From positions 7,690,038 through 7,754,037 of the forward strand of contig NZ_JACHIR010000001.1 in NCBI RefSeq assembly GCF_014203355.1: 64,000 nucleotides of DNA, in the 5' to 3' direction. The stretch comes from Kutzneria kofuensis (lineage in GTDB: Bacteria > Actinomycetota > Actinomycetes > Mycobacteriales > Pseudonocardiaceae). Position numbers and translations under genes: made by a program. The notes beneath the pieces are model-generated. The model made no database searches, was not told the DNA's origin, and saw only the letters and a program-made list of their open reading frames with translations. This document shows positions 1-64,000 of this stretch, in pieces (positions within the stretch are counted from its first letter, which is position 1; every line of letters begins with the position of its first letter).

Positions 1-2
1 TG

Positions 3-740
3 ATGGATTCGTCGCTGTGGGACGCGACGGTCGAGCTGCTGGGCGGGGAGTACCGGTGTGTCGTGCCGACGCTGCCGCTGGGGGCGCACCGGATTCCGGT
101 GACGGGGGACCTTTCGCTGCCGGCGATTGCCGGGTTGGTGCGGGAGTTGTTGGTGCGGCTGGATCTGCGTGACGTCACCTTGGTCGGCAACGACACCGGC
201 GGCGCGTTGGCGCAGCTGTTGGCGCAGGACGAGCGGGTGGCCCGGATCGTGCTGGCCTCGTGCGACGCGTTCGACAACTTCCCGCCGGGGTTGACCGGGA
301 AGACGTTGGTGTCGCTGGGGAAGCTGTCGCCGGGGCTGTTCGGGGCGTTCATGCAGCAGATGCGGGTCCGGCTGGTGCGGCGGCTGCCGATCTCGTTCGG
401 GTGGCTGACCAAACGGGGCGACGCCGTGGTGCGGGAGTGGATCCGGCCGGTGCTCGGTCGGCCCGAGATCCGGCGGGACGCCGTGCGAATGCTGCGTTCC
501 CTTGGCGGCTTCCGCGTGGAGCTGGAGCAGGCGTCGGCGGCGATGGCTCGGTTCGACGGGCCGGCGGTCGTCGTGTGGGCGGCCGAGGACCGGGTGATGC
601 CGGTCGAGCACGGCCGGCGGCTGGCGGAGTTGTTGCCGCGTGGAAAGTTGGTGGAGGTTGCGGACAGCTACACGCTGATCCCGCTGGACCGGCCGGCGGA
701 GATGGCGTCGGCGATCCGGCTGGTGTGCGACAGCCGTTGA
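3..740 (+). CDS. alpha/beta hydrolase, 5' end outside window
   Basis: C-terminal ~245 residues of an alpha/beta-hydrolase-fold enzyme. The sequence opens inside the part that normally follows the oxyanion-hole motif, so the true start lies upstream of the window and the ATG at 3 is probably internal. The nucleophile elbow reads GNDTGG (residues ~60-65 here), so the nucleophile would be Asp as in haloalkane-dehalogenase-like members rather than Ser. The acid region VVWAAEDRVMP is present near residue 197. The place where the catalytic His normally sits reads ADSYTLIPLDRP, with no His. Several actinobacterial relatives share this pattern, so the substrate and even activity are uncertain. It converges with the GH3 gene; a shared hairpin lies between them. 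Confidence 0.8.
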   Translation: MDSSLWDATVELLGGEYRCVVPTLPLGAHRIPVTGDLSLPAIAGLVRELLVRLDLRDVTLVGNDTGGALAQLLAQDERVARIVLASCDAFDNFPPGLTGKTLVSLGKLSPGLFGAFMQQMRVRLVRRLPISFGWLTKRGDAVVREWIRPVLGRPEIRRDAVRMLRSLGGFRVELEQASAAMARFDGPAVVVWAAEDRVMPVEHGRRLAELLPRGKLVEVADSYTLIPLDRPAEMASAIRLVCDSR

Positions 741-760
741 CCGTCTCCATCTTCGCACGT

Positions 761-791
761 GCCCACCGGCCAACGGGGAAGGCCGGTGGGC
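761..791. terminator. bidirectional hairpin terminator
   Basis: An 11-bp perfect stem (GCCCACCGGCC / GGCCGGTGGGC) with a 9-nt loop sits in the 59-bp gap between two convergent genes. There is no U-tract, which is usual for high-GC actinobacteria. It could serve both genes. Confidence 0.6.
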
Positions 792-799
792 AAGCATCC

Positions 800-3700
800 C
801 TACGGTTGAACCGGAATCGGGCTCGACACGGTCAGACCGCCGGACAGCGGCAGACTGCGCGACGAATCGCCGACGAGCACCTGGTAGTTGCCCGCGCCGG
901 CGACCCAGCCGTTCGAGGTCCACGACGCGAGGTCTCGAGCGGTCAGCGTGAAGGTGACGGTGGCGCTGGCGCCGGGATTGAGCGTCACCCGCTGGAAGCC
1001 CTTGAGCTGGTGCGGCGGCTCACCGGCGGAGCCTGGATCGCCGACGTAGAGCTGAGCGACCTCGGTGCCGGCCCGGCTGCCGGTGTTGGTGACCGTCGCC
1101 GTGACGGTCGAGCGGCCGTTCACCAGCGCCCCGACGGACAGGTTGCTGAACGAGAAGCTGGTGTACGACAGGCCGAATCCGAACGGGAACAGCGGCGTGA
1201 CGTTCTGGGCGTCGTACCAGCGGTACCCGACCTGAAGTCCCTCGGAGTACTGCACGGCCCCGTTCACGCCCGGCCACTGCGCCGGGGTGTTGGCCGGCAC
1301 CGCGGACAGCGAGGTCGGGAAGGTGATCGGCAGGTGCCCGGACGGGTTGACGTCGCCGAACAGCAGCGCGGCGATGGCCTGACCCCACACCTGGCCGTCG
1401 TAGAAGCCCTCGAACACGCCGGCGACCTGGTTCAGCCACGGCATCAGGATCGCGGCGTTGTTGTTGAGCACGACGATCGTGCGCGGATTGGCCGCCGCCA
1501 CGGCGGAGATCAGTGCGTCCTGATTGTTGGGCAGGTTCAGGGACGCGTTGTCGGCCTCCTCGTGCCCGTAGTTGTCGCTGGCGAACACGACCGCCACCGA
1601 CGACGACCGTGCCAGGGTGACGGCGGAAACCTGGTCCGTGCCGTCGTTGTAGGCGACCTGCACGTTCGTGTCCGCCAGCCGTTCCTGGATGCCGATGATC
1701 GGCGTGTACGTGCCGGCGCTGGTGACGGTGCCGCTGCCGCCGCCGATGGTCTGCGCGCCAGGGCCGCCGTCGACGCCGATCACCGCGATCGAACCGAGGT
1801 TGTTGACGTTCAAGGGAAGCACGCCGTTGTTCTTCAACAGCACCGTGCCCTCTTCGGTGCCGCGCAGCGCGACGGCGGTGTGCGCGGGCGTGGTGACGAT
1901 GGCGTTGCGTGAACCGGTCGGCGCCTTGTCGAACATGCCGAACCGGAACATCTGCGTCAGCACCCGTGACACCATCGTGTCCACAGTGGACTGCGCGACG
2001 CGGCCGTCCTGCACGGCCTGGATCAGGTAGTCGGCGTAGTAGTAGCCGCCGGGCATCTCCACGGTCAGGCCGGCGTTGGCCGACTCGACGGTGGAGTGGA
2101 TCGCACCCCAGTCCGAGGTGACGAACCCGGTGAAGCCGGCCTGCTGGTAGAGCGGCGTGTTCAGGATCGCCGGGTTCTGGCACGACGGCACGTTGTTCAC
2201 GTTGGCGTAGCCGCACATCACCGCGGCCGCGCCGCCCTGCTCGATCGACGTCTGGAACGCCGGCAGGTAGATCTCCTGCAGCGTCCGGGTGTCGACGTCG
2301 ACGGTGCCGGCGGGCTGCTCGATGTTGTACGCCGCCGCGTGCTTGACCTCGGCCATCACACCCTGGCTCTGGATGCCGGCGATGTCCGAGGCGCCCATCT
2401 GCCCGGACAGGTACGGGTCCTCGCCGAACGTCTCGAACGACCGGCCCCAGCGCGGGTCCCGGACGATGTTGATCGTCGGGCCGAGCGACACGTCGACGCC
2501 CTTGCCGGCGAACTCCTGCCCGACCGCGACGCCGTACTGCCGCTCGTAGTCGGTGTCGAAGGTCGCCGCGGACACCAGCCCGGACGGCATCTGGGTGACG
2601 CCGCCGAGCCCGTCGCCGACACCGGCCGGCCCGTCCTGGAAGTTGACGTCCGGGATACACAGCGCCGGAATGCCGTAGATCTTGCCGATGTAGTTCGGGT
2701 CGTTGGTTCCGTGCAGCATGGACACCTTCTGCTGCAACGACATCTGGCCCATCAGCTGCGCGACGCGGGTCGCCGTCGGCGCGGTGGTGTTCAGCCACGG
2801 GCAGTTGCCCGGCGCGGGCTGCGAAGGCGGCGGCGGGATGGTCGCGGTGACGCCGCCGACCGTGTAGACCTCGAACTCCCAGAGCGCGTAGCCGTACGCC
2901 GTCGCCCGGGCGGTGCCGTACATGCGGATGTACCGGCCAGTGCCGGATACGTTCAGCGTCTGCCGACCGGCAATGCCGGCGGTGGTGGCGGAGATGGGGT
3001 TCCAGGTGGATCCGTTGTCGGAGACCTGGATCTGGAACGCCGATGCGAAGGCGTTCTCCCAGCGCAGCACGACCTTGCAGACCGGCAGGCTCGCGCCGAG
3101 GTCCACCTGCAGCCACTGCGGATCGGCGTAGGCGCTGGACCAGCGGGTGACGCTGCTGCCGTCGACCGCGTACGGGGCGGAGTAGCTGGCGTCGTTGTCC
3201 TGCACCGACGACGCCGTCGCCGGATGGCCGAGTGCGGCGTTGTTGGCGCCGCAGTTGCCGTCACCGCCGGAGCCGCTGCCGCCGGTGTGGATCTCGAACT
3301 CCCACAGCGAATACCCGTAGCCGGTGCCGCGGGCGGTCCCGTACATGCGGACGTAGCGGCCGGTGCCGGCGACGGTCAGGGTTTGCGTGCCGCCGGCGCC
3401 GGCGGTCGTGGTGTAGATGGGGTTCCAGGTGGTTCCGTTGTCGGAGGTCTGGATCTGGAACGCCGATGCGAAGGCGGTTTCCCAGCGCAGCACGACCTGG
3501 CAAATGGTCACGCTGGAGCCGAGATCGACCTGCAGCCACTGCGGATCGGAGGCCGCGCTCGACCACCGCGTGCCGGGATCGCCGTCGACGGCCGCGGCGG
3601 CCGGGGTGCCGCCGTTCTCCGTCGAGGACGCGGAGGCCGGCCGGTCGAGGGCTGCGTTGGCGGTGCCGCAGGACGAGCCGCCGCCGCTGCCGGCGGTGCC

Positions 3701-4189
3701 GAAGACCTGGAACTCCCAGAGCGAATAGCCGTAGCCCGTGCCTCGGGCGGTGCCGAGCATCCGCACGTAACGGCCGGTCCCGGTGACGTTCAGGGTCTGT
3801 GTGCCGCCGGTGCCGGTGGTGGTGCTGTAGATGGGGTTCCAGGTGGTTCCGTTGTCCGAGGTCTGGATCTGGAACGCGGAGGCGTAGGCGGCTTCCCATT
3901 GCAGGACGACCTGGGTGATCGACGCCGTCGCGCCGAGGTCGACCTGCAGCCACTGGGGATCCGACGCCGCGCTGGACCAGCGGGTGCCGGTGTTGCCGTC
4001 GACTGCGGCCGAGGCGGGCGTGCCGGCGTTCTCGGTGGACGACGCCGAGGCCGCCTTGCCCTGGGAGAGCAGGGACGCCGCCGCGTTCGCCGTGGCCGCG
4101 CCGCCGAACAGGGCCAGCACGAGCGAGGCGGTCAGGGCCAGCAGGAGTAGGGGAGAGCGCTCTCCGAAACGGACTCTTCGGTGCCGCAC
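800..4189 (-). CDS. secreted family 3 glycoside hydrolase with three discoidin/CBM32-like domains
   Basis: About 1129 aa. The start is the GTG at 4189 because AAGGAG (4195-4200) lies 5 nt before it and the product then opens with RHRRVRFGERSP and a hydrophobic signal peptide ending near ATANA. Upstream in-frame codons lack an RBS. Three consecutive F5/8-type C (CBM32-like) modules of ~125 residues follow, each with the pattern ASASSTEN...RWSS...DPQWLQVDLG...GRYVRM...YGYSLWEFEV, separated by Gly/Ser linkers. Residues ~470-1129 form the GH3 barrel, alpha/beta sandwich and a C-terminal FnIII-like domain. The nucleophile is Asp693 in TSDWGAI. It probably cleaves beta-linked glucan or xylan oligosaccharides outside the cell while bound to insoluble polymer. 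A LacI-type palindrome lies 51 bp upstream, suggesting sugar-responsive repression. The exact substrate cannot be read from sequence. Confidence 0.9.
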   Translation of the reverse strand: MRHRRVRFGERSPLLLLALTASLVLALFGGAATANAAASLLSQGKAASASSTENAGTPASAAVDGNTGTRWSSAASDPQWLQVDLGATASITQVVLQWEAAYASAFQIQTSDNGTTWNPIYSTTTGTGGTQTLNVTGTGRYVRMLGTARGTGYGYSLWEFQVFGTAGSGGGSSCGTANAALDRPASASSTENGGTPAAAAVDGDPGTRWSSAASDPQWLQVDLGSSVTICQVVLRWETAFASAFQIQTSDNGTTWNPIYTTTAGAGGTQTLTVAGTGRYVRMYGTARGTGYGYSLWEFEIHTGGSGSGGDGNCGANNAALGHPATASSVQDNDASYSAPYAVDGSSVTRWSSAYADPQWLQVDLGASLPVCKVVLRWENAFASAFQIQVSDNGSTWNPISATTAGIAGRQTLNVSGTGRYIRMYGTARATAYGYALWEFEVYTVGGVTATIPPPPSQPAPGNCPWLNTTAPTATRVAQLMGQMSLQQKVSMLHGTNDPNYIGKIYGIPALCIPDVNFQDGPAGVGDGLGGVTQMPSGLVSAATFDTDYERQYGVAVGQEFAGKGVDVSLGPTINIVRDPRWGRSFETFGEDPYLSGQMGASDIAGIQSQGVMAEVKHAAAYNIEQPAGTVDVDTRTLQEIYLPAFQTSIEQGGAAAVMCGYANVNNVPSCQNPAILNTPLYQQAGFTGFVTSDWGAIHSTVESANAGLTVEMPGGYYYADYLIQAVQDGRVAQSTVDTMVSRVLTQMFRFGMFDKAPTGSRNAIVTTPAHTAVALRGTEEGTVLLKNNGVLPLNVNNLGSIAVIGVDGGPGAQTIGGGSGTVTSAGTYTPIIGIQERLADTNVQVAYNDGTDQVSAVTLARSSSVAVVFASDNYGHEEADNASLNLPNNQDALISAVAAANPRTIVVLNNNAAILMPWLNQVAGVFEGFYDGQVWGQAIAALLFGDVNPSGHLPITFPTSLSAVPANTPAQWPGVNGAVQYSEGLQVGYRWYDAQNVTPLFPFGFGLSYTSFSFSNLSVGALVNGRSTVTATVTNTGSRAGTEVAQLYVGDPGSAGEPPHQLKGFQRVTLNPGASATVTFTLTARDLASWTSNGWVAGAGNYQVLVGDSSRSLPLSGGLTVSSPIPVQP
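2862..4065 (-). repeat. three tandem discoidin-domain repeats inside the GH3 gene
   Basis: Three ~400-bp units encode near-identical carbohydrate-binding modules. Strings such as GGTTCCAGGTGG, TCTGGATCTGGAACGC and CCACTG(G/C)GGATC recur at equivalent places in each unit, so similarity persists at DNA level. The first two modules (transcription order) are closer to each other than to the third, which carries an insert (QDNDASYSAPY). This suggests recent internal duplication. Confidence 0.8.
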
Positions 4190-4239
4190 GCGAGCTCCTT
4201 CGGGCGCAGGGACCTGGTGAAGCGCTCGACAGGGAGTGG

Positions 4240-4251
4240 GAGAGCGCTCTC
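4240..4251. promoter_or_regulatory. LacI-type operator upstream of the GH3 gene
   Basis: A perfect 12-nt palindrome GAGAGCGCTCTC, 51 bp upstream of the GTG start. The centre CGCTC/GAGCG is characteristic of LacI-family operators in actinobacteria. A second, longer copy (GGAGAGCGCTCTCC) lies inside the signal-peptide codons at 4152-4165. No lacI gene is in the window, so the repressor is encoded elsewhere. Confidence 0.6.
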
Positions 4252-4351
4252 TCGGGATCGTCCGCCACCGGTTCCGCGCTGTCAATGGGCCGGCTCGGTT
4301 CGCGTCTCGGCCGCCTCCCGTCGGCCTCCCGTCGGCATCGTCCGGTATTCG

Positions 4352-4365
4352 GAGACTGGAGTCTC
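4352..4365. promoter_or_regulatory. possible tetR autoregulatory site
   Basis: GAGACT-GG-AGTCTC, two 6-nt inverted arms around a 2-nt centre, 21 nt before the tetR ATG. Its AGTC-rich arms are not the same as the palindrome in front of the downstream SDR, so assignment to this TetR is tentative. Confidence 0.35.
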
Positions 4366-4385
4366 AGCATTGTTAGGGTTGCCGC

Positions 4386-4970
4386 ATGACCGAACCGATG
4401 GGGCCGCGCGAGCGGAAGAAGCTGGCGGCGATGGGGGCGCTGCGGGAGGCGGCGTTCGAACTGTTCGCCCGGCAGGGGTTCGAGCAGACGTCGGTGGACG
4501 ACATCGCGGCGCGAGCGGAGGTGTCGAGGGCGAGCTTCTTCCGGTACTTCAAGGCCAAGGAGGACGTCCTCAACTTCGACGACGAGCAGCGGCGGGCGGC
4601 GTTCGCGGAGGAACTGCGGGCCCGAGGGGGTGAACCGGTCCTGGCGGCGCTGAAGGCGGCGGTGAAGGCGCACGTGGCGGGCATGGACGAGCCGACGAGG
4701 GCCCGCACGGTCGAGTACGCGAGGCTGATGACGGGATCCCGAACCCTGCTCGGCCAGGCCTACGAGATCCGGAGCGAGTGGCTGCGGCTGGTGGAGACCC
4801 ATCTGAGGACCCGCCTGGCCGACCGCGAGGACGCGAACCTCACGGCGCCGCTGCTGGCGGAGCTCACGGTGAGCGTGCTGGAAACGGCCGTGCGGCTGGT
4901 CGCCGCCGACCCGGGGCAGGACTTCGACCGCATCGTCGACCACGGCTTCGACCTGATCGACTACGCCTGA
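4386..4970 (+). CDS. TetR-family transcriptional regulator
   Basis: 194 aa. The N-terminal helix-turn-helix runs from ~residue 8 to 55 (RERKKLAAMGALREAAFELFARQGFEQTSVDDIAARAEVSRASFFRYFKAKEDV), the standard TetR_N layout. The C-terminal ligand-binding half has no family-specific signature I can name. It is 41 bp upstream of, and codirectional with, an SDR gene whose promoter carries an 18-nt perfect palindrome. The simplest reading is that this protein represses the SDR gene and responds to its substrate. Confidence 0.9.
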   Translation: MTEPMGPRERKKLAAMGALREAAFELFARQGFEQTSVDDIAARAEVSRASFFRYFKAKEDVLNFDDEQRRAAFAEELRARGGEPVLAALKAAVKAHVAGMDEPTRARTVEYARLMTGSRTLLGQAYEIRSEWLRLVETHLRTRLADREDANLTAPLLAELTVSVLETAVRLVAADPGQDFDRIVDHGFDLIDYA

Positions 4971-4977
4971 GATTTGC

Positions 4978-4995
4978 GCTGGAGTGCACTCCAGC
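4978..4995. promoter_or_regulatory. 18-bp palindromic operator in the SDR promoter
   Basis: GCTGGAGTG/CACTCCAGC is a perfect 18-nt palindrome. It lies between a weak -35 (TTGCGC, 4974-4979) and a -10 (TAGCGT, 4999-5004), with the SDR ATG at 5012. A repressor bound here would block the promoter; the TetR encoded just upstream is the obvious candidate. Confidence 0.6.
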
Positions 4996-5011
4996 TTCTA
5001 GCGTCGAGGGC

Positions 5012-5977
5012 ATGACAACGACCGCACAGCACAAGATCGGCACGGGCTTCGACGCCAAGAGCACCGCGGCCGACGTCCTCGCCGGCATCGACCTGACCGG
5101 CAAGCTCGCCCTGGTCACCGGCGGCTACTCGGGCATCGGCATCGAGACCACCCGTGCCCTGGTCGACGCCGGCGCGCACGTGGTCGTGCCGGCCCGCCGC
5201 CGGGCCACCGCCGAGGAGGCGCTGGCCGGCATCGACAACGTCGAGATCGACGAGCTGGACCTGGCCGACCTGGACAGCGTCCGCGCCTTCGCCGAGCGCT
5301 TCCTGGCCACCGGCCGCCAACTCGACCTCGTGATCAACAACGCCGGCATCATGGCCTGCCCGGAGACCCGCGTCGGTCCCGGCTGGGAGGCCCAGTTCGG
5401 CACCAACCACCTCGGCCACTTCGCCCTGGTCAACCGGCTCTGGCCGGCGATCGCGGACGGCGCCCGGGTGGTCGTGCTGTCCTCGCGCGGCCACTTCTTC
5501 TCGCCGATCCGCTGGGACGACGTCCAGTTCGAGCACGGCTACGACAAGTGGCAGGCCTACGGCCAGGCCAAGACCGCGAACGTCCTGTTCGCCGTCAAGC
5601 TGAACGAACTCGGCGCCGCCAAGAACGTGCACGCGTTCGCGCTGCACCCGGGCGGCATCTGGACGCCGCTGCAGCGGCACCTGTCGCGCGAGGAGATGAT
5701 CGAGCGCGGCTGGATCGACGAGGACGGCAACCAGCTCGTCGAGTTCAAGACCCCGCAGCAGGGTGCTGCGACCACCGTGTTCGCCGCGACCTCGCCGCAG
5801 CTGGCCGGCATGGGCGGCGTGTACCTGGAGGACTGCGACCTCGCCGAGCTCATCCCGGCGGACGCCGATCCGGCCACGACCTGGTCCGGTGTGAAGGCGT
5901 ACGCGATCGACCCGGAGCAGGCCGACCGGCTGTGGACCCTGTCCGCGGAACTGACCGGCGTGAACGCGTTCGCCTGA
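5012..5977 (+). CDS. short-chain dehydrogenase/reductase
   Basis: 321 aa, somewhat longer than a classical SDR. The cofactor motif TGGYSGIG occurs at ~residues 36-43, NNAGI at ~109-113, the catalytic Ser region VVLSSRGH near 150 and Y-x-x-x-K (YGQAKTAN) near 190. The N-terminal ~28-residue extension and the C-terminal region resemble retinol-dehydrogenase/WW-domain-oxidoreductase-like SDRs common in actinobacteria. NAD(P)-dependent oxidation or reduction of an unknown alcohol or carbonyl is expected. The ATG at 5012 sits 8 nt after a TAGCGT -10 box, so the mRNA may be leaderless, although GAGGG also precedes the start. Confidence 0.9.
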   Translation: MTTTAQHKIGTGFDAKSTAADVLAGIDLTGKLALVTGGYSGIGIETTRALVDAGAHVVVPARRRATAEEALAGIDNVEIDELDLADLDSVRAFAERFLATGRQLDLVINNAGIMACPETRVGPGWEAQFGTNHLGHFALVNRLWPAIADGARVVVLSSRGHFFSPIRWDDVQFEHGYDKWQAYGQAKTANVLFAVKLNELGAAKNVHAFALHPGGIWTPLQRHLSREEMIERGWIDEDGNQLVEFKTPQQGAATTVFAATSPQLAGMGGVYLEDCDLAELIPADADPATTWSGVKAYAIDPEQADRLWTLSAELTGVNAFA

Positions 5978-5991
5978 AATACCATCGCGGC

Positions 5992-6486
5992 GTGGATGAT
6001 CTCTGCGCCGAATGCGGCTTCCGCTACGACCTCGACGACGCGACGGCCGCCGCCGGCGACATCCGGCGGCTGGCCGGTGAGGTCGCCGCCGTGCTCGGCA
6101 CGCCGGGCGACCTCGCCACGCGCCGCCGGCCGGAGTTGTGGTCGCCGCTGGAGTACGCCTGCCATCTCCGGGACGTGTTCCTCGTGCAGCGCGAGCGGGT
6201 GCTGCAGGCGCGCCGGGACAACGGTTTCGTCTGTGTGACCATGGGCCGTGACGTCCGGGTCGAGCACGAGGGTTACGCGGAGCAGAATCCCGACGACGTC
6301 GCTCGACAGGTGACCGACGCCGCGCAGCTGTTCGGCAACGTGCTGGACCGGCTCGGCGACGACTGGGACAACGAGATGGTGTACTCGTGGCCGGAGCCGC
6401 ACCGGGCGTCGCTGCGCTGGGTGGCCGTGCACACCGTGCACGAGGCGCGGCACCATCTGCAGGACATGCGCGGCCAGTTGGCCTGA
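5992..6486 (+). CDS. DinB-like four-helix protein
   Basis: 164 aa, GTG start, 14 bp after the SDR stop, so probably cotranscribed. The N-terminus has a CAECGFRYD motif. The body matches DinB/mycothiol-transferase-like bundles: one His in EYACHLRDV (~residue 62) and two in VHTVHEARHHL (~150), which together form the usual metal site of this superfamily. Such proteins are often thiol- or metal-dependent transferases, but many have no known reaction. No link to the neighbouring SDR can be derived beyond the shared transcript. Confidence 0.75.
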   Translation: MDDLCAECGFRYDLDDATAAAGDIRRLAGEVAAVLGTPGDLATRRRPELWSPLEYACHLRDVFLVQRERVLQARRDNGFVCVTMGRDVRVEHEGYAEQNPDDVARQVTDAAQLFGNVLDRLGDDWDNEMVYSWPEPHRASLRWVAVHTVHEARHHLQDMRGQLA

Positions 6487-6642
6487 CCGGAATTGGCCGG
6501 TCGACCGGATGTTCGCGGCGCTTCGACGGCGATCGCGGGCGTTCGGGCAGTGTCGTGGCCCCGATTCGGTCGGCCGCATTGTCCGGTCCGGTCGGCGGTC
6601 CTAACGTCACTGGTGGATACGCCACGACGATCCGCCAGGCCA

Positions 6643-6686
6643 GCTCCCTCCCGCGGCAGCTACCCCAGTCTGCCGCGAGGGGGAGC
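6643..6686 (+). other. strong 17-bp hairpin in a 377-bp intergenic stretch
   Basis: The region 6487-6863 contains no convincing gene. At 6643-6659 and 6670-6686 two 17-nt arms pair with only one mismatch and one G-T wobble around a 10-nt loop. The innermost seven pairs are GCGGCAG/CTGCCGC. It lies 157 bp after the DinB-like stop and 178 bp before the MFS start. It may be a terminator for the upstream genes or part of a structured leader; sequence alone does not decide. Confidence 0.5.
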
Positions 6687-6798
6687 TTCCCGTCTCTTGG
6701 ACGATCACTGGACGGAAGGAGTGACTTCCGGCCACTGATCGCCACAAAACCCGTCCGCGTGCCGGACACTGTGGGCAGCGCCGTCGCGACCACTGTTT

Positions 6799-6810
6799 GA
6801 GAGCGCTTCC
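6799..6810. promoter_or_regulatory. degenerate LacI-type operator upstream of the MFS-GH3 pair
   Basis: GAGAGCGCTTCC resembles the GAGAGCGCTCTC operators at 4240 and 53974, with one half-site degenerated. It lies 54 bp before the transporter start. Since the next two genes encode a sugar-type importer and a GH3 glycosidase, control by a LacI-family repressor is plausible. Confidence 0.4.
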
Positions 6811-6863
6811 ACCAATCTTGACCATATGGTAGAAATTGCTGCGTGCCCGGGCGACGCGCCGCC

Positions 6864-8087
6864 ATGACCACTGCCGAACCGGCCGCGCCGCGGCCGGCGG
6901 CCGTGCGCGCCGCCACCACGGCCACCTACATCGCTTTCGCCGGCTGCGGCGTGCTCCTGTCCAGCTGGCTCGCCCGCATTCCGCAGATCCGGGACGACCT
7001 CCGCCTCGACACCGGCCAGCTGGGCGCGATCCTGCTCGCCGGGGCGGCAGGCGCGCTGGTCTCCCGGCCGTTCTCCGGACGGGTGGTGAACCGGCTCGGC
7101 CAACGCCGCACGGTCGCGTGGATGTCCGCCGCATCGAGCGTCGCGCTGGTCATGATCGGTCTCAGCGATCGGTTGGGCGTCCCGTTGCTGGTCGCCGGTC
7201 TGCTGCTGTTCGGCTTCTTCAGCTCGTCCTGGGACGTCGCGATGAACATCCAGGGCACGGTGGTGGAGCGGCGGCTCGGCCGGTCGATCATGCCGCGGTT
7301 CCACGCCGGCTACAGCATCGGCACCGTGGCGGGCGCGCTGCTGGGCGCGGCCATGGTGCAGCTGGACGTGCCCGTAGCCGTGCACCTGACGCTCGTGGCG
7401 ATCGCGATGGCGGCGGTGCTGCCCTACGCCGTGGGCGGCTTCCTGCCCGACGAGCTTCCGTCCACATCGGACAATCCGAGGCCGCACCGCACCCTGCGCT
7501 ACTGGCTCGAGCCTCGCACGCTGATGATCGGCGTGTTCGTGCTGGCCGCCGGCTTCAGCGAGGGCGCCGGCAACGACTGGACGGGTGTCAGCCTCGTCGA
7601 CGGCTACCACACCCCGCCCGCGCTCGGCACGGTCGCGTACGCGACGTTCCTGGCCGCGATGACGGCCACCCGGTGGTTCGGGCCGCGGCTGCTGGACACC
7701 TTCGGCCGCGTGATCGTGCTGAGAATCCAGGGCGGCATCGCCGTCACCGGCCTTCTGCTCTTCATCTTCGCCCCGGCCGTTCCGCTAGCCTTCGTCGGGG
7801 CCGCCCTGTGGGGTGTCGGCGTTGCTTTCGGCTATCCGGTGGGCATGAGCGCGGCCGCGGACGACCCGGCGCACGCCGCCGGCCGGGTCACCGTGGCGTC
7901 CTCGGTCGCGAAGATCGCCGGCTTCGCCGGGCCGCCGCTGCTCGGCCTGCTGGGTGATCACGTGACGATCCTGCGCGCCCTGCTCGTGGTGGCCGCGCTG
8001 CAGGTGGTCGCGCTGTGCCTGGCGGCGGCCACCCGTCCGCTCGCGCCCGAAGCCCCGGACCGCCACCGGACCCTCGACAACCAGTGA
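6864..8087 (+). CDS. MFS transporter (YbjJ-like)
   Basis: 407 aa with about 12 hydrophobic segments. The ATG at 6864 (MTTAEPAAPRP) is preferred over an upstream in-frame GTG at 6843 because it gives a normal short cytoplasmic N-terminus. The stretch ERRLGRSIMPRFHAGYSIGTVAGALLGA is typical of the YbjJ-like subgroup. The gene ends 17 bp before a signal-less GH3 enzyme, so the pair probably imports an oligosaccharide or glycoside and hydrolyses it inside the cell. Substrate is inferred only from this neighbour. Confidence 0.85.
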   Translation: MTTAEPAAPRPAAVRAATTATYIAFAGCGVLLSSWLARIPQIRDDLRLDTGQLGAILLAGAAGALVSRPFSGRVVNRLGQRRTVAWMSAASSVALVMIGLSDRLGVPLLVAGLLLFGFFSSSWDVAMNIQGTVVERRLGRSIMPRFHAGYSIGTVAGALLGAAMVQLDVPVAVHLTLVAIAMAAVLPYAVGGFLPDELPSTSDNPRPHRTLRYWLEPRTLMIGVFVLAAGFSEGAGNDWTGVSLVDGYHTPPALGTVAYATFLAAMTATRWFGPRLLDTFGRVIVLRIQGGIAVTGLLLFIFAPAVPLAFVGAALWGVGVAFGYPVGMSAAADDPAHAAGRVTVASSVAKIAGFAGPPLLGLLGDHVTILRALLVVAALQVVALCLAAATRPLAPEAPDRHRTLDNQ

Positions 8088-8104
8088 AGACAGGAGCAAC
8101 GCAG

Positions 8105-10342
8105 GTGGTCGACCAGCCTTACCGTGATCCGGCCCTCCCCGTCGCCGAGCGCATCGACGACCTGCTGGCCAGGATGACGCTGCCGGAGAAGATCGGTCAG
8201 ATGCTGCACCTGGACGCCCGCGGCGGCGTCCGGGAGCTGATCGACGACTTCCACGTCGGCGCCATCCTGCACACCTCGCCGGAGAACCTGGTGCTGGCGA
8301 TGGACCTGGCGAGCAAGACCCGGCTGGGCATCCCGCTGCTGACCGGCGAGGACTGCATCCACGGCCACTCGTTCTGGCCCGGCGCCACCATCTTCCCGAC
8401 GCAGCTGGGCATGGCGTGCTCCTGGGACCCGGCGCTGGTGGAGCAGGTCGCGCGGGTGACCGCGGTCGAGGTGTCCACCACCGGCGTGCACTGGACGTTC
8501 TCGCCGGTGCTGTGCATCGCGCGGGACCTGCGCTGGGGTCGGGTGGACGAGACGTTCGGCGAGGACCCGTTCCTGATCGGCGAGTACGCGTCGGCGATGG
8601 TCAAGGGCTACCAGGGCGACGGGCTGTCCGACCCGACCGCGATCCTGGCCTGCGCCAAGCACTTCGCCGGCTACTCGGAGACGCAGGGCGGCCGCGACGC
8701 CACCGAGGCCGACATCTCGCGGCGCAAGCTGCGTTCCTGGTTCCTGCCGCCGTTCGAGCGGGTGGCGCGTGAGGGCTGCCGCACGTTCATGATCGGTTAC
8801 CAGTCCATCGACGGCGTGCCGATCACCGCGAACCAGTGGCTGCTGCGGGAAGTCCTGCGGGACGAGTGGAAGTACTCCGGCACGCTCGTCACCGACTGGG
8901 ACAACGTCGGCCGCATGGTGTGGGAGCAGCAGATCTGCGCCGACCACGCCGAGGCTGCCGCGCTCGCGGTGCGTTCCGGCAACGACCTCGTGCTGACGAC
9001 ACCGCAGTTCTTCCAGGGAGCGCAGGACGCCGTCGCGCGGGGAATCCTGTCCGAGGAGGACATCGACGCCGCCGTGCGCCGGATCCTCACGCTGAAGTTC
9101 GAGCTGGGCCTGTTCGAGAACCCCCGCCTGCCCGACCCGGAGCGGCAGAAGCTGCACGTCGGCAAGGCCGAGCACACCGCCGTCAACCTGGAGATGGCGC
9201 GGCGCAGCCTGGTGTTGCTGACCAACGACGGCACGCTGCCGCTGGGTGGCGACAAGGTGCGGATCGCTGTCGTCGGCCCGAACGCGGACGACGTCGACGC
9301 GCAGCTGGGCGACTGGGCCGGCGCCTCCGGGCAGGTCGACTGGCTGCCCGACGGCCACCCGCGGCACCTCACCGAGACCGTGCTGGACGGTCTGCGCGCC
9401 GTCGTCCCTCCCGAGTGGACGGTCGACTACGCGCTCGGCGCCCGGATCGCTTCCTTCGGCCCGGATCCGGACGGTCCGGTGCTGCCGGACGGCCAGCCCG
9501 CGCCCGAGGTCGTGCACCCCGAGCCGGCGGACCCGGCGCTGATCGCCGAGGCCGTCGCCGCCGCCGAGGCGTCCGATGTGGTCGTCGCGGTGGTCGGCGA
9601 CACCATCGGCCTGGTCGGCGAGGCCCGGTCCACGGCGACGCTGGAGCTGGTCGGCGGGCAGATCGCGCTGCTGGACGCGTTGGCGCGGACCGGAAAGCCG
9701 GTCGTGGTGGTCGTGATCAGCTCGAAGCCGCTGGTGCTGCCGCCCTCGGCCGAGAACGCCGCCGCCATCGTGCAGGCGTTCAACCCCGGCATGAAGGGCG
9801 GCCGGGCCGTCGCGGAACTGCTGCTGGGCCTGATCGAGCCGAGCGGCCGGCTGCCGATCTCGGTGGCACGGCACGTCGGCCAGCAGCCCATCTACTACAA
9901 CCAGATCCGCGGCCAGCACGGACACCGCTACGCCGACCTCACCCAGGACCCGATGTTCGCCTTCGGCGAGGGCCTGAGCTACACCACCCTGGAGTACTCG
10001 GATCTGACCGTGCTCACGCCGACCGTCGGCCCGGCGGACGTCGTCCGCGCCGAGGTCACCGTGTCCAACACCGGCGCCCGGCCGGCGCGGGAGACGGTGC
10101 AGGTGTACCTGCGGGACCTGATCACCTCGGTGACCTGGGCCGACCGGGAACTCAAGGCGTACAAGCAGGTCGACGTGCCGGCGGCGGAGTCGGTGCGGGT
10201 GGCGCTGGAGCTGCCGGCCGCCGACTGCACGCTGGTCACCGCCGACGGCGCGCGGATCGTCGAACCCGGCGACTTCGAGCTGCTGGTCGGCCACTCCTCG
10301 CGGCCGCGGGACCTGCTGGCGGCCAAGTTCACCATCTCCTGA
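8105..10342 (+). CDS. cytoplasmic family 3 glycoside hydrolase (beta-glucosidase-like)
   Basis: 745 aa, GTG start at 8105 with AGGAG at 8092-8096 (8-nt spacer). No signal peptide, in contrast to the GH3 at 800-4189. The order is GH3 barrel, alpha/beta sandwich and C-terminal FnIII-like domain (VTVSNTGARPARETVQVYL). The nucleophile is Asp264 in TDWDN. The KHF...GRD motif (CAKHFAGYSETQGGRD) near residue 185-200 binds the sugar as in other GH3 enzymes. Gene pairing with an MFS importer 17 bp upstream suggests it cleaves a disaccharide or small glycoside taken up intact. Confidence 0.92.
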   Translation: MVDQPYRDPALPVAERIDDLLARMTLPEKIGQMLHLDARGGVRELIDDFHVGAILHTSPENLVLAMDLASKTRLGIPLLTGEDCIHGHSFWPGATIFPTQLGMACSWDPALVEQVARVTAVEVSTTGVHWTFSPVLCIARDLRWGRVDETFGEDPFLIGEYASAMVKGYQGDGLSDPTAILACAKHFAGYSETQGGRDATEADISRRKLRSWFLPPFERVAREGCRTFMIGYQSIDGVPITANQWLLREVLRDEWKYSGTLVTDWDNVGRMVWEQQICADHAEAAALAVRSGNDLVLTTPQFFQGAQDAVARGILSEEDIDAAVRRILTLKFELGLFENPRLPDPERQKLHVGKAEHTAVNLEMARRSLVLLTNDGTLPLGGDKVRIAVVGPNADDVDAQLGDWAGASGQVDWLPDGHPRHLTETVLDGLRAVVPPEWTVDYALGARIASFGPDPDGPVLPDGQPAPEVVHPEPADPALIAEAVAAAEASDVVVAVVGDTIGLVGEARSTATLELVGGQIALLDALARTGKPVVVVVISSKPLVLPPSAENAAAIVQAFNPGMKGGRAVAELLLGLIEPSGRLPISVARHVGQQPIYYNQIRGQHGHRYADLTQDPMFAFGEGLSYTTLEYSDLTVLTPTVGPADVVRAEVTVSNTGARPARETVQVYLRDLITSVTWADRELKAYKQVDVPAAESVRVALELPAADCTLVTADGARIVEPGDFELLVGHSSRPRDLLAAKFTIS

Positions 10343-10349
10343 GGTTGGA

Positions 10350-10371
10350 GGGCCCGGCGCGCGCCGGGCCC
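10350..10371. terminator. 22-bp perfect palindrome, bidirectional terminator
   Basis: GGGCCCGGCGC immediately followed by its reverse complement, 8 bp after the GH3 stop and 25 bp from the end of the convergent gene. It can fold in either transcript. Confidence 0.7.
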
Positions 10372-10395
10372 TTGACCGCTGGCCCCGCCGCCCGC

Positions 10396-11313
10396 TCAGT
10401 GCGTCGGCAGGAGCGAGGTGTCGATCAGGCCGTGCGCCAGCACGGTCCGCGCGTCGAGCTCGGCCTTGGTGTGCCGGTTCCGCAGTTCCAGCACGGTCCT
10501 CAGCTCGGCGTCGCGGAACCGGCCGTACGGGGTGAGGCCGGTGCCGTCGCTGGTGAGCACGGCGATGTGCCGCCGTGCCAGGTACTCGTCGAACGCGAGC
10601 CGGTCCTGCACGGCGGCCAGCAGCAGCTCGGGGCGGCGGCCGGTCACGATGTCCCGGGCGGTCCGCAGCAGCACGCCGACCAGGCTGCGGAGGTCGAAAG
10701 CGTTGCGGCGCAGCGAATCCCCGGTGGCGGCGAGCACGGCCCCGATGTACGGGCCGATGTCGGTGACCGACGCCAGCCGGCGGGCGCCGCGGTGTTCGGC
10801 GCGCAGCTCGTTGCCGGCGTTGAGCACGGTCATGGTGCAGCCGCCGGTCAGCAGAGCGGTTGCTCGCCGAGGCGTCGAGCCGAGCGCGGTGACGCCGTAG
10901 CGAATGCCGAGTCGCTGCAACAGCTCGTACGCGACGAAGGCAAACCCGGAGCCGGGCACATCGACGCCGAGCGTGCCGTCCTGGAGATCGGTGACGCCGG
11001 GCGCGGCGAACAGCGACAGGCCGAGGCCGCGGTCGAGCGCGGCGAGAATGCGCACATCGCCGAGCCGCCCGAGCGGATTGTCGGCCACGCAGCGATAGGC
11101 GACGACGTTGTCCGGATTTGTCACGACGGCGTCGAGTTCGCCGTCGAGCAGCGCGGCGAACTGCTGCCGGGACGAGCTGGCGGGCACCTCGACGACGTGC
11201 AGGCCGGCGTCCGCCAGCGCGCCGGTCCTGGCCGCGACCTCGACCAACGCCGACGGGCTGACCGTGCCCAGCCTGAGCTCCCGCACGAGCGCCACCTCGT
11301 CACAATCGTTCAC
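10396..11313 (-). CDS. periplasmic-binding-protein-like orphan (NMT1/THI5-like) without signal peptide
   Basis: 305 aa, GTG start. The fold signature is that of a two-lobed substrate-binding protein: LDGELDAVVTNPDNVVAYR, a hinge-like VDVPGSGFAFVAYELLQRLG and VTDIGPYIGAVLAATGD. The N-terminus (MNDCDEVALVREL) shows neither signal peptide nor lipobox, and no ABC permease or ATPase gene is nearby. It may be a cytosolic ligand-binding protein, a sensor, or an enzyme built on this fold. Upstream, at 11359-11370, is a 12-nt palindrome GCAATCGATTGC whose half GAGCAATCG recurs close to the start. Confidence 0.6.
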   Translation of the reverse strand: MNDCDEVALVRELRLGTVSPSALVEVAARTGALADAGLHVVEVPASSSRQQFAALLDGELDAVVTNPDNVVAYRCVADNPLGRLGDVRILAALDRGLGLSLFAAPGVTDLQDGTLGVDVPGSGFAFVAYELLQRLGIRYGVTALGSTPRRATALLTGGCTMTVLNAGNELRAEHRGARRLASVTDIGPYIGAVLAATGDSLRRNAFDLRSLVGVLLRTARDIVTGRRPELLLAAVQDRLAFDEYLARRHIAVLTSDGTGLTPYGRFRDAELRTVLELRNRHTKAELDARTVLAHGLIDTSLLPTH

Positions 11314-11524
11314 GCCACCGATTGCTCACCAATAGCGTATTGCCGTCGAGTGAGGCGAGCAATCGATTGCGGTCAGTGGCCGAACAATTCCGGATGTTTG
11401 CCCAGTTCCACCCGGATTCGGCGGATGTGCGGTTCCACAACCACCGCGCCGTCGACGGAGCTCTTACGGCGCGGCGGGCGACGACGCTGGTCACGGCGTT
11501 GGAGCAGCCGCTTCGGCCGGTGGC

Positions 11525-13186
11525 TCAGAGCGGATCGGTCAGCAGCCCCAGACGATCGGTGAGGCTGATGTTCTCCGCGTAGTCGACCGGCGCGACGACG
11601 ATGGACACCCCGCCGTCGTCGAGCGCTTTGCGCAGGGTGGGCAGCAACTCGTCGGCCTGGGTCACGTGATATCCGGTGGCGCCGAAGCTGGCGGCGTACT
11701 GGGTGATCTCGGGGTTGTTGAACCGGACGTTCGACACGGTCCCGGTCTCCAGCCGCATCTTCCACTCGATCAGGCCGTAACCGCTGTCCTCCCACACGAG
11801 GACGGTGAGCGGCACGTGCTCCCGGACGGCGGTCTCGATCTCCTGCGAGTGCATCAGGAACGAGCCGTCGCCGGTCACCGCAAGCACTCGCCGGTCGGGA
11901 CGGGCGAGGTGCACGCCGAGCGCCCCCGGCAGGGCGAAACCCATGGTGGACAAGCCGTTGGAGATCAGGCAGGTGTTGGGCGCGTACGTCGGGTACAGGC
12001 GGGCCATCCACATCTTCACCGCGCCGGTGTCGACCAGGACGATGTCGTCACGGCCGAGGGCGGCGCGCGTGTCGGCGACGATCCGCTGCGGCGACATGGG
12101 GAACCGGTCGTCCTGCTGCCCGCGGAACAACTCGTCGGCGACGAGCTCGCGGATCTTGGCGGCGCCGGTGTGCGGCGGCCGGGCCGGCACGGCCTCGCGC
12201 AGGGCGTCGAGGGAGGCGCTGATGTCGCCCTCGATCCCCACCGACACCGAGTAGTGCGCGTCCACCTCGGCCGGGAACCGGTGAATGTGGATGATCTCCT
12301 TGTCGCCGTCCGGGTTGATCTTGACGGGGTCGAACTCCTGGAGCTCGTAGCCGACGGCGACGATCACATCGGCCTGGTCGAAGCCGAAGTTGGCGTAGTC
12401 CCGGCGCATGAAACCGATGGTGCCCATGGAGTTCGGGTGGTCATCGGCCAGCACCCCCTTGCCGTGGAACGTGGTCGCGACGGCCACGCCGGTGTGCTCG
12501 GCGAACCGGGCCAGTGCGGCGCTGGCGTGGTTGCGGGCGGCGCCGTGACCGGCCAGCAGCACGGGATTGCGGGCCTCGCGCAGGATGGCGGCGGCGCGTT
12601 CGACCTGGCTCGCCGACGGCGCCTCGGGATGCACCACGTTGCGCGGCAACGGCTTCAGCCCCGGCTCGGCGGCCTCGATCTCCACGTCCTCCGGCACCGC
12701 CAGGTACACCGCGCCCGGCCGCTCGCTCTGCGCCGTCTTGAACGCGCGGCGCAGCATCTCCGGCACCGCCGCCGCGGACGGCACGCTGCCGGAGAACTGC
12801 GTGATCGGCGCGAACAGGCTCACCAGATCCACGAACTGGTGCGATTCCTTGTACTCGCGGAACTGCCCCACCTGCGCGGACAGCGCCACCAGCGGCGTCG
12901 AGTTCGTGGTGGCGTCGGCGACACCGAGCTGCAGGTTGATCGCGCCCGGCCCCAGCGTCGCCGACACCACGCCCGCCTTGCCCGTGACCCGGCCGTACAT
13001 CTCGGCCATGAACGACGCCGCCTGCTCGTGCCTGGTCAGCACGTACCGGATCGGCGAGGCGTCCAGCGCGTTCGTCAGCCGCATGTTCTCCTCGCCCGGG
13101 ATGCCGAACACCACCTCGACACCCTCGGCCAGCAGACACTCCACGATCAGATCGGCGGCCGTCCGGCCGTCACGCTCCTCGGACAT
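11525..13186 (-). CDS. acetolactate-synthase-like thiamine-diphosphate enzyme
   Basis: 553 aa with the three ThDP-enzyme domains in order: PYR (residues ~8-170, with the catalytic Glu in RHEQAASFMAE), central (~195-330) and PP (~375-530, GDGSF...EDSGYG cofactor motif). It resembles large subunits annotated as catabolic acetolactate synthase; no regulatory small subunit gene follows. The likely reaction is condensation of two pyruvates to 2-acetolactate, but related ThDP enzymes use other 2-oxoacids. The ATG at 13186 lies 6 nt after a TAAGCC box, fitting leaderless transcription. The stop is followed by 211 bp in which I see no gene before the binding-protein-like orphan. Confidence 0.8.
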   Translation of the reverse strand: MSEERDGRTAADLIVECLLAEGVEVVFGIPGEENMRLTNALDASPIRYVLTRHEQAASFMAEMYGRVTGKAGVVSATLGPGAINLQLGVADATTNSTPLVALSAQVGQFREYKESHQFVDLVSLFAPITQFSGSVPSAAAVPEMLRRAFKTAQSERPGAVYLAVPEDVEIEAAEPGLKPLPRNVVHPEAPSASQVERAAAILREARNPVLLAGHGAARNHASAALARFAEHTGVAVATTFHGKGVLADDHPNSMGTIGFMRRDYANFGFDQADVIVAVGYELQEFDPVKINPDGDKEIIHIHRFPAEVDAHYSVSVGIEGDISASLDALREAVPARPPHTGAAKIRELVADELFRGQQDDRFPMSPQRIVADTRAALGRDDIVLVDTGAVKMWMARLYPTYAPNTCLISNGLSTMGFALPGALGVHLARPDRRVLAVTGDGSFLMHSQEIETAVREHVPLTVLVWEDSGYGLIEWKMRLETGTVSNVRFNNPEITQYAASFGATGYHVTQADELLPTLRKALDDGGVSIVVAPVDYAENISLTDRLGLLTDPL

Positions 13187-13254
13187 ACCTCAGGCTTACC
13201 ACTTCCGTCCACACCGAAGGCGCAGGTGAGCCCGCTTTCACACTTCGGTAAGCG

Positions 13255-14373
13255 CTAGCGGATGTCGCGGCCCTTCCACAGGTCGCCGCCGCGGATCGAG
13301 CGCCAGGCGGCGTCCAGCAGCAGCACGCCGAAGGTGGCGTTGGCGACGGGGGCGAACACCGATGTCGCCGTCGACATGTGGCAGGCCCGCATGTACGACC
13401 GGTGCGCGGCGGACTGGGCCGCCCACGCGGCGAGCCCGGCGATGCGGGTGAAGCCCTTGCCCCGCAGGGACAGCAGCATGGGGACGAGGCCGTAGCCGAT
13501 GTGCAGCAGGCCGCCGGCGCCCAGCACGGCGGCGCCGAGGGCCGGCCCGCCGACCATCGCGCCGCCGGCGACGATGCTCTTGCGCTGGGACCGCCAGACC
13601 GCGCCGAACGAGTCGAGCCCGGACGAGGTCAGCGACTCCGTGCCGTCCACGAGCCGGGTCCGGCCGCCGGCGTCGCGCACGGCGGTGGCGAACGCGACGT
13701 CGTCGGCCCGCTCGCCAGAGAGCGCTCTCCAACCGCCGGCCTTGTCGTACGCGGTCCGCCGCACCAGGATGCAGTGCCCGATGCCGACGGCCTTGCCCCG
13801 GCTGCCGTCCGGGCTGGCGCTCTCGAACAGCAGCACGTTCGTCGGGGCCAGCAGCAGCCACCAGCCGCTGTTGGCCACGGTCGGCCGCCCCGGGGTGGTG
13901 ATCAGGTCGGCCTCGTCCCGCGCGGCCGCGGCCAGCAGCTTGCCGACCAGTTCGGGGGCGGACTCGGTGTCGGAGTCGACAAAAAGCAGCCAGTCGCCGC
14001 TGGTCTCGGCGACGCCCTGGAACATCGCGTGCACCTTGCCGGCCCAGCCGGGCGGCGGGCCGTCGGTCCGGATCAGCCGCACCCGCGGATCGGCGTCCAC
14101 GTGCTCCTGCACGATCTCCACGGTCCGGTCCGTCGACGCGTCGTCGACCACGACGATCTCCAGGTCGCTGTGCCGCTGCGTGCGCAGCGACGCCAGGCAC
14201 CCGTCGATCGTGGATTCCTCGTCCCGCACCGGGATCACGACGCTGACCTTGCCGCCCTCGGCCGGCATGTCCGGCAGCGGCTCGACCATCCGCCAGGTCG
14301 ACACCGTGCGCGCGGCACGGATCGTGGAGAGTGCGGCCAACGCCGCCGAACCGAGAATCGCCCCCTTGCCCAT
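13255..14373 (-). CDS. family 2 glycosyltransferase, membrane-associated
   Basis: 372 aa. GT-A domain at residues ~40-260 with VSVVIPVRDEESTIDGCLASL, the DDAST and VDSDTE (DxD-like) nucleotide-sugar motifs and the acceptor-side region ERADDVAFATAVRDAGG. Residues ~275-350 contain hydrophobic segments. The layout resembles CrtQ/HpnB-like enzymes that glycosylate carotenoid or hopanoid lipids. It is third in a run FAD monooxygenase - SDR - GT2 (21-bp gap to the SDR), so it may modify the product of those two oxidoreductases. Acceptor unknown. Confidence 0.8.
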   Translation of the reverse strand: MGKGAILGSAALAALSTIRAARTVSTWRMVEPLPDMPAEGGKVSVVIPVRDEESTIDGCLASLRTQRHSDLEIVVVDDASTDRTVEIVQEHVDADPRVRLIRTDGPPPGWAGKVHAMFQGVAETSGDWLLFVDSDTESAPELVGKLLAAAARDEADLITTPGRPTVANSGWWLLLAPTNVLLFESASPDGSRGKAVGIGHCILVRRTAYDKAGGWRALSGERADDVAFATAVRDAGGRTRLVDGTESLTSSGLDSFGAVWRSQRKSIVAGGAMVGGPALGAAVLGAGGLLHIGYGLVPMLLSLRGKGFTRIAGLAAWAAQSAAHRSYMRACHMSTATSVFAPVANATFGVLLLDAAWRSIRGGDLWKGRDIR

Positions 14374-14394
14374 GCCCCCAGGCTGCCACAGCCG

Positions 14395-15096
14395 TCAGAG
14401 CTGGGTGAGGCCGCCATCCACGGCGATCTCCGAACCCGTCATGTACGTCGACCCGGCTCCGGCGAGGAACAACGCCGGCGCGGCCGCCTCGGCGGGATCG
14501 GCGACCCGCCCCATCGGAACGTTCGAGACCGCCCATTCGTGCAGCATCGGATGATCGGTCATCGGCGTCGCCACGGCTCCGTAGCTGATGGTGTTGACGC
14601 GGATGCGGCGACGCAGGAACTCCGGCTGCGCGGCGAAACCCCGGCCGAGTGTCCGCACGCCGGCCTTGGCGGCGCTGTAGAGCGGATCGCTGTTGAAGCC
14701 GCGATGAAAGCCCACCGAGGACGTGAGGATCACCGACGCGCCGTCGGCCAGCAGGTCGAAGCATTCGGTCACGGTGAAGAACACGCTCTTCAGGTTCACG
14801 TCGATGACGGCGTCGAAGCCGCTCTCGTCGGTGTCGAACACCTCCGGCGCGTTCGACGCCCCGGCGTTGCAGAACAGCACGTCGATCGTGCGGCCGGCCA
14901 GCCCCGAGGCGAGATCCGCCGCGCCATGGGAGAGATCGGCGACGACGTAGTCGAAACCGGTGTGGCGCAAGCGGTCCTCGTCGCGCCCGACGACCACGAC
15001 CGTCGCCCCCTCGTCGGCGAACAGCCGCGCGGCGGCCAGGCCGATGCCACTGGAGCCGCCGGTGATCACGGCGGTCTTGTCGGAGAGCGTTGTCAC
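14395..15096 (-). CDS. short-chain dehydrogenase/reductase
   Basis: 233 aa, GTG start one base after the stop of the upstream FAD monooxygenase, so translation is probably coupled. Classical SDR motifs: TGGSSGIG at ~12-19, CNAGAS at ~75, Ser in ILTSSVGF, Y-x-x-x-K (YSAAK) and the C-terminal GSEIAVDGGLTQL. It is likely an NAD(P)-dependent enoyl-reductase-like or alcohol dehydrogenase acting on the same metabolite as its operon partner. Confidence 0.88.
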   Translation of the reverse strand: MTTLSDKTAVITGGSSGIGLAAARLFADEGATVVVVGRDEDRLRHTGFDYVVADLSHGAADLASGLAGRTIDVLFCNAGASNAPEVFDTDESGFDAVIDVNLKSVFFTVTECFDLLADGASVILTSSVGFHRGFNSDPLYSAAKAGVRTLGRGFAAQPEFLRRRIRVNTISYGAVATPMTDHPMLHEWAVSNVPMGRVADPAEAAAPALFLAGAGSTYMTGSEIAVDGGLTQL

Positions 15097-15097
15097 G

Positions 15098-16225
15098 TCA
15101 GCGACCCCCGGTCCGCGCGAGGTCCAGCAGCGCCTGCGGGCCGTCCGGGTTCAGCACAAGGCCCTCGTACGTCGTCGTGGCGCCCACGACCGGCTCCATC
15201 CGGGCCAGCATGGACTTCTCGTACGCGGCGATCGCGTCGTCCACGTCCGCGTGCTCGCAGAGGGCTCCAACCAGTTCCAGTGCGTCCAGCAGTCCCATGT
15301 TCACGCCCTGCCCGGAGTACGGCGGCATCACGTGCGCGGCGTCGCCGACCAACGTCACGCCGGAGTGTTCACGCCAGGTCTGCCGGGCCGGCACCACGTA
15401 CAGCGGCCACCAGATGAACGGCGTCTCCACCTCATCGAGGATTCCCCGCATCTTCGGCGACCACTGGGCCAGTTCCCGGTCCAGCTCGGCGCGGATGAAC
15501 GCCGGGTCGTGCAGGACGGTGCCGACGGCGCGGCGCGGGTCCTCGGCCCGGCGCTGGGTGTAGTACACCTGGATCGAGCCGTTGCCGCTGCGCTGCAGAA
15601 GAAACGCCTGATCAGGAGCGAACGCCAAGCCGGCGCCGTCGCCGACCAGCTCGGCGGCGTACGAGTCGGGTTTCGGCTCGGTGATCTCGCCGGCGATCAG
15701 CGTCACGCCGGTATAGGCCGGCGGCACATCCGTGACCAGCGGCCGGGTCCGCGAGTTGATGCCGTCCGCGCCGATCACCAGGTCGGCATCGACATGGGAG
15801 CCGTCGGAGAGCGCTATCCGCCAGCGGTTGCCGGCCCGTGCCAGCTCGGTGGCCTCGCAGCCCCAGCGCACGGTTCCAGCGGGGAGCGAGTCCAACAGCA
15901 TCGTCCGCAGTTCGAGCCGGTCGATCTCCGGCCTCGCCTCGCCCTCGTCCTTGGCGTCCGTCTCCAGCAGCAGCGTGCCGTGCTGGTCGAAGTAGTTGGT
16001 GTGCTGGCCCTGGGGCCGTGCGTAGCGGTCGAACCGCTCGGTCAGCCCGCAGGCGTTGATCGCTCGGAGACCGCTCTCCGCGCCCAGGTCCAGCGACCCG
16101 CCCTGGGTGCGGGCGTGTTGGTCGGCGTCCCGTTCGTACACGGTGCAGGCGATTCCCCGCAGGTGCAGCAGCCGTGCGGTGGCCAGGCCGGCCGGTCCGG
16201 CGCCGAGGACCGCGATGTCGGACAT
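15098..16225 (-). CDS. FAD-dependent monooxygenase, TetX/PHBH-like
   Basis: 375 aa. Group A flavin monooxygenase: dinucleotide motif VLGAGPAGLATA at residues 5-16, the DG motif (VIGADGINSRTR, ~160) and the GD motif (LVGDAAHVMPPYSGQG, ~293). It most resembles small TetX-like oxygenases that hydroxylate aromatic or antibiotic-like substrates with NAD(P)H. AGGAGGAGG lies 5 nt before the ATG. The promoter is overlapped by a TetR-type operator and tetR diverges from it, so the substrate is probably also the inducer. Confidence 0.88.
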   Translation of the reverse strand: MSDIAVLGAGPAGLATARLLHLRGIACTVYERDADQHARTQGGSLDLGAESGLRAINACGLTERFDRYARPQGQHTNYFDQHGTLLLETDAKDEGEARPEIDRLELRTMLLDSLPAGTVRWGCEATELARAGNRWRIALSDGSHVDADLVIGADGINSRTRPLVTDVPPAYTGVTLIAGEITEPKPDSYAAELVGDGAGLAFAPDQAFLLQRSGNGSIQVYYTQRRAEDPRRAVGTVLHDPAFIRAELDRELAQWSPKMRGILDEVETPFIWWPLYVVPARQTWREHSGVTLVGDAAHVMPPYSGQGVNMGLLDALELVGALCEHADVDDAIAAYEKSMLARMEPVVGATTTYEGLVLNPDGPQALLDLARTGGR

Positions 16226-16258
16226 GGTGTCCTCCTCCTGTTTGGTAACTCGCTTTAA

Positions 16259-16287
16259 AAAGTAAGTGACTCACCTTAGTGAGTCAA
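16259..16287 (-). promoter_or_regulatory. promoter with TetR-type operator between -35 and -10
   Basis: On the minus strand TTGACT (16287-16282) and TACTTT (16264-16259) are spaced by 17 nt, upstream of the FAD monooxygenase. The inverted repeat TGACTCAC-N4-GTGAGTCA (16267-16286) fills the spacer and also abuts the AAGGAGG of the divergent tetR at 16286-16292. One repressor could therefore control both genes. Confidence 0.75.
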
Positions 16288-16296
16288 GGAGGTATG

Positions 16297-16863
16297 ATGT
16301 CGGTCATGGAGTCGCTGCGCGAGCGCAAGAAGGCGATCACCCGGCGGGCCATCCGGGACGCCGCCGAGCGGCTGTTCGCCGAGCGCGGCTACGACGAGGT
16401 GACGGTCGCGGAGATCGCCGACGCGGCGAACGTCTCGGTGAAGACCCTCTTCGTCTACTTCCGGTCCAAGGAGGACCTGGTCTTCGCCGACACCGAACTG
16501 CTCGACCGCCTGGTCGCCGCACTCGCCGCCCGTCCCGACGGCGTTTCACACGCCCAGGTCGTCGCGGACGTGCTGGCCGAGGCCGCCGGCGAGAGCGGGG
16601 GCGGCGGGCTGGAGAGCTACCACCGCGCCTACGGCGAGTCGCCCGCGCTGCGCTCCGGCCTGCTGCGGATGTGGGCGGAGTTCGAGGACCGCGTCGTCGA
16701 TCAGCTGGCCGCCGAGGCCGGCGGCCCCGCGACGCCGGCCATGCGGCTGCGCGCCATCCAGCTGGTCGGCATCGTCCGCACGACGACGTCCCCTGAGCTG
16801 CGCGACAACCCCGGCGGGCTGGCCGACTGGCTGCGGCAGGCGCCCGGCCTCGTCGAAGGTTAG
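16297..16863 (+). CDS. TetR-family regulator of the divergent monooxygenase operon
   Basis: 188 aa from the ATG at 16297, which lies 4 nt after AAGGAGG; the ATG at 16306 and the ATG at 16294 are alternatives. TetR_N helix-turn-helix at residues ~6-50 (ERKKAITRRAIRDAAERLF...VTVAEIADAANVSVKTLFVYFRSKEDL). It diverges from the FAD monooxygenase - SDR - GT2 operon with a perfect 8+8 inverted repeat between them. The natural inference is that it represses that operon and itself. Confidence 0.9.
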   Translation: MSVMESLRERKKAITRRAIRDAAERLFAERGYDEVTVAEIADAANVSVKTLFVYFRSKEDLVFADTELLDRLVAALAARPDGVSHAQVVADVLAEAAGESGGGGLESYHRAYGESPALRSGLLRMWAEFEDRVVDQLAAEAGGPATPAMRLRAIQLVGIVRTTTSPELRDNPGGLADWLRQAPGLVEG

Positions 16864-16881
16864 GGGTTTCACCGATGTTAG

Positions 16882-16899
16882 GGGGTGGTCCGCCACCCC
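16882..16899 (+). terminator. short hairpin after tetR
   Basis: GGGGTGG-tccg-CCACCCC, a 7-bp stem 18 bp after the tetR stop and 33-50 bp before the HSP90-like start. It could be a weak terminator or an attenuating leader structure. Confidence 0.4.
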
Positions 16900-16931
16900 A
16901 GAATCGCCGCGTGCGTCCCGCGAACCCGACC

Positions 16932-18683
16932 ATGCCCGGAACGTTCCAGGTGGATCTGCGCGGCCTGGTCGCCCTGCTGTCCCGGCACCTCTACCGCAGC
17001 CCGGACGTATACATCCGGGAGCTGCTGCAGAACGCGGTGGACGCCGTCGCGGCCCGCAGGCGGTTCGAGCCGGGCGTTGCCGGCGCTGTCGAGATCGACG
17101 TGGTGGAGCCCGGCGACGGGCCGCCGGAGGTGATCGTCACCGACAACGGCATCGGCCTGACCGGCACCGAGCTGGTGGAGCTGCTGGCGACCATCGGTCG
17201 CAGTTCCAAGCGGGGTGAGCTGTCGCGACACCGGGACTACATCGGCCAGTTCGGCATCGGCCTGCTCGCGTGCTTCCTCGTCGCTGACGAGATCACCGTG
17301 GTGACGCGGTCGGCGAAGGACCCGGACGCCCGGGCGCTGCGCTGGCAGGGGCGCGCCGACGGCACGTACGACATCACGCCGGTGGAGAGCGATCTCCCGG
17401 CCGGCACCCGGGTGCACCTGCGGGCCCGGCCCGGCTCCGAGCATCGGCTCAGCCGCGGCCATGTGCTGCGGCTGACCCACCGCTACGGCGGCCTGCTGCC
17501 GCTGCCGGTTCGGCTGGGATCGACCCGGGTCAACGACGAGCCGCCGCCGTGGGAACTGCCGGCGCTGACCCAGGAGCAGGAGCGGGAGAACGCTCTCTCG
17601 TACGCCCGCCGCGTGCTCGACCTCGACCCGCTGGACGCGATCCCGCTGCATGCCGACGGCGTCCGCGGGTTGGCGTTCGTGTTGCCGTACGAGCCGAGTC
17701 CCGCCGCGCGCCAGGACCACCGCGTGTACCTACGGCGCATGCTGCTGTCCGAGTCGGCCGACCGGTTGCTGCCGGACTGGGCGTTCTTCGTCCGGTGCGT
17801 GATCGACGCCGACGACCTGCGCCCCAACGCCGCCCGTGACGGGTTCGTCGAGGACGCGCGGTTGGACGCGGTCCGCGAGCAGTTGGGCCGGTGCATCCGG
17901 GACCACCTCACGGATCTGGCGCGGTTGTGGCCCAGCCGGCTGGCCGGCGTCGTCGCCATGCACCATGCCGGCATCTCGGCGCTGGCCGTGCACGACGAAC
18001 AGTGCCTGCTGCTGTTCGCGGACTGGCTGCCGGTCGACACCTCGCTGGGGCGGATGACGCTGGGCGAGCACGCCCGCCGGTTCGGGGAGCTGCGCTTCGT
18101 GCGCCGCTGCGACGACTTCCGCCGCGTGGCGCCGATCGCCGCAGCCCAGGGCCGGTGCGTGGTCAACGGCGGGCCGGCCAACGTGTCGACCCTGCTGGAC
18201 CGGCTGGCCCTGCTGCGCCCGGAGCGCAAGATCGTCGAACTGGACCCGACCGAGGTCGTCGACTCGTTCACCGACCTGTCCGTGGCCGAACAGGCCGAGG
18301 TCGCCGACCTGGTCCGGCTCGCGGAGAGCGCGCTCTGGCGGCACGGCGTCGGCGTCCAGGTGCGGGCGTTCGCACCGACCCAGATGCACGCCACGCTCGT
18401 CGCCCCCGAGGGGTGTCGGTCCCGTCGGCAACTCGGCCGCGCCCAATCCATTGTGGATGGTCCGGTGGCCTTGGGCCCCGCCTCCCACTTGTGCCTGAAC
18501 TTCGCCAATGCAGCCGTGCGGGAGCTGGCCCGGCAGGCTCGGCAGGGGCGCATCATGCGGGTCCGTCGGGCCGTCGAGCTGCTCTACGTGCAGGCGCTGC
18601 TGCTCGGCCACCATCCGCTGCGCGACCGCGAGTTCAGCCTGCTCGACGAGGTGGTTCTCGACTTCGTCGAGGATCGAGGATGA
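16932..18683 (+). CDS. HSP90-family (HtpG-like) GHKL ATPase
   Basis: 583 aa from ATG 16932; an in-frame GTG at 16911 is the alternative. The Bergerat ATP-binding fold is complete: E30..N34 (IRELLQNAVDAVAAR), DNGIG at 71-75, lid SSKRG at 91-95 and GQFGIG at 105-110. The middle domain follows the HtpG plan, but the C-terminal half diverges strongly and total length is about 40 residues below a typical HtpG. It is therefore likely a paralogous HSP90-like protein found in actinobacteria rather than housekeeping HtpG. It follows tetR by 68 bp in the same direction. Client and function are unknown. Confidence 0.8.
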   Translation: MPGTFQVDLRGLVALLSRHLYRSPDVYIRELLQNAVDAVAARRRFEPGVAGAVEIDVVEPGDGPPEVIVTDNGIGLTGTELVELLATIGRSSKRGELSRHRDYIGQFGIGLLACFLVADEITVVTRSAKDPDARALRWQGRADGTYDITPVESDLPAGTRVHLRARPGSEHRLSRGHVLRLTHRYGGLLPLPVRLGSTRVNDEPPPWELPALTQEQERENALSYARRVLDLDPLDAIPLHADGVRGLAFVLPYEPSPAARQDHRVYLRRMLLSESADRLLPDWAFFVRCVIDADDLRPNAARDGFVEDARLDAVREQLGRCIRDHLTDLARLWPSRLAGVVAMHHAGISALAVHDEQCLLLFADWLPVDTSLGRMTLGEHARRFGELRFVRRCDDFRRVAPIAAAQGRCVVNGGPANVSTLLDRLALLRPERKIVELDPTEVVDSFTDLSVAEQAEVADLVRLAESALWRHGVGVQVRAFAPTQMHATLVAPEGCRSRRQLGRAQSIVDGPVALGPASHLCLNFANAAVRELARQARQGRIMRVRRAVELLYVQALLLGHHPLRDREFSLLDEVVLDFVEDRG

Positions 18684-19169
18684 CCGATGGCAGTCATGGG
18701 ATGACAGGCTGTCTTCGGCTCGGCGATCGGTACGAGTGCCGGCCTGATCGCCGTCGCTCGACAGCACCGCCGTCAGAGTGAAGCGCGCGGTTTTTCGGTC
18801 CGGAGTGGCCCTTGGTCCATTGGTGCGACGCGGCTGTTTCCCTTACCGGGCAACACACTGATCGGACCAGTCGCATGCGGACGTGAGATTTCCCTTTTGG
18901 CGCAACGCTCATCGGTTCCGGCACGTCCGGGCTAGGTGGCATCACCCGCACGGAGCAACGAGTTCTACGCAGCGCGTGTCCACGCCAAACCCCTGGCACA
19001 CCACCCTGTTGAGGGACTGTGGAGGCGCGGAAATCCGGTGCTAGCCTCGGCTGGGCCGGCCGGCCACCGCACGGTCCCGCTGACGTCGACACCAGACCCG
19101 ACGCCGGGAAGTTCTCTTCTGCCACCGACGATCGATGGCGCACGTCCGCACGGTTGAAGGAGTTCGCGC
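18684..19169. other. 486-bp intergenic region without a convincing gene
   Basis: Lies between the HSP90-like gene and the terpenoid methyltransferase. Open frames on either strand here have no recognisable domain and no RBS. It ends with AAGGAG (19157-19162) serving the methyltransferase. The stretch around 19008-19055 (TTGAGG ... GGAAAT ... TGCTAG) could hold a promoter, but element spacing is not canonical. Confidence 0.5.
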
Positions 19170-20018
19170 ATGACGACAACCCACCGCGCACGGCCGGTCC
19201 TCCGCAGCGACTACCAGCGTTCCGTCGCTGAGTACTGGAACAACGAGAAGGATCCGGTCAACCTGCGGCTCGGTGACGTCGACGGCCTCTACCACCACCA
19301 CTACGGCCTGGGGGCCTACGACCCGGCCGTGCTGGACGGGCCGGACGAGGCCGTGATCGCGGAGATGCACCGGCTGGAGACCGCGCAGGCCGATGTGCTG
19401 CTCGACCACCTGGGCAACGTCGGCCCGGAGGACGCCGTGCTGGACGCCGGCTGCGGGCGCGGCGGCACCAGCATCATGGCCAACCTGAGGTTCGGCTGCT
19501 ACGCCGACGGCGTCACCATCTCCGAGGCGCAGATGGAGTTCGCCAACGAGCAGGCCCGCCGCCGCGGCGTGTCGGACAAGGTGCGGTACCACTTCCGCAA
19601 CATGCTCGACACCGGCTTCGAGGACGGCAGCCGCAAGGCCATCTGGAACAACGAGAGCACCATGTACGTCGACCTGCACCAGCTGTTCGCCGAGCACTCG
19701 CGGCAGCTGGAGATCGGCGGCCGCTACGTCACCATCACCGGCTGCTACAACGACGTGACCGGCGGGCGGTCCAAGGCCGTCAGTCAGATCGACCAGCACT
19801 ACACGTGCAACATCCACCCGCGCAGCGAGTACTTCAAGGCCATGGCCGCCAACAAGCTCGCGCCGATCGCCGTCATCGACCTGACCGCGGACACCATTCC
19901 GTACTGGGAACTGCGCCAGCGTTCCTCGGTGGCCACCGGCATCGAGGGTCCGTTCCTGACGGCCTACCGGGAGGGCAGCTTCCACTACCTGCTCATCGCC
20001 GCCGACCGGATCGCCTAG
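19170..20018 (+). CDS. gppmt: geranyl diphosphate 2-C-methyltransferase
   Basis: 282 aa; AAGGAG lies 7 nt before the ATG. Near the N-terminus DPVNLRLGDVDGLYHHHYGLG (shortened: VNLRLG...HHHYG) is the hallmark of GPP methyltransferases. The SAM-binding motif is VLDAGCGRGG (~90-99). The enzyme transfers methyl from SAM to C2 of geranyl diphosphate, giving 2-methyl-GPP, the precursor of C11 terpenoids such as 2-methylisoborneol. Its partner cyclase lies immediately downstream but on the opposite strand, whereas in streptomycetes the two are normally codirectional. No cyclic-nucleotide-binding protein gene, a usual member of that operon, is present. Confidence 0.88.
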   Translation: MTTTHRARPVLRSDYQRSVAEYWNNEKDPVNLRLGDVDGLYHHHYGLGAYDPAVLDGPDEAVIAEMHRLETAQADVLLDHLGNVGPEDAVLDAGCGRGGTSIMANLRFGCYADGVTISEAQMEFANEQARRRGVSDKVRYHFRNMLDTGFEDGSRKAIWNNESTMYVDLHQLFAEHSRQLEIGGRYVTITGCYNDVTGGRSKAVSQIDQHYTCNIHPRSEYFKAMAANKLAPIAVIDLTADTIPYWELRQRSSVATGIEGPFLTAYREGSFHYLLIAADRIA

Positions 20019-20065
20019 CCCGCAAGGGAATCGAGGCCCGTGCCCCGGGGGCGCGGAACAGCGTC

Positions 20066-20096
20066 GAGGCCCCGCACCCGTAGGGTGCGGGGCCTC
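20066..20096. terminator. 14-bp-stem bidirectional terminator
   Basis: GAGGCCCCGCACCC-gta-GGGTGCGGGGCCTC, perfect stem, in the 88-bp gap between the convergent methyltransferase and terpene synthase genes. Confidence 0.8.
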
Positions 20097-20106
20097 TTCG
20101 GTCCGC

Positions 20107-21345
20107 TCAGGACTCTTGCTTGTGGTACCGCTTGCTGGTGGCGTGCCATTCGCGGCTGCCGCCACACCACGCCCACGTGTCGGCCAGGAACCGTTGCAGC
20201 ATCGGCGTTCCCTCCAGGTACATGCCCGCCGCCTCGGTCACGAAGCCGTGCATCAGCTCGTTGTGGATCTCCACCGTGCGCTTGACCGCCTGCTCCCGGG
20301 ACAGGCCTTCCTCCTCCATCAGCGCGATCGGCAGGCTGATGTCGTCGTCGGCTTCCTTGTCCATCGAGTGCAGGTCGTTCAGCAGCACCGCGGCCATGCC
20401 GGCCATGGCGAACGCGCGGCGCAGCCGCGGGTGGTAGAACTCCTGCGCCGGCAGCTCGTAGCCGGCGATCGCGTCGACCAGGATCATCGGCGGCAGATAG
20501 CTGTTGTGGTAGCGGTGCATGTAGTACTCCCACACCGCGGGCCGCCGGCCGGTGTGCCGCCAGCTGGCGTTCTGGTCCAGCGCCTGGAACAGGATCGCCA
20601 TCTGGTGCTGGAACCGGCCCATCTGGGCGGTGGTGGTGTACTTGGCCAGGTGCTCCATGCCGGTGCGGAAGGCCAGCGCGATCGGCTCCTCCTTGATGAA
20701 CCGGTCCAGCTCGTGCCGGTAGCGCCGCGGCAGCGTCACCGGGTCCACCACGCCGTACAGGACGCCGAAGCGGGCCGCGGTCATCGCGGGATCCGCGCCC
20801 ATCTCCTCCTCGTCCAGGTAGTAGTCGTCGGACGCCCACTCCGCGACCACCACCTTGGCCGCCGCCAGCAGCCGGTCCGCGTCGTCCGTGCCGGGATGCG
20901 TCAGCATGATCAGCCGGCCGAAGCCGCAGGACCGCAGGTGGTCCAGCCGGCCATCGTAGATGCCGACCTCGCCGGCCCACTGCACCATGCGCTCGTTGAC
21001 CTCCTCGCCGAGCGCCGGGTTGTCACGCACCGGGCCGGGGCAGAACAGCTCGGGCACCTCGTCGGAGTCGTCGTCCACGGCCGGTTCCGGCGGCAGCGGC
21101 GCCGGCTCCTTCGGCCGGTCCGCCAGCAGCAGCGGCAGCCGCGCCGCCGCCATGCCCAGCGTGGACGGCTGGTCGGTGGGGAACAGCAGGCTCGGGGCCG
21201 GCGGGTCCGGCCGGTCCGCGCGGTCGGCGAGCAGCGCCGACAGCTCCCCGACCGGCGCGGTCCGCATGTCGGCCAGCACCGCCGCGGCCAGCTCGGCCGG
21301 GTCTCCGGACACAGTCGGGGCAAGAAGCCGAGACATCAGGGACAT
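20107..21345 (-). CDS. mibs: 2-methylisoborneol-type terpene synthase
   Basis: 412 aa from the ATG at 21345; the ATG at 21336 is also possible, and neither has a clear RBS. The N-terminal ~100 residues are Pro/Asp-rich and disordered-looking, as in 2-MIB synthases. Class I terpene-cyclase motifs are present: the acidic DDYYLDE at ~173-179, the NSE triad NDLHSMDKE at ~323-331, and a C-terminal RY pair (SKRYH). With 2-methyl-GPP as substrate the product would be 2-methylisoborneol or a relative such as 2-methylenebornane; sequence alone cannot separate these. The preceding convergent gene supplies the methylated precursor. Confidence 0.85.
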   Translation of the reverse strand: MSLMSRLLAPTVSGDPAELAAAVLADMRTAPVGELSALLADRADRPDPPAPSLLFPTDQPSTLGMAAARLPLLLADRPKEPAPLPPEPAVDDDSDEVPELFCPGPVRDNPALGEEVNERMVQWAGEVGIYDGRLDHLRSCGFGRLIMLTHPGTDDADRLLAAAKVVVAEWASDDYYLDEEEMGADPAMTAARFGVLYGVVDPVTLPRRYRHELDRFIKEEPIALAFRTGMEHLAKYTTTAQMGRFQHQMAILFQALDQNASWRHTGRRPAVWEYYMHRYHNSYLPPMILVDAIAGYELPAQEFYHPRLRRAFAMAGMAAVLLNDLHSMDKEADDDISLPIALMEEEGLSREQAVKRTVEIHNELMHGFVTEAAGMYLEGTPMLQRFLADTWAWCGGSREWHATSKRYHKQES

Positions 21346-21472
21346 GCTGCCAGTAAGCCACAACCCGTGGCCCGGTACCGGGAAGTCCACTCGGACGTGC
21401 TACGGGTAGCAGGGGTGGATACCGCCAGAAGTGCGGTGCTCCAACGAAATCGACGCACACCGGCGACTCGTG

Positions 21473-22372
21473 TCACGTGCCGGGCACCAACTTCTTCACC
21501 GCGATGGCGGTTGCGGAGGCGATGGTGGCACGGCCGGCGGTGGACTTGGGATCGGTCGGCGCGGTGAAAGCCGTGAAGACGAGCGGGGCGTGGTCGGGCG
21601 GCCAGACGACGGCCACATCGTTGACCTCGCCGTGGGAACCGCTGCCGGATTTGTCCGCTGCGACCCAGCCCTTGGGCACACCGCCGCGGACCAGGTCGAG
21701 GCCGGTGGTGCTGGCCTTCATCCAGTTCACGAGCAGGTCCCGGCCGGCGGCGTCGAGGCCCTCGCCGAGGGTGACCTCGTGCAGGTCGGAAGCGAACACC
21801 GGCGGCTTGGTGGTGTCGCGCTCGTCGCCGGGGGCGCCGACGTTGAGGTCGGGTTCGAGCCGGTCGAGGCGGGTGGTGTTGTCGCCGAGGGTGCGCGCGA
21901 ACGCCGTCACGGCGGGCGGCCCCTGGAGCAAGTTGATGAGCAGGTTGTCCGCCGTGTTGTCGCTGACCTTCAGCGTGGCCTCGCACAATTCGGAGACCGT
22001 CATGCTGGTGTGCTGCGAGGTGATCGGTGCGTACTCAAGCACCTGCGACTTGTCGTAGTGGATGACCCGGTCGAGCAGCCCGGGCTGCTGCTGGCGCAGG
22101 GCGAGAATCGCGGCGACGACGAGCACCTTGTGCGTGGAGCACATCAGGAACCGCTCGTCCGCACGATGGGCGACGGACTGTCCGCTGCCGGTGTCGAGCG
22201 CGTAGAACCCGAGCCGGCCGCCGAACTTCCGTTCCAGTGCGGCCAGATCGGGGTCCGGCGGCATCGGCGCCGACGACGTGGTCGACGGGGGAGTGGTCGT
22301 CGGAGTGGTGCTGCAGCCGGCGAGCGCGACGGCGAGCCCGCCGACCAGCAGCGTGCGGCGAGGCAACGGCAT
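21473..22372 (-). CDS. class A beta-lactamase, lipoprotein
   Basis: 299 aa. The signal sequence carries twin Arg (PLPRRTLLVGGLAVALAGC) and a lipobox ending in Cys20, so it is probably a membrane-anchored, possibly Tat-exported lipoprotein, followed by a Thr/Pro/Ser linker. All active-site motifs are intact: S79-T-H-K82, S137-D-N139, E173-x-x-L-N177 and K240-S-G242. It should hydrolyse penicillins and perhaps some cephalosporins outside the membrane. The start at 22372 is preceded by GGGGG. No BlaI/AmpR-type regulator is adjacent. Confidence 0.93.
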   Translation of the reverse strand: MPLPRRTLLVGGLAVALAGCSTTPTTTPPSTTSSAPMPPDPDLAALERKFGGRLGFYALDTGSGQSVAHRADERFLMCSTHKVLVVAAILALRQQQPGLLDRVIHYDKSQVLEYAPITSQHTSMTVSELCEATLKVSDNTADNLLINLLQGPPAVTAFARTLGDNTTRLDRLEPDLNVGAPGDERDTTKPPVFASDLHEVTLGEGLDAAGRDLLVNWMKASTTGLDLVRGGVPKGWVAADKSGSGSHGEVNDVAVVWPPDHAPLVFTAFTAPTDPKSTAGRATIASATAIAVKKLVPGT

Positions 22373-22412
22373 GAGACCCCCAAGGCGTAGGAGGATCACC
22401 CTACCGTGGTGA

Positions 22413-23171
22413 TCAGGCGACGCCCCGAACGGTGACGCTGCCCAGTCCGGCGACCTCGACCCGGACGACCGAAGGCCCGAAGGGCACGGCCGCGGTGGCG
22501 GCGCCGGCCAGGATGACGTGCCCGGCGCGCAGCGGAAAGCCCTGCTTGGCGGCGATGCCGACGAGCTGCCGCAACGCCCGGTACGGATGGCCGAGGATCG
22601 CGGCGGTGGAACCGAACTGCGCGTCCCGGCCGTCGACGCTGAGGCGCACGGCACGGTTGCCGATGTCGCCGACGGGCAGCCAACCGCCGATCGCGAACAT
22701 GCCGCCGGAGGTGTTGTCGGCGATCACGTCGGCGAGGTTGAACTTGAAGTCCCGGTACCGGGAGTCGATGACCTCGACGGCGGGGGCGACGGCGTCGACA
22801 GCGGACACGATGTCCGCCAACGGATCCGTAGGATCGACGTCCCGACCGAGGCGGAACACGATCTCCGGCTCGACGCGGGGATGCACCAAAGTGGACAGTC
22901 GGACCTCGCCGCCGTCCTCGACGCGCATGGCGTCGGTGAGCTGGCCGACGATGATGTCGGAGACGCCCATCTGTGCCATCTTCGCCCGGCTGGTGAAGCC
23001 GAGCTTGGTGCCGACGAGCCGTTCCCCGGCGGCGAACCGCTGGTCCAGCACGGCGTGCTGGATGGCATACGCCTCGTCGATCGAAATCCCGTCCGGCAGC
23101 TGGGGAATGGCCTCCGCGTTGCGCTGGGCGTCGTGGAGCTGGACCGCGAGCGGCGCCACCGAGATCGTCAC
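22413..23171 (-). CDS. dmpH: 4-oxalocrotonate decarboxylase (hydratase/decarboxylase family)
   Basis: 252 aa, GTG start that overlaps the stop of the aldolase gene by GTGA, so translation is coupled. It belongs to the fumarylacetoacetate-hydrolase-like hydratase/decarboxylase family: [27 protein letters not shown] with metal-binding Glu residues, and VIDSRY. Two members of this family occur in the operon; this last one is assigned as the decarboxylase turning 2-oxo-3-hexenedioate into 2-oxopent-4-enoate, and the first (25122-25919) as the hydratase. The two assignments could be swapped, because sequence distinguishes them only weakly. Confidence 0.75.
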
Positions 23172-24181
23172 GACGCCACCTTCCCGGCCAGGTCGAGCGC
23201 AACGTCCACGATCATGTCCTCCTGCCCGCCGACCATCCGGCGCTTGCCCAACTCCACCAGGATCTCCCGCGTGTCCAGCCCGTACCGCTTCGCGGCCCGC
23301 TCGGCGTGCAGCAGGAAGCTGGAGTACACGCCGGCGTAGCCCAGGGTCAGCGTCTCCCGGTCGACCCGGACCGGCCGGTTCTGCAGCGGGCGCACCAGGT
23401 CCTCCGCCGCGTCCTGCAGCGCGAACAGGTCGCAGCCGTGCTTCCAGCCGAGCAGATCCGAGACGGCGATGAACGCCTCGGCCGGGCAGTTGCCCGCACC
23501 GGCACCCTGCCCGGCGAGCGCGACGTCGACCCGGTACACGCCGTGCTCGACGGCGGTCACGCTGTTGGCCACCGACAGCGACAGGTTCTCGTGCGCGTGG
23601 ATGCCGATCTGCGTGCCGGGCTCGAGAACCTGGTTGTAGGCGTCGACCCGCTCGGCGACGTCCCGCATGGTCAGCCGGCCGCCGGAATCCGTGACGTACA
23701 CGCAGTGCGCGCCGTAGGATTCCATCAGCTTGGCCTGCTCGGCCAGCTTCGCCGGCTCGTTGAGGTGGCTCATCATCAGGAAGCCGGCGACGTCCATGCC
23801 GTTCTCCCGGGCCCAGCCGATGTGCTGGGCGGCGATGTCCGCCTCCGTGCAGTGCGTCGCCACCCGCACGCTCGTCACGCCGAGGTCCTTGGCGTGCTTG
23901 AGATCCTCGATGGTGCCGATGCCCGGCAGCAGCAGGGTGGTCAGCTTCGCGTTCGTCACCGACTCCGCGGCGGCGGTGATCCACTCGGCGTCGGTGTGCG
24001 CGCCGAACCCGTAGTTGGCGCTGGAACCGCCGAGACCGTCGCCGTGCGCCACCTCGATCGCTGCCACCCCGGCGGCGTCCAGCGCGGTGACGATCTGCCG
24101 CACCTGCTCGACGGAGTAGTTGTGCGCCATGGCATGCATGCCGTCGCGCAGGGTCACGTCCTGGACGTAGATCTTGGTCAT
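23168..24181 (-). CDS. dmpG: 4-hydroxy-2-oxovalerate aldolase
   Basis: 337 aa. DRE-TIM-type aldolase: [12 protein letters not shown] at residues ~9-20 carries the catalytic Arg-Asp and His, and IGIHAHENL supplies the Mn-binding His pair. It splits 4-hydroxy-2-oxovalerate into pyruvate and acetaldehyde. Aldolases of this family form a channelling complex with the acylating acetaldehyde dehydrogenase, whose gene overlaps this start by ATGA. Together they finish the meta-cleavage pathway. Confidence 0.93.
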
Positions 24182-25125
24182 GCGATGCTCCCCACCGCGG
24201 GCTCGGCCAGCCAGCCGCGCAGCTCGGCGATGCGCTCGCCGGTCCGCAGCGCGGCCGAGGTCATGATGTCGAGGTTGCCCGCGTAGGCGGGCAGGTAGTG
24301 GCCGGCGCCGGTGACCTCCAGGAAGGTGGAGACCTTGACGCCGTCGAAGGCGCGGCCCAGCGCCGGCAGGTACGGCACGGAGATCGGGTCGAACTGGACG
24401 TCCTGCTTCAGCCGGTAGCCCGGCACGTACTGCTGCACCTCGGCGACCATGGTGTGCACGGACTCGATGATCGCGTCCTGGTCGCCGGACTCGATGAGGC
24501 AGTACACGGTGTCCCGCATGACAAGCGGCGGCTCGGCCGGGTTGAGCACGATCACGGCCTTGCCCTTGGCGGCGCCACCTACGGTCTGGATGGCGGCGGA
24601 CGTCGTCTCCGTGAACTCGTCGATGTTGGCGCGGGTGCCGGGGCCGGCGGACTTCGAGGAGATGGAGGCGACGATCTCCGCGTACGCCACGGGGGTGACG
24701 CGGGAGACGGCGGCGACGATCGGGATGGTGGCCTGGCCGCCGCAGGTGACCATGTTGACGTTGTCGGCGCCCAGGTTGTCGTCGAGGTTCACCGACGGCA
24801 CCACGTACGGGCCGATCGCGGCCGGCGTCAGGTCCACCATCAGCTTGCCGTGCGCGGCGGCGATTTCCGCGTTGTGCTTGTGCGCCCCGGCGGAGGTGGC
24901 GTCGAAGACGATGCGCGCCCCGGCGAACTCCGGCATGGCGACGAGACCGTCCACACCGGACGCGGTGACGGCGACGCCGAGCCGCTTGGCACGGGCGAGG
25001 CCGTCGGAACTCGGGTCGATGCCGGCCATCGCGGCGACGTGCAGGTTCCGCGACAGCCGCTTGATCTTGAACATCATGTCGGTGCCGATGTTGCCGGAAC
25101 CGATCACGACCGCACCCACGGTCAT
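24178..25125 (-). CDS. dmpF: acetaldehyde dehydrogenase (acylating)
   Basis: 315 aa. NAD-binding GSGNIGTD at residues 9-16; catalytic Cys128 in MVTCGGQAT; typical C-terminal [10 protein letters not shown]. It converts acetaldehyde, NAD+ and CoA to acetyl-CoA, taking acetaldehyde directly from the neighbouring aldolase. It overlaps both neighbours by ATGA, so hydratase, dehydrogenase, aldolase and decarboxylase are one coupled translation unit. Confidence 0.95.
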
Positions 25126-25919
25126 CGCGCACCTCCGTCGGCAGTGAACACGGCCTGGACCTCGCCCAGACCATCGAGCCGCGCGGTGAACACGCCCGGG
25201 GCCGTCACCTTGACCATCGGGCCCAGCGCGCCCGACAGGACAACCTCGCCGGCCTTGAGGGGGTTGCCGCGGCGGGCGACTTCCCGGGCCAGCCAGGCCA
25301 CCGCGACCACCGGGTTGGCCATGCAGGCCGGGCCGGAGCCGACGGAAACCGGCTCGCCCTCGTGCTCGAGCACCATGCCGACCTGCGCGAGATCCAGGCC
25401 GTTGAGGGAATGCGGCGTGCAGCCGAGGGTGTAGAGGCCGCTGGAGGCGTTGTCGGCCACCGTGTCGGCGATGCGGATGTCCCAGTTGTCCACGCGGGAA
25501 TCCACGATCTCGATGGCGGCGACGACGAAGTCGGTGGCGCGCAACACGTCCGTGACGGACGCGTCGGGAAGGTCGATGTCGTTCTCGAGCACGAACGCGA
25601 TCTCCGCCTCGACGCGGGGCTGGAGCAGTCGGCTCAACGGGACGGGTTCGCCGGTGGCGTAACCCATGTCCGCGAACAGCGTGCCGAAATCCGGCTGGAA
25701 CACGCCGAACTGGCTGCGTACCGAATCCGAGGTGAGACCGATCTTGCGGCCGGCGACGCGGGCGCCGGCGGCGAGCCGGTTCGCGGTCAGCGTTTCCTGC
25801 ACCTCGTAGGCGGCGTCGATGTCGTGCTCGCCGATCAGGTCGCGCACCGGGGCACAGGGCTTGCCGGTGTCGATGGCTTCCTGAAGCCGGTCGGCGGCTT
25901 GCTGGATCTGGGGGGTCAC
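25122..25919 (-). CDS. dmpE: 2-keto-4-pentenoate hydratase
   Basis: 265 aa from the GTG at 25919 ([15 protein letters not shown]), which begins the conserved part. Longer versions would run into the divergent iclR start. Family motifs include [29 protein letters not shown] (metal-binding Glu) and IEIVDSR. It adds water to 2-hydroxypenta-2,4-dienoate to form 4-hydroxy-2-oxovalerate. It is first gene of the four-gene lower-pathway operon and is separated from divergent iclR by only 40 bp, so the shared region is a likely IclR target. Confidence 0.85.
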
Positions 25920-25959
25920 GAGGTCGACGATGGCGGTTCGGCGTGGCACGATGCCAGCC

Positions 25960-26715
25960 ATGCGTTCCACTCAGCGAGACGACGGCCGGAATTCGGTGCT
26001 GGGCAGGGCGGTTTCGCTGCTGTCGGCCTTCCGGCAGGACGACGACCGGTGCGTAACACTGTCCGAACTGGCCCGTCGCGCCGGGGTCGCGAAGCCGACC
26101 GCGCACCGGCTCGCGGGGCAGCTGGTGGAACTCGGGTTGCTGGAGCCGGGGGAGGGCGGGCTGCGGCTCGGGCTGAGAGTTTTCGAGCTGGGGCAGCTGG
26201 TGCCACGGCAGCGGGGGCTGCGGGATGCCGCGCGGCCGTTCTTGGAGGATCTGCACCGGGCGTCGGGGGAGACGGTGCACCTCGCCGTGCTGGAGGCGCC
26301 GGACGTGGTGTACCTCGACAAGCTGACCAGCCGGGCGGCGCCGGCGGTGCCGTCGAGGATCGGGGGGCGGATGCCAGCTCATGCGACAGCGGTCGGGAAG
26401 GCGCTGCTGGCGCATGCGTCGGAAGACGTGCGGGAGGCGGTGCTGGCCCGGCCGTTGGAACGGGTCACGGCGCGGACGGTCGTGATGCGAGGGGTGCTGA
26501 TGCGGGAACTGCGGAAGGTGCGGACCGAGGGGGTTGCGCACGAGTACGAGGAATCGGCGAATGGAGTGGTGTGCGCGGCCTGTCCGGTAGTGGACTCGGT
26601 GGGGAAGGCGATTGCGGCGGTGTCGGTGTCGGGGTGGGTGAACCGGATGCAGCTGGAGAGGGTGGTGCCGGCATTGCGGACAACGGCATTGATGTTGTCG
26701 CGGCAGTGGGGGTGA
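25960..26715 (+). CDS. IclR-family regulator
   Basis: 251 aa from the ATG at 25960; ATG 25951 is an alternative. The winged HTH lies at residues ~10-70 ([30 protein letters not shown]). The effector-binding domain follows, with [13 protein letters not shown] and the C-terminal [21 protein letters not shown] that are typical of the family. Many IclR proteins respond to aromatic catabolites, so it probably governs the divergent dmpE-F-G-H-like operon. Twenty bp after its stop begins the palindromic element that flanks the HNH gene. Confidence 0.9.
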
Positions 26716-26730
26716 GGGTTCGCTTGTGGG

Positions 26731-26851
26731 TGGGCCGATTTTGTGTGGAGCCTCTGGACGATGGCCTACGGGGGGCATTTCCGGGCAGGCTTCGCCTGCC
26801 CCTCGCGCGGTGAGCTTAGGCCATCGTCCACCTCCACACAAAATCGGCCCA
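26731..26851 (+). repeat. palindromic element, copy A
   Basis: A 121-nt nested inverted repeat. Outer arms are 20 nt (26731-26750 with 26832-26851, ending in ATTTTGTGTGGAG), inner arms 14 nt (TGGACGATGGCCTA 26755-26768 with 26817-26830). A central hairpin GGGCAGGC-ttc-GCCTGCCC lies at 26783-26801. Between the arms are CCTC on the left and a single C on the right, an asymmetry that fixes orientation. It starts 16 bp after the iclR stop. Confidence 0.9.
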
Positions 26852-26916
26852 AGCGCATTGTTGGGGGTGGTGGGTTGGCGGTTGTCGGTCGCTGTGGAGT
26901 TGTCAAAGAACCGGGG

Positions 26917-28059
26917 TCAGTATTTGAATGGGCGGGTCGTGTAGTGGCGGCCGGTGGGGGTGGTCCAGTGTGAGGTGCCGTCAGGGTCGCGGGTGACGGT
27001 GTAGTTGTCGTGTTTGCGGTGGTGGTGCCAGGCGCAGAGGCCTTGGAGGTTGGCGGGTTCGGTGTTGCCGGCTGGCCAGGGGGTGATGTGGTCGTATTCC
27101 TGGATGGGGCTAACGCAACCGGGGGCAGTGCAGGTGCCGCCCGCCTGGACGTGGGCGAATTCCTTCATCAACGTGGTGGGGCGGTAGGTGTCGGTGGTGA
27201 TGGCGGTGGCGTGGCGGTACTGGTCGAGGAGGATGCCGCGCCAGGGGCCGTGCATGGCCAACCCTCGGGCGGTGTCGGCGGCGATGGGGCCGTAGCCGGC
27301 GAGGTGGCCGGGGTCGTTGGTCAGGCCCATCAGGGTTTCCATGGAGAGGGTGACGAAGGTCCGGACGTTCCAGTCCCGAGACGCGCCCCGCAACCGGTCC
27401 AGGAGGGCGTCGGACCGTTTCTGGTCGGTGGTGCGGTCGTCGGTGGGCAGGGTCTGGGCGTCTTTGCAGAGTTGTTGGAACACGAGGTGGGCATCGGTGG
27501 CGGGCAGGATCCAGGTCAGTTTGGCCATGCCGTCGGGGAGTGGGGCGAACTCGACGCGGCGGTCCTTGCTGGCTTTGTGGCAGCGCTGCTCGTAGCCGTC
27601 GGGGTTGGCGTGGGCGACTAGGGCGGTGGTCTTGCGGCACAGTTGGGTGCGGTTCAACCCGGCGGCCACACCGACCAGGGCGTCTTCGACCTGGGTGACC
27701 AGGTCGGGGGAGAGGTGTTGGACCCGTTCCCGCACCGCGTCGAGCCGGCGGAAGTCGAGCTCGCCGCGCCGCAGCAGCTCGGCCAGGCGGGGCAGCGTGT
27801 CCAGCACCGTGGCGGCTTCCTTGCGCCGGGCCACGGTCTGCTCGGGTTCGGTGAGGGCCATGGCCAGTTCGGTGATGTCCTCGATCCGGCGCAGTGCCGC
27901 CAGTTCGACCCACTCGGCAAAGGCTTTGATCTTCCGGGCGAGAATGGACACCGTCACCAGTTGGTCGGTGTCCATCCTGGCCCAGTCCACACCCATGATC
28001 ACATCTAACAGGTCCCCACTCGGTTCCTGATTCTCTAGTTCACGGGTGAGTTCTTTCAT
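26917..28059 (-). CDS. DUF222 / HNH endonuclease (13E12-repeat-type protein)
   Basis: 380 aa from ATG 28059 (GGAG just upstream); in-frame ATGs at 28083 and 28119 lack an RBS. Residues ~1-280 are DUF222, mostly helical with many Arg/Glu. The C-terminal HNH nuclease module has CTAPGC, EYDHITPW, NLQGLC and WHHHRKH, i.e. both zinc-ligand Cys pairs and the catalytic His-Asn-His are intact, so cleavage activity is plausible. The family is frequent and multi-copy in actinobacteria with no settled function. Here it is flanked by two inverted palindromic elements. An inverted repeat AATCAC-N6-GTGATT (28095-28112) precedes the gene in locally AT-richer DNA. Confidence 0.9.
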   Translation of the reverse strand: MKELTRELENQEPSGDLLDVIMGVDWARMDTDQLVTVSILARKIKAFAEWVELAALRRIEDITELAMALTEPEQTVARRKEAATVLDTLPRLAELLRRGELDFRRLDAVRERVQHLSPDLVTQVEDALVGVAAGLNRTQLCRKTTALVAHANPDGYEQRCHKASKDRRVEFAPLPDGMAKLTWILPATDAHLVFQQLCKDAQTLPTDDRTTDQKRSDALLDRLRGASRDWNVRTFVTLSMETLMGLTNDPGHLAGYGPIAADTARGLAMHGPWRGILLDQYRHATAITTDTYRPTTLMKEFAHVQAGGTCTAPGCVSPIQEYDHITPWPAGNTEPANLQGLCAWHHHRKHDNYTVTRDPDGTSHWTTPTGRHYTTRPFKY

Positions 28060-28094
28060 GTCTCCAGAATACTTCGCACGCATGATCGAACTCG

Positions 28095-28112
28095 AATCAC
28101 TAACGGGTGATT
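28095..28112. promoter_or_regulatory. inverted repeat upstream of the HNH gene
   Basis: AATCAC-taacgg-GTGATT lies 36 bp before the chosen ATG of the HNH gene, in a small AT-rich island that could contain its promoter. It looks like a dimeric-repressor site; the binding protein is unknown. Confidence 0.35.
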
Positions 28113-28166
28113 GTTTCATGCATAATCGCGCCGGCCGCCACCTCGGCGGCGACACCGAACACCCGA

Positions 28167-28286
28167 GCGTGGATTTTGTGTGGAGGTGGACGATGGCCTA
28201 AGCTCTCCGCGCGAGGGGCAGGCGGAGCCTGCCCCGGAATTGCCCCTCGGAGGCCATCGTCCAGAGGCTCCACACAAAATCCACGC
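28167..28286 (-). repeat. palindromic element, copy B (inverted relative to A)
   Basis: 120 nt; its reverse complement matches copy A. Outer arms 28167-28185 with 28268-28286 share ATTTTGTGTGGAG with copy A, but the outermost six bases are GCGTGG instead of GGGCCG, and each copy keeps its own self-complementarity. Inner arms TGGACGATGGCCT (28187-28199) pair with 28251-28263. The spacer asymmetry (G left, GAGG right) is the mirror image of copy A. The central region again forms a GC-rich hairpin (GGGGCAGGC/GCCTGCCCC type). Confidence 0.9.
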
Positions 28287-28330
28287 GACCCCCACCGCCA
28301 ACCCAACGCCACCCGCAAAGCCCCAAAAAA

Positions 28331-28903
28331 CTACTCCCCCAACAACCGCTGCCCCTTTCGCGCCCACTCCACCCTGGTCCGAGCCACCGCCGCGATCCCG
28401 TCGAACACATGCGCCTTCAACCGCGCGATCCGGTCATGATCCTCGGGGTCCCGCCGCGACAGCCGCTCCTTCAGCAGTGCCGTTTCCTTGCGCAGCAACC
28501 GATCCCGGTGCGCCTCCGCCTCCGCGGCCGCCTTCTCCTGCTCGGCGATGAACGCCTCCAACACCTCCACGGCCTCACCCGCCGGGATCATGTCGAAGTT
28601 CAACGCCTGCACCATGAACGGGTCCCGCGGCGGCGCGGCGTCGTGCGCCACGCCGAGCCACGACGTCAGCTCACGGTGCCCCTTCTCCGTCACCGAGTAC
28701 ACGGTCCGGGTCAGCCGCGGCCCACGAGCCTCCTCGTCACCGGCGATCAACCCGGCCTGCTCCATGCGACGAAGCATCGGATAGATCTGGCTCTGCGGCG
28801 CCGCCCAGATCCACCCGGTGGACCCGTCGAAGAACCGAACCAGGTCGTAGCCGGACATGGGGCGTGCCTCCAGCACCCCCAACAAGGCATGCTGTAGGGA
28901 CAT
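28331..28903 (-). CDS. PadR-family regulator
   Basis: 190 aa. N-terminal winged helix with LQHALLGVLEARPMSGYDLVRFFDGSTGWIWAAPQSQIYPMLRRMEQAGLI and the basic wing RTVYSVTEKGHRELTSWL, standard for PadR. The C-terminal ~90 residues are helical (EQEKAAAEAEAHRDRLLRKE), probably a dimerisation coiled coil as in the Vir/PadR-s2 type. It is 16 bp downstream of the semialdehyde dehydrogenase, last gene of the aldolase-like - MFS - ALDH - padR operon. PadR proteins commonly sense phenolic acids, which fits control of the aromatic pathway. Confidence 0.9.
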   Translation of the reverse strand: MSLQHALLGVLEARPMSGYDLVRFFDGSTGWIWAAPQSQIYPMLRRMEQAGLIAGDEEARGPRLTRTVYSVTEKGHRELTSWLGVAHDAAPPRDPFMVQALNFDMIPAGEAVEVLEAFIAEQEKAAAEAEAHRDRLLRKETALLKERLSRRDPEDHDRIARLKAHVFDGIAAVARTRVEWARKGQRLLGE

Positions 28904-28919
28904 GATCCGATACTAACGG

Positions 28920-30344
28920 TCAGCCGTCGATCCGCATGCTCACGGTCTTCGGCTCGGTGAAGAACTCCCGGCTGAACGTCCCGCCCTCCCGCCCCAGCCC
29001 CGAGTCGCCGACCCCGCCGAACGGTGCCCGCAGGTCGCGCACGAAGAAGCAGTTGACCCACACGTTCCCGCTGCGCAGCGCGCCCGCCACCCGGTGCGCC
29101 CGGTGCAGCCCGTCGCTGAACACCATCGCCGACAGCCCGTACGGAGTGTCATTCGCCAGCCGAACACCCTCGTCCTCGGTTTCGAACGGCGTCACCGTCA
29201 CGACCGGCCCGAACACTTCCTCCCGCTGCACCGGCGCATCGGCCGGCACCTCCGTCAGCACCGTCGGCCGCACGAACCAGTCCTCGCCCAGCCCACCGGT
29301 CACGACGGTCGCCCCACCGGTCTTCTCCGGTTCCAGGTACGAGACGACTTTCGCGTAGTGCTTCTCGGACGCGAGCGGGCCGATCGAGGTCGACGGGTCC
29401 GACGGATCGCCCAGCACCATCGCCTCCGCCGCCGTCACGAACCGCGACAGGAACTCGTCGTACACGCCCTGCTGCACGTACAGCCGGGAACCCGCGAGGC
29501 ACACCTGACCCGTGTTGCTGAACGCCGCCCGGATCGACCAGTCCACGGCCACGTCGAGGTTCGCGTCGTCGAACACGAGGTTCGACCCCTTGCCGCCCAG
29601 TTCCAGGCTCACCGGCGTCAGGTTCGCCGCGCCCGCCGCCGCGATCGCCCGACCTGTCACGGAGGAGCCCGTGAACGTGATCCGGTCGACGCGCGGGTCC
29701 CGCGTCAGTACCGCGCCCGCGTCGCCGAAGCCGAGGACCACGTTCAGCACCCCCTCGGGAATGCCCGCCTCCAGCGCCAGCCGGCTGATGATCGTCGCCG
29801 AGTGCGGGGTGTCCTCCGCCGGCTTCAGGACCACGGTGTTGCCCCACGCCAGCGCCGGGGCGATCTTCCACGTCGCCAGCATCAGCGGGAAGTTCCACGG
29901 GGAGATCGCCGCCACCACGCCGGCCGACTCGTACCTGGTGTACGTGTGCATGCCGATGTCGGACGGCAACGCCTCGGCCACCGCCAACCGGGCGTGGTCC
30001 GCGAAGAACCGGAAGTTCTGCGCCGAGCGCGGCACGTCATGCGAGGCGGCCGCCGCGATGGGCTTGCCCATGTCCCGGCCCTCGGCCTCGCCGAGCTCCG
30101 CCGCGTGCTCCTCCATCAGGTCGGCGAACTTGTGCAGCAGCCGGCCGCGCTCGGCGAAACCCATGCGGGGCCACGGGCCTTCGTCGAAAGCCTTGCGCGC
30201 CGCGGCCACCGCCAGGTCCACGTCCGCCGCCGACGCGCGGGCGACCGTGGCGTAGCTCTGCCGCGTGTACGGGTCGATGTCGTCGTACGTCGCGCCGTCG
30301 GCGGAGTCGGTTTCCGCGCCGCCGATGATGTGTCGGATCTTCAC
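28920..30344 (-). CDS. dmpC: 2-hydroxymuconic semialdehyde dehydrogenase
   Basis: 474 aa, GTG start overlapping the MFS stop as GTGA, with GGGAG 10-14 nt upstream. NAD(P)-dependent aldehyde dehydrogenase: N151 (SPWNFPLML), catalytic E248 (LELGGKGSN) and C282 (GQVCLAG). In this context it should oxidise the ring-cleavage product 2-hydroxymuconic semialdehyde to 2-hydroxymuconate, the entry to the oxalocrotonate branch. Family membership is certain; substrate is inferred from the neighbouring dioxygenase, tautomerase and decarboxylase. Confidence 0.88.
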   Translation of the reverse strand: MKIRHIIGGAETDSADGATYDDIDPYTRQSYATVARASAADVDLAVAAARKAFDEGPWPRMGFAERGRLLHKFADLMEEHAAELGEAEGRDMGKPIAAAASHDVPRSAQNFRFFADHARLAVAEALPSDIGMHTYTRYESAGVVAAISPWNFPLMLATWKIAPALAWGNTVVLKPAEDTPHSATIISRLALEAGIPEGVLNVVLGFGDAGAVLTRDPRVDRITFTGSSVTGRAIAAAGAANLTPVSLELGGKGSNLVFDDANLDVAVDWSIRAAFSNTGQVCLAGSRLYVQQGVYDEFLSRFVTAAEAMVLGDPSDPSTSIGPLASEKHYAKVVSYLEPEKTGGATVVTGGLGEDWFVRPTVLTEVPADAPVQREEVFGPVVTVTPFETEDEGVRLANDTPYGLSAMVFSDGLHRAHRVAGALRSGNVWVNCFFVRDLRAPFGGVGDSGLGREGGTFSREFFTEPKTVSMRIDG

Positions 30345-31633
30345 GATGTCTGCTCCCTCAGTTGGACGGCGACGGGTTCCCGGCGGGCGACCGGCACGAG
30401 TCCCGTGGCGGCGAGACCGATGATCGCCACGGCGGCGAAGAGGTAGAAGTTCCACACGTAGCTCGCGCCGGAGGCGAGGACGAGGCCGCCGAGCACGGGG
30501 CCGAGGATGGCGCCGAGCCGGCCGACGCCGAGCGACCAGCCGATGCCGGTGGCGCGGGACGTGGGCGGATAGTAGCGGGTGACGAACACGTTGAGCAGGT
30601 TGGTGGTGCCGATGGTGCCGTAGCCGGCGATCCCGGACAGCACGTAGATGACCACTGTGGACGGTCGCGTGGCCAGCAGTGCGATGCCCAGCACGGCAAG
30701 CAGGAACGACACGGCGACGACCGGCTTGGAGCCGAGGATGTCGGCCGCCCGGCCGCCGATCACCGAGCCGATGACGGAGCCGAGGTTGAACACCAGCAGG
30801 AAGCTCAGTGCCGAGCCCAGCGGGAAGTCGGCCTGGCGCATGATCTGCGGCAGCCACGTGTTCATCCCGTACACCATCAGCAGCGAGCTGAAGCTGGCCA
30901 GCCACAACAGGATGGTGCCGACCCGGAAGCCGGGGGCGGCCAGCTCGCGCAGGCCGGCGAGCCAGCTCCGCTTCTCCGGCACGGAGATCACCGGAACCTC
31001 GACGCCGAGCCGCGAAGCCAACGCGGCGGCATCGTCGACCCGCCCGCGCAACACCAGGTATTCCAACGACTCCGGCAGCCAGCGCAGCGCGATCGGCACC
31101 GCCAGCACCGGGACGGCTCCGATGAGGTACATGACCTTCCAGCCCAGCGCGGGAATCACCGGGATCGCCAGCGCGGAGGCGAGGATGCCGCCGACCGCGT
31201 AGCCGGACTGCATCAGCGCGTACGTCAGGTTGTGCTTACCGGCCGGCGCGTACTCGACCACCAGCGCGGCCGCGGTGGGCATCAGGCCGCCGAGCCCGAT
31301 CCCGGCCACGAACCTCAACAGCCCGAACACTTCCGCGTTCGGGGCGATCGCGCACAGCGCCGTGCAGGCGGAGAACCACACCATGCACAGCACGAGGATC
31401 CGACGGCGGCCGATCAGGTCGGTCACCGTGCCCACCAGCAGCGCGCCGATGAGCATGCCGATCAGCGCGTAGCTGCCGATGGTGCCCGCCTGCGCGGGGC
31501 CGATGTGCCAGTCAGCCAGCAGGGACGGCACGGTCGTGCCGTAGACGACGAGGTCGTAGCCGTCGAAGGTGACGGCGAAGGCGCACAGGGCCACGACGCT
31601 CCATAACGCGCCGCGGGAAATCGTGTTCGGCAT
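30341..31633 (-). CDS. MFS transporter, aromatic acid:H+ symporter type
   Basis: 430 aa with 12 hydrophobic segments. The first helix contains FDGYDLVVYGTTVPSLL, matching the DGxD motif of the aromatic acid/H+ symporter (AAHS) family, and DLIGRRRILV lies in the first cytoplasmic loop. AAAGGA is 9 nt before the ATG. It follows the class II aldolase-like gene by 14 bp and overlaps the dehydrogenase start, so it probably imports the aromatic acid that feeds the catechol pathway. Confidence 0.88.
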   Translation of the reverse strand: MPNTISRGALWSVVALCAFAVTFDGYDLVVYGTTVPSLLADWHIGPAQAGTIGSYALIGMLIGALLVGTVTDLIGRRRILVLCMVWFSACTALCAIAPNAEVFGLLRFVAGIGLGGLMPTAAALVVEYAPAGKHNLTYALMQSGYAVGGILASALAIPVIPALGWKVMYLIGAVPVLAVPIALRWLPESLEYLVLRGRVDDAAALASRLGVEVPVISVPEKRSWLAGLRELAAPGFRVGTILLWLASFSSLLMVYGMNTWLPQIMRQADFPLGSALSFLLVFNLGSVIGSVIGGRAADILGSKPVVAVSFLLAVLGIALLATRPSTVVIYVLSGIAGYGTIGTTNLLNVFVTRYYPPTSRATGIGWSLGVGRLGAILGPVLGGLVLASGASYVWNFYLFAAVAIIGLAATGLVPVARREPVAVQLREQTS

Positions 31634-31647
31634 GGCCGGGGGTCCTT

Positions 31648-32307
31648 TCACCGCGACGCTGCGGTCAGGTGGTGCCAGATGCGGTTGAGCAGTTCGGAGC
31701 CGGTCGCCGTCCACGCCGACTGTTCCTCGGCGGGCAACGGGCGGACGGGGCCGTGCGGGGCGACGGCGAGGATGAGCTTCGCGGTCTCGTCGAGGATCCA
31801 CATGCGGGCGACGGCCTCGGCGATGGTGGCGCCGACGGTGATCGCGCCGTTGCCGCGCAACACCAGGGCGGACGCGCTGCCGAGGGCGGCGGCCAGTTCG
31901 CGGGCGATGGCCGGCTCGCGGATCAGGCGCGAGTTGTGGAAGATCGGGACGATCGAGCCGAGCAGCGAGCCCTGGCCGTGCAGCGGCACGAGCGGGATAC
32001 CGAGCGCGGCGGTGGCCGCGACCGCCGGCGGCTGGGCCCGGCAGATCGCGCCGACGTCCGGGCGGACGGCGGCGATCGCGGTGTGCATCCACGCCTCGCG
32101 GGGCGCGTCGGCGGGAATCCTCTCCGCGCAAATGGACAGTTGTGGGAATTTTCCCCCGACCAGCGAGCCCAGCGGACGGGGCGGGGTGATGAGCAGCTCT
32201 TCGTCCGAAAGACGGGCGCTGACGTGCCCGAACGCGGTGACCAGCCCGGCCGCGTCGAGCGCGTGCCCGGCCCGGGTCAGGTCATCGGCGATGCTGGCTG
32301 GCGACAT
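31648..32307 (-). CDS. class II aldolase/adducin-like protein with altered metal site
   Basis: 219 aa. The fold signature (TAFGHVSARL, HTAIAAVRPDVGAI, ALVLRGNGAITVGATIAEAV) is that of class II aldolases. The catalytic Glu equivalent (E71) is kept, but the expected zinc ligands are not: the His-x-His pair reads R90-A-Q92 and the later His reads N153. It is either a non-aldolase member, for instance a decarboxylase of the type seen in aromatic-acid pathways (3,4-dihydroxyphthalate decarboxylases belong to this family as far as I recall), or a degenerate protein. No RBS is visible: the -10 box ends 7 nt before the ATG, so the mRNA is probably leaderless. First gene of the padR-containing operon. 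Confidence 0.75.
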   Translation of the reverse strand: MSPASIADDLTRAGHALDAAGLVTAFGHVSARLSDEELLITPPRPLGSLVGGKFPQLSICAERIPADAPREAWMHTAIAAVRPDVGAICRAQPPAVAATAALGIPLVPLHGQGSLLGSIVPIFHNSRLIREPAIARELAAALGSASALVLRGNGAITVGATIAEAVARMWILDETAKLILAVAPHGPVRPLPAEEQSAWTATGSELLNRIWHHLTAASR

Positions 32308-32314
32308 GCCGCAA

Positions 32315-32378
32315 TGGTTACCTGTATCTGTATATCTGTCAACCATGGGATTGACATGTATATCTATACCTGTAACGT
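32315..32378. promoter_or_regulatory. back-to-back divergent promoters with mirrored AT-rich operators
   Basis: Two TTGACA -35 boxes lie 8 bp apart in opposite directions (minus 32342-32337, plus 32351-32356). Each is followed by a 16-nt spacer and a TAAC-type -10 (minus TAACCA at 32320-32315, plus TAACGT at 32373-32378). The spacers carry similar GTAT/TATAC motifs (GTATA-tc-TATAC at 32359-32370), making the whole ~64 bp an imperfect palindrome. PadR, encoded in the minus operon, is the leading candidate to bind here. Confidence 0.65.
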
Positions 32379-32417
32379 TGTGAGCGTTGAGTTACCGTCT
32401 GACAGCGAGGTGGGGCT

Positions 32418-33305
32418 GTGATCACCATCCAGGACATCGCCTATGTCCGCTCCGGCACCGCGGACCTGGAGACCGCCGTCGGCTTCGCGGTCGACATGGT
32501 CGGGCTCGAACTGGTCGAGCGGACCGAGGACCGGGCGTTTCTGCGGGCCGACAACCGGCACCACTGTCTGTCCTTTGTGGCCGGAGAGGCCGGCGTGCTG
32601 GCCTCCGCGTTCACCCTCGCCGACGAGGATCAACTGGCCGACGCCGAGACGGAGCTGGCGGCGGCCGGCCTGACCGTCACCCGTGGCGACAAGGCCGCGG
32701 CCGTCGACCGGCACGTGCGGGAGTTCATCGCCTTCGAGGACCCGTTCGGCAACGTCGTCGAGCTCGTGGTGGACCAGAAGGAGGTGCCGACGCCGGTGAA
32801 CTTCGCCCGCGCCGCCGGCATCACCGAGTTCGGCCACATCTGCCTCGACGCCCCGGACGTCCGTGCCGCGCACAAGTTCTGGACCAGGCACTTCAGCATG
32901 AAGGTGTCCGACTGGATCGGCGACGCGGCCTGCCTGATGCGGTTCGATCCCGTGCACCACAAGATGGCCGTGTTCAAGGGCGCCGGCCCGGGCCTGTGTC
33001 ACATGAACTTCCAGGTCGCCTCGATCGACGACGTCATGCGGAGCTGGCACTTCCTGGTGGACAACGGGATCGAGATCGAGCAGGGCCCCGGCCGGCACCC
33101 CCAGTCCGGCGCGGTCTTCCTGTACTTCAAGGGACCCGAGGGGCTGACGTACGAGTACTCGTACGGCGTGCGGCGGATCGAGGACGACGACGCGTGGCGG
33201 GTGCGCTACTTCGACCCCTCGGAGCCGGACGCGATCGACATGTGGCGTGGGCCGACCAACCGCTGCGCTTCCCAGCCGCAGCTGCGCGGACTGGCGGCCG
33301 GCTGA
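32418..33305 (+). CDS. dmpB: catechol 2,3-dioxygenase (extradiol, VOC fold)
   Basis: 295 aa, GTG start. Two vicinal-oxygen-chelate halves; the second carries the Fe(II) ligands H140 (EFGHICLDA), H195 (GLCHMNFQV) and E246 (GLTYEYSYG). Catalytic and substrate-binding His residues of type I extradiol enzymes also appear conserved. It cleaves catechol next to the hydroxyls to give 2-hydroxymuconic semialdehyde. Presence of the dehydrogenase, tautomerase and decarboxylase argues for catechol itself as substrate. Its stop overlaps the tautomerase start (TGATG). Confidence 0.88.
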   Translation: MITIQDIAYVRSGTADLETAVGFAVDMVGLELVERTEDRAFLRADNRHHCLSFVAGEAGVLASAFTLADEDQLADAETELAAAGLTVTRGDKAAAVDRHVREFIAFEDPFGNVVELVVDQKEVPTPVNFARAAGITEFGHICLDAPDVRAAHKFWTRHFSMKVSDWIGDAACLMRFDPVHHKMAVFKGAGPGLCHMNFQVASIDDVMRSWHFLVDNGIEIEQGPGRHPQSGAVFLYFKGPEGLTYEYSYGVRRIEDDDAWRVRYFDPSEPDAIDMWRGPTNRCASQPQLRGLAAG

Positions 33306-33496
33306 TGCCCATCGTGCGGATCTCCGTGGCGGCCGGGCGAACCAGGGAGCAGCTGCGGGAGTGCATGCGGGCCGTGCACGACGCCGTGCGGGACAGCCTC
33401 GGCGCGCCGGACGCCTCGATCCGGGTGCTGATCACCGAGGTCGACCCCGAGCTGTGGAGCGCGGGCGGCCAGACCCTGGCCAAACGCGGCCGCTGA
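33305..33496 (+). CDS. dmpI: 4-oxalocrotonate tautomerase
   Basis: 63 aa, the normal length for the 4-OT subunit. The catalytic amino-terminal Pro follows Met directly (MPIVRISVAAGRT), and Arg residues at ~12 and ~39 match substrate-binding positions. It isomerises 2-hydroxymuconate to 2-oxo-3-hexenedioate as a homohexamer. Translation is coupled to the dioxygenase through a one-base stop/start overlap. Confidence 0.9.
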   Translation: MPIVRISVAAGRTREQLRECMRAVHDAVRDSLGAPDASIRVLITEVDPELWSAGGQTLAKRGR

Positions 33497-33617
33497 ACCC
33501 CCGCGAGTCACGCTCTGGAGCACACCGAAATGGAGAGAACGGGCAGAACTGAGCCCCGAGGCCCAGTTCTGCCCGAAACCGACATTCGGTGTGTCTGAGA
33601 GCGTGACTCGCGGGGGT
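33497..33617. repeat. 121-bp nested palindrome, second element type
   Basis: Three stacked perfect stems: ACCCCCGCGAGTCACGCTCT at 33497-33516 with 33598-33617; CACACCGAA at 33521-33529 with 33585-33593; CGGGCAGAACTG at 33540-33551 with 33564-33575. A small GCC/GGC stem closes the loop. Internal loops of 4 and ~10 nt separate the stems. It fills the gap between convergent genes and could terminate both, but is far larger than needed. Its sequence is unrelated to copies A and B. Confidence 0.85.
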
Positions 33618-33623
33618 GTGGGG

Positions 33624-34403
33624 TCAGCTGTGGGAGACGGTCAGGGCGTAGAAGTGGACAGTCGCGCCGTTGGTGGAGCTGCTGCTGGCGGTCTGGTTGT
33701 AGTCGCCCGCCTTGAAATACTGCGGGTATCCGTTCCAGCCCGACGGAATGGCGAACTTCTGCGTGCTGCCGCCATTGATCTGGATGTTGATGGTGTTGCC
33801 GCCGGTGACGCTGATGACGTAGCTCCACTTGGTGTTCAGCGACACGTGGCCGACGGTGTGCGGGGTCTGGCCGCCGCCGGGTCCGTTCTCGATGCCGGCG
33901 ATGATGTCGCCGTTGCTGTGGTAATAGAGCTCGACCAGCGGCTTGGTGGTGCCACTGCCCTCACTGGCGTGGATCTGTCCGACGCACACACTGGCCGGCA
34001 CCTTTGTCACCTTCACGGTTGCGCTCAGCTTGTGGGTGCCGGGAAGGCCCCAACTGGCCGCGGACCCGTTCGAATTCATCTCCCGGAGTTCGGAACGGGA
34101 GAAGTTGGAGTTGGGCGTGTGCACGCCGTTCTCCGGGTCCCAGAACGTCATGGACCCGTCGGACGTGTCGGTGTAGAAGTACTTGTCCTGGAAGCCGTTC
34201 GGGCCTTTCAGCCGGCTGGGGCTGATGGTCGTCGGCGATCCGGGGGAGCCGACCGGCTCCTGGAGCGACCACACCGTCAGGTTGAAGTTTCCGCCCGGCG
34301 CGACGGACGTGTCCAGTGCCGGTGCTGCCATGGCGGACTGGCCGGCGAACAGGGCGCCGGCCGCGGCGAGGGTCAGGGCGCTCGCCGTCAGCTTCTTGTT
34401 CAA
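33624..34403 (-). CDS. polysaccharide lyase family 7 (alginate lyase), secreted
   Basis: 259 aa, TTG start at 34403 fixed by GAGGAG (34409-34414) 5 nt upstream and by the following signal peptide (NKKLTASALTLAAAGALFA..., cleavage near AMA-AP, residue 26). PL7 motifs are complete: RSELR at 103-107, QIH at 143-145, YFKAGDYNQ at 229-237. QIH rather than QVH is usually linked to action on guluronate-containing alginate. The enzyme beta-eliminates uronate bonds outside the cell. No alginate oligosaccharide uptake genes are adjacent. Confidence 0.92.
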   Translation of the reverse strand: MNKKLTASALTLAAAGALFAGQSAMAAPALDTSVAPGGNFNLTVWSLQEPVGSPGSPTTISPSRLKGPNGFQDKYFYTDTSDGSMTFWDPENGVHTPNSNFSRSELREMNSNGSAASWGLPGTHKLSATVKVTKVPASVCVGQIHASEGSGTTKPLVELYYHSNGDIIAGIENGPGGGQTPHTVGHVSLNTKWSYVISVTGGNTINIQINGGSTQKFAIPSGWNGYPQYFKAGDYNQTASSSSTNGATVHFYALTVSHS

Positions 34404-34447
34404 TTTTTCTCCTCGCAGGGACGTGGCGGCGTCAGGGAACCGTGGGA

Positions 34448-34516
34448 TCAGGCAGGATCACACGGTTTTCGGGCCGCCCCGTCACAGCGAGAAACGCTGG
34501 CAGGGGTTTTACGCAT
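34448..34516 (-). CDS. possible 22-aa leader peptide upstream of the alginate lyase
   Basis: ATG at 34516 preceded by GGAGGAG (34528-34534, 11-nt spacer) opens a 22-codon frame rich in Lys/Arg with two Cys, ending 44 bp before the lyase start. Homology cannot be judged at this size, and the spacer is long, so it may be chance. The rest of 34404-34634 shows no gene. Confidence 0.15.
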   Translation of the reverse strand: MRKTPASVSRCDGAARKPCDPA

Positions 34517-34634
34517 GGGGTTTTAATCTCCTCCGGTCTGGCGGCGGTGCCATACCGACTTCGAGAAGAGCAGGGGCCATCAGTTTGAGATACCCGTGCT
34601 TGCCCCGTCAATACCTTTCGGCGAGCCGAATTGT

Positions 34635-35222
34635 TCAGGTCCGTGAACCGCTGAGCAGGGACAACAGTTGTTCCACATCGTGGATGATCTGGTCGCGCGG
34701 GGTTCGGGCCCGCACCGCGACCCGGATCCCGAGCCAGGCGTTGAAGGCGACGGCGGTGAGCGTCCCCGGATCGATCCGGTCGGTCACCGAGCCGTCCCGC
34801 TGGCCCCGCCGGACCTGCGCGTCGAGCGCCTCGCGGCTCACGTCCAGGTGTCGGCGCAGGCGCTCGGCCGCGTCGTCGTCGGTCGGCCCCAGTTCGGTCG
34901 AGCTGTTCACGATCAGGCAGCCGCGCAGGTCCTTGTCGTCCGACTCGAGGATGGCGGCGAACAGGGCGCGGATCGCGGACAGGCCGTCGGCGGCGCTGGC
35001 GGCCGACCGCCGGAAGCCGTCCTCGGTCATGCCGATGTAGCGGTCGAGGGCGCGCAGGTACAGCGAGTGCTTGTCCCCGAAGGTGTCGTACATGCTGCGT
35101 CGGCCGACCCCGGTGCGCTCGACCAGGTCCTGCACCGAGGTCGCCTCGTAGCCGCGCTCCCAGAACAGCGCCATCGCGTCGGCGACCGCCTCGTCCGGGT
35201 CGAATTCCTTGTGCCGAACCAT
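34635..35222 (-). CDS. TetR-family regulator
   Basis: 195 aa. TetR_N HTH at residues ~8-52 (DPDEAVADAMALFWERGYEATSVQDLVERTGVGRRSMYDTFGDKHSLYLRAL), of the AcuR/YxaF-like subgroup with the C-terminal pattern CLIVNSSTELG. It is 20 bp downstream of an SDR gene on the same strand and so is probably cotranscribed with it, giving negative feedback on the SDR promoter. Confidence 0.88.
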   Translation of the reverse strand: MVRHKEFDPDEAVADAMALFWERGYEATSVQDLVERTGVGRRSMYDTFGDKHSLYLRALDRYIGMTEDGFRRSAASAADGLSAIRALFAAILESDDKDLRGCLIVNSSTELGPTDDDAAERLRRHLDVSREALDAQVRRGQRDGSVTDRIDPGTLTAVAFNAWLGIRVAVRARTPRDQIIHDVEQLLSLLSGSRT

Positions 35223-35242
35223 GGGGACAACCTCTCACACGG

Positions 35243-35917
35243 TCACAAGGCGGCGCTCAGGTTGGCCTTCGCCTTGCGGCTGAGCTCGTCGTAGATCACC
35301 TCGGCCTCGCCCTTGGCCACGGCGTCCAGCGTGGTGCGGACGACCTCGGCCGGGTCGGCCTTGCCGCTGGGCACGTGGGCCGCCATGTCGGTGTCCATGT
35401 AGCCGACGTGCAGGCCGGTCACGGTGATGCCCTTGGGCGCGAGTTCCTGGCGGACCAGGTTGGTCATCGCCCACTCGGCCGCCTTGGCCACCACGTAGGC
35501 GCCGTTGCCCGGGGCGTGCAGCCAGGACAGCACGGACGCGACGTTGAGAACGGCGCCGCCGCCGTTGCGCTCGATGATCGGCGCGAAGGCGCGGATCGCC
35601 GCCAGCGGCCCGACGTAGTGGGTCTCCAGCTCCAGGCGGATGGTGTCGAAATCGGCGTCCAGCACCGAGGTCTCGCTGGAGATGCCGGCGTTGTTGATCA
35701 GGAGGGTGGCGTCGGCGGCGACCTCGGCGGCCGCCTCGATGCTGGCGTGGTCGGTGATGTCGAGGCGCAGCGGGATCGCGCCCTCGATGTCGACGGTCTC
35801 CGGGCGGCGCGCGGTGGCGTACACCTTGGCGCCGCGGGAGATGAGCTGTTCGGCGAACTGGCGGCCCAGGCCGCGGTTCGCGCCGGTCACGACGGCAACG
35901 GTCTTGGTGAAGTCCAT
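35243..35917 (-). CDS. short-chain dehydrogenase/reductase
   Basis: 224 aa, ATG at 35917. SDR motifs: TGANRGLG (~11-18), NNAGIS (~78), VLNVASVLSW with the catalytic Ser, and Y-x-x-x-K (YVVAK). NAD(P)-dependent oxidoreductase of unknown substrate. A promoter (TTGCAC, 18 nt, TATCGT) ends 7 nt before the ATG and there is no RBS, so the mRNA is probably leaderless. It is followed by tetR. Confidence 0.88.
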   Translation of the reverse strand: MDFTKTVAVVTGANRGLGRQFAEQLISRGAKVYATARRPETVDIEGAIPLRLDITDHASIEAAAEVAADATLLINNAGISSETSVLDADFDTIRLELETHYVGPLAAIRAFAPIIERNGGGAVLNVASVLSWLHAPGNGAYVVAKAAEWAMTNLVRQELAPKGITVTGLHVGYMDTDMAAHVPSGKADPAEVVRTTLDAVAKGEAEVIYDELSRKAKANLSAAL

Positions 35918-35924
35918 GTCGCCG

Positions 35925-35954
35925 ACGATAGTCTGTTGAGAACGAACGGTGCAA
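35925..35954 (-). promoter_or_regulatory. promoter of the SDR-tetR operon
   Basis: Minus strand: TTGCAC (35954-35949), 18-nt spacer, TATCGT (35930-35925); the ATG at 35917 follows after 7 nt. Fits a leaderless sigma-70-type promoter. Confidence 0.5.
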
Positions 35955-36079
35955 TAAGAGCGGCGGTGACCGCTGACACATCTGTCGGTGCCGGGAAGCT
36001 GACACGCCGACACAACATGTGGGTGCTTGCGACTGCTCGCCGTCCATGTATTGTGCTCACCGAGCTGGTTCGGCCGCCC

Positions 36080-36245
36080 CGCCAAGGTGGTCGTCGTAAG
36101 AGGGAACCCGGTGCGAATCCGGGACTGCCCCGCAGCGGTGAACGGGAACGACCGCCGTCACGAAGCACTGGACGCACGCGTCCGGGAAGCGACGGCCAGT
36201 AGGTGCCGACCAGGCATGCCCGTGAGTCCGAAGACCTGCCCGCTC
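36080..36245 (+). promoter_or_regulatory. cobalamin (B12) riboswitch
   Basis: Conserved core segments appear in the proper order: AAGAGGGAACCCGGTG (36098-36113), GAATCCGGGACTGCCCCGC, the AGCGGTGA stretch, a variable arm, GACGGCCAGTAGGTGCC (~36190-36206) and CCCGTGAGTCCGAAGACCTG (~36219-36238). It lies 130-290 nt upstream of nrdA. In Streptomyces a B12 riboswitch shuts off class Ia nrdABS when coenzyme B12 is present so that the B12-dependent class II enzyme is used; the same logic is expected here. Edges are approximate. Confidence 0.9.
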
Positions 36246-36365
36246 GCCCGTTCGCACCGTGAACGGGCCCGTGTCCAGGCCCCGAGGGAGGGCGTGGGGA
36301 CTCCTTGGCGCACGCGCCAACCGTGTCCTCGCGCGCCCGAAGCGGCCCACAGCGTGCGAGGAGTC
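36246..36365 (+). promoter_or_regulatory. riboswitch expression platform with anti-Shine-Dalgarno segments
   Basis: After the aptamer come a hairpin GCCCGTTC-N7-GAACGGGC (36246-36268) and two sequences complementary to the nrdA RBS region GCGTGCGAGGAGTC (36352-36365). GACTCCT plus GCGCACGC (36299-36315) pairs with all of it, and TCCTCGC (36326-36332) pairs with GCGAGGA. They are mutually exclusive, consistent with switching of RBS access. Confidence 0.55.
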
Positions 36366-36371
36366 AAGGCT

Positions 36372-38729
36372 GTGACGGTCTCCGACCAGACTGTCGTGCG
36401 GGTCGACGCCGATCCCCACCCGACGATGCGGGTGCGAAAACGAAGCGGCGCCGTCGAAACCGTCGACGTGAACAAGATCGTGAAGGCGGTCGGCCGCTGC
36501 GCGGTCGGCCTGGCCGAGGTGGACCCGCTCCGGGTGGCGACCAAGACGATCAACGGCCTGTACGACGGCGCGACCACCGAGGAGCTGGACCGGCTGTCCA
36601 TCCAGACGGCCGCCGAGCTCGTGGCCGAGGAGCCCGAGTACTCCAAGCTGGCCGCGCAGCTGCTCGCCGCCTACATCGACAAGGAGGTCCGCGGCCAGGG
36701 CATCCACTCGTTCAGCCAGAGCATCGCGCTGGGCCACCGCGAGGGCCTGATCGGCGACGAGACGGCCACGTTCGTGGCCACCCACGCCCGCAAGCTCGAC
36801 GACGCGATCGACGCCGACGCGGACCGCCGCTTCGAGTACTTCGGACTGCGCACGGTGTACGACCGCTACCTGCTGCGCCATCCCAACACCCGGGCCGTCG
36901 TGGAGCGCCCGCAGTACTGGCTGCTGCGCGTGGCCTGCGGCCTGTCGCACACCGCGGGCGAGGCGATCCGCTTCTACCGCCTGATGTCCTCGCTGGCGTA
37001 CCTGCCGAGCTCGCCGACGCTGTTCAACTCCGGCACCCGGCACACCCAGATGTCGTCCTGCTACCTGCTGGACTCGCCGCGCGACGAGCTCGAGTCGATC
37101 TACGAGCGGTACGCGCAGGTGGCGCAGCTGTCCAAGTTCGCCGGCGGCATCGGCGTGCAGTGGTCCCGGGTCCGCTCCCGCGGCGCCCTGATCCGCGGCA
37201 CCAACGGCCACTCCAACGGCATCGTGCCGTGGCTGCGCACGCTGGACGCCTCGGTGGCGGCGGTCAACCAGGGCGGCCGGCGCAAGGGCGCTGCCTGCGT
37301 CTATCTGGAGACGTGGCACCCGGACATCGAGGAGTTCCTGGAGCTGCGCGACAACACCGGCGAGGACGCGCGCCGCACGCACAACCTCAACATCGCCAAC
37401 TGGATCCCGGACGAGTTCATGCGCCGGGTCGAGGCCGACGCCGAGTGGTCGCTGTTCGACCCGGACGAGACGCCGGAGCTGCCGGACCTGTGGGGCGAGG
37501 ACTTCGACCGCGCCTACCGCGCCGCCGAGGAAGCGGGCCGGGCCGTGCGCACGGTCAAGGCCCGTGACCTGTACGCGAAGATGATGCGCACGCTGGCGCA
37601 GACCGGCAACGGCTGGATGACGTTCAAGGACACGGCCAACCGCACCTGCAACCAGACGGCCGAGCCCGGCAACGTGGTGCACCTGTCCAATCTCTGCACG
37701 GAGATCCTGGAGATCACCAGCGACACCGAGACCGCGGTGTGCAACCTCGGCTCGGTCAACCTCGGCGCGCACGTGGCCGGCGACAGCATGGACTGGCCCC
37801 GGCTGCGGGAGACCGTCCGCACCGCCGTGACGTTCCTCGACCGCGTGATCGACATCAACTACTACCCGACCGAGCCGGCGGGCCGGTCCAACCCGCGCTG
37901 GCGGCCGGTCGGCCTGGGCGTGATGGGCCTGCAGGACGTGTTCTTCAAGCTGCGCCTGGACTTCGACTCGGCGCCGGCCTCGGAGCTGTCCACCCGGATC
38001 GCTGAGGAGATCTACCTCACCGCGCTGGAGACCTCCGCCGACCTGGCCGTGAGCGCCGGCGCGCACCCGGCGTACAACCAGACCCGCGCGGCCCGCGGCG
38101 ACCTGCAGCCGGACCTGTGGGGCGTGACGCCGACGCAAACCGAGCGCTGGGCCCAGTTGCGGGAGCGTGTCGCCGAGCACGGCCTGCGCAACTCGTTGCT
38201 GGTGGCGATCGCGCCGACCGCGACCATCGCCTCCATCGCCGGCTGCTACGAGTGCATCGAGCCGCAGGTGTCCAACGTCTTCAAGCGCGAGACCCTGTCC
38301 GGGGAGTTCTTGCAGGTCAACACCTATCTCGTCGCCGAACTGAAGAAGCACGGCCTGTGGACCGCGCCGACCCGCGCCCAGCTCAAGCGGGACGACGGCT
38401 CCGCGCAAGGACTCACGGGTCTGCCCGCGGCGAGCCGGTCGCTGTTCCGCACCGCGTGGGAGCTGCCGCAACGGTCCCTGATCGACCTGGCCGCCGCCCG
38501 CGGCCCGTACATCGACCAGAGCCAGTCGCTGAACCTGTTCGTCGCGTCGCCGACGATCGGCAAGCTCTCCTCGATGTACCGCTACGCCTGGCAAACCGGG
38601 CTGAAGACCACCTACTACCTGCGTTCCCGGCCGGCGACACGCATCCAGCAGGCCACCGTCCCCACGGTGGACACCGATGCGATCGCCTGCTCCCTGGAGA
38701 ACCCCGAGTCCTGCGAGGCATGCCAGTGA
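36372..38729 (+). CDS. nrdA: class Ia ribonucleotide reductase large subunit
   Basis: 785 aa from GTG 36372 with GAGGAG 8 nt upstream. An ATP-cone (residues ~18-105, MRVRKRSGAVETVDVNKIVKAV...) precedes the reductase barrel. The active-site region NLCTEILE holds the Asn, Cys and Glu of the radical mechanism; SSCYLL and AVCNLGSVNL give the redox Cys pair; the C-terminus ends in C781-E-A-C784-Q for reduction by thioredoxin. It reduces ribonucleoside diphosphates to deoxy forms with NrdB. Controlled by the upstream B12 riboswitch; overlaps nrdB by GTGA. Confidence 0.96.
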   Translation: MTVSDQTVVRVDADPHPTMRVRKRSGAVETVDVNKIVKAVGRCAVGLAEVDPLRVATKTINGLYDGATTEELDRLSIQTAAELVAEEPEYSKLAAQLLAAYIDKEVRGQGIHSFSQSIALGHREGLIGDETATFVATHARKLDDAIDADADRRFEYFGLRTVYDRYLLRHPNTRAVVERPQYWLLRVACGLSHTAGEAIRFYRLMSSLAYLPSSPTLFNSGTRHTQMSSCYLLDSPRDELESIYERYAQVAQLSKFAGGIGVQWSRVRSRGALIRGTNGHSNGIVPWLRTLDASVAAVNQGGRRKGAACVYLETWHPDIEEFLELRDNTGEDARRTHNLNIANWIPDEFMRRVEADAEWSLFDPDETPELPDLWGEDFDRAYRAAEEAGRAVRTVKARDLYAKMMRTLAQTGNGWMTFKDTANRTCNQTAEPGNVVHLSNLCTEILEITSDTETAVCNLGSVNLGAHVAGDSMDWPRLRETVRTAVTFLDRVIDINYYPTEPAGRSNPRWRPVGLGVMGLQDVFFKLRLDFDSAPASELSTRIAEEIYLTALETSADLAVSAGAHPAYNQTRAARGDLQPDLWGVTPTQTERWAQLRERVAEHGLRNSLLVAIAPTATIASIAGCYECIEPQVSNVFKRETLSGEFLQVNTYLVAELKKHGLWTAPTRAQLKRDDGSAQGLTGLPAASRSLFRTAWELPQRSLIDLAAARGPYIDQSQSLNLFVASPTIGKLSSMYRYAWQTGLKTTYYLRSRPATRIQQATVPTVDTDAIACSLENPESCEACQ

Positions 38730-39769
38730 CCGTGACAACCCCTTCTGGCCTGGAGAACACCGCCCGCAGGCAGTCCCTGCTCGACCCGGGCATGGACCTC
38801 ACGCTGCGGCCGATGCGCTATCCGCTGTTCTACGAGCGTTTCCGCGACGCCATCAAGAACACCTGGACGGTCGAGGAGGTCGACCTGCACTCCGACCTCG
38901 CCGACCTGCGCAAGCTGACGCCGGCCGAGCGGCACCTGATCAACCGGCTGGTCGCGTTCTTCGCCACCGGCGACACCATCGTCGCCAACAACCTCGTGCT
39001 CAACCTGTACGAGCACGTCAACGCGCCCGAGGCGCGGCTGTACCTGTCGCGGCAGCTGTTCGAGGAGGCCGTGCACGTCCAGTTCTACCTGACGCTGCTG
39101 GACACCTACCTGCCCGACGAGAACGAGCGGGCCGAGGCGTTCGCCGCGGTGGAGAACATCCCGTCGATCCGGGACAAGGCCGAGTTCTGCTTCAAGTGGA
39201 TCGACTCGATCCAGCACCTCGACCAGTTGCGCGGCAAGGAGGACCGCCGCGGCTTCCTGCTCAACCTGATCTGCTTCGCCGCCTGCATCGAGGGCCTGTT
39301 CTTCTACGGCGCCTTCGCGTACGTCTACTTCCTGCGGTCACGCGGCCTGCTCAACGGCCTCGCCTCGGGCACCAACTGGGTTTTCCGCGACGAGTCCATG
39401 CACATGGCGTTCGCGTTCGACGTGGTGGACACCGTGCGCCGCGAGGAGCCGGACCTGTTCGACGACGAGCTGCACGCGCAGGTCCGGCAGATGCTGCGGG
39501 AGGCCGTCAACGCCGAGACCCGGTTCGCCGAGGACCTGCTCGGGCAGGGCGTGGCCGGCATGTCGTTGGCGGACATGCGGTCCTACCTGGAGCACGTCGC
39601 CGACCGCCGGCTGGCCGCGCTGGGCCTGCCGCCGGAGTTCAACGCCCGCAACCCGTTCGCGTTCATGGAGTTGCAGGACGTGCAGGAGCTGTCCAACTTC
39701 TTCGAGCGCCGCGTGTCGGCCTATCAGGTGGCTGTGACGGGAACCGTCAGCTTCGACGAAGATTTCTGA
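38726..39769 (+). CDS. nrdB: class Ia ribonucleotide reductase small subunit
   Basis: 347 aa. GTG 38726 overlaps the nrdA stop as GTGA and has GAGG about 8 nt upstream; ATG 38720 is the alternative. Ferritin-like di-iron protein: EEAVHVQFY contains a Glu and His ligand with the radical Tyr four residues after the His, and DESMHMAF gives a second Glu/His pair. Presence of the Tyr places it with conventional tyrosyl-radical enzymes. No AraC-type nrdS follows, unlike the Streptomyces nrdABS operon. Confidence 0.95.
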   Translation: MTVTTPSGLENTARRQSLLDPGMDLTLRPMRYPLFYERFRDAIKNTWTVEEVDLHSDLADLRKLTPAERHLINRLVAFFATGDTIVANNLVLNLYEHVNAPEARLYLSRQLFEEAVHVQFYLTLLDTYLPDENERAEAFAAVENIPSIRDKAEFCFKWIDSIQHLDQLRGKEDRRGFLLNLICFAACIEGLFFYGAFAYVYFLRSRGLLNGLASGTNWVFRDESMHMAFAFDVVDTVRREEPDLFDDELHAQVRQMLREAVNAETRFAEDLLGQGVAGMSLADMRSYLEHVADRRLAALGLPPEFNARNPFAFMELQDVQELSNFFERRVSAYQVAVTGTVSFDEDF

Positions 39770-39850
39770 CCTGTGCTTTCGGGGACAGCGGCCATCAAGA
39801 ATCCGTTCGGGTGACCCTGGCGACTTGCGTGGGGCGCCTACCATGGGTCG

Positions 39851-40378
39851 GTGATGGATGGTGTTCGACGGGTCGTCGTCGGTGTCGACGGCTCGGTCGG
39901 CAGCTTGCAGGCGTTGCGACGGGCGGTGACCGAGGCACGGATGCGCGCGGTCCCGCTCGTCGCGGTGATCGCGTGGAGCGCGCCGGGTGGCGAGGTCGCC
40001 TACCGGCGCACGCTCGACGTGCAGCTCAAGCAGTTGTGGGAGCAGGGCGCCTGGGAGCGGCTGGCCAGGGCGTGGGACGAGGCACTGGGCGGCATCCCGC
40101 AGGACGTCGACGTGCAGCAGATGGCGGTGCGGGCCGACGCGGGCAAGGCGTTGGTGTGCATCGCGAACGACGAGAGCGATCTGCTGGTGGTCGGGGCGGG
40201 GCGGCGGAACCTGTTGCGCCGCGCCCTGATCCCGTCGGTGCCGAGGTACTGCGCCGCCCACGCGCAGTGCCCGGTGCTGCTGGTTCCGCCGACGACGCTG
40301 GCCCGGCAGATGCATCACGGCGTGCTGCCGCGGCTGTTGCGGCGCAGGCGCGCCGTGAACCACCTGGTCGGAGGCTGA
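39851..40378 (+). CDS. universal stress protein-like
   Basis: 175 aa from GTG 39851 (ATG 39854 is next). A TACCAT box ends 6 nt before it, suggesting a leaderless mRNA. One USP domain: RRVVVGVDGSVGSLQALRRAV at the N-terminus and LLVVGAGRRNLLRRALIPSVPRYCAAHAQCPVLLVPP at the C-terminal side, with the usual G-x2-G-x9-G(S/T) ATP motif modified (GAGRRN). A basic tail RLLRRRRAVNHLVGG follows. Its last 64 bp overlap the convergent membrane-protein gene. Confidence 0.75.
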   Translation: MMDGVRRVVVGVDGSVGSLQALRRAVTEARMRAVPLVAVIAWSAPGGEVAYRRTLDVQLKQLWEQGAWERLARAWDEALGGIPQDVDVQQMAVRADAGKALVCIANDESDLLVVGAGRRNLLRRALIPSVPRYCAAHAQCPVLLVPPTTLARQMHHGVLPRLLRRRRAVNHLVGG

Positions 40379-40758
40379 GCGGAAAGCCACGGGGCGAGCT
40401 GCAGGACGCCGAAGAGCACCTCGACGGCGAAGAAGAACCACAGCAACCCCGTGGCGCCGTGCACCGCCCCGTAGGCTTCCCACACAGCGAACAGGCTTCG
40501 CGCCACGCCGTCGTACAGGCCGTACACCGCTCGCGGCCCGGTGAGGCGCAGCGCCGCCCACACGACCACCACCGATCCCATCAGGTTGGCGTACATGACC
40601 TGGGTGGGATCGGCGGCCGGCATCCCTCCGAGTCCGAGCGCGAGGCCCAGGGCGGACAGCGCCTGTCGGATCAGTTCGTACGTCCACGGCGTGACAAACG
40701 CCGCCGTGACAACAAGGTCGTAGCCGGCACTGACGAGGACGAGTCGACGGTAGTTCAC
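40315..40758 (-). CDS. small membrane protein under MerR-type promoter
   Basis: 147 aa, GTG start at 40758, only 7 nt after the TAGCGT -10 box, so leaderless. Three to four hydrophobic segments are visible (LVLVSAGYDLVVTAAFVTPW, VMYANLMGSVVVVWAALRL, LLWFFFAVEVLFGVLQLAPWL). I do not recognise the family. Its promoter has the elongated spacer and dyad typical of MerR activation, and merR diverges from it, so it is probably the MerR target and may act in export or stress response. Overlaps the 3' end of the USP gene. Confidence 0.65.
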   Translation of the reverse strand: MNYRRLVLVSAGYDLVVTAAFVTPWTYELIRQALSALGLALGLGGMPAADPTQVMYANLMGSVVVVWAALRLTGPRAVYGLYDGVARSLFAVWEAYGAVHGATGLLWFFFAVEVLFGVLQLAPWLSAQPPTRWFTARLRRNSRGSTP

Positions 40759-40765
40759 GGGGCCG

Positions 40766-40797
40766 ACGCTAAACGGTGGAGTACGCTCCAAGGTCAA
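40766..40797 (-). promoter_or_regulatory. MerR-type promoter with 20-bp spacer and dyad operator
   Basis: Minus strand: TTGACC (40797-40792), 20-nt spacer, TAGCGT (40771-40766). The spacer contains TGGAG-N4-CTCCA (40777-40790). Overlong spacing with a central dyad is the signature of promoters activated by MerR proteins through DNA distortion. Confidence 0.7.
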
Positions 40798-40821
40798 GTC
40801 CACCGAGCGACGGAGCGGGCC

Positions 40822-41199
40822 ATGCGTATCGGAGAACTGGCCGCGCGGACGGGCATGAGCAGGGACGCCATCCGGTTCTACGAGAAGGTCGGGCTGGTCG
40901 CCGGCCGGCGGCTCGGCAACGGCTACCGTGACTTCCCGCCCGAGACGGTCCCGTGGCTGCGGTACGTCCGCACCGCGCAGGCGCTCGGGTTCTCGCTCGG
41001 TGAGATCGCCGAGCACCTCGCCGAACTCCGGGACGCACCCGATTCGGCCGACGCGCTGTCGGCGCTGTTCCAGGACAAGATCCGGCTCATCGACGCGCGC
41101 ATGGCCGAACTCGCCGCCCTGCGTGCCGATCTGGTGGCGCGCGTGGGCACCGGATGCCCGCTGCGCGCTAGCTCTCCGGCTGCCAGCGGTACTTCCTGA
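40822..41199 (+). CDS. MerR-family regulator
   Basis: 125 aa. N-terminal MerR HTH (MRIGELAARTGMSRDAIRFYEKVGLV) with the wing GNGYRDF, then a dimerisation helix (residues ~75-112) and a short C-terminal tail with a single Cys (GTGCPLRAS). The tail resembles one-Cys metal or thiol-responsive MerR proteins, but the ligand cannot be assigned. It diverges from the small membrane-protein gene and should activate it. Its last 32 bp overlap the convergent ATL gene. Confidence 0.9.
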   Translation: MRIGELAARTGMSRDAIRFYEKVGLVAGRRLGNGYRDFPPETVPWLRYVRTAQALGFSLGEIAEHLAELRDAPDSADALSALFQDKIRLIDARMAELAALRADLVARVGTGCPLRASSPAASGTS

Positions 41200-41461
41200 G
41201 GTCCACCCGCTGGCCGTCGGCGAGTACACCCTCGGCCCGCAGCCGCGCCAGCTGTTCGTGCGCGATGTGGGGCGCGGGCGTGCCGTTCGCCCGCAGGATC
41301 CGGTGCCACGGCAGGTCGTGCCCGTCCTCGGCGAGCATCGCCCCCACCATGCGCGGGCTGGGCGCGCCGACCCTGGCGGCGATGTCGCCGTAGGTCGACA
41401 CCCGCCCCGGCGGCACGTCCCTGATCGCGTCCCGCATCCGCTCGTGCAGTGCCTCGTCCAT
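41168..41461 (-). CDS. alkyltransferase-like (ATL) DNA-repair protein
   Basis: 97 aa. The MGMT DNA-binding domain is complete (VPPGRVSTYGDIAARVG at ~16-32, MVGAML, then P51-W-H-R54), but the alkyl-accepting Cys of the PCHR motif is Trp52. That substitution defines alkyltransferase-like proteins, which bind O6-alkylguanine without repairing it and channel it to nucleotide excision repair. Convergent overlap with merR by 32 bp. Confidence 0.88.
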   Translation of the reverse strand: MDEALHERMRDAIRDVPPGRVSTYGDIAARVGAPSPRMVGAMLAEDGHDLPWHRILRANGTPAPHIAHEQLARLRAEGVLADGQRVDLRKYRWQPES

Positions 41462-41548
41462 GCGCGAATTATGCCTGCTCTGTGACAGGTTCTTGACGGT
41501 TCCCCACAGCGCTCGGCCCAGCGGCCCGGCGTGGCTAGCGTCGCGGCC

Positions 41549-42991
41549 ATGCGACGAAGCATCATGGCCGCGGCGGGGTCCGTGGCACTCAGCATCGCGG
41601 TCGCCGCACCGGCGACCGCGGGTCCGGCGCCGGGCGCGGACAATCTCGGCGATCGGGTCTTCGCCACTCTGGGCAACGGCGGTTACGACGTCGAGCACTA
41701 CGACGTCAGCTTCGACTACCGGCCGGGCACGCCGCTGATGGACTCGGCGGTCCGTATCGACGCGACGGCGACGCAGGCGTTGTCGGCGTTCAGCCTGGAC
41801 TCGACGGTTCGGAAGATCAACTCCGTCGAGGTCGACGGCCGGCCGGCGCAGTTCCGGACGCAGGACAGCAACGAGAAGCTCTACGTCACGCCGGATCGGC
41901 CGCTGGCCAAGGGCAAGCACTTCGACGTGGAGATCTCGTACGTCTCCGACCGCGGCTACGACCCGAAGTCGCCGGCGCCGGCCGATCCGGAGGGCGTGCA
42001 CTGGTTCGAGAAGCCGGACGGGTTCGTCACGTTCGCGCAGCCGGACCGGGCGCACGAGTTCTTCCCCGGCAACGACCATCCGAGCGACAAGGCGCGGATC
42101 ACCACGCACATCACGGTCCCGAACGACGTGCAGGCAGTGTCCAACGGCACGCTCCGCAACAAGAAGACGGTGGGGGACCGCACCACCTACACGTACGGCA
42201 CGCGGGACCCGATCCCCACCGACACCGCGGTGTTCGCCGTCGGCCACTTCACCGAGATCGACAGCTTGGGGCCGAACGGCCTGCCGCTGCGCAGCTACGT
42301 GGCATCGTCCCAGGTGGACGCCAGCAAGGCGTTCGTGGACGACATCCCGAGCCAGGTCGCGTGGGTGGAGAAGCAGCTCGGGCCCTACCCGTTCGAGACC
42401 TACGGCGTGCTCGGCGTCGAGGGTGGCTACTTCGCGGCGATGGAGAACGCCACGCTCGCCACGTTCGACGCCAAGTCCGGCCTGCAGGGGCCGATCGAAC
42501 TCACCGCCACGATGGTGCACGAGCTCGTGCACCAGTGGTTCGGCGACGCCGTCTCCGTCAACCGGTGGAGCGAGGACATGTGGCTCAGTGAGGGCCACGC
42601 CAGCCTCTACAGCTTCCTCTACCAGGGCGACAAGGGTTTCCGGCCGGCCGAGGTCGGTCTGAAGCAGTGGTACGAGCAGGACAACAGCTTCCGTGCCTCC
42701 GACGGGCCGCCCGGACGGCCCAAGGACACGATCAGTGTGCTGGGCACCACCAACAGCGCCGCGCTGATGCTGTACGGGCTGCGCACGATGGTTGGCGCCG
42801 ACACGTTCCAGCGCATCGAGAGGACGTTCTTCGAGAAGTTCCGCAACCGCGCGGCGTCCACTCAGGACTACATCGACGTGACGAACCGCGTGACCGGAAA
42901 GGACTTCACCGGCTACTTCAAGGACTGGCTCTACGGCGACCACACGCCGCCGATGCCCGGCCACCCGGACTGGGTGCCCGGTAAGGCGTGA
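41549..42991 (+). CDS. secreted M1-family metallopeptidase
   Basis: 480 aa. Signal peptide MRRSIMAAAGSVALSIAVAAPATAG. Gluzincin site H324-E-L-V-H328 with the downstream zinc ligand Glu in WLSEGHAS. The substrate-binding GxMEN motif reads AAMEN. Domains: N-terminal beta-sandwich (~40-225) and thermolysin-like catalytic domain (~250-480); the C-terminal helical domain of full M1 enzymes is absent, as in shorter secreted actinobacterial relatives. TAGCGT ends 7 nt before the ATG, so leaderless. A strong hairpin terminator follows. Confidence 0.9.
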   Translation: MRRSIMAAAGSVALSIAVAAPATAGPAPGADNLGDRVFATLGNGGYDVEHYDVSFDYRPGTPLMDSAVRIDATATQALSAFSLDSTVRKINSVEVDGRPAQFRTQDSNEKLYVTPDRPLAKGKHFDVEISYVSDRGYDPKSPAPADPEGVHWFEKPDGFVTFAQPDRAHEFFPGNDHPSDKARITTHITVPNDVQAVSNGTLRNKKTVGDRTTYTYGTRDPIPTDTAVFAVGHFTEIDSLGPNGLPLRSYVASSQVDASKAFVDDIPSQVAWVEKQLGPYPFETYGVLGVEGGYFAAMENATLATFDAKSGLQGPIELTATMVHELVHQWFGDAVSVNRWSEDMWLSEGHASLYSFLYQGDKGFRPAEVGLKQWYEQDNSFRASDGPPGRPKDTISVLGTTNSAALMLYGLRTMVGADTFQRIERTFFEKFRNRAASTQDYIDVTNRVTGKDFTGYFKDWLYGDHTPPMPGHPDWVPGKA

Positions 42992-42998
42992 CCCCGGG

Positions 42999-43029
42999 GG
43001 CGCTGCCGGTCGATGTGACCGGCAGCGCC
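42999..43029. terminator. 13-bp-stem hairpin terminator
   Basis: GGCGCTGCCGGTC-gatgt-GACCGGCAGCGCC followed by TCTTC, between the convergent M1 and M64 peptidase genes. Confidence 0.8.
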
Positions 43030-43040
43030 TCTTCACGTGG

Positions 43041-45299
43041 TCACAGCGTCGAGCACTGCCCGGTCGACCCGCCGCGCACGGTGTTCGGCGCGGCGATGTT
43101 GCCGGGTGCGGGGGTGTTTCCGGCGCAGCTGAGCGTGCCGGAGACCGCGATCCCCGCGACCACCGGCTGCCGCGATCCGGTGTGGTTGCCGGACAACGTC
43201 AGCGCGCCGGTGATGGCGCCGCCGACGATCGTCACGTCCTGCGCGGTGCCGGCGATGGTCGTCGCCCCGTGCACGGTCGTGTCCAGCAGTTCCACCGCGT
43301 TCGCGCTGGTCGCCGCGATGCCACCGGTGATCGTCGAACCCGTGGCGACGAGCGAAGCGCCCGGTTGCACGACGATGGCGCCGCTGACCTGCGCGTGATC
43401 CAGGCACGTGACTCCGGCGCCGATCACCAGCGCGCCCTCGTGCCGGCCGGTGATCGTCGTGGTGCAGGCCGGCGGCGCCGGCAGCAGGTTCACCTGGAAG
43501 CTCTGGGCCGCCGCGGTGTTGCCGGCCGCGTCCGTGGTGCGGTACTCGATGGTGTGCTGGCCGTAGCTCGGTGTCGGATCGTCCCAAGGGGACAGGCGTG
43601 GCTTGCCCAGCTTGCCGTACACGAGATAGTCGATCTCGGTGCCACTCGGCGTGAAGTGCCACGGCTGGCTGGAGTCCGTCGGCCAGCCGAAGTAGTTGAA
43701 CCAGCCGTCGCCGTCCGTGCGGAACTCGCTGACCAGGGACCCGGTCCGGTCGTCGGCGCCGGTCAGCTTCATCGTGAACGGTCCATTGTAGACGTACTCG
43801 TCGGTGCCGTCGGCCTTGCGCACGGTCAGCAGCGAGTCCGACAGCTTGTACGACGTGGACGGATCCGTGGCGTCGACCGTCCAGCTGCGGGTCTTGCCGC
43901 CGGCCGTCGCGGTCAGCGTGTGCGAACCGGTCAGGTGGAGACCCTTGAGGTCGACGTCGTTCGCCGTTGTCGACAACGCCTTGCCGTCGACCGCCCACTT
44001 CACCGGCACCACCTGGTTGGTCGGGTGCGTGGTGTCGGCGAACACGACCTCGTCCGCGCCGACCGGACGGTCCGTCTCCGTGACGTCGGTGAAGTCCACT
44101 GCCGTGTTCGTGGGCGGCGTCTTGACCGCGGTGTCGACGGTCCAGGTGCGGGTGTTCGTCAGCGCGGCCCGGATGGCCGGGTCACGAACGAAGTCCGTCG
44201 GGTCGGTGACCGTCGCCGTCAGCTTGTGCCTGCCGGGCTTGAGATTCTGTTGCCGCAGGTCCAGTTGCTGGCCGTTCGCCGGCAGCTGCTTGCCGTCCAG
44301 GCTCCACGTGATCGTCAGCTGGTGGCTGTTCGGGTGCATCGGCACCACCCACACCACCCGGTCCGCGCCGATCGGCTTCGACGTCGGCGTCGCGTCCTGC
44401 ACGATGCTGGTCTTGGCCGAGATCGACTTGGTCATGTCCTCGCGGCCGACCTGGTCGTAGTAGTAGCCCAGGGTCTTCATGATGGAGTGCGCGCTCGGCC
44501 GCCAGACTCCGGTGCTGCTGTACATGCCCGACTCGTAGCGGCCGATCGTGCCGCCGGACAGGCTCGGCTCGCCCAGCCAGCGCCACCACTTCTTCTGCTG
44601 CTGCGTCATCTGCTGCTCCGTGAGCAGCGTGTGGTGCACCGAATCCGGCTCGCCGCCGGTGTACGCGTCGCCGCGCACACCCCGCGCGTAGTAGTCGTAC
44701 TCGTCCTGCAGGCCGCCCAGCGAATGGCCCAGCTCGTGCGGCGTGATCAGCGACGACATCGCGTTGCCGCCCGAGGCCGTCGCGTACGTGCCGCCGACGC
44801 CGCCGTACGTGGTGCTGTTGGCGATCGCCAGGATCTGGCGGTTGGCCGCCGTCGTGCCCGGCACCAGGTTGGCGTACGTGGTCGCCGCGGTGTCGTCCAT
44901 CTCCAGCGCCCGCTGCACGCCCTGCGGGTCGCAGCCCGACCAGAACGCCATGTGCAGCGGCGTGTTCCGCTGCGGCGAGGTCAGGTCCGGGTCGCAGCTC
45001 ACGCCCGAGTCCGGCGACGGGATCTCCACCGAGTACACGTTGATGTAGTTGCGGTACGACTTGTACGGCTCGATGGTGAACAGCACGTTCATGTGCTTGT
45101 CCACGTCCGCCCGGAACTTCGGCATGTCCGCGGTCGTGTAGCCGTCGCCGAGGATCACCAGGTTGAAGCGCTTCGCCGGGTCGCCCGTCACCCGGATCGG
45201 CACCACCGTCGCCGCCGCGGTGTCCGCGTGCGCCACTATTGGGATCGGCCCCAGGGCCAGCGCCGACGCCATGCCGGCGATAAGGATTCGTCTCAACAC
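43041..45299 (-). CDS. secreted M64 (IgA-peptidase-like) metallopeptidase with beta-helix-like tail
   Basis: 752 aa. GTG 45299 is chosen because TAGCGT lies 7 nt upstream and the product then begins with a signal peptide (LRRILIAGMASALALGPIPIVAHA). The M64 catalytic domain (residues ~30-290) has H188-E-L-G-H192 and a nearby DEYDYY. Next come Ig/FnIII-like modules (~310-620). The last ~130 residues are short Gly/Thr/Val repeats with hydrophobic periodicity (ALVIGAGVTCLD..., AIVVQPGASLVATGSTITGGI..., ALTLSGNHTG), likely a right-handed beta-helix. It probably digests extracellular protein or cell-surface glycoprotein. Confidence 0.88.
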   Translation of the reverse strand: MLRRILIAGMASALALGPIPIVAHADTAAATVVPIRVTGDPAKRFNLVILGDGYTTADMPKFRADVDKHMNVLFTIEPYKSYRNYINVYSVEIPSPDSGVSCDPDLTSPQRNTPLHMAFWSGCDPQGVQRALEMDDTAATTYANLVPGTTAANRQILAIANSTTYGGVGGTYATASGGNAMSSLITPHELGHSLGGLQDEYDYYARGVRGDAYTGGEPDSVHHTLLTEQQMTQQQKKWWRWLGEPSLSGGTIGRYESGMYSSTGVWRPSAHSIMKTLGYYYDQVGREDMTKSISAKTSIVQDATPTSKPIGADRVVWVVPMHPNSHQLTITWSLDGKQLPANGQQLDLRQQNLKPGRHKLTATVTDPTDFVRDPAIRAALTNTRTWTVDTAVKTPPTNTAVDFTDVTETDRPVGADEVVFADTTHPTNQVVPVKWAVDGKALSTTANDVDLKGLHLTGSHTLTATAGGKTRSWTVDATDPSTSYKLSDSLLTVRKADGTDEYVYNGPFTMKLTGADDRTGSLVSEFRTDGDGWFNYFGWPTDSSQPWHFTPSGTEIDYLVYGKLGKPRLSPWDDPTPSYGQHTIEYRTTDAAGNTAAAQSFQVNLLPAPPACTTTITGRHEGALVIGAGVTCLDHAQVSGAIVVQPGASLVATGSTITGGIAATSANAVELLDTTVHGATTIAGTAQDVTIVGGAITGALTLSGNHTGSRQPVVAGIAVSGTLSCAGNTPAPGNIAAPNTVRGGSTGQCSTL

Positions 45300-45386
45300 C
45301 CGGCCGACGCTAGGAACCGGGCGATCCGCCCACAAGGGTCCGATGGTCGCCTTGTTTCAACGGATTTCCCGCTAGTGTCGGTTGCC

Positions 45387-47102
45387 GTGCTGACTGCCGA
45401 GATGGTCGTGGACGCGCTCGACGTGGCCGATCCCGTGGTGTCGCCGGACGGGAACTGGGTGGCGTACGAGTTGCGGCCGGTGGGCGAGGTGTGGCTGGCC
45501 GGTGCATCGACGGCACGGCGGTTGGCTGCCGGCTCGAAACCACGCTGGGCAGCGGATTCGCGGTCGCTCTACGTCCTTGTCGACGGCACTGCGGTGCACC
45601 GGGTGGAGTTGGCCGGCACGTCCGCTGTGATGGTCACGTGGGAGCCCGGTATCGACGACCACCTTCCGTTGGCCGACGGCGTCGCCTTCATCGCCCCCGA
45701 CTCCGTGCCCGACGGCATCCAGGTTCGCGGCACCGTGCGGCCTTCGCGGCTGCGGGTGGCCGACTCCGACGGGATTCGTGTCCTGTACGGGGATCGGCAC
45801 GTCAGCGAGGTCGCGCAGCAGCCCGGCGGCGGGCTGCTCGCCGTGCTCACCTGGTCCAGCAACGAGATCGACCCGGGTCTGCTCGAACCGGAGCTGCACG
45901 TCGTGTCGTTGGACGGCGCGGTGCGTGACCTCGGGCCGGCCGTGGTCGGGGCGCATTCGCCGGTGTGGCGGCGGGCCGGCGACTGGCGGATCGCCTATCT
46001 CGCTCTGACGCCGCCCAGCCTGCAGTCCGGCGTCGCCGTGTACGACGTCGTCGACGGCAACCTCACGGCCGGGATGCCGGCGTGCCCGTTCGAACTCGTA
46101 CAGGCCGAGGACGGCGACCCGCTCATGGTTGTCGCCGAGGGGCTCGACACGTCCCTGCACCGGCTCTCCGCCGGGCTCGTCTTCCGGCACACCGGCCTGG
46201 TCAAGCAGGTCAGTGTTGGTGGCGATTCGCTCGCGGCGATCGTCAGCACCGCGTACGAGCCGCAGAACCTGCACTTCAACGGGGTTCGGGTCACCGACAC
46301 CCGGCCCTGGGCCCGTGACATCACGTGGGGGACGCAATCCCGGCTGTCGTACCAGGCCTCGGACGGTCTCGAACTCGACGGACTGCTCGTCGTGCCGGCC
46401 GGCACCGGGCCGTTTCCGCTGATCACGATCGTGCACGGCGGCCCGTACGACCGGTACTCCGACCAGTTCGCGCTGCAGTGGGCCCCTTCCGGGCAGTGGC
46501 TCGCACTCGCCGGCTACGCCGTGTTCCTGCCCAATCCGCGCGGCAGCCAGGGTCGTGGGCACGCGTTCGCCGAAGCCGTCAGCGGCGCCGTCGGGCAGGA
46601 GGAGTGGACCGACATCCTCACCGGCATCGACCTGCTCATCGCCGACGGCGTCGCCGATCCTCACCGGCTCGGCATCGCCGGCTGGAGCCACGGCGGCTTC
46701 ATGACCGCGTGGGCCATCGGGCACACCGACCGCTTCGCCGCCGCCGTGATGGGCGCCGGCGTCACCGACTGGGGCATGCTCGCCGGCAGCGGCGAATGGG
46801 GCCGGTTCGAGGCCGCCCTCGGCGGCAGCACCGGTTGGGAAGGTGTCGGTCCGCATCCGCACGACCGGCTCAGCCCCATCTCCTACGCCTCCGCCGTGCG
46901 GACCCCCGTGCTCATCGTGCACGGCGCCGAGGACACCAACGTTCCCCTCGCCCAGGCCGAGTACTTTCACCGGGCGCTGCGCCACTACGGCGCCGAGCAC
47001 GAATTCGTCGTCTATCCCCGTGAGGGCCATTCGTTCCGGGGTCGGGACCACCGTCTCGACCTGCTCAACCGCACCCGCGCCTGGTTCGACCGCTGGCTCT
47101 AG
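45387..47102 (+). CDS. S9-family (prolyl-oligopeptidase-type) serine peptidase, cytoplasmic
   Basis: 571 aa, GTG start at 45387, 8 nt after TAGTGT (45373-45378), probably leaderless. Residues ~1-300 form a seven-bladed beta-propeller-like domain beginning VVSPDGNWVAYELRP. The C-terminal alpha/beta-hydrolase carries Ser434 (GWSHGGF), Asp516 (GAEDTNV) and His548 (REGHSF). No signal peptide. Likely an acylaminoacyl or dipeptidyl peptidase acting on short peptides inside the cell. It diverges from the secreted M64 gene. Confidence 0.92.
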   Translation: MLTAEMVVDALDVADPVVSPDGNWVAYELRPVGEVWLAGASTARRLAAGSKPRWAADSRSLYVLVDGTAVHRVELAGTSAVMVTWEPGIDDHLPLADGVAFIAPDSVPDGIQVRGTVRPSRLRVADSDGIRVLYGDRHVSEVAQQPGGGLLAVLTWSSNEIDPGLLEPELHVVSLDGAVRDLGPAVVGAHSPVWRRAGDWRIAYLALTPPSLQSGVAVYDVVDGNLTAGMPACPFELVQAEDGDPLMVVAEGLDTSLHRLSAGLVFRHTGLVKQVSVGGDSLAAIVSTAYEPQNLHFNGVRVTDTRPWARDITWGTQSRLSYQASDGLELDGLLVVPAGTGPFPLITIVHGGPYDRYSDQFALQWAPSGQWLALAGYAVFLPNPRGSQGRGHAFAEAVSGAVGQEEWTDILTGIDLLIADGVADPHRLGIAGWSHGGFMTAWAIGHTDRFAAAVMGAGVTDWGMLAGSGEWGRFEAALGGSTGWEGVGPHPHDRLSPISYASAVRTPVLIVHGAEDTNVPLAQAEYFHRALRHYGAEHEFVVYPREGHSFRGRDHRLDLLNRTRAWFDRWL

Positions 47103-47108
47103 GAGCGG

Positions 47109-47759
47109 TCACGTGACTTTGTGCGCGAGGAGCTGAACTTCCTGGAACTGCCGCTTGTCGGTGGGCGTCGGCTCGACCACCGTGCGCGCTGTCTCCGTCA
47201 ATCCATGATCGCGGAGGAGAGCGGCGAGGTGGTCGGGGGACCACCGGTAGGCCGTCGCCACCGTGTGGTCGTAGGACTGCGTCTCGTGCTGGGGGCCGTC
47301 GGTGGCGGGGAAGTCGATCAACAAGTGCCCGCCGGGAGCCAGTACCCGGGCTATCTCGGCCACGATGGCGGGCAGCTCCCGCGGTGGGGTGTGGATGACC
47401 GACCACCGCGCGAGCACGCCGCCGAGTGCGCCGTCCTCGATGTCGAGGTCGGCCATCGAGCCGACCTCGAACCGCAGTGCGGGGTTGGCTTCGCGAGCGA
47501 GTTCGATCATCGCGGGGGAGACGTCGACGCCGAACGCCTTCAGCCCCAGCCCATGGAGGTGAGCCGTGATGTGGCCCGGTCCGCAGCCGAGGTCCGCGAC
47601 CTCGTCGTTGCCGTTCGTCCGCACCAACTCCGCGAAGGCGCTCAGGAGCGCACGCTCCAGGGGGCGGTCGCGCAAGGTGTCGTGGAAGAGCTCCGCGTAT
47701 GTGGTCGCGACGGCGTCGTACGCCTCGCTGGTGGCGTGCACGGTGTCGAGTTCGGTCAC
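47109..47759 (-). CDS. class I SAM-dependent methyltransferase
   Basis: 216 aa from GTG 47759, 6 nt after a TACGGT box. SAM motif I is VADLGCGPGHITAHL (~54-68); motifs II-III are GSMADLDIEDGALGGVLARWSVIHTPP and IARVLAPGGHLLIDF. A generic ubiE/Methyltransf_25-type enzyme; nothing in the neighbourhood identifies the acceptor. Converges with the S9 peptidase with only 6 bp between stops. Confidence 0.85.
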   Translation of the reverse strand: MTELDTVHATSEAYDAVATTYAELFHDTLRDRPLERALLSAFAELVRTNGNDEVADLGCGPGHITAHLHGLGLKAFGVDVSPAMIELAREANPALRFEVGSMADLDIEDGALGGVLARWSVIHTPPRELPAIVAEIARVLAPGGHLLIDFPATDGPQHETQSYDHTVATAYRWSPDHLAALLRDHGLTETARTVVEPTPTDKRQFQEVQLLAHKVT

Positions 47760-47850
47760 TCGGGGACCGTATCGGGCGACAGGAAACGCGTTTCGGGAAC
47801 GCCTGACCACAGCAGGGTCGCCGGCGCGAATCCGGTGAATAATCCGGGCC

Positions 47851-48189
47851 ATGGGCTACGACCTCGATCTGGCCGACCGGATCCGGGAGCTGGTCGGCAC
47901 CGAACGGAACGTCGTCGAGCAGGCGATGTTCGGCGGCCTGGCGTTCCTGGTCAACGGGAACATGTCGGTGGCGGTGAGCCGGCAGGGCGGGCTGCTGGTG
48001 CGGGTGGACCCGGCGGAGGTGGAGCCGCTGATCAGCGACAAGGTGGCGCCGGCGGTGATGGGCGGCCGGGAGATGCGCGGCTGGCTGAGGGTGCACGAAG
48101 AGGTGGTGGAGAGCGACGACGGCCTGGCGGAGTGGGTGCGAAGGGGCGTCGGCTACGCCAGGTCACTGCCGGCGAAGAAGGGCCGCTGA
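47851..48189 (+). CDS. TfoX N-terminal domain protein
   Basis: 112 aa, a single TfoX_N domain: VEQAMFGGLAFLVNGNMSVAVSRQGGLLVRVD and a C-terminal EEVVESDDGLAEWVRRGVGYARSLPAKKGR. In proteobacteria TfoX regulates competence; stand-alone N-domain proteins in actinobacteria are uncharacterised. The last 27 bp overlap the convergent SDR gene. Confidence 0.85.
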   Translation: MGYDLDLADRIRELVGTERNVVEQAMFGGLAFLVNGNMSVAVSRQGGLLVRVDPAEVEPLISDKVAPAVMGGREMRGWLRVHEEVVESDDGLAEWVRRGVGYARSLPAKKGR

Positions 48190-49032
48190 CGGGTCGACGC
48201 CGGTGAGCTCGACGCTCCGCTCCCACACGGCGGCGGCGAGGGCGGTGTCGGCGAGGATGCCGCGAACGGGTTCGAGCCGGGGAACGCCGCGGAGGCCGAA
48301 CAGCCGAGGGCCCCAGAGCTGACCGCTGCGTACCGACGGGTCCAGCACGCAGCGCACGGCGGGCCAGGCACCGGAATCCTTGCCTTGCAACAGAAGACGT
48401 TGTGGATGTAGTCCGGCGGCCCGGGTGTGCACTGGCGGCCGGGACGGCGTGAGGGAGTCGAGCGCGCCGCCGGGATGGTTGACGACGCTGACAACGCCGC
48501 CACGCCGGGCCAGTTCGAAGCCGAACAGCATCTGCGCCAGCTTGGACCGCGCGTACGCCCGCTTGCCGTCGTGCTCGTGAGCCGAGAACTCCGCCGACTT
48601 GGCGACGAAACTGCCGGTGGTCACGACGCGTGAGGCGGGAGACAGGTGGGGCGCGAGCCACGCGGTCAGTGCGAAGTGCCCCAGGTGGTTGACGGCGAAG
48701 GCCCGCTCCTCCGGATCGGACCCCTCGACCAGCACGCCGGCGTTGAGCACGACGGCGTCGAGGGGCACGGCCAGCCGGTCGGCGGACGCCCGCAGCGACG
48801 CCAGGTCGGCCAGATCCAGCGGCAGAAACCGCAGGGACGCCTCGGGATGGCGTGACCGGATCGCGGTCATGGCCGCCTCGGCCCGCGCGGCGTCGCGGCA
48901 ACCGAGCACGACGGTCGCGCCGGCGCCGGCGAGCTGCTCGGCGACGAAGTAGCCGATGCCCGCATTGCCGCCGGTGACCAGCACGGTCCGGCCGTCGGCG
49001 CGCGGCGGATGGTGCACGTCCCAAGAAGTCAT
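48163..49032 (-). CDS. short-chain dehydrogenase/reductase
   Basis: 289 aa. TGGNAGIG (~20-27) and LNAG (~94) are intact. The catalytic Ser/Tyr region reads VTTGSFVAKSAEF and AYARSKLAQ (YxxxK). Relative to the retinol-dehydrogenase-like family the stretch around residues 200-225 is unusually Arg/Leu-rich. ATG 49032 follows the -10 by 6 nt (leaderless). A TetR diverges, with an operator inside this promoter, so induction by the substrate is likely. Confidence 0.82.
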   Translation of the reverse strand: MTSWDVHHPPRADGRTVLVTGGNAGIGYFVAEQLAGAGATVVLGCRDAARAEAAMTAIRSRHPEASLRFLPLDLADLASLRASADRLAVPLDAVVLNAGVLVEGSDPEERAFAVNHLGHFALTAWLAPHLSPASRVVTTGSFVAKSAEFSAHEHDGKRAYARSKLAQMLFGFELARRGGVVSVVNHPGGALDSLTPSRPPVHTRAAGLHPQRLLLQGKDSGAWPAVRCVLDPSVRSGQLWGPRLFGLRGVPRLEPVRGILADTALAAAVWERSVELTGVDPSAALLRRQ

Positions 49033-49038
49033 AGCCAC

Positions 49039-49068
49039 ACCGTAATCGGAGTCATTCCGAGTTTGCAA
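49039..49068 (-). promoter_or_regulatory. SDR promoter overlapped by a TetR-type operator
   Basis: Minus strand: TTGCAA (49068-49063), 18-nt spacer, TACGGT (49044-49039), ATG 6 nt later. TCGGA-N5-TCCGA (49046-49060) lies in the spacer. The divergent TetR at 49097 is the expected repressor. Confidence 0.6.
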
Positions 49069-49096
49069 TCGCTTCGAGCACGGGTACGGTGGCGGC

Positions 49097-49666
49097 ATGA
49101 CGGAAGGGCGGCGCGAGCGCAAGAAGGCGGCCACCCGGCGGGCGCTGTCGGACGCGGCCCGGCGGCTCTTCCTCGAACGGGGCTTCGACAAGGTCACGGT
49201 CGCGGAGATCGCGGAGACGGCCGACACGGCGGTGTCGACCCTGTTCGTGCACTTCCCCGCGGGCAAGGAGGCCCTGATCCTCGGTGACGGCGCGGAACGC
49301 GAACGGGCGCTGACCGCGGCGGTCCAGGAGCGCGGGGCGAAGTCCGTCCTCGACGCACTGCGGGACTTCCTCGCCACCCGCGGCCCCTTCGAGGCCGATC
49401 CCGACCCGGAGACCCGTCGCATCGCCGAACTGGTCGCCACGACGCCGGCCCTGCGTGCCTACGCCCGGGCCATGTGGACGAACAACGAGGAGTCGCTGGC
49501 CGAGGTCATCGCGGCGGAAACCGGCCGCGACGCCGACGACCTGTCGCTGCGCCTGCTCGCCCGGTACGTGCTGGAGATCCCGGACCTGGCCGGCACCGCG
49601 CCGAACGCCCCCGCCGCGCTGGACGTCGCGTTCGAGCACCTCAAGCGCGGCTGGCCGGACCTCTGA
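49097..49666 (+). CDS. TetR-family regulator
   Basis: 189 aa. TetR_N at residues ~5-50 (RRERKKAATRRALSDAARRLFLERGFDKVTVAEIAETADTAVSTLFVHFPAGKEAL). It lies between a divergent SDR and a codirectional FAD monooxygenase whose ATG follows this stop by one base, so it likely controls both enzymes and is translated together with the monooxygenase. Confidence 0.9.
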   Translation: MTEGRRERKKAATRRALSDAARRLFLERGFDKVTVAEIAETADTAVSTLFVHFPAGKEALILGDGAERERALTAAVQERGAKSVLDALRDFLATRGPFEADPDPETRRIAELVATTPALRAYARAMWTNNEESLAEVIAAETGRDADDLSLRLLARYVLEIPDLAGTAPNAPAALDVAFEHLKRGWPDL

Positions 49667-49667
49667 C

Positions 49668-50981
49668 ATGGCGCCGGTCGTCGTGGTGGGGGCGGGGCCG
49701 ACGGGCCTGACCGCCGCGGCGCTGCTGGCCCGGCACGGCGTCGACTGCCTGGTGCTGGAACGCCGAACCCGGCCGCATCCGCAGCCGAGGGCCGTGCACC
49801 TCGACGACGAGGCGTACGCGATCTTGGCGAGCGTCGGCGTCGACCTCGGGGCGATTTCCCGGCCGGGCCAGGGATTGCGGCTGCTCGACGCGGGCATGCG
49901 CGTTCTGGCGGAGTTTCGCCGCGACGCGGCGGCCGGCCGGCACGGCTACCCCGAGGCGAACATGTTCGACCAACCCGATCTGGAACGGATTCTCCGCCGG
50001 AAGGTCACCGTTCTCGACGGCGCGGAGGTCACGGAGATCATCCAGCACGGTGATCACGTCCGCGTGAACGGTGAGCGGGCGGACTACGTGCTCGGCTGCG
50101 ACGGGGCGAACAGCTTCGTGCGTAACGCGATCGGCGCGCGGATGCGGGATCTCGGCTTCGCGCAACGGTGGCTGGTGGTGGACATCGACACCGATGCGGA
50201 CCTGGGGCAATGGGAAGGCGTGCACCAGGTCTGCGACACCCGGCGCGCGGCGACGTACATGCGGGTCGGAAAGTCCCGCTACCGCTGGGAGTTCCGGCTC
50301 CGTGACGGTGAAACCGCCGCTGACTACCAGGATCTGAGCCGGCTGCGGCCACTGATCGCGCCGTGGGCGCGGGTCGAGGACCTGGAGCTGCGCCGGGTCG
50401 CGGAATACACCTTCCGCGCCCAGATCGCCGACAAATGGCGTCACGACCGGGTTTTCCTGCTCGGCGACGCCGCCCACCTGACGCCGCCGTTCATCGGCCA
50501 GGGCCTCGGCGCCGGCCTGCGGGACGCGGCGAACCTCGCGTGGAAGCTCGCCGCCGTCCGCGATGGCGAGTTGCCCGCCTCGGTGCTCGACACGTATCAG
50601 GCCGAACGGTTGCCGCACGTCCGAACGATGATCCGCCTGGCCAAGCTGCTCGGCGCGGCGATGACCGAGGGCGGTGAGTTCGGCAACCTGCTCCGCCGTG
50701 TCGTCATGCCGCGCCTGCATCTGGTGCCAGGACTGAAGAATCGCGTGCTCAGCAGCGAAACCCCCGCGCTGCGCCGGTCCGAACTCGTGCGGCGGCCCCG
50801 ATTCCGCCGCAGCCTGGCCGGCTCACTGTGTCCCGGCCTGATGCCCGACCGGATGACCGTCGTGACGGCCGAGACGCACCCGGAGCTCGCCGACTGGCTG
50901 CGGCACGGGCACGCACGCGCGGCGCTCATCCGTCCCGACGGTGTGGTGCTTGAGGCGACACCCTCCGGGCCGCCGCGCTGA
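49668..50981 (+). CDS. FAD-dependent aromatic monooxygenase (MhpA/PheA-like)
   Basis: 437 aa. Group A flavoprotein monooxygenase with VVVGAGPTGLTAAALL (residues 4-19), the DG motif GCDGANSFVRNAIG (~142-155) and the GD motif LLGDAAHLTPPFIGQGLGAGLRDAANLAWKL (~263-293). The general layout is that of 3-(3-hydroxyphenyl)propionate hydroxylase, shorter by about 100 residues than the E. coli enzyme (C-terminal domain abbreviated). Ring hydroxylation of a phenolic compound is likely. Translationally coupled to tetR (1-bp gap). Its stop lies within the first of two palindromes that precede the small HTH gene. Confidence 0.85.
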   Translation: MAPVVVVGAGPTGLTAAALLARHGVDCLVLERRTRPHPQPRAVHLDDEAYAILASVGVDLGAISRPGQGLRLLDAGMRVLAEFRRDAAAGRHGYPEANMFDQPDLERILRRKVTVLDGAEVTEIIQHGDHVRVNGERADYVLGCDGANSFVRNAIGARMRDLGFAQRWLVVDIDTDADLGQWEGVHQVCDTRRAATYMRVGKSRYRWEFRLRDGETAADYQDLSRLRPLIAPWARVEDLELRRVAEYTFRAQIADKWRHDRVFLLGDAAHLTPPFIGQGLGAGLRDAANLAWKLAAVRDGELPASVLDTYQAERLPHVRTMIRLAKLLGAAMTEGGEFGNLLRRVVMPRLHLVPGLKNRVLSSETPALRRSELVRRPRFRRSLAGSLCPGLMPDRMTVVTAETHPELADWLRHGHARAALIRPDGVVLEATPSGPPR

Positions 50982-51016
50982 CAACGGGGGGTTGACATGA
51001 CAACCCGGGGTTGTCA
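50979..51016. promoter_or_regulatory. two abutting 19-nt operators before the small HTH gene
   Basis: TGACAAC-N5-GTTGACA (50979-50997) is immediately followed by TGACAACCC-G-GGGTTGTCA (50998-51016). The same half-site TGACAAC/GTTGTCA occurs in both, one imperfect. The second site ends 10 nt before the ATG of the 70-aa HTH gene. TTGACA at 50992-50997 may be its -35, implying autoregulation. Confidence 0.65.
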
Positions 51017-51026
51017 CCATGGTCTC

Positions 51027-51239
51027 ATGGCAACCACCGATGATCCCCACCGTGAGACCTTCGAGCGCATCAAGGAAGTCCGCGCCCAGGCCATCCACCA
51101 CGCCCGCCTCGCCCAGCAGTTCGCCGCCGAGCGCCGCGACCTGATGCAGGGCCTCATCGCCCAGGGCGTCACCCAGGCCGACATCGCCCGCGAACTCGGC
51201 GTCAGCCGCCAGGCCATCCAGAAGATGCTGTCGGTCTGA
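51027..51239 (+). CDS. 70-aa helix-turn-helix protein
   Basis: MATTDDPHRETFERIKEV... is largely helical; the C-terminal 30 residues hold an HTH (GVTQADIARELGVSRQAIQKML) of the sigma-70-region-4/XRE type. No other domain. ATG 51027 is chosen, since the upstream ATG at 50997 would place the operators in the coding region. The two adjacent palindromes in front of the gene are probably its own binding sites. Target genes beyond itself are unknown. Confidence 0.8.
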   Translation: MATTDDPHRETFERIKEVRAQAIHHARLAQQFAAERRDLMQGLIAQGVTQADIARELGVSRQAIQKMLSV

Positions 51240-51255
51240 GGGCCGTTCCCGGGGA

Positions 51256-52416
51256 TCAGTCGGGGCGGGCCGGAAGGCCGCCGCGGCGGATCAGTTGGCG
51301 GGTGATGACGTCCCGCTGGATCTCGTTGGTGCCTTCGCCGACGATCATCAGCGGGGCGTCGCGGAAGTAGCGTTCGACGTCGAACTCGGTGGAGTAGCCG
51401 TGGCCGCCGTGGACCCGGATGGCGTTGAGGGCGACCTCCATGGCGGTCTCGGAGCAGAACAGCTTGGCCATGCCGGCTTCGAGGTCGGCACGAGCACCGG
51501 AGTCGTAGCGGGTGGCGGCGTGCAGCAGGAGCTGGCGGGCGGCGGTGAGCTTGGTGGCCATGTCGGCCAGGAGGTTGCCGACGGCCTGGTGCTGCCAGAT
51601 GGGCTTGCCGAAGGATTCCCGGTTCTGGGCGTAGGAAAAGGCGTCGTTGAAGGCGGCGCGGGCGACGCCGGTGGCGCGGGCGGCGACCTGGATGCGACCG
51701 ATCTCCAGGCCACGCATCATCTGCCCGAAGCCCTCGCCCTCGACGGCGCCGAGCAGGGCGGATGCGGGCACGCGACAGTCCTGGAAGGACAGTTCGCAGC
51801 TCTCGACGCCCTTGTAGCCGAGCTTGGGCAGGTCACGGGACACGGTGAAGCCGGGCACCTTCTCCATCAGCAGCACGCTGATGCCCCGGTGCGGCGGATC
51901 AGCCTGCGGATTGGTCTTGCACAGCACGGCGACCAGCCCGGCCCGCCGGGCGTTGGTGATCCACGTCTTGCTGCCGTCGACGACGTACTCGTCGCCGTCG
52001 CGGCGGGCGACGGTGCGCAGGGCCTGGAGGTCGGAGCCGCCGTCGGGCTCGGTCAGCGCCATCGCGGCACGCAGCTCGCCGGTGGCCATCAGTGGCAGGT
52101 AGCGGCGGCGTTGCTCCTCGGTCCCGTGTTGTAGCAGCAGTTTCGCCACGACCGTGTGGCCGCCCATCGCGCCGGCCAGGCTCATCCAGCCGCGCGCCAG
52201 TTCCTCGGTGACCAGCGCGAAGCACGGCGTGGACACCGCGGCGCCGCCGAACTCCTCCGGGATCGCCAGCCCGAACACGCCGAGCCGCTTCATCTGCTCG
52301 ACCAGCGCCTCGGGGTAGGCGTTCTCGTGTTCGAGCCGCCGCGCGACCGGCCGCACCTCCCGGTCCACGAAGTCGCGCACGGTGTCGACGATCGCCTGTT
52401 CCACGCTGTCGAGCAT
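51256..52416 (-). CDS. acyl-CoA dehydrogenase
   Basis: 386 aa, ATG at 52416 with GGGAG upstream. Full ACAD fold: N-terminal helices, FAD/substrate motif AMALTEPDGGSD (~131-142), WITNARRAG, and C-terminal helices with GGHGYSTEF and the catalytic Glu in VGEGTNEIQRD (~366). It introduces a trans-2 double bond into an acyl-CoA with electrons passed to ETF. Chain-length preference is not readable. Fourteen bp before it is the beta-propeller gene on the same strand. Confidence 0.92.
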   Translation of the reverse strand: MLDSVEQAIVDTVRDFVDREVRPVARRLEHENAYPEALVEQMKRLGVFGLAIPEEFGGAAVSTPCFALVTEELARGWMSLAGAMGGHTVVAKLLLQHGTEEQRRRYLPLMATGELRAAMALTEPDGGSDLQALRTVARRDGDEYVVDGSKTWITNARRAGLVAVLCKTNPQADPPHRGISVLLMEKVPGFTVSRDLPKLGYKGVESCELSFQDCRVPASALLGAVEGEGFGQMMRGLEIGRIQVAARATGVARAAFNDAFSYAQNRESFGKPIWQHQAVGNLLADMATKLTAARQLLLHAATRYDSGARADLEAGMAKLFCSETAMEVALNAIRVHGGHGYSTEFDVERYFRDAPLMIVGEGTNEIQRDVITRQLIRRGGLPARPD

Positions 52417-52430
52417 GACCGTTCGTCTCC

Positions 52431-53909
52431 CTAGTGGCAGTCGAGGATGCGCCCGTCGACGGTACCGATCAGCAGCCGGCCGGGCTCGGCGGAGGCCAGC
52501 GACAACCCGACGGTCGGCTGGCCGTGGATGCTGAGTTCCTGTTGCCACAGCACGGATCCCGTGTGGACATCGATGCCGAGGAGTCGGCCGGAGTTCAGGG
52601 CTATGTACAGGATCGAGCCGCCGGCGTCGATCTCCAGAGCGGTCACCGGGTGCTCGACCGCGAGTCGCCAGAGGATCTCCCCGTCCGGCAGTCGGCGGCG
52701 CGATACACGGGGGCCGCTGCACACCAGCGAGTCGCCGACCTCCACGGCGGGACCGGCCGCTGCTTGATCAAACAGTGGCCGCACGACAAGATCGTCGCCG
52801 ACGGAGACGACCTGGCCCGAACCCCGCAGGAAGTACAGCGCGGAGGCGTGTCGGACGGGGAAGAAATGGGTGGTGGAGCCGAAGCCGCCCAGCACGACGT
52901 GGCCGACCTCGGCGCGGTCGGGACCGAAGACCGTGGTGAGCGCGCTGTCGGCGTGGCGGGGACCGAGAGCCGGGGGCAGTGGGTGTGGCGGGCGCAGCGC
53001 GAACGCGCCGTCGGCGCGAGCGGTGATCACGCCGTCCGAATCCAGCGTCTCCAACACCTTGCCGTCACGAAGGGAGTAGCGGGTGACCTCCAGATCACCG
53101 GCCAGGGCGGACTCCTGATCCGGTGCCACGACGAGCTGATGTCCGCCACGATCCGCCGTCGACCAGTCCAACTCTCCGTCAGAACGCCAGGATTCGAGGC
53201 GCACACCGTCCATAGTGGCCAGGACGTGGCCGTCGCGAAGGCGCTCGACGCCCCATACCGGCCCGCGGTAAGACCACGCAGTGGACAGCGCTTCGACATC
53301 TGCCCGCGCCTGCGCCGGCTTGACGATGTCGCTGTCGCGCAGTGGCCCGTCCAGTTCGTCGTGGCCGATCTCGCCGTCACGCACGGCGAGCCAGTCGTCT
53401 CGCGTGACCATGGCGTCGTAGCCGATGACCATCGCCTCGTTGCCGAACTCGAACTCGGTCGGCGGGGCCAGCGCGAGGTCGAGCACCCGGCCGTGTCGCC
53501 AGGTCCGCCACTTGACGGCCCGCACCTCGCGGCTGTCGGCCAGCGCCGACACGACCTCGCCGGAATCGAGGTGCAGGAGCAGCAGTTCGCCGTGGAAGAT
53601 CCAGCCGCCGTCGTAGCTGCCGGTACCGATCGCGAGCAGTGGCTGCCGCGGATGGAAGTCCACCGAGCGGATCGGCCACCGTGTGCGGAGCAGGGTGCGG
53701 CAGCGCAGGTCGGACCGGTCATAGATGCCGAGCACGTGCGGCATCCAGCCGTCGGTCGCGGTGGCGGCGCCGGCCCAGTGCAGCCACCCCACGTGCCCGC
53801 CGATCGCGATCAGCCCGCGTTCCTCGTCGACCGCGACGGCCCGTGGCTCGCCGACCTCGGCGAACGGTCGATCACCCAGCACGCGGTGCACGGCGAGGGG
53901 CTGCGGCAC
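52431..53909 (-). CDS. beta-propeller-like hypothetical protein
   Basis: 492 aa from GTG 53909, which has GGGAGG 7 nt upstream; a longer frame from a TTG at 53966 lacks an RBS. No signal peptide. Repeating blades with Trp/Asp-rich loops (VDEERGLIAIGGHVGWLHWAG, VDFHPRQPLLAIGTGSYDGG, LLGIDVHTGSVLWQQEL, LLIGTVDGRILDC) suggest a WD40/PQQ-type propeller built from about seven units. I cannot assign a function; cytoplasmic scaffolding or sensing is possible. A GGAGAGCGCTCTCC palindrome lies 65 bp upstream. Confidence 0.7.
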   Translation of the reverse strand: MPQPLAVHRVLGDRPFAEVGEPRAVAVDEERGLIAIGGHVGWLHWAGAATATDGWMPHVLGIYDRSDLRCRTLLRTRWPIRSVDFHPRQPLLAIGTGSYDGGWIFHGELLLLHLDSGEVVSALADSREVRAVKWRTWRHGRVLDLALAPPTEFEFGNEAMVIGYDAMVTRDDWLAVRDGEIGHDELDGPLRDSDIVKPAQARADVEALSTAWSYRGPVWGVERLRDGHVLATMDGVRLESWRSDGELDWSTADRGGHQLVVAPDQESALAGDLEVTRYSLRDGKVLETLDSDGVITARADGAFALRPPHPLPPALGPRHADSALTTVFGPDRAEVGHVVLGGFGSTTHFFPVRHASALYFLRGSGQVVSVGDDLVVRPLFDQAAAGPAVEVGDSLVCSGPRVSRRRLPDGEILWRLAVEHPVTALEIDAGGSILYIALNSGRLLGIDVHTGSVLWQQELSIHGQPTVGLSLASAEPGRLLIGTVDGRILDCH

Positions 53910-53973
53910 GAATAGACCTCCCAGTGGTCGGAAACTCAGATCACGGTACGCCGCCACAGGAATCAACCATGAT

Positions 53974-53987
53974 GGAGAGCGCTCTCC
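53974..53987. promoter_or_regulatory. LacI-type palindrome GGAGAGCGCTCTCC
   Basis: Perfect 14-nt palindrome in the 81-bp gap between the GT39-like gene and the beta-propeller gene, both on the minus strand. The core is identical to the operator in front of the GH3 gene at 4240. It could control the propeller gene. Confidence 0.5.
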
Positions 53988-53990
53988 GAC

Positions 53991-55772
53991 TTACTTTCCT
54001 GCACAGTCGTACAGGTGCGCGCGCACTTCCTCGCAGTGCTCGGCGGCCCAGTCGACGTTCGCCTGCGGCACGGTCTTCGCCGGCTTCGTGACCTTGCCCT
54101 GCACGTAGCGGAGCTGGCCGGTGTGGATGAGCGACCGGAACTGCTCGGCCGTCGGGAACGGTGTCTTCGCGCTGTAGCCGCCCATCGGCAGCACGCTCGC
54201 CCCGGCCTGCGAGATGAGCGTGGCGGCCGGGCCGGCGCCGTCCACCGCGAGCACGTACCGGGCGTTTCCGCTGCCGCGCCGGACGAAATCCAGTAGTTCG
54301 CGGTCCTCTTTGGACAACAGATGTGGCTTGCGCGGCTTGGCGTCGGCGGACGGGTTGGCCGCGTTGGCCCTGGCCACGTACGAATCGGTGGACAGCGTCC
54401 ACGCCGCGGGCGTGATCAGCACGGCGACCAGTCCGATGACCGCGCCCAGCGCCGCGGACCTGGACGTGCGAGCGGCCAGTAGCGCCAGCACCGCCAGCAG
54501 GGCGAGGATCGCGACGGCCGCGGTCAGCGACCGGTGGGGGAGCAGCAGGGTCCAGCCGGCGGTCACCATCACCACGGTTGGTAACAACCACGGCTGCCGC
54601 GAGCGTTCCCGCCAGAACAGCACCAGCCCGGCCCCGGTCAGCGCCGCCGCGGCCGGCGCCAGCACGACCACGTAATAGGCGTGCCGGAACTGACCGAACC
54701 CGAACGCGGCGAAGTGCACCGCCATCCACATGCCCCACATCGCGAATCCGCTGCGCCGGCGCGTCCACAGCAGACCGAGCACGATTGCGAGCAGGCAAAT
54801 CGGATACATCCAGCCGACCTGGAGGAATGTGTGCTCCGACAACAGGTCCCGCCAGCCGTGGCCGCCGTGGAAGCGGCGAGCCGCGTTGTAGCCGAGCACC
54901 ATGCTCAGTGGATCGTTGTCCGCGGTCGCATCGATGTACGGCCGGTCCGCGGCCGGTGTCAGCAGCGTGATCACCACCCAGACCGACGACACCGCAAGCG
55001 TCACGCCCCCGGCTGCGGCCAGCCGCCAGATCCTCCGGCGCTGCGCGAACAACAGGTAACCGATGGCGAAGACCGGCAACACCAGCCATGCCTGCACCAT
55101 CTTCACGTGGAACGCCAACCCGATCCATACCGCGCAGGGCCACAACGGCTTGTCGTCCAACACGCTTCGCTGCCACGCCCCCGCCGCCAACACCAGCAGC
55201 AACGTCAGCAGCGTGTCCGAGATCTGCGACTTCGCCAGCGCCGCCGCGATCGGCGTCAACGCCATCACCAACGCCGCCAGCAGCCCCGCGGCCTCGCCGG
55301 CCCAGCGCTTCACCACCTTGTACAGCACCAGGATCGTGAGCACCGCTTCCAGCACCGACGGCAGCGCCACCGACCAGTCGTGGAATCCGAAGGCCCGCAC
55401 CGACAACGCCTGCACCCAGAACGCGCCCGGGATCTTGTCGATGCTGATCGACCCCTGCGGATCGAACCCCCCGAACAGGAACGCCCGCCAGCTCCCGGCC
55501 ATGCTGCGAACCGCGGAGGCGTAGTAGTTGTGCACCGGCCGGACCGTGATGCCCCAGGCGTAGATGACGGCGGCGAGGGCGCCGATTGCCGCCAGGGCGG
55601 ACCGCGCCAGTGCGGGGGACAGACGGTCGGGCCGGCGTAAAGTGTCTCGGCCCGGAGCGGGGGAGACAGGCGGGTGGGGGACTGGTGCAGGCGGCGAGCC
55701 TTGGCTCGGCGCGGGGGAGATGGGCGCGGTTCGATCCGGCGCGGATCCGGTCAGTGGCCGTCCGAACGGCAT
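53991..55772 (-). CDS. GT39/ArnT-like membrane glycosyltransferase
   Basis: 593 aa. A Pro-rich cytoplasmic N-terminus (~45 residues) is followed by about 11-12 transmembrane segments. The first periplasmic loop has VHNYYASAVRSMAGSWRAFLFGGFDPQGSISIDKIPGAFW, with the Asp and Lys residues typical of ArnT/PMT-type enzymes that use polyprenyl-phosphate sugars. The C-terminal ~110 residues form an extracytoplasmic domain (DRELLDFVRRGSGNARYVLAVDGAG...). Likely glycosylates lipid, wall polymer or protein at the outer face. Related genes are common in actinobacteria, acceptor unknown. Confidence 0.85.
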   Translation of the reverse strand: MPFGRPLTGSAPDRTAPISPAPSQGSPPAPVPHPPVSPAPGRDTLRRPDRLSPALARSALAAIGALAAVIYAWGITVRPVHNYYASAVRSMAGSWRAFLFGGFDPQGSISIDKIPGAFWVQALSVRAFGFHDWSVALPSVLEAVLTILVLYKVVKRWAGEAAGLLAALVMALTPIAAALAKSQISDTLLTLLLVLAAGAWQRSVLDDKPLWPCAVWIGLAFHVKMVQAWLVLPVFAIGYLLFAQRRRIWRLAAAGGVTLAVSSVWVVITLLTPAADRPYIDATADNDPLSMVLGYNAARRFHGGHGWRDLLSEHTFLQVGWMYPICLLAIVLGLLWTRRRSGFAMWGMWMAVHFAAFGFGQFRHAYYVVVLAPAAAALTGAGLVLFWRERSRQPWLLPTVVMVTAGWTLLLPHRSLTAAVAILALLAVLALLAARTSRSAALGAVIGLVAVLITPAAWTLSTDSYVARANAANPSADAKPRKPHLLSKEDRELLDFVRRGSGNARYVLAVDGAGPAATLISQAGASVLPMGGYSAKTPFPTAEQFRSLIHTGQLRYVQGKVTKPAKTVPQANVDWAAEHCEEVRAHLYDCAGK

Positions 55773-55865
55773 GGTCGAGCCCCCAGTGCTAGAGGCTGCC
55801 CGGCGGTCGGCGGCGAGAGGTCGGTGCGCTGTTCATGGTACTGCCGAAGGCAAGACGGGAGGGAT

Positions 55866-55896
55866 GCTCGCCCCGCGGGGTCTGGGCGGGGCGAGC
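55866..55896 (-). terminator. 11-bp-stem terminator after the esterase operon
   Basis: GCTCGCCCCGC-N9-GCGGGGCGAGC, 7 bp beyond the esterase stop. It would end the six-gene gntR operon. Confidence 0.75.
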
Positions 55897-55903
55897 AACC
55901 CGG

Positions 55904-56863
55904 TCAGCGGGAGAGGTGCCCGGTCAGAGGATGGGTGGTGAAGAAGTCCCAGATCACCTGGGTGGCCTTGATGGTCTGGGTGGCGGAGCCGGGACCGCTG
56001 TCCACGAGCTCGCCGGGCCAGGTGTGGCCGGCGCCGAGAATCCGGTAGTGGGTGACGTTGGCGTGCTGCACGCAGCCGTTCCACGAGAACTGGATGACGT
56101 CGGCGCCGATCTGGGTCTGGGTCGGCGGCGCGGCGCAGTGGTTGTGGTCGGCCCAGTTCTGGGCCCAGTCCATCAGCGCGGGGGTGGCGACGCCATGGCT
56201 GACGTCACCGTCGTACTTGATGGTGGGGTCGGCGGTGCCGTGGAAGTCGACGATGGGCGCGGGCGGGCTGGTGGCGCAGCCGGTGGTGGTGCCGGGATAG
56301 AACGCGCCGGCAATGGTGCCGAAGGCGGCGATCCGCAGCGGTAACTGGCACGCCAGCAGGGACACGAAGCCGGCGCCGTTGGACTTGCCGGTGGCGTAGA
56401 TGCGGTTGGGGTCCACGCACAGGGTCGACTGAAGCTTGTCGAGCAGGTCGCTGACGAACTTGACGTCGTCGACGCCGGGGGCGGCGTAGGGGGCGCTCTC
56501 CCACGCCCGCTGGTCGTCCTGGCCCTTGGCGCCAACGGGATAGACGGCGATGGCGTTCAGGTTGTCGATGCCGGAGAAGGCCTCGATGTCGGAGCCGTCG
56601 CCCTTGCGGCCGTGGAACGCCATCACCACCGGCGTGGGGCGGAACGGCTGGTAGCCGGCCGGTAGGTGCAGCAGGTATTCCCGTTCCAGGCCACCGGACG
56701 TGACGGTCTCGTGGGTGGTGGCGCCGACCGGCGGGGCCTGGTGGGAGAGGCAGCCGGTGGACAGCACGGGGTAGTCACGCACGGCCGGTGAGGCGGAAGC
56801 CGTTGCGGGCACGGCGAAGGCGGCGACCGCGGCGGCGACGGCCGCGAGAGGCGTCAATCTCAT
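55904..56863 (-). CDS. secreted PHB-depolymerase/feruloyl-esterase-type hydrolase
   Basis: 319 aa; ATG 56863 overlaps the stop of the ABC ATPase (TGATG). Signal peptide MRLTPLAAVAAAVAAFAVPATASA. CE1/LpqC-like alpha/beta hydrolase: oxyanion FHGRKGDG, nucleophile Ser in ATGKSNGAGF, then DFHGTADPTIKY (acid) and GAGHTWPG (His). Several Cys may form disulfides. It probably releases an acyl or aromatic ester outside the cell. Its inclusion at the end of an uptake operon suggests the freed product is what the ABC system imports. Confidence 0.85.
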   Translation of the reverse strand: MRLTPLAAVAAAVAAFAVPATASASPAVRDYPVLSTGCLSHQAPPVGATTHETVTSGGLEREYLLHLPAGYQPFRPTPVVMAFHGRKGDGSDIEAFSGIDNLNAIAVYPVGAKGQDDQRAWESAPYAAPGVDDVKFVSDLLDKLQSTLCVDPNRIYATGKSNGAGFVSLLACQLPLRIAAFGTIAGAFYPGTTTGCATSPPAPIVDFHGTADPTIKYDGDVSHGVATPALMDWAQNWADHNHCAAPPTQTQIGADVIQFSWNGCVQHANVTHYRILGAGHTWPGELVDSGPGSATQTIKATQVIWDFFTTHPLTGHLSR

Positions 56864-57627
56864 CACAGCACCTGCTTCAGGAAGGACCGGAGCCGGTCGG
56901 ATCGGGGGGAGTCGAAGAACTCGGCGGGGTGCGCGGCCTCCAGCAGGCGCCCCTGGTCCAGGAACACCACCTGCTGCGCCACTTCACGCGCGAACCGCAT
57001 CTCGTGCGTGACAACGATCATCGTCATGCCGCGGTCCGCGAGATCACGCATCACCGCGAGGACCCCCTTCACCAGCTCGGGGTCCAGGGCCGAGGTGGCC
57101 TCGTCGAACAGCATCACCTCGGGATCCATGGCCAGCGCGCGGGCGATGGCCACGCGCTGCTGCTGCCCGCCGGACAGCTGCTCGGGCCGCCGGTCCTCCA
57201 GCCTGGACAGCCCGACGGAGTCCAGGTGGGCCCGGGCGACCCGGACGGCCTCGTCCCGCGAGCGGCCGAGCACCTTCTGCTGCGCGAAGGTGACGTTGTC
57301 CAGCACGCTGTGGTGCGGGAACAGGTGGAAGTTCTGGAACACCATGCCCACCCGGGTGCGGATGCGGTCCACGTCCGCGCCGGGATCGGTGATCGCCTCC
57401 TCGCCGATCAGGATCCGGCCGGAAGTGGGCACCTCCAACAGGTTCGCGCATCTGAGCAGGGTCGACTTCCCGGAGCCGGACGGCCCGACGACGCAGGTGG
57501 TGGCGCCCCCGGGCGCCTCCAGCACGATGTCGTGCAGCACCTGGTTGTGCCCGAAGCTCTTGTCGATGTGCTCGAACCGGACGGCGGTGCCGGCGCGGGT
57601 CATGCCGCTGGGAGTCATGGTGGTCAT
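56863..57627 (-). CDS. ABC transporter ATPase, polar amino-acid type
   Basis: 254 aa. Walker A GPSGSGKST at 48-56, Q-loop FQNFHLFPH, signature LSGGQQQR (~150) and Walker B MLFDEATS (~170), GlnQ/HisP-like. It overlaps the permease by ATGA and the esterase by one base. Powers import of the ligand held by the lipoprotein encoded two genes upstream. Confidence 0.95.
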   Translation of the reverse strand: MTTMTPSGMTRAGTAVRFEHIDKSFGHNQVLHDIVLEAPGGATTCVVGPSGSGKSTLLRCANLLEVPTSGRILIGEEAITDPGADVDRIRTRVGMVFQNFHLFPHHSVLDNVTFAQQKVLGRSRDEAVRVARAHLDSVGLSRLEDRRPEQLSGGQQQRVAIARALAMDPEVMLFDEATSALDPELVKGVLAVMRDLADRGMTMIVVTHEMRFAREVAQQVVFLDQGRLLEAAHPAEFFDSPRSDRLRSFLKQVL

Positions 57628-58364
57628 GCGGCGGCCTCCACGGGCGGCAGGGCGGCGACGGGGCGGCCCTCACGCATCCGCCGGTCCCACGCGTTCACGG
57701 CGTAGGTCAGCGGAATGGTGATCACGAGGTACAGCAGGCCGGCGGCGACCAGCGGGGACAGCGAGGCGTTGTTGCTGGACGTGTCCTGGGCGATGGCGAA
57801 CATCTCCCGCTGCCCGGTGGCCAGCCCCAGCAGGTACACCAGGGACGTGCTCTTGATGACGAGGATGAACTGCCCGGTCAGCGCCGGCAGCACCCGCCGG
57901 AACCCGATCGGGATCACGATCAGCCGCATCGTCCTGGCCCGGGACAGGCCCAGGCTGCGGGCGGCTTCGACGATGCCCCGCTCCACGCTCTGGAAACCGG
58001 ACCGGAAGATCTCCGCCATGTAGGCGCCTTCCATCAGCCCGATCGCCAGCGCGGCGTAGCCGTACGTCCAGCTGCCGAACACGTTCAGGCCGGCGAGCGG
58101 CAGGCCCTGCCCGATCAGGTAGATGGACAGGATGTGCGGCAGGCCGCGCAGGACGTCCACGTACCAGCGGCAGGGCAGCCGCAGCACGCGGCGCCGCGAC
58201 ATCAGGCCGCTGGCCAGGAAGACGCCGACGACCAGGCCGATCGCGCTGGCCAGGACGGTCAGCAGCAGCGTGTTGAGCAGGCCCTCCCGCAGCAGCGTCG
58301 GCAGGGTGCCGAGGATCAGCGGCAGGTCGAAGAACGTGTCGAGGACGTGCTGGAGTCCGTCCAT
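57624..58364 (-). CDS. ABC transporter permease, polar amino-acid type
   Basis: 246 aa with about five transmembrane helices and the EAA-like loop EAARSLGLSRARTMRLIVIPIGFRRVLPAL, characteristic of HisMQ-type permeases. Only one permease is present, so it would function as a homodimer. It follows the binding-protein gene by 4 bp and overlaps the ATPase start. Confidence 0.94.
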   Translation of the reverse strand: MDGLQHVLDTFFDLPLILGTLPTLLREGLLNTLLLTVLASAIGLVVGVFLASGLMSRRRVLRLPCRWYVDVLRGLPHILSIYLIGQGLPLAGLNVFGSWTYGYAALAIGLMEGAYMAEIFRSGFQSVERGIVEAARSLGLSRARTMRLIVIPIGFRRVLPALTGQFILVIKSTSLVYLLGLATGQREMFAIAQDTSSNNASLSPLVAAGLLYLVITIPLTYAVNAWDRRMREGRPVAALPPVEAAA

Positions 58365-58368
58365 GACG

Positions 58369-59220
58369 TCAGGACCCCGCGCCTGGACGCTGCTGCATGC
58401 CCGGGTAGGCGGCGATCATGTCCGACGGGATGGCGACGCCCTTGGGGTTCCACTTGTCGAACAGCCTGGTGTACGTGCCGTCGTCGATCACCGACTTCAG
58501 CGCGTCGTCCAGGGCCTTCTTCAGCGCCGGCCGGTCCTTGGCCACCGGCAGCGCGGTCTCGCCGCTGGTGATGGACGGCGACGACGTGTAGTCCGGGTGC
58601 TTGGTCACCAGGTCCAGCGCCGTGGTCTCGCCGGTGAACAGCCCGTCGACCTGCCCGGCCGTCAACGCGTTGGCGCTGGCGGCGATGTTCGGGAACTCCT
58701 TGACGGTGACCGTCGGCACCTTCTGCTTCAGCAGCGGGATCAGCTCGCTGCCACGGGTGATCGCGATCGTCCTGCCGGCCGACGCGTCCACGGTGGCCAG
58801 TGCGGCGTCCTTGCGGCTGACCATCTTCGCCTCACCGAACGACACCGGGGAGGTGAAGTCGGTGACCTCCTTGCGGGCCGGCGTCGCGAGCGTGCCGAAC
58901 GCGGCCGAGTCGTACTTGTGGTTGCGGATGTTGGGCAGCATGCTCGCGAAGTCGGTGGCCGTGTACTTCGGCGTCAGCTTCATCTTCGCGGCCATGGCCT
59001 GCGTCAGCTCGATCAGGAAGCCGGTGGGCTTTCCGTTCTCCACGAACGAGACGGGCTTGTCGTCGGAGCGGAACGCGAACGAGATGGCGCCGGCGTCGAT
59101 GGTGCCGAGCGAGTTGCTGTCGGAGCCGGCGTCGGCGCCTCCGCAGGCCGCGAGGGACATCCCGGCGGCGAGCGCGACGGCGGCCACTCCGATACGGCGT
59201 CGGGTCGGGGCGGCGGTCAT
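58369..59220 (-). CDS. ABC transporter substrate-binding lipoprotein
   Basis: 283 aa. Lipoprotein signal TRRRIGVAAVALAAGMSLAAC with Cys ~26 as lipidation site. SBP_bac_3 domain: SFAFRSDDKPVSFVENGKPTGFLIELTQAMAAKM at the start and GQVDGLFTGETTALDLV later. The usual Arg that binds the alpha-carboxylate of amino acids is not obvious at its standard place, so the ligand may be another small nitrogenous compound. ATG overlaps the creatininase-family stop (ATGA). Confidence 0.92.
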   Translation of the reverse strand: MTAAPTRRRIGVAAVALAAGMSLAACGGADAGSDSNSLGTIDAGAISFAFRSDDKPVSFVENGKPTGFLIELTQAMAAKMKLTPKYTATDFASMLPNIRNHKYDSAAFGTLATPARKEVTDFTSPVSFGEAKMVSRKDAALATVDASAGRTIAITRGSELIPLLKQKVPTVTVKEFPNIAASANALTAGQVDGLFTGETTALDLVTKHPDYTSSPSITSGETALPVAKDRPALKKALDDALKSVIDDGTYTRLFDKWNPKGVAIPSDMIAAYPGMQQRPGAGS

Positions 59221-60044
59221 GAGGTCTCCAGTGCGATGGGGGCGGGTGGCGGGGCAGGGCGGCGGTCCGGCAGGCCGATCAGGCCGGTCAGGAAGCCGCA
59301 GATGCGGTCGACGACGGCGTCGACCAGTAATGCGCCGAGCTCGGCGGTGGCCAGGCGAGGGTTGCCGAGGTTGCCGGTCGGGCTGAGGGCGTCGTAGCCC
59401 TGCGGGAAGTTGATGCCCGGGTGCGACCGGGCCAGCCGGCCGGCCGGGTTCAGATCGTCCAGGGTGGCGCTGCCCCGGGTGAGCCGCTCGGGCAGCACCA
59501 GCTCCGGATCCACGTACAGCGCCTGGGAGGTCTCGATCTCGCAGGAGTGGCCGCGCACCGGGCTGTCGGCGTTGGCCTTGACCAGATCGGACACCACGGG
59601 GGTGACGCCGCTCCACGCGATGTGCGTGTCGGTGAGTTCGGCGCGCAGCCGGGACACCGCGACGTCGACCGCGGAGTTGTTGCCGCCGTGGCCGGTCAGC
59701 ACGAAGATCCGGCGCCAGCCGTGCCGGTGCAGGCTGGTCACCAGCTCCACCACGACCTGCTGCAGCGTGACCGGCGACAGCGTGAGCGTGCCGGGGAACG
59801 CCATGTGGTGCTCGGACATGCCGACCGGGATCGTCGGCGTGACAACGACCTGCGGCGACATCCGGCGGGCGACCATGTCGGCCACGGCCTCGGCGCGGGC
59901 GGTGTCGGTGCGTTGGGCCATGCCGTGGCCGTGCTGCTCGGTCGCGCCCAGCGGCACGATCGCGACCGGCGCGTGTGGCCGGAGCTCGTCGATCTCCGGC
60001 CACGTGAGGTCGGCCAGCCGGTGGGTGCGGGGTAGGTACGTCAT
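59217..60044 (-). CDS. creatininase-family metal-dependent amidohydrolase
   Basis: 275 aa. Metal-binding motifs of the family are in place: E-Q-H-G-H-G-M (~36-42) with the Asp at ~47, TGHGGN (~118-123) and GHSCEIETS with the Glu ligand (~165-173). Family members include creatininase, mycofactocin peptidase MftE and FAPy/triazine-type amidohydrolases; which reaction applies here is unknown. The association with an ABC importer and GntR suggests it opens or cleaves an imported amide. Overlaps both neighbours by ATGA. Confidence 0.88.
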   Translation of the reverse strand: MTYLPRTHRLADLTWPEIDELRPHAPVAIVPLGATEQHGHGMAQRTDTARAEAVADMVARRMSPQVVVTPTIPVGMSEHHMAFPGTLTLSPVTLQQVVVELVTSLHRHGWRRIFVLTGHGGNNSAVDVAVSRLRAELTDTHIAWSGVTPVVSDLVKANADSPVRGHSCEIETSQALYVDPELVLPERLTRGSATLDDLNPAGRLARSHPGINFPQGYDALSPTGNLGNPRLATAELGALLVDAVVDRICGFLTGLIGLPDRRPAPPPAPIALETS

Positions 60045-60727
60045 TCGTGGGTCCCCAGGTGATCGGTGACGGTGGTGCGCAGGTCGTGCAGGTGCTGCTC
60101 GGTGAGGTGCCGGGCCTGCTCGACGTCGCCGGACTCGACGGCCAGGAAGATCGCCACGTGCTGCTCGTAGTCGCGGGCGCGGTTCTCGATCTGCGCCCGC
60201 AGGGCCCGCTGTTCCCGGCTGCGGGCCGCGAGCAGCGAGTCGACCACCTCGAACAGGACCTGGTTGCCGGACGCGGCGGCCAGTTCGCGGTGGAAGTTCA
60301 GCTTCGGCCGGTTGTCCTCGGCGGCCCGCTTGGCGGTGTCCACCGCGCGGGCGAGCCGCTCCAGGTCGTCGACGGTGCGGTTGGCCGCGGCCAGCGCCGC
60401 GATGCCCGGCTCGATCGTCAGCCTGGCCTCGACGAGCTGGACGATGTGCTCGTCCTTGAGCGGCGTGGAGTTCGGGTTCGGCATGAGCATCCGGTGGATG
60501 CCGTCGCCGACGTAGATGCCCGAGCCGTGTCGCATCCGGACCGCGTCGGTGGTCTGCAGTCGGCGCAACGCTTCCCGAATGGTCGGTGTCGTGACGGCGA
60601 ATCGCTGGGCCAGTTCGCGCACGGTGGGCAGGCTGTCGCCCGGGCCGAGCGCACCCTCGCTGATCAGCTCAAGCAGGCCGTCGACCAGTCGGTCGGACAG
60701 GCCGCCGGACTGCGGCGCCTGTGACAT
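60041..60727 (-). CDS. FadR-subfamily GntR regulator
   Basis: 228 aa. N-terminal winged HTH (LGPGDSLPTVRELAQRFAVTTPTIREALRRLQTTDAVRMRHGSGIYV) and a C-terminal FCD helical bundle with metal-type residues (ARLTIEPGIAALAA, NFHRELAAASGN, YEQHVAIFLAVESGDVEQARHLTEQHL). First gene of the operon; GAGAGGAG precedes the ATG. A 25-nt inverted repeat overlaps its -10 box, indicating autorepression with release by the imported compound or its breakdown product. Confidence 0.92.
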   Translation of the reverse strand: MSQAPQSGGLSDRLVDGLLELISEGALGPGDSLPTVRELAQRFAVTTPTIREALRRLQTTDAVRMRHGSGIYVGDGIHRMLMPNPNSTPLKDEHIVQLVEARLTIEPGIAALAAANRTVDDLERLARAVDTAKRAAEDNRPKLNFHRELAAASGNQVLFEVVDSLLAARSREQRALRAQIENRARDYEQHVAIFLAVESGDVEQARHLTEQHLHDLRTTVTDHLGTHE

Positions 60728-60747
60728 GCGGCACTCCTCTCGGTCGC

Positions 60748-60781
60748 GATTGACTAAATCACTTGCTCAATCTGCCGTCAA
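60748..60781 (-). promoter_or_regulatory. gntR operon promoter and operator
   Basis: Minus strand: TTGACG (60781-60776), 17-nt spacer, TTTAGT (60758-60753). GATTGA-N13-TCAATC (60748-60772) spans the -10 and most of the spacer. The site is also near the divergent aldo/keto reductase start at 60802, so that gene may share the control. Confidence 0.65.
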
Positions 60782-60801
60782 GGGGTGGGTACGGTGTCGG
60801 C

Positions 60802-61761
60802 ATGCGCTACGAGACGGTGGGGGCGGCCGGGCCGCGGGTGTCGGCACTGATCCTGGGCTGCGGCAACTTCGGCGGCATCGGGTCGCCCGCCCAGTTCCGG
60901 GGCAAGGGCGACAACCGCGACACGGCGTTCGAGGTCATGGACGCGGCCCGGGAGAGCGGTGTCTGCATGTTCGACACCGCGAACGCCTACGCCGGCGGGA
61001 CCTCCGAGCAGTGGATCGGGGAGTGGCTGGCCAGCCGGCAGGCCTACGACGACATCGCCGTCACGACCAAGGTCGGCGGGCCGACGGACGCCGGGAGCGG
61101 GCTGTCCCGGGAGCACATCCGCGGCCAGATCGACGCCAGCCTGTCCCGGCTCGGCGTGGAGCGGGTCGCGCTGTACCTGGCCCACGGCCCCGACGACACG
61201 GTGCCGATCGAGGAGACGATCGGGACGTTCGACGAGCTGGTGCAAGAGGGCAAGATCGGGGCGTACGGGGTCAGCAACGTCACCGCCGAGCAGCTGTCGG
61301 CGGCGACGGCCGCCGGCAGGCCGGTGAACGTCCAGAATGGATACAACCTGTTCGACCGGCTCGGCCAGGCCGACCTGTGGCCGGTCTGTGCCGCGGCCGG
61401 TGTCGGGTTCACCGCCTACAGCCCGCTGGCCGGCGGGTTGTTGACCGGGAAGCACCGGGCCGGGCAGCCCTTTGCGGCCGAGTCGCGGATGGCGCTGCGG
61501 CCGCCGGAGTTGACGGATCTGTCGCTGGATCGGGCTCTCGGGGCGCTGCCGCGGCTGATCGAGATCGCCGACGGGTACGGCGTGCCGCTGACGACGCTGG
61601 CGCTGGCGTGGGTGCTGACGGATCCGGGCGTGACGGCGGCGGTGGTCGGGCCCCGCTCGGCGGAGCACCTCAAGCCGATGGTGGCCGCCGTGGACCTGGC
61701 CCTGACCACGGAGCAGCGGGCCGAGCTGATCGTGGGAACCCACAGCATTTCCAACGGCTAG
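60802..61761 (+). CDS. aldo/keto reductase
   Basis: 319 aa. AKR barrel with the catalytic tetrad region FDTANAYAGGTSEQWIGEWL (Asp, Tyr), Lys in VTTKVGG and His in LYLAHGPDD. The NADPH site lies near AYSPLAGGLLTGKH and VGPRSAEHL. YdbC/IolS-like. A TACGGT box ends 6 nt before the ATG, so leaderless. It diverges from the gntR operon with 74 bp between starts, so coregulation is plausible. Confidence 0.9.
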   Translation: MRYETVGAAGPRVSALILGCGNFGGIGSPAQFRGKGDNRDTAFEVMDAARESGVCMFDTANAYAGGTSEQWIGEWLASRQAYDDIAVTTKVGGPTDAGSGLSREHIRGQIDASLSRLGVERVALYLAHGPDDTVPIEETIGTFDELVQEGKIGAYGVSNVTAEQLSAATAAGRPVNVQNGYNLFDRLGQADLWPVCAAAGVGFTAYSPLAGGLLTGKHRAGQPFAAESRMALRPPELTDLSLDRALGALPRLIEIADGYGVPLTTLALAWVLTDPGVTAAVVGPRSAEHLKPMVAAVDLALTTEQRAELIVGTHSISNG

Positions 61762-61813
61762 CGCCAACTACTCGGGGGCACCCGCTCGGTGTGCCGTCGG
61801 TAGGCTCCGCGCC

Positions 61814-62419
61814 ATGGGTGACTTCCACGCGATTCCCACGACCACGCTGGCCGACATCCTCGGCAAGCGGCAGGTGATGGACTTCGGCATCTCCCGGCTG
61901 TGGCCGTCCGACCGCGTCGCCGGGCCGGCGTTCACGGTTCGCTGCCCCAAGGGCGACAACCTGATGCTGCACGCCGCCATCTACCGCGCGGAGCCCGGCT
62001 CGGTGATCGTCGTGGAGTCGGGCGACACCGACTTCGCCCTCGCCGGCGGGAACGTGTGCGCGGTCGCCCACCGGCGCGGCGTCGAAGCGTTTGTCCTCGA
62101 CGGCGTGATCCGGGACATCGGCGAGATCCGCGCGGACGGCTTCCCGGTGCACGCCCGCGGCGTCGTCCCGATCCCCGGCGTCAAGAAGTCCGTCCAGCCG
62201 CTGAACGAGCCGATCACCTGCGGCGGTGTGACCGTCCACTCGGGAGACGTCGTCGTCGCCGACGAGGACGGCATCGTCGTGGTGCCGGCCGCCCGCGCCG
62301 ACGAGGTGCTCGACAAGGCGCGGCAGATCCTCGCCCGCGAGGCCGAGGAGACCCTCGACCAGTGGGAGGCCAACCACCGCGCCAAGGTCGACGCGCTGCT
62401 CGATCAGGGGAAGTCGTAG
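61814..62419 (+). CDS. RraA-like / HMG-aldolase-type protein
   Basis: 201 aa. RraA fold with GGNVCAVAHRRGVEAFVLDGVIRDIGEIRADGFPVHARG; the conserved Arg-Asp pair (VIRD) that binds the divalent metal and pyruvate in 4-hydroxy-4-methyl-2-oxoglutarate aldolases is present, so an aldolase or oxaloacetate-decarboxylase activity is more likely than RNase E inhibition. TAGGCT lies 7 nt before the ATG. It follows the aldo/keto reductase by 52 bp and overlaps the convergent gene by 16 bp. Confidence 0.85.
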   Translation: MGDFHAIPTTTLADILGKRQVMDFGISRLWPSDRVAGPAFTVRCPKGDNLMLHAAIYRAEPGSVIVVESGDTDFALAGGNVCAVAHRRGVEAFVLDGVIRDIGEIRADGFPVHARGVVPIPGVKKSVQPLNEPITCGGVTVHSGDVVVADEDGIVVVPAARADEVLDKARQILAREAEETLDQWEANHRAKVDALLDQGKS

Positions 62420-62895
62420 AAGACGCCGTCCGGGTCGGCCTTCGCGGTCTCGGCCCAGTCGGTGAAGTCCATGTTGGCCAGCGTCAGGTTGACGTGCACG
62501 CCGGAGGCATGGCGCGGCACGATCCGGAACTGCCGGCCGAACACCGAGCCCTCCTCGTCCAGGAAGTTCGGCTCGTCGTCCAGGTTCACGGCCAGCAGCG
62601 GATGGTGCGGCGACCGCATGGTCTCCTCGTCGGCGATGAAGACCACCGACAGGTACTCGTCGATCGAGGCCAGTGTGTCCCGAAGCTGGTCGGCCGACAC
62701 GCCGGCCAGCTTCGGGTCGTCCACCGGGTACGTGGTCGACTCGAAGCCCTCGTCGTCCTGGTCCTCTTCGTCGCCCCACGACTCGGCCGCGGCCGCGAGC
62801 ACCGCCTGCCACGCCTCGTCGTCCCCGAAATGCGTGCGGATGACGACCTTGTCGTATTCCTCGCGTTCCGCCGCCGCCCTGGCCAAGGAGTCCAT
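62404..62895 (-). CDS. acidic hypothetical protein (DUF6924-like)
   Basis: 163 aa, strongly acidic (WGDEEDQDDEGFES). The opening VVIRTHFGDDEAWQAVLAAA and the later NLTLANMDFTDWAETAKADPDGVFYDF match my memory of the DUF6924 family, whose members pair a short N-terminal alpha/beta unit with this DFxDW end. No function is known. It lies 17 bp downstream of the glycoamylase-like gene on the same strand. Confidence 0.6.
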   Translation of the reverse strand: MDSLARAAAEREEYDKVVIRTHFGDDEAWQAVLAAAAESWGDEEDQDDEGFESTTYPVDDPKLAGVSADQLRDTLASIDEYLSVVFIADEETMRSPHHPLLAVNLDDEPNFLDEEGSVFGRQFRIVPRHASGVHVNLTLANMDFTDWAETAKADPDGVFYDFP

Positions 62896-62912
62896 GGGCG
62901 GCAGCGTACCGG

Positions 62913-64000
62913 TCAGCCCGGACCGACCAGCCCGTGGATCGAGTACCGCTCCATGGACAGGTACGGGAACAGCGGCTTCGCGTACGGGCTGGCCGCGAAG
63001 TAGCCCTGCAGCCGGTCGTGGTTCACGGCGTTGTCCACCGCCATCATGATCGCCGTCTGCCCGATGGCCATGAACCGCGGCGCCAGCGTGCCGGTCCGCG
63101 CCTCGACGGCGTCCAGCAGCCCGTACTGGTTGTAGATCAGCGGGAACTTGGCGATCAGCTGCGTGATGTTGGCGAACGCCGGCTCCGGGATGATCGGCAA
63201 CGCCAGGAACGCGGCCGACGGCGTGGTCACGTCGTCCGGCACCTCGCCCTGGTTGATGGCCAGCTCGGTCGCTCCGTAGTTGGTGTACCGCTGGGCGCCC
63301 GTCGGCGAGGTGGCCGCCGACCAGCCCCAGACCGGGGTCCTGGCGCCGAGCTGCCCGTACGCGCCGTGGGCCAGCGCGGTGTTCCGGTTGTTCATGCCGA
63401 GGCTCTGCGGCGCGATCGCCTGCTCCGGCACCACCATCGCCGGCGCGAGCGCCTGGTACAGGCTGCCGTTGAAGGTCGGCACGAACTTGATCCGGTCGTA
63501 GACGTAGTGGCCCTCGAAGATGGTGTACTGCTTGCCGTCCTGGGGATCGGTGTAGGTCCGGTTCAGGCCCTCCGGCACCTGGCGCTGCCGGTGGTCGGCC
63601 GGCGGCGTGCGGGCCAGCCCCCACCACAGCGCGCCCGGCACCTTGCCGCTGCCGATGGCCAGGTAGTCGGCGATGCGCGGCCCGGAGTAGAGGTTGTCGT
63701 ACGTGGAGTCGGAGTAGCCCTGTCCGACCTGGTAGCCGTTGTACAGCACGTTCTCGGTGGCGTTGTACAGGAAGTCCCACCGCATCGCGTCCAGCAGCGC
63801 CTGGAAGCCGCCGGCCAGCGCCGGAAACGCTTGCGCGGCGGTCAGCATGCCCTGGGCCAGCCAACCGTTGTCCACAGTGGACACGTAGCCGTTCTTGATC
63901 GGACGGCCGCGCGGCGACTCGATGGCCTGCCCGGTGGTCGTGCTGTACCAGCGGAACAGGAAGCCGTCGTACTTCGCCAGCTTCTGGATCTGGGCCAGCA
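62913..64000 (-). CDS. glycoamylase-like (GH144-type) protein, 5' end outside window
   Basis: At least 361 residues; the reading frame stays open to the window end, where codons just upstream of 63884 encode FLFRWYSTTTGQAI and GYVSTVDNGWLAQGM. That pattern, plus RIADYLAIGSGKVPGALWWGLAR and VWGWSAATSP, is typical of the glycoamylase/GH144 (alpha/alpha)6-barrel family, which contains endo-beta-1,2-glucanases. Start, signal peptide and substrate cannot be judged from the part present. Confidence 0.8.
   Translation of the reverse strand, partial: LAQIQKLAKYDGFLFRWYSTTTGQAIESPRGRPIKNGYVSTVDNGWLAQGMLTAAQAFPALAGGFQALLDAMRWDFLYNATENVLYNGYQVGQGYSDSTYDNLYSGPRIADYLAIGSGKVPGALWWGLARTPPADHRQRQVPEGLNRTYTDPQDGKQYTIFEGHYVYDRIKFVPTFNGSLYQALAPAMVVPEQAIAPQSLGMNNRNTALAHGAYGQLGARTPVWGWSAATSPTGAQRYTNYGATELAINQGEVPDDVTTPSAAFLALPIIPEPAFANITQLIAKFPLIYNQYGLLDAVEARTGTLAPRFMAIGQTAIMMAVDNAVNHDRLQGYFAASPYAKPLFPYLSMERYSIHGLVGPG

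Follow-up and report, generated by a model that had tools for sequence, protein, structure and literature searches.

An HNH nuclease-like gene between inverted nested palindromes forms a unit that has apparently reached new sites and replaced its own copies in Kutzneria

What is a gene for a nuclease-like protein doing between two inverted copies of a 120-base palindrome? The question arises from a stretch of 64,000 nucleotides of the Kutzneria kofuensis genome, which we call the window. Palindrome B (28167..28286, minus strand), for which 72 distinct relatives were aligned and their pairs counted, lies at the 5' end of the gene, on the unit's left when it is read in the direction of the gene, and palindrome A (26731..26851, minus strand) lies at the 3' end, inverted relative to B. 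Their outer arms are perfect over 20 and 19 bp, A has a 14-bp middle arm as well, and the two, inverted to each other, show 92% complementarity over 75 nt. As single strands both folded far better than 200 dinucleotide shuffles (z of -10.8 and -11.7), none of which did as well. The original prediction had placed two mutually inverted palindromes here around exactly one gene; the computed arms, complementarity and folding confirm the palindromes, and the single gene, which is on the minus strand, stands too.

The whole unit, palindrome to palindrome, spans 26729..28292 (minus strand). These ends were transferred from C2_551 and C2_565, the two closest copies of this genome; the window has the same tips, with a single-base difference at the leftmost position. 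The unit sits between two convergent host genes, an IclR-type regulator (25930..26715, plus strand), whose stop codon is approximately 13 bp from it, and a PadR-type regulator (28331..28903, minus strand). Both genes are orthologous flanks in G001, G002, G005 and G006, the other Kutzneria genomes in which we found the unit; the window's own genome is G000. Elsewhere in the window, a minus-strand frame at 21473-22654 resembles a class A beta-lactamase that carries a lipoprotein signal, its STHK motif having been seen by eye.

The gene is read from an open frame of 412 codons on the minus strand (26917-28155). The most likely start, read by eye from a GGAG followed by an ATG, is at 28059, which gives a gene at 26917..28059 and a protein of 380 amino acids; the assignment draws on the frame, the sequence upstream and the match to Pfam family PF02720. 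That match, to DUF222, covers residues 108-261 of the 412-residue frame (27373..27834, minus strand) with an E value of 2.5e-17 and 63.6 bits against a gathering cut-off of 24.4. Pfam finds no other domain in the window protein, and 10 of 10 diverse homologues match DUF222 at E 0.01. Near the C-terminus, an HNH-type motif recognised by eye (27010..27132, minus strand) comprises C342, C347, D355-H356, C374, H377-H378 and K381 in the 412-residue numbering, and in the alignment these residues are invariant among the 10 homologues. At E 0.01 none of the 10 was matched by a Pfam HNH model, and the HNH label is given here tentatively, on the strength of the C..C / DH / C..HH motif and of plasmid homologues recorded as 'HNH endonuclease signature motif containing protein'.

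With DUF222 the sole domain found, Pfam gave no tyrosine (Y1/HUH) transposase domain, neither TnpA nor TnpB domains and, in the window protein, no DDE domain. NCBIfam and PADLOC models matched none of the 10 homologues at E 0.01. An AlphaFold model of the window protein, run with one Kutzneria relative, was unusable (mean pLDDT 38, pTM 0.20), and the best solved-structure match of the 10-homologue profile, a MarR regulator, was weak at E 0.022 and was not used. Scans of viral contigs returned no relatives that could have made the alignment deeper; phage records gave six partial matches, all below 60% identity, and plasmid records gave seven matches.

The unit in the window, the only copy that the original prediction had in view, is one of several scattered through the genome. 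G000 has 17 places at which a DUF222/HNH gene lies between inverted nested palindromes, and some of these units are broken. A search with palindrome A recovered 32 distinct palindromes and four fragments, which coincide with protein matches at the 17 places. All 66 matches to the 14-base outer arm, with at most one mismatch, fell at the same places, leaving no free arm in G000 by this search, and a reversed-pattern control gave none. One worn protein match (C1:7037315-7037624) has no palindrome.

Two of the broken units in G000, C2_632 and C1_315, each have an insertion sequence inside one palindrome. These insertion sequences are of the DDE_5 type and lie at CTAA (L065 and L067, respectively). 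Near-identical insertion sequence copies of approximately 1.43 kb adjoin units C1_7208 and C1_7378, and an insertion sequence neighbors three of the G000 copies. Insertion sequences have likewise been reported to sit at REPs (PMC1525189).

Palindromes of the same kind accompany the gene in all five Kutzneria genomes (G000, G001, G002, G005 and G006). A 20-base end motif had 123 matches in them and none in a control, and none in G003 or G004; the latter, coded as the same genus, has 13 protein matches but no such palindrome by this motif. All but two of the 123 ends lie at DUF222 genes or their remnants, the exceptions being a gene-less scar in G002 and an end near a contig end in G001. When the 90 matches outside G000 were checked, three further ends proved to belong to units whose gene match was split or started elsewhere. 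The expected co-occurrence of palindromes and DUF222/HNH genes was thus borne out. The pool of free, non-autonomous palindromes suggested by analogy with REP/RAYT systems did not appear, there being one gene-less scar among the 123 ends. That scar (L221) is a lone palindrome remnant at the place in G002 that corresponds to C3_70 in G000, and is apparently left by a deletion. The protein itself has a match in 65 of the 100 genomes searched, G000 included.

For further comparison we studied 62 copies: 17 from G000, 8 from G001, 3 from G002, 16 from G005 and 18 from G006, those of the relatives being the best matches listed (G006 has further places beyond its 18). A strict pattern extracted 102 hairpins, 73 of them distinct, from 58 of the 62 copies, with both ends recovered in 44; one hairpin in reversed register was dropped, leaving 72 for analysis. 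In their consensus an outer stem is followed by a one-sided C-rich bulge and then by a middle stem, and the inner hairpin is off-centre. Paired cells number 2,664 of 2,719 (98.0%), and 15 of the 38 pairs show two-sided changes. When the partners were slid by one to three columns, pairing fell to 37-48% and the two-sided pairs to between two and six, a comparison that favors the unslid version because the structure was derived from the same alignment and the outer arms were partly fixed by the pattern. For the same reason, the two-sided changes are firmer evidence than the 98% pairing. No Rfam family came near its gathering score; the four weak matches, to microRNA families, probably reflect the hairpin shape.

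Does the unit move? In the closest pair, C2_551 and C2_565, the sequences are 97.8% identical over 1,565 alignment positions, from TGGGTCGCGTGGATTTT to AAAATCGGCCCACC, and unrelated outside; the shared stretch starts just outside one palindrome and stops just outside the other. As a further check, we searched four relatives for the anchors of 15 sites. Seven sites had close anchors, which gave 18 orthologous stretches. No palindrome arm occurs in any of these, nor any protein match below E 0.03, although the G002 stretch for C1_6263 matches the body of the unit over 42 bp of DNA (E 1e-4). At five sites there are relatives in which the site is empty, with the flanks at most approximately 100 bp apart: C1_850 (4 of 4 stretches, the flanks abutting within a few bases), C1_670 (3 of 3), C1_7378 (2 of 2), C1_7594 (1 of 1) and C2_518 (1 of 3). 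Other sequence takes the place of the unit in the remaining two C2_518 stretches, in all three at C1_6263 and in both at C1_523. At C1_850, approximately 189 bp of extra DNA lie between the right palindrome and the ancestral flank. In G001, the unit-less C1_523 place (L199) has a strong terminator-like hairpin, seen by eye, directly after a stop codon, and a link between terminators and insertion sites is possible.

We recognised no target duplication by eye, either at the closest pair or at the empty sites, and Pfam gave no DDE domain in the protein; on both counts the unit does not fit a DDE insertion sequence. The comparison showed the unit occupying intergenic sites that are, to judge from the aligned flanks, empty in relatives, with no recognisable target duplication. 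Gene and palindromes are missing together from the 18 orthologous stretches. This, with the co-occurrence in five genomes and the limits of the closest pair, supports the proposal that the HNH gene sits in a mobile unit bounded by hairpins. The opposite case, a common repeat with no enrichment at HNH genes and acquired independently of them, is not what the genomes hold.

The same genomes record a second process, which the original prediction missed. At four sites, the unit or its remains occupy orthologous positions in at least two species and point the same way, and for at least one pair the match extends to both flanks; for two more sites, C1_315 with G001 and C1_7208 with G002, the sharing rests on one flank. 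If copies had simply been inherited at these sites, same-site copies should group together, but a tree of the 62 copies groups them by genome: the copies of G001 (8), G005 (16) and G006 (18) form one clade each and those of G000 (17) form two, while the three of G002 scatter. Site-wise grouping was rejected in five of five AU tests (p of 7e-5 or less, one short G002 copy being left out). In six same-site pairs the bodies are 62-70% identical and the palindromes 69-90%, while the flanks are 74-88% identical, apart from two right flanks that do not align (42-43%). In seven chosen same-genome pairs, none of them across the two G000 subfamilies, the bodies are 88-93% identical and 13 of the 14 palindromes 97-100% (the other 87%), while the flanks, at 43-48%, are at what we take to be the level of unrelated DNA.

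These comparisons show, as far as alignments and trees can, that copies within one genome have been homogenised; even where a site is ancestral and shared, each species has a version of its own. The shared-site data could also be read as insertion that recurred at one spot and in one direction, but this is less likely. Homogenisation is incomplete, since G000 keeps two subfamilies, with 57-59% protein identity between them, and G006 has two subclades in the tree. Taken together, the empty sites and the shared sites with genome-wise clustering indicate that the unit inserts anew and that its copies overwrite each other. In Kutzneria, then, a nuclease-like gene and two inverted 120-base palindromes make up a unit that appears to have moved and to have overwritten its own copies, and yet it encodes no known kind of transposase.

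How would such a unit work? The account that we consider probable, with real room for error, is that of a mobile element, a DUF222/HNH gene between inverted nested palindromes, whose protein binds and cuts DNA and so causes another unit to be copied. The protein would bind the palindromes, which are probably extruded as hairpins with the conserved C-rich bulge when bound. It would cut at a palindrome or at a target, and the break would then be repaired by copying another unit. Overwriting would in this way resemble the action of a homing endonuclease, and new insertion that of a hairpin-recognising transposase. We infer that the protein drives insertion and homogenisation because it is the product of the only gene found in the unit, the gene is mostly intact, and the palindromes are found with it; cutting of the palindromes by the protein is likewise a deduction.

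Counted from the likely start codon and not from the stretch upstream of it, the gene is intact in 55 of the 62 copies (14 of 17 in G000, 6 of 8 in G001, 1 of 3 in G002, 16 of 16 in G005 and 18 of 18 in G006), and one of the two non-intact G001 copies is cut by a contig end. On the same basis, the median within-genome dN/dS is 0.42 in G000, 0.20 in G001, 0.09 in G005 and 0.24 in G006, where the G000 value mixes the two subfamilies and single pairs reach 0.69.

Low dN/dS and so many intact genes speak against the strongest of the alternatives, that host recombination alone spreads the units, with the gene a passenger that serves, for example, in defense. Long palindromes break; here they would break at replication and be repaired from other copies. 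The homogenisation seen in the tree, the AU tests and the pair identities is what this would produce, and in other lineages DUF222 genes have become numerous with no such pair of palindromes. Moreover, C2_551 and C2_565 carry the same frame break and yet occupy different sites. A defective copy was copied, so that movement either works in trans or is the work of host recombination, and the pair warns that movement may draw on the machinery of another copy or of the host. However, recombination does not readily explain units at sites without homology, nor the near absence of gene-less palindromes, and a defensive passenger is not what the PADLOC result, with no model matching the 10 homologues at E 0.01, would suggest. 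We regard it as unlikely that the host acts alone.

HNH nucleases include homing enzymes, and a second alternative is pure homing, in which the nuclease cuts homologous sites that lack the unit or carry a diverged one, and repair across the flanks copies the unit in without true transposition. Same-site, same-orientation sharing and homogenisation within genomes are the trace expected of it. The unrelated flanks of same-genome copies and the existence of empty sites in relatives make this improbable as the whole explanation.

The position of the unit among its neighbors bears on the last alternative. With a crude gene caller, neighbor orientation was called for 58 of the 62 copies, 24 of them convergent, though in 10 of the 58 a single end was matched and the unit's own gene could pass as a neighbor; among the 48 copies with both ends found, 22 lie between convergent genes and 26 do not. 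Strict insertion between convergent genes was rejected on account of these 26 and of the insertion-sequence neighbors at the three G000 copies, and convergent siting is at most a preference. This last alternative, which the site in the window and the 22 convergent copies might suggest, takes the palindromes for common bidirectional terminators that flank a multicopy gene by chance. It is very improbable given the 26 copies elsewhere and palindromes that occur almost exclusively with this gene, are mutually inverted, define the ends of the closest copies, and keep their bulge and inner hairpin with two-sided changes.

The preferred reading, a nuclease that acts on the unit's own palindromes, lends itself to direct experiment: with defined ends, empty sites and homogenised copies, there is a nuclease, a defined hairpin and a countable outcome. 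If it is true that the nuclease moves the unit, an HNH enzyme would be added to the ways in which bacterial DNA moves.

We also looked beyond Kutzneria, at a point absent from the original prediction: DUF222 units have multiplied in other genera without this palindrome pair. In a survey of 120 genomes of the bacterial family, with the best 17 candidates scored for most genomes, at least 74 had DUF222/HNH matches, many of them 10 or more. In G039 (8 of 8 copies) and G012 (6 of 6), a hairpin of unrelated sequence lies upstream of the gene, the repeats end at or near the stop codon, and no second palindrome was seen. G014 has an upstream hairpin of unrelated sequence in the seven copies seen, one of them a shorter form; by eye, the left end there (L201-L207) is a long outer stem around two hairpins, clover-like, before the DUF222 gene. 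Also by eye, G129 has a hairpin after the stop codon in the five copies looked at, and G034 (L156-L158) has terminal inverted repeats of approximately 40 bp where the Kutzneria unit has palindromes. In G004, G013 and G087 a simple search for arms gave no palindromes, a negative that says little because the same search missed the G039 hairpin. Since the ends differ so much, the palindrome pair is the Kutzneria form and not a rule for DUF222. We suggest tentatively, and with more doubt than we attach to the mechanism, that DUF222/HNH genes and DNA hairpins may constitute a separate class of actinobacterial mobile element in which an HNH nuclease reads long nested hairpins, two-ended and inverted in Kutzneria and one-ended in other genera.

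Among the open-access papers listed, judged from titles and the starts of abstracts, we found no palindrome-bounded DUF222/HNH units, and in what we saw of that literature no tested role for DUF222/HNH genes. By protein, the nearest described relatives are the mycobacterial REP13E12 (13E12) repeats, in which DUF222/HNH units are also multicopy and the copies often convert one another (PMC13061034, PMC10589994). Compared by description only, they differ in that paired long nested inverted palindromic ends are not mentioned in the available parts of those accounts (PMC13061034, PMC10589994). If the proposed mechanism is true, it might be relevant to the hot spots of conversion that have been reported in these repeats (PMC13061034).

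The nearest architecture is that of REP/RAYT systems, which likewise have one gene with two inverted extragenic palindromes (in Kutzneria, at least one hairpin in 58 of the 62 copies and both in 44). RAYTs are described as single genes flanked by inverted REPs, with gene and palindromes varying together (PMC2817692), as they do in the Kutzneria unit. REPs are given as 20-40 bp (PMC3733652), against approximately 120 bp for the Kutzneria palindromes. The enzymes differ as well, a tyrosine transposase there and only DUF222 here. The proposed likeness to REP/RAYT therefore holds for the architecture, a gene between inverted palindromes, and fails for the enzyme, which is no RAYT. In REP/RAYT systems many palindromes are free of the gene, over 100 per genome, whereas in Kutzneria almost none are, with the two exceptions among 123 ends.

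IS200/IS605 elements have hairpins at their ends and make no target duplication, and the Kutzneria unit resembles them in both respects. They encode TnpA and TnpB, whereas the Kutzneria unit has neither domain, and the hairpin at one of its ends is an inverted copy of that at the other. In IS200/IS605, subterminal structures are recognised by the transposase (PMC6006769). Finally, HNH homing endonucleases, like the Kutzneria unit, combine a single nuclease-like gene with copies that replace one another at homologous sites; in contrast to them, the unit is intergenic, lying as far as seen in no intron, intein or host gene, has palindromic ends of its own, and occupies non-homologous sites.
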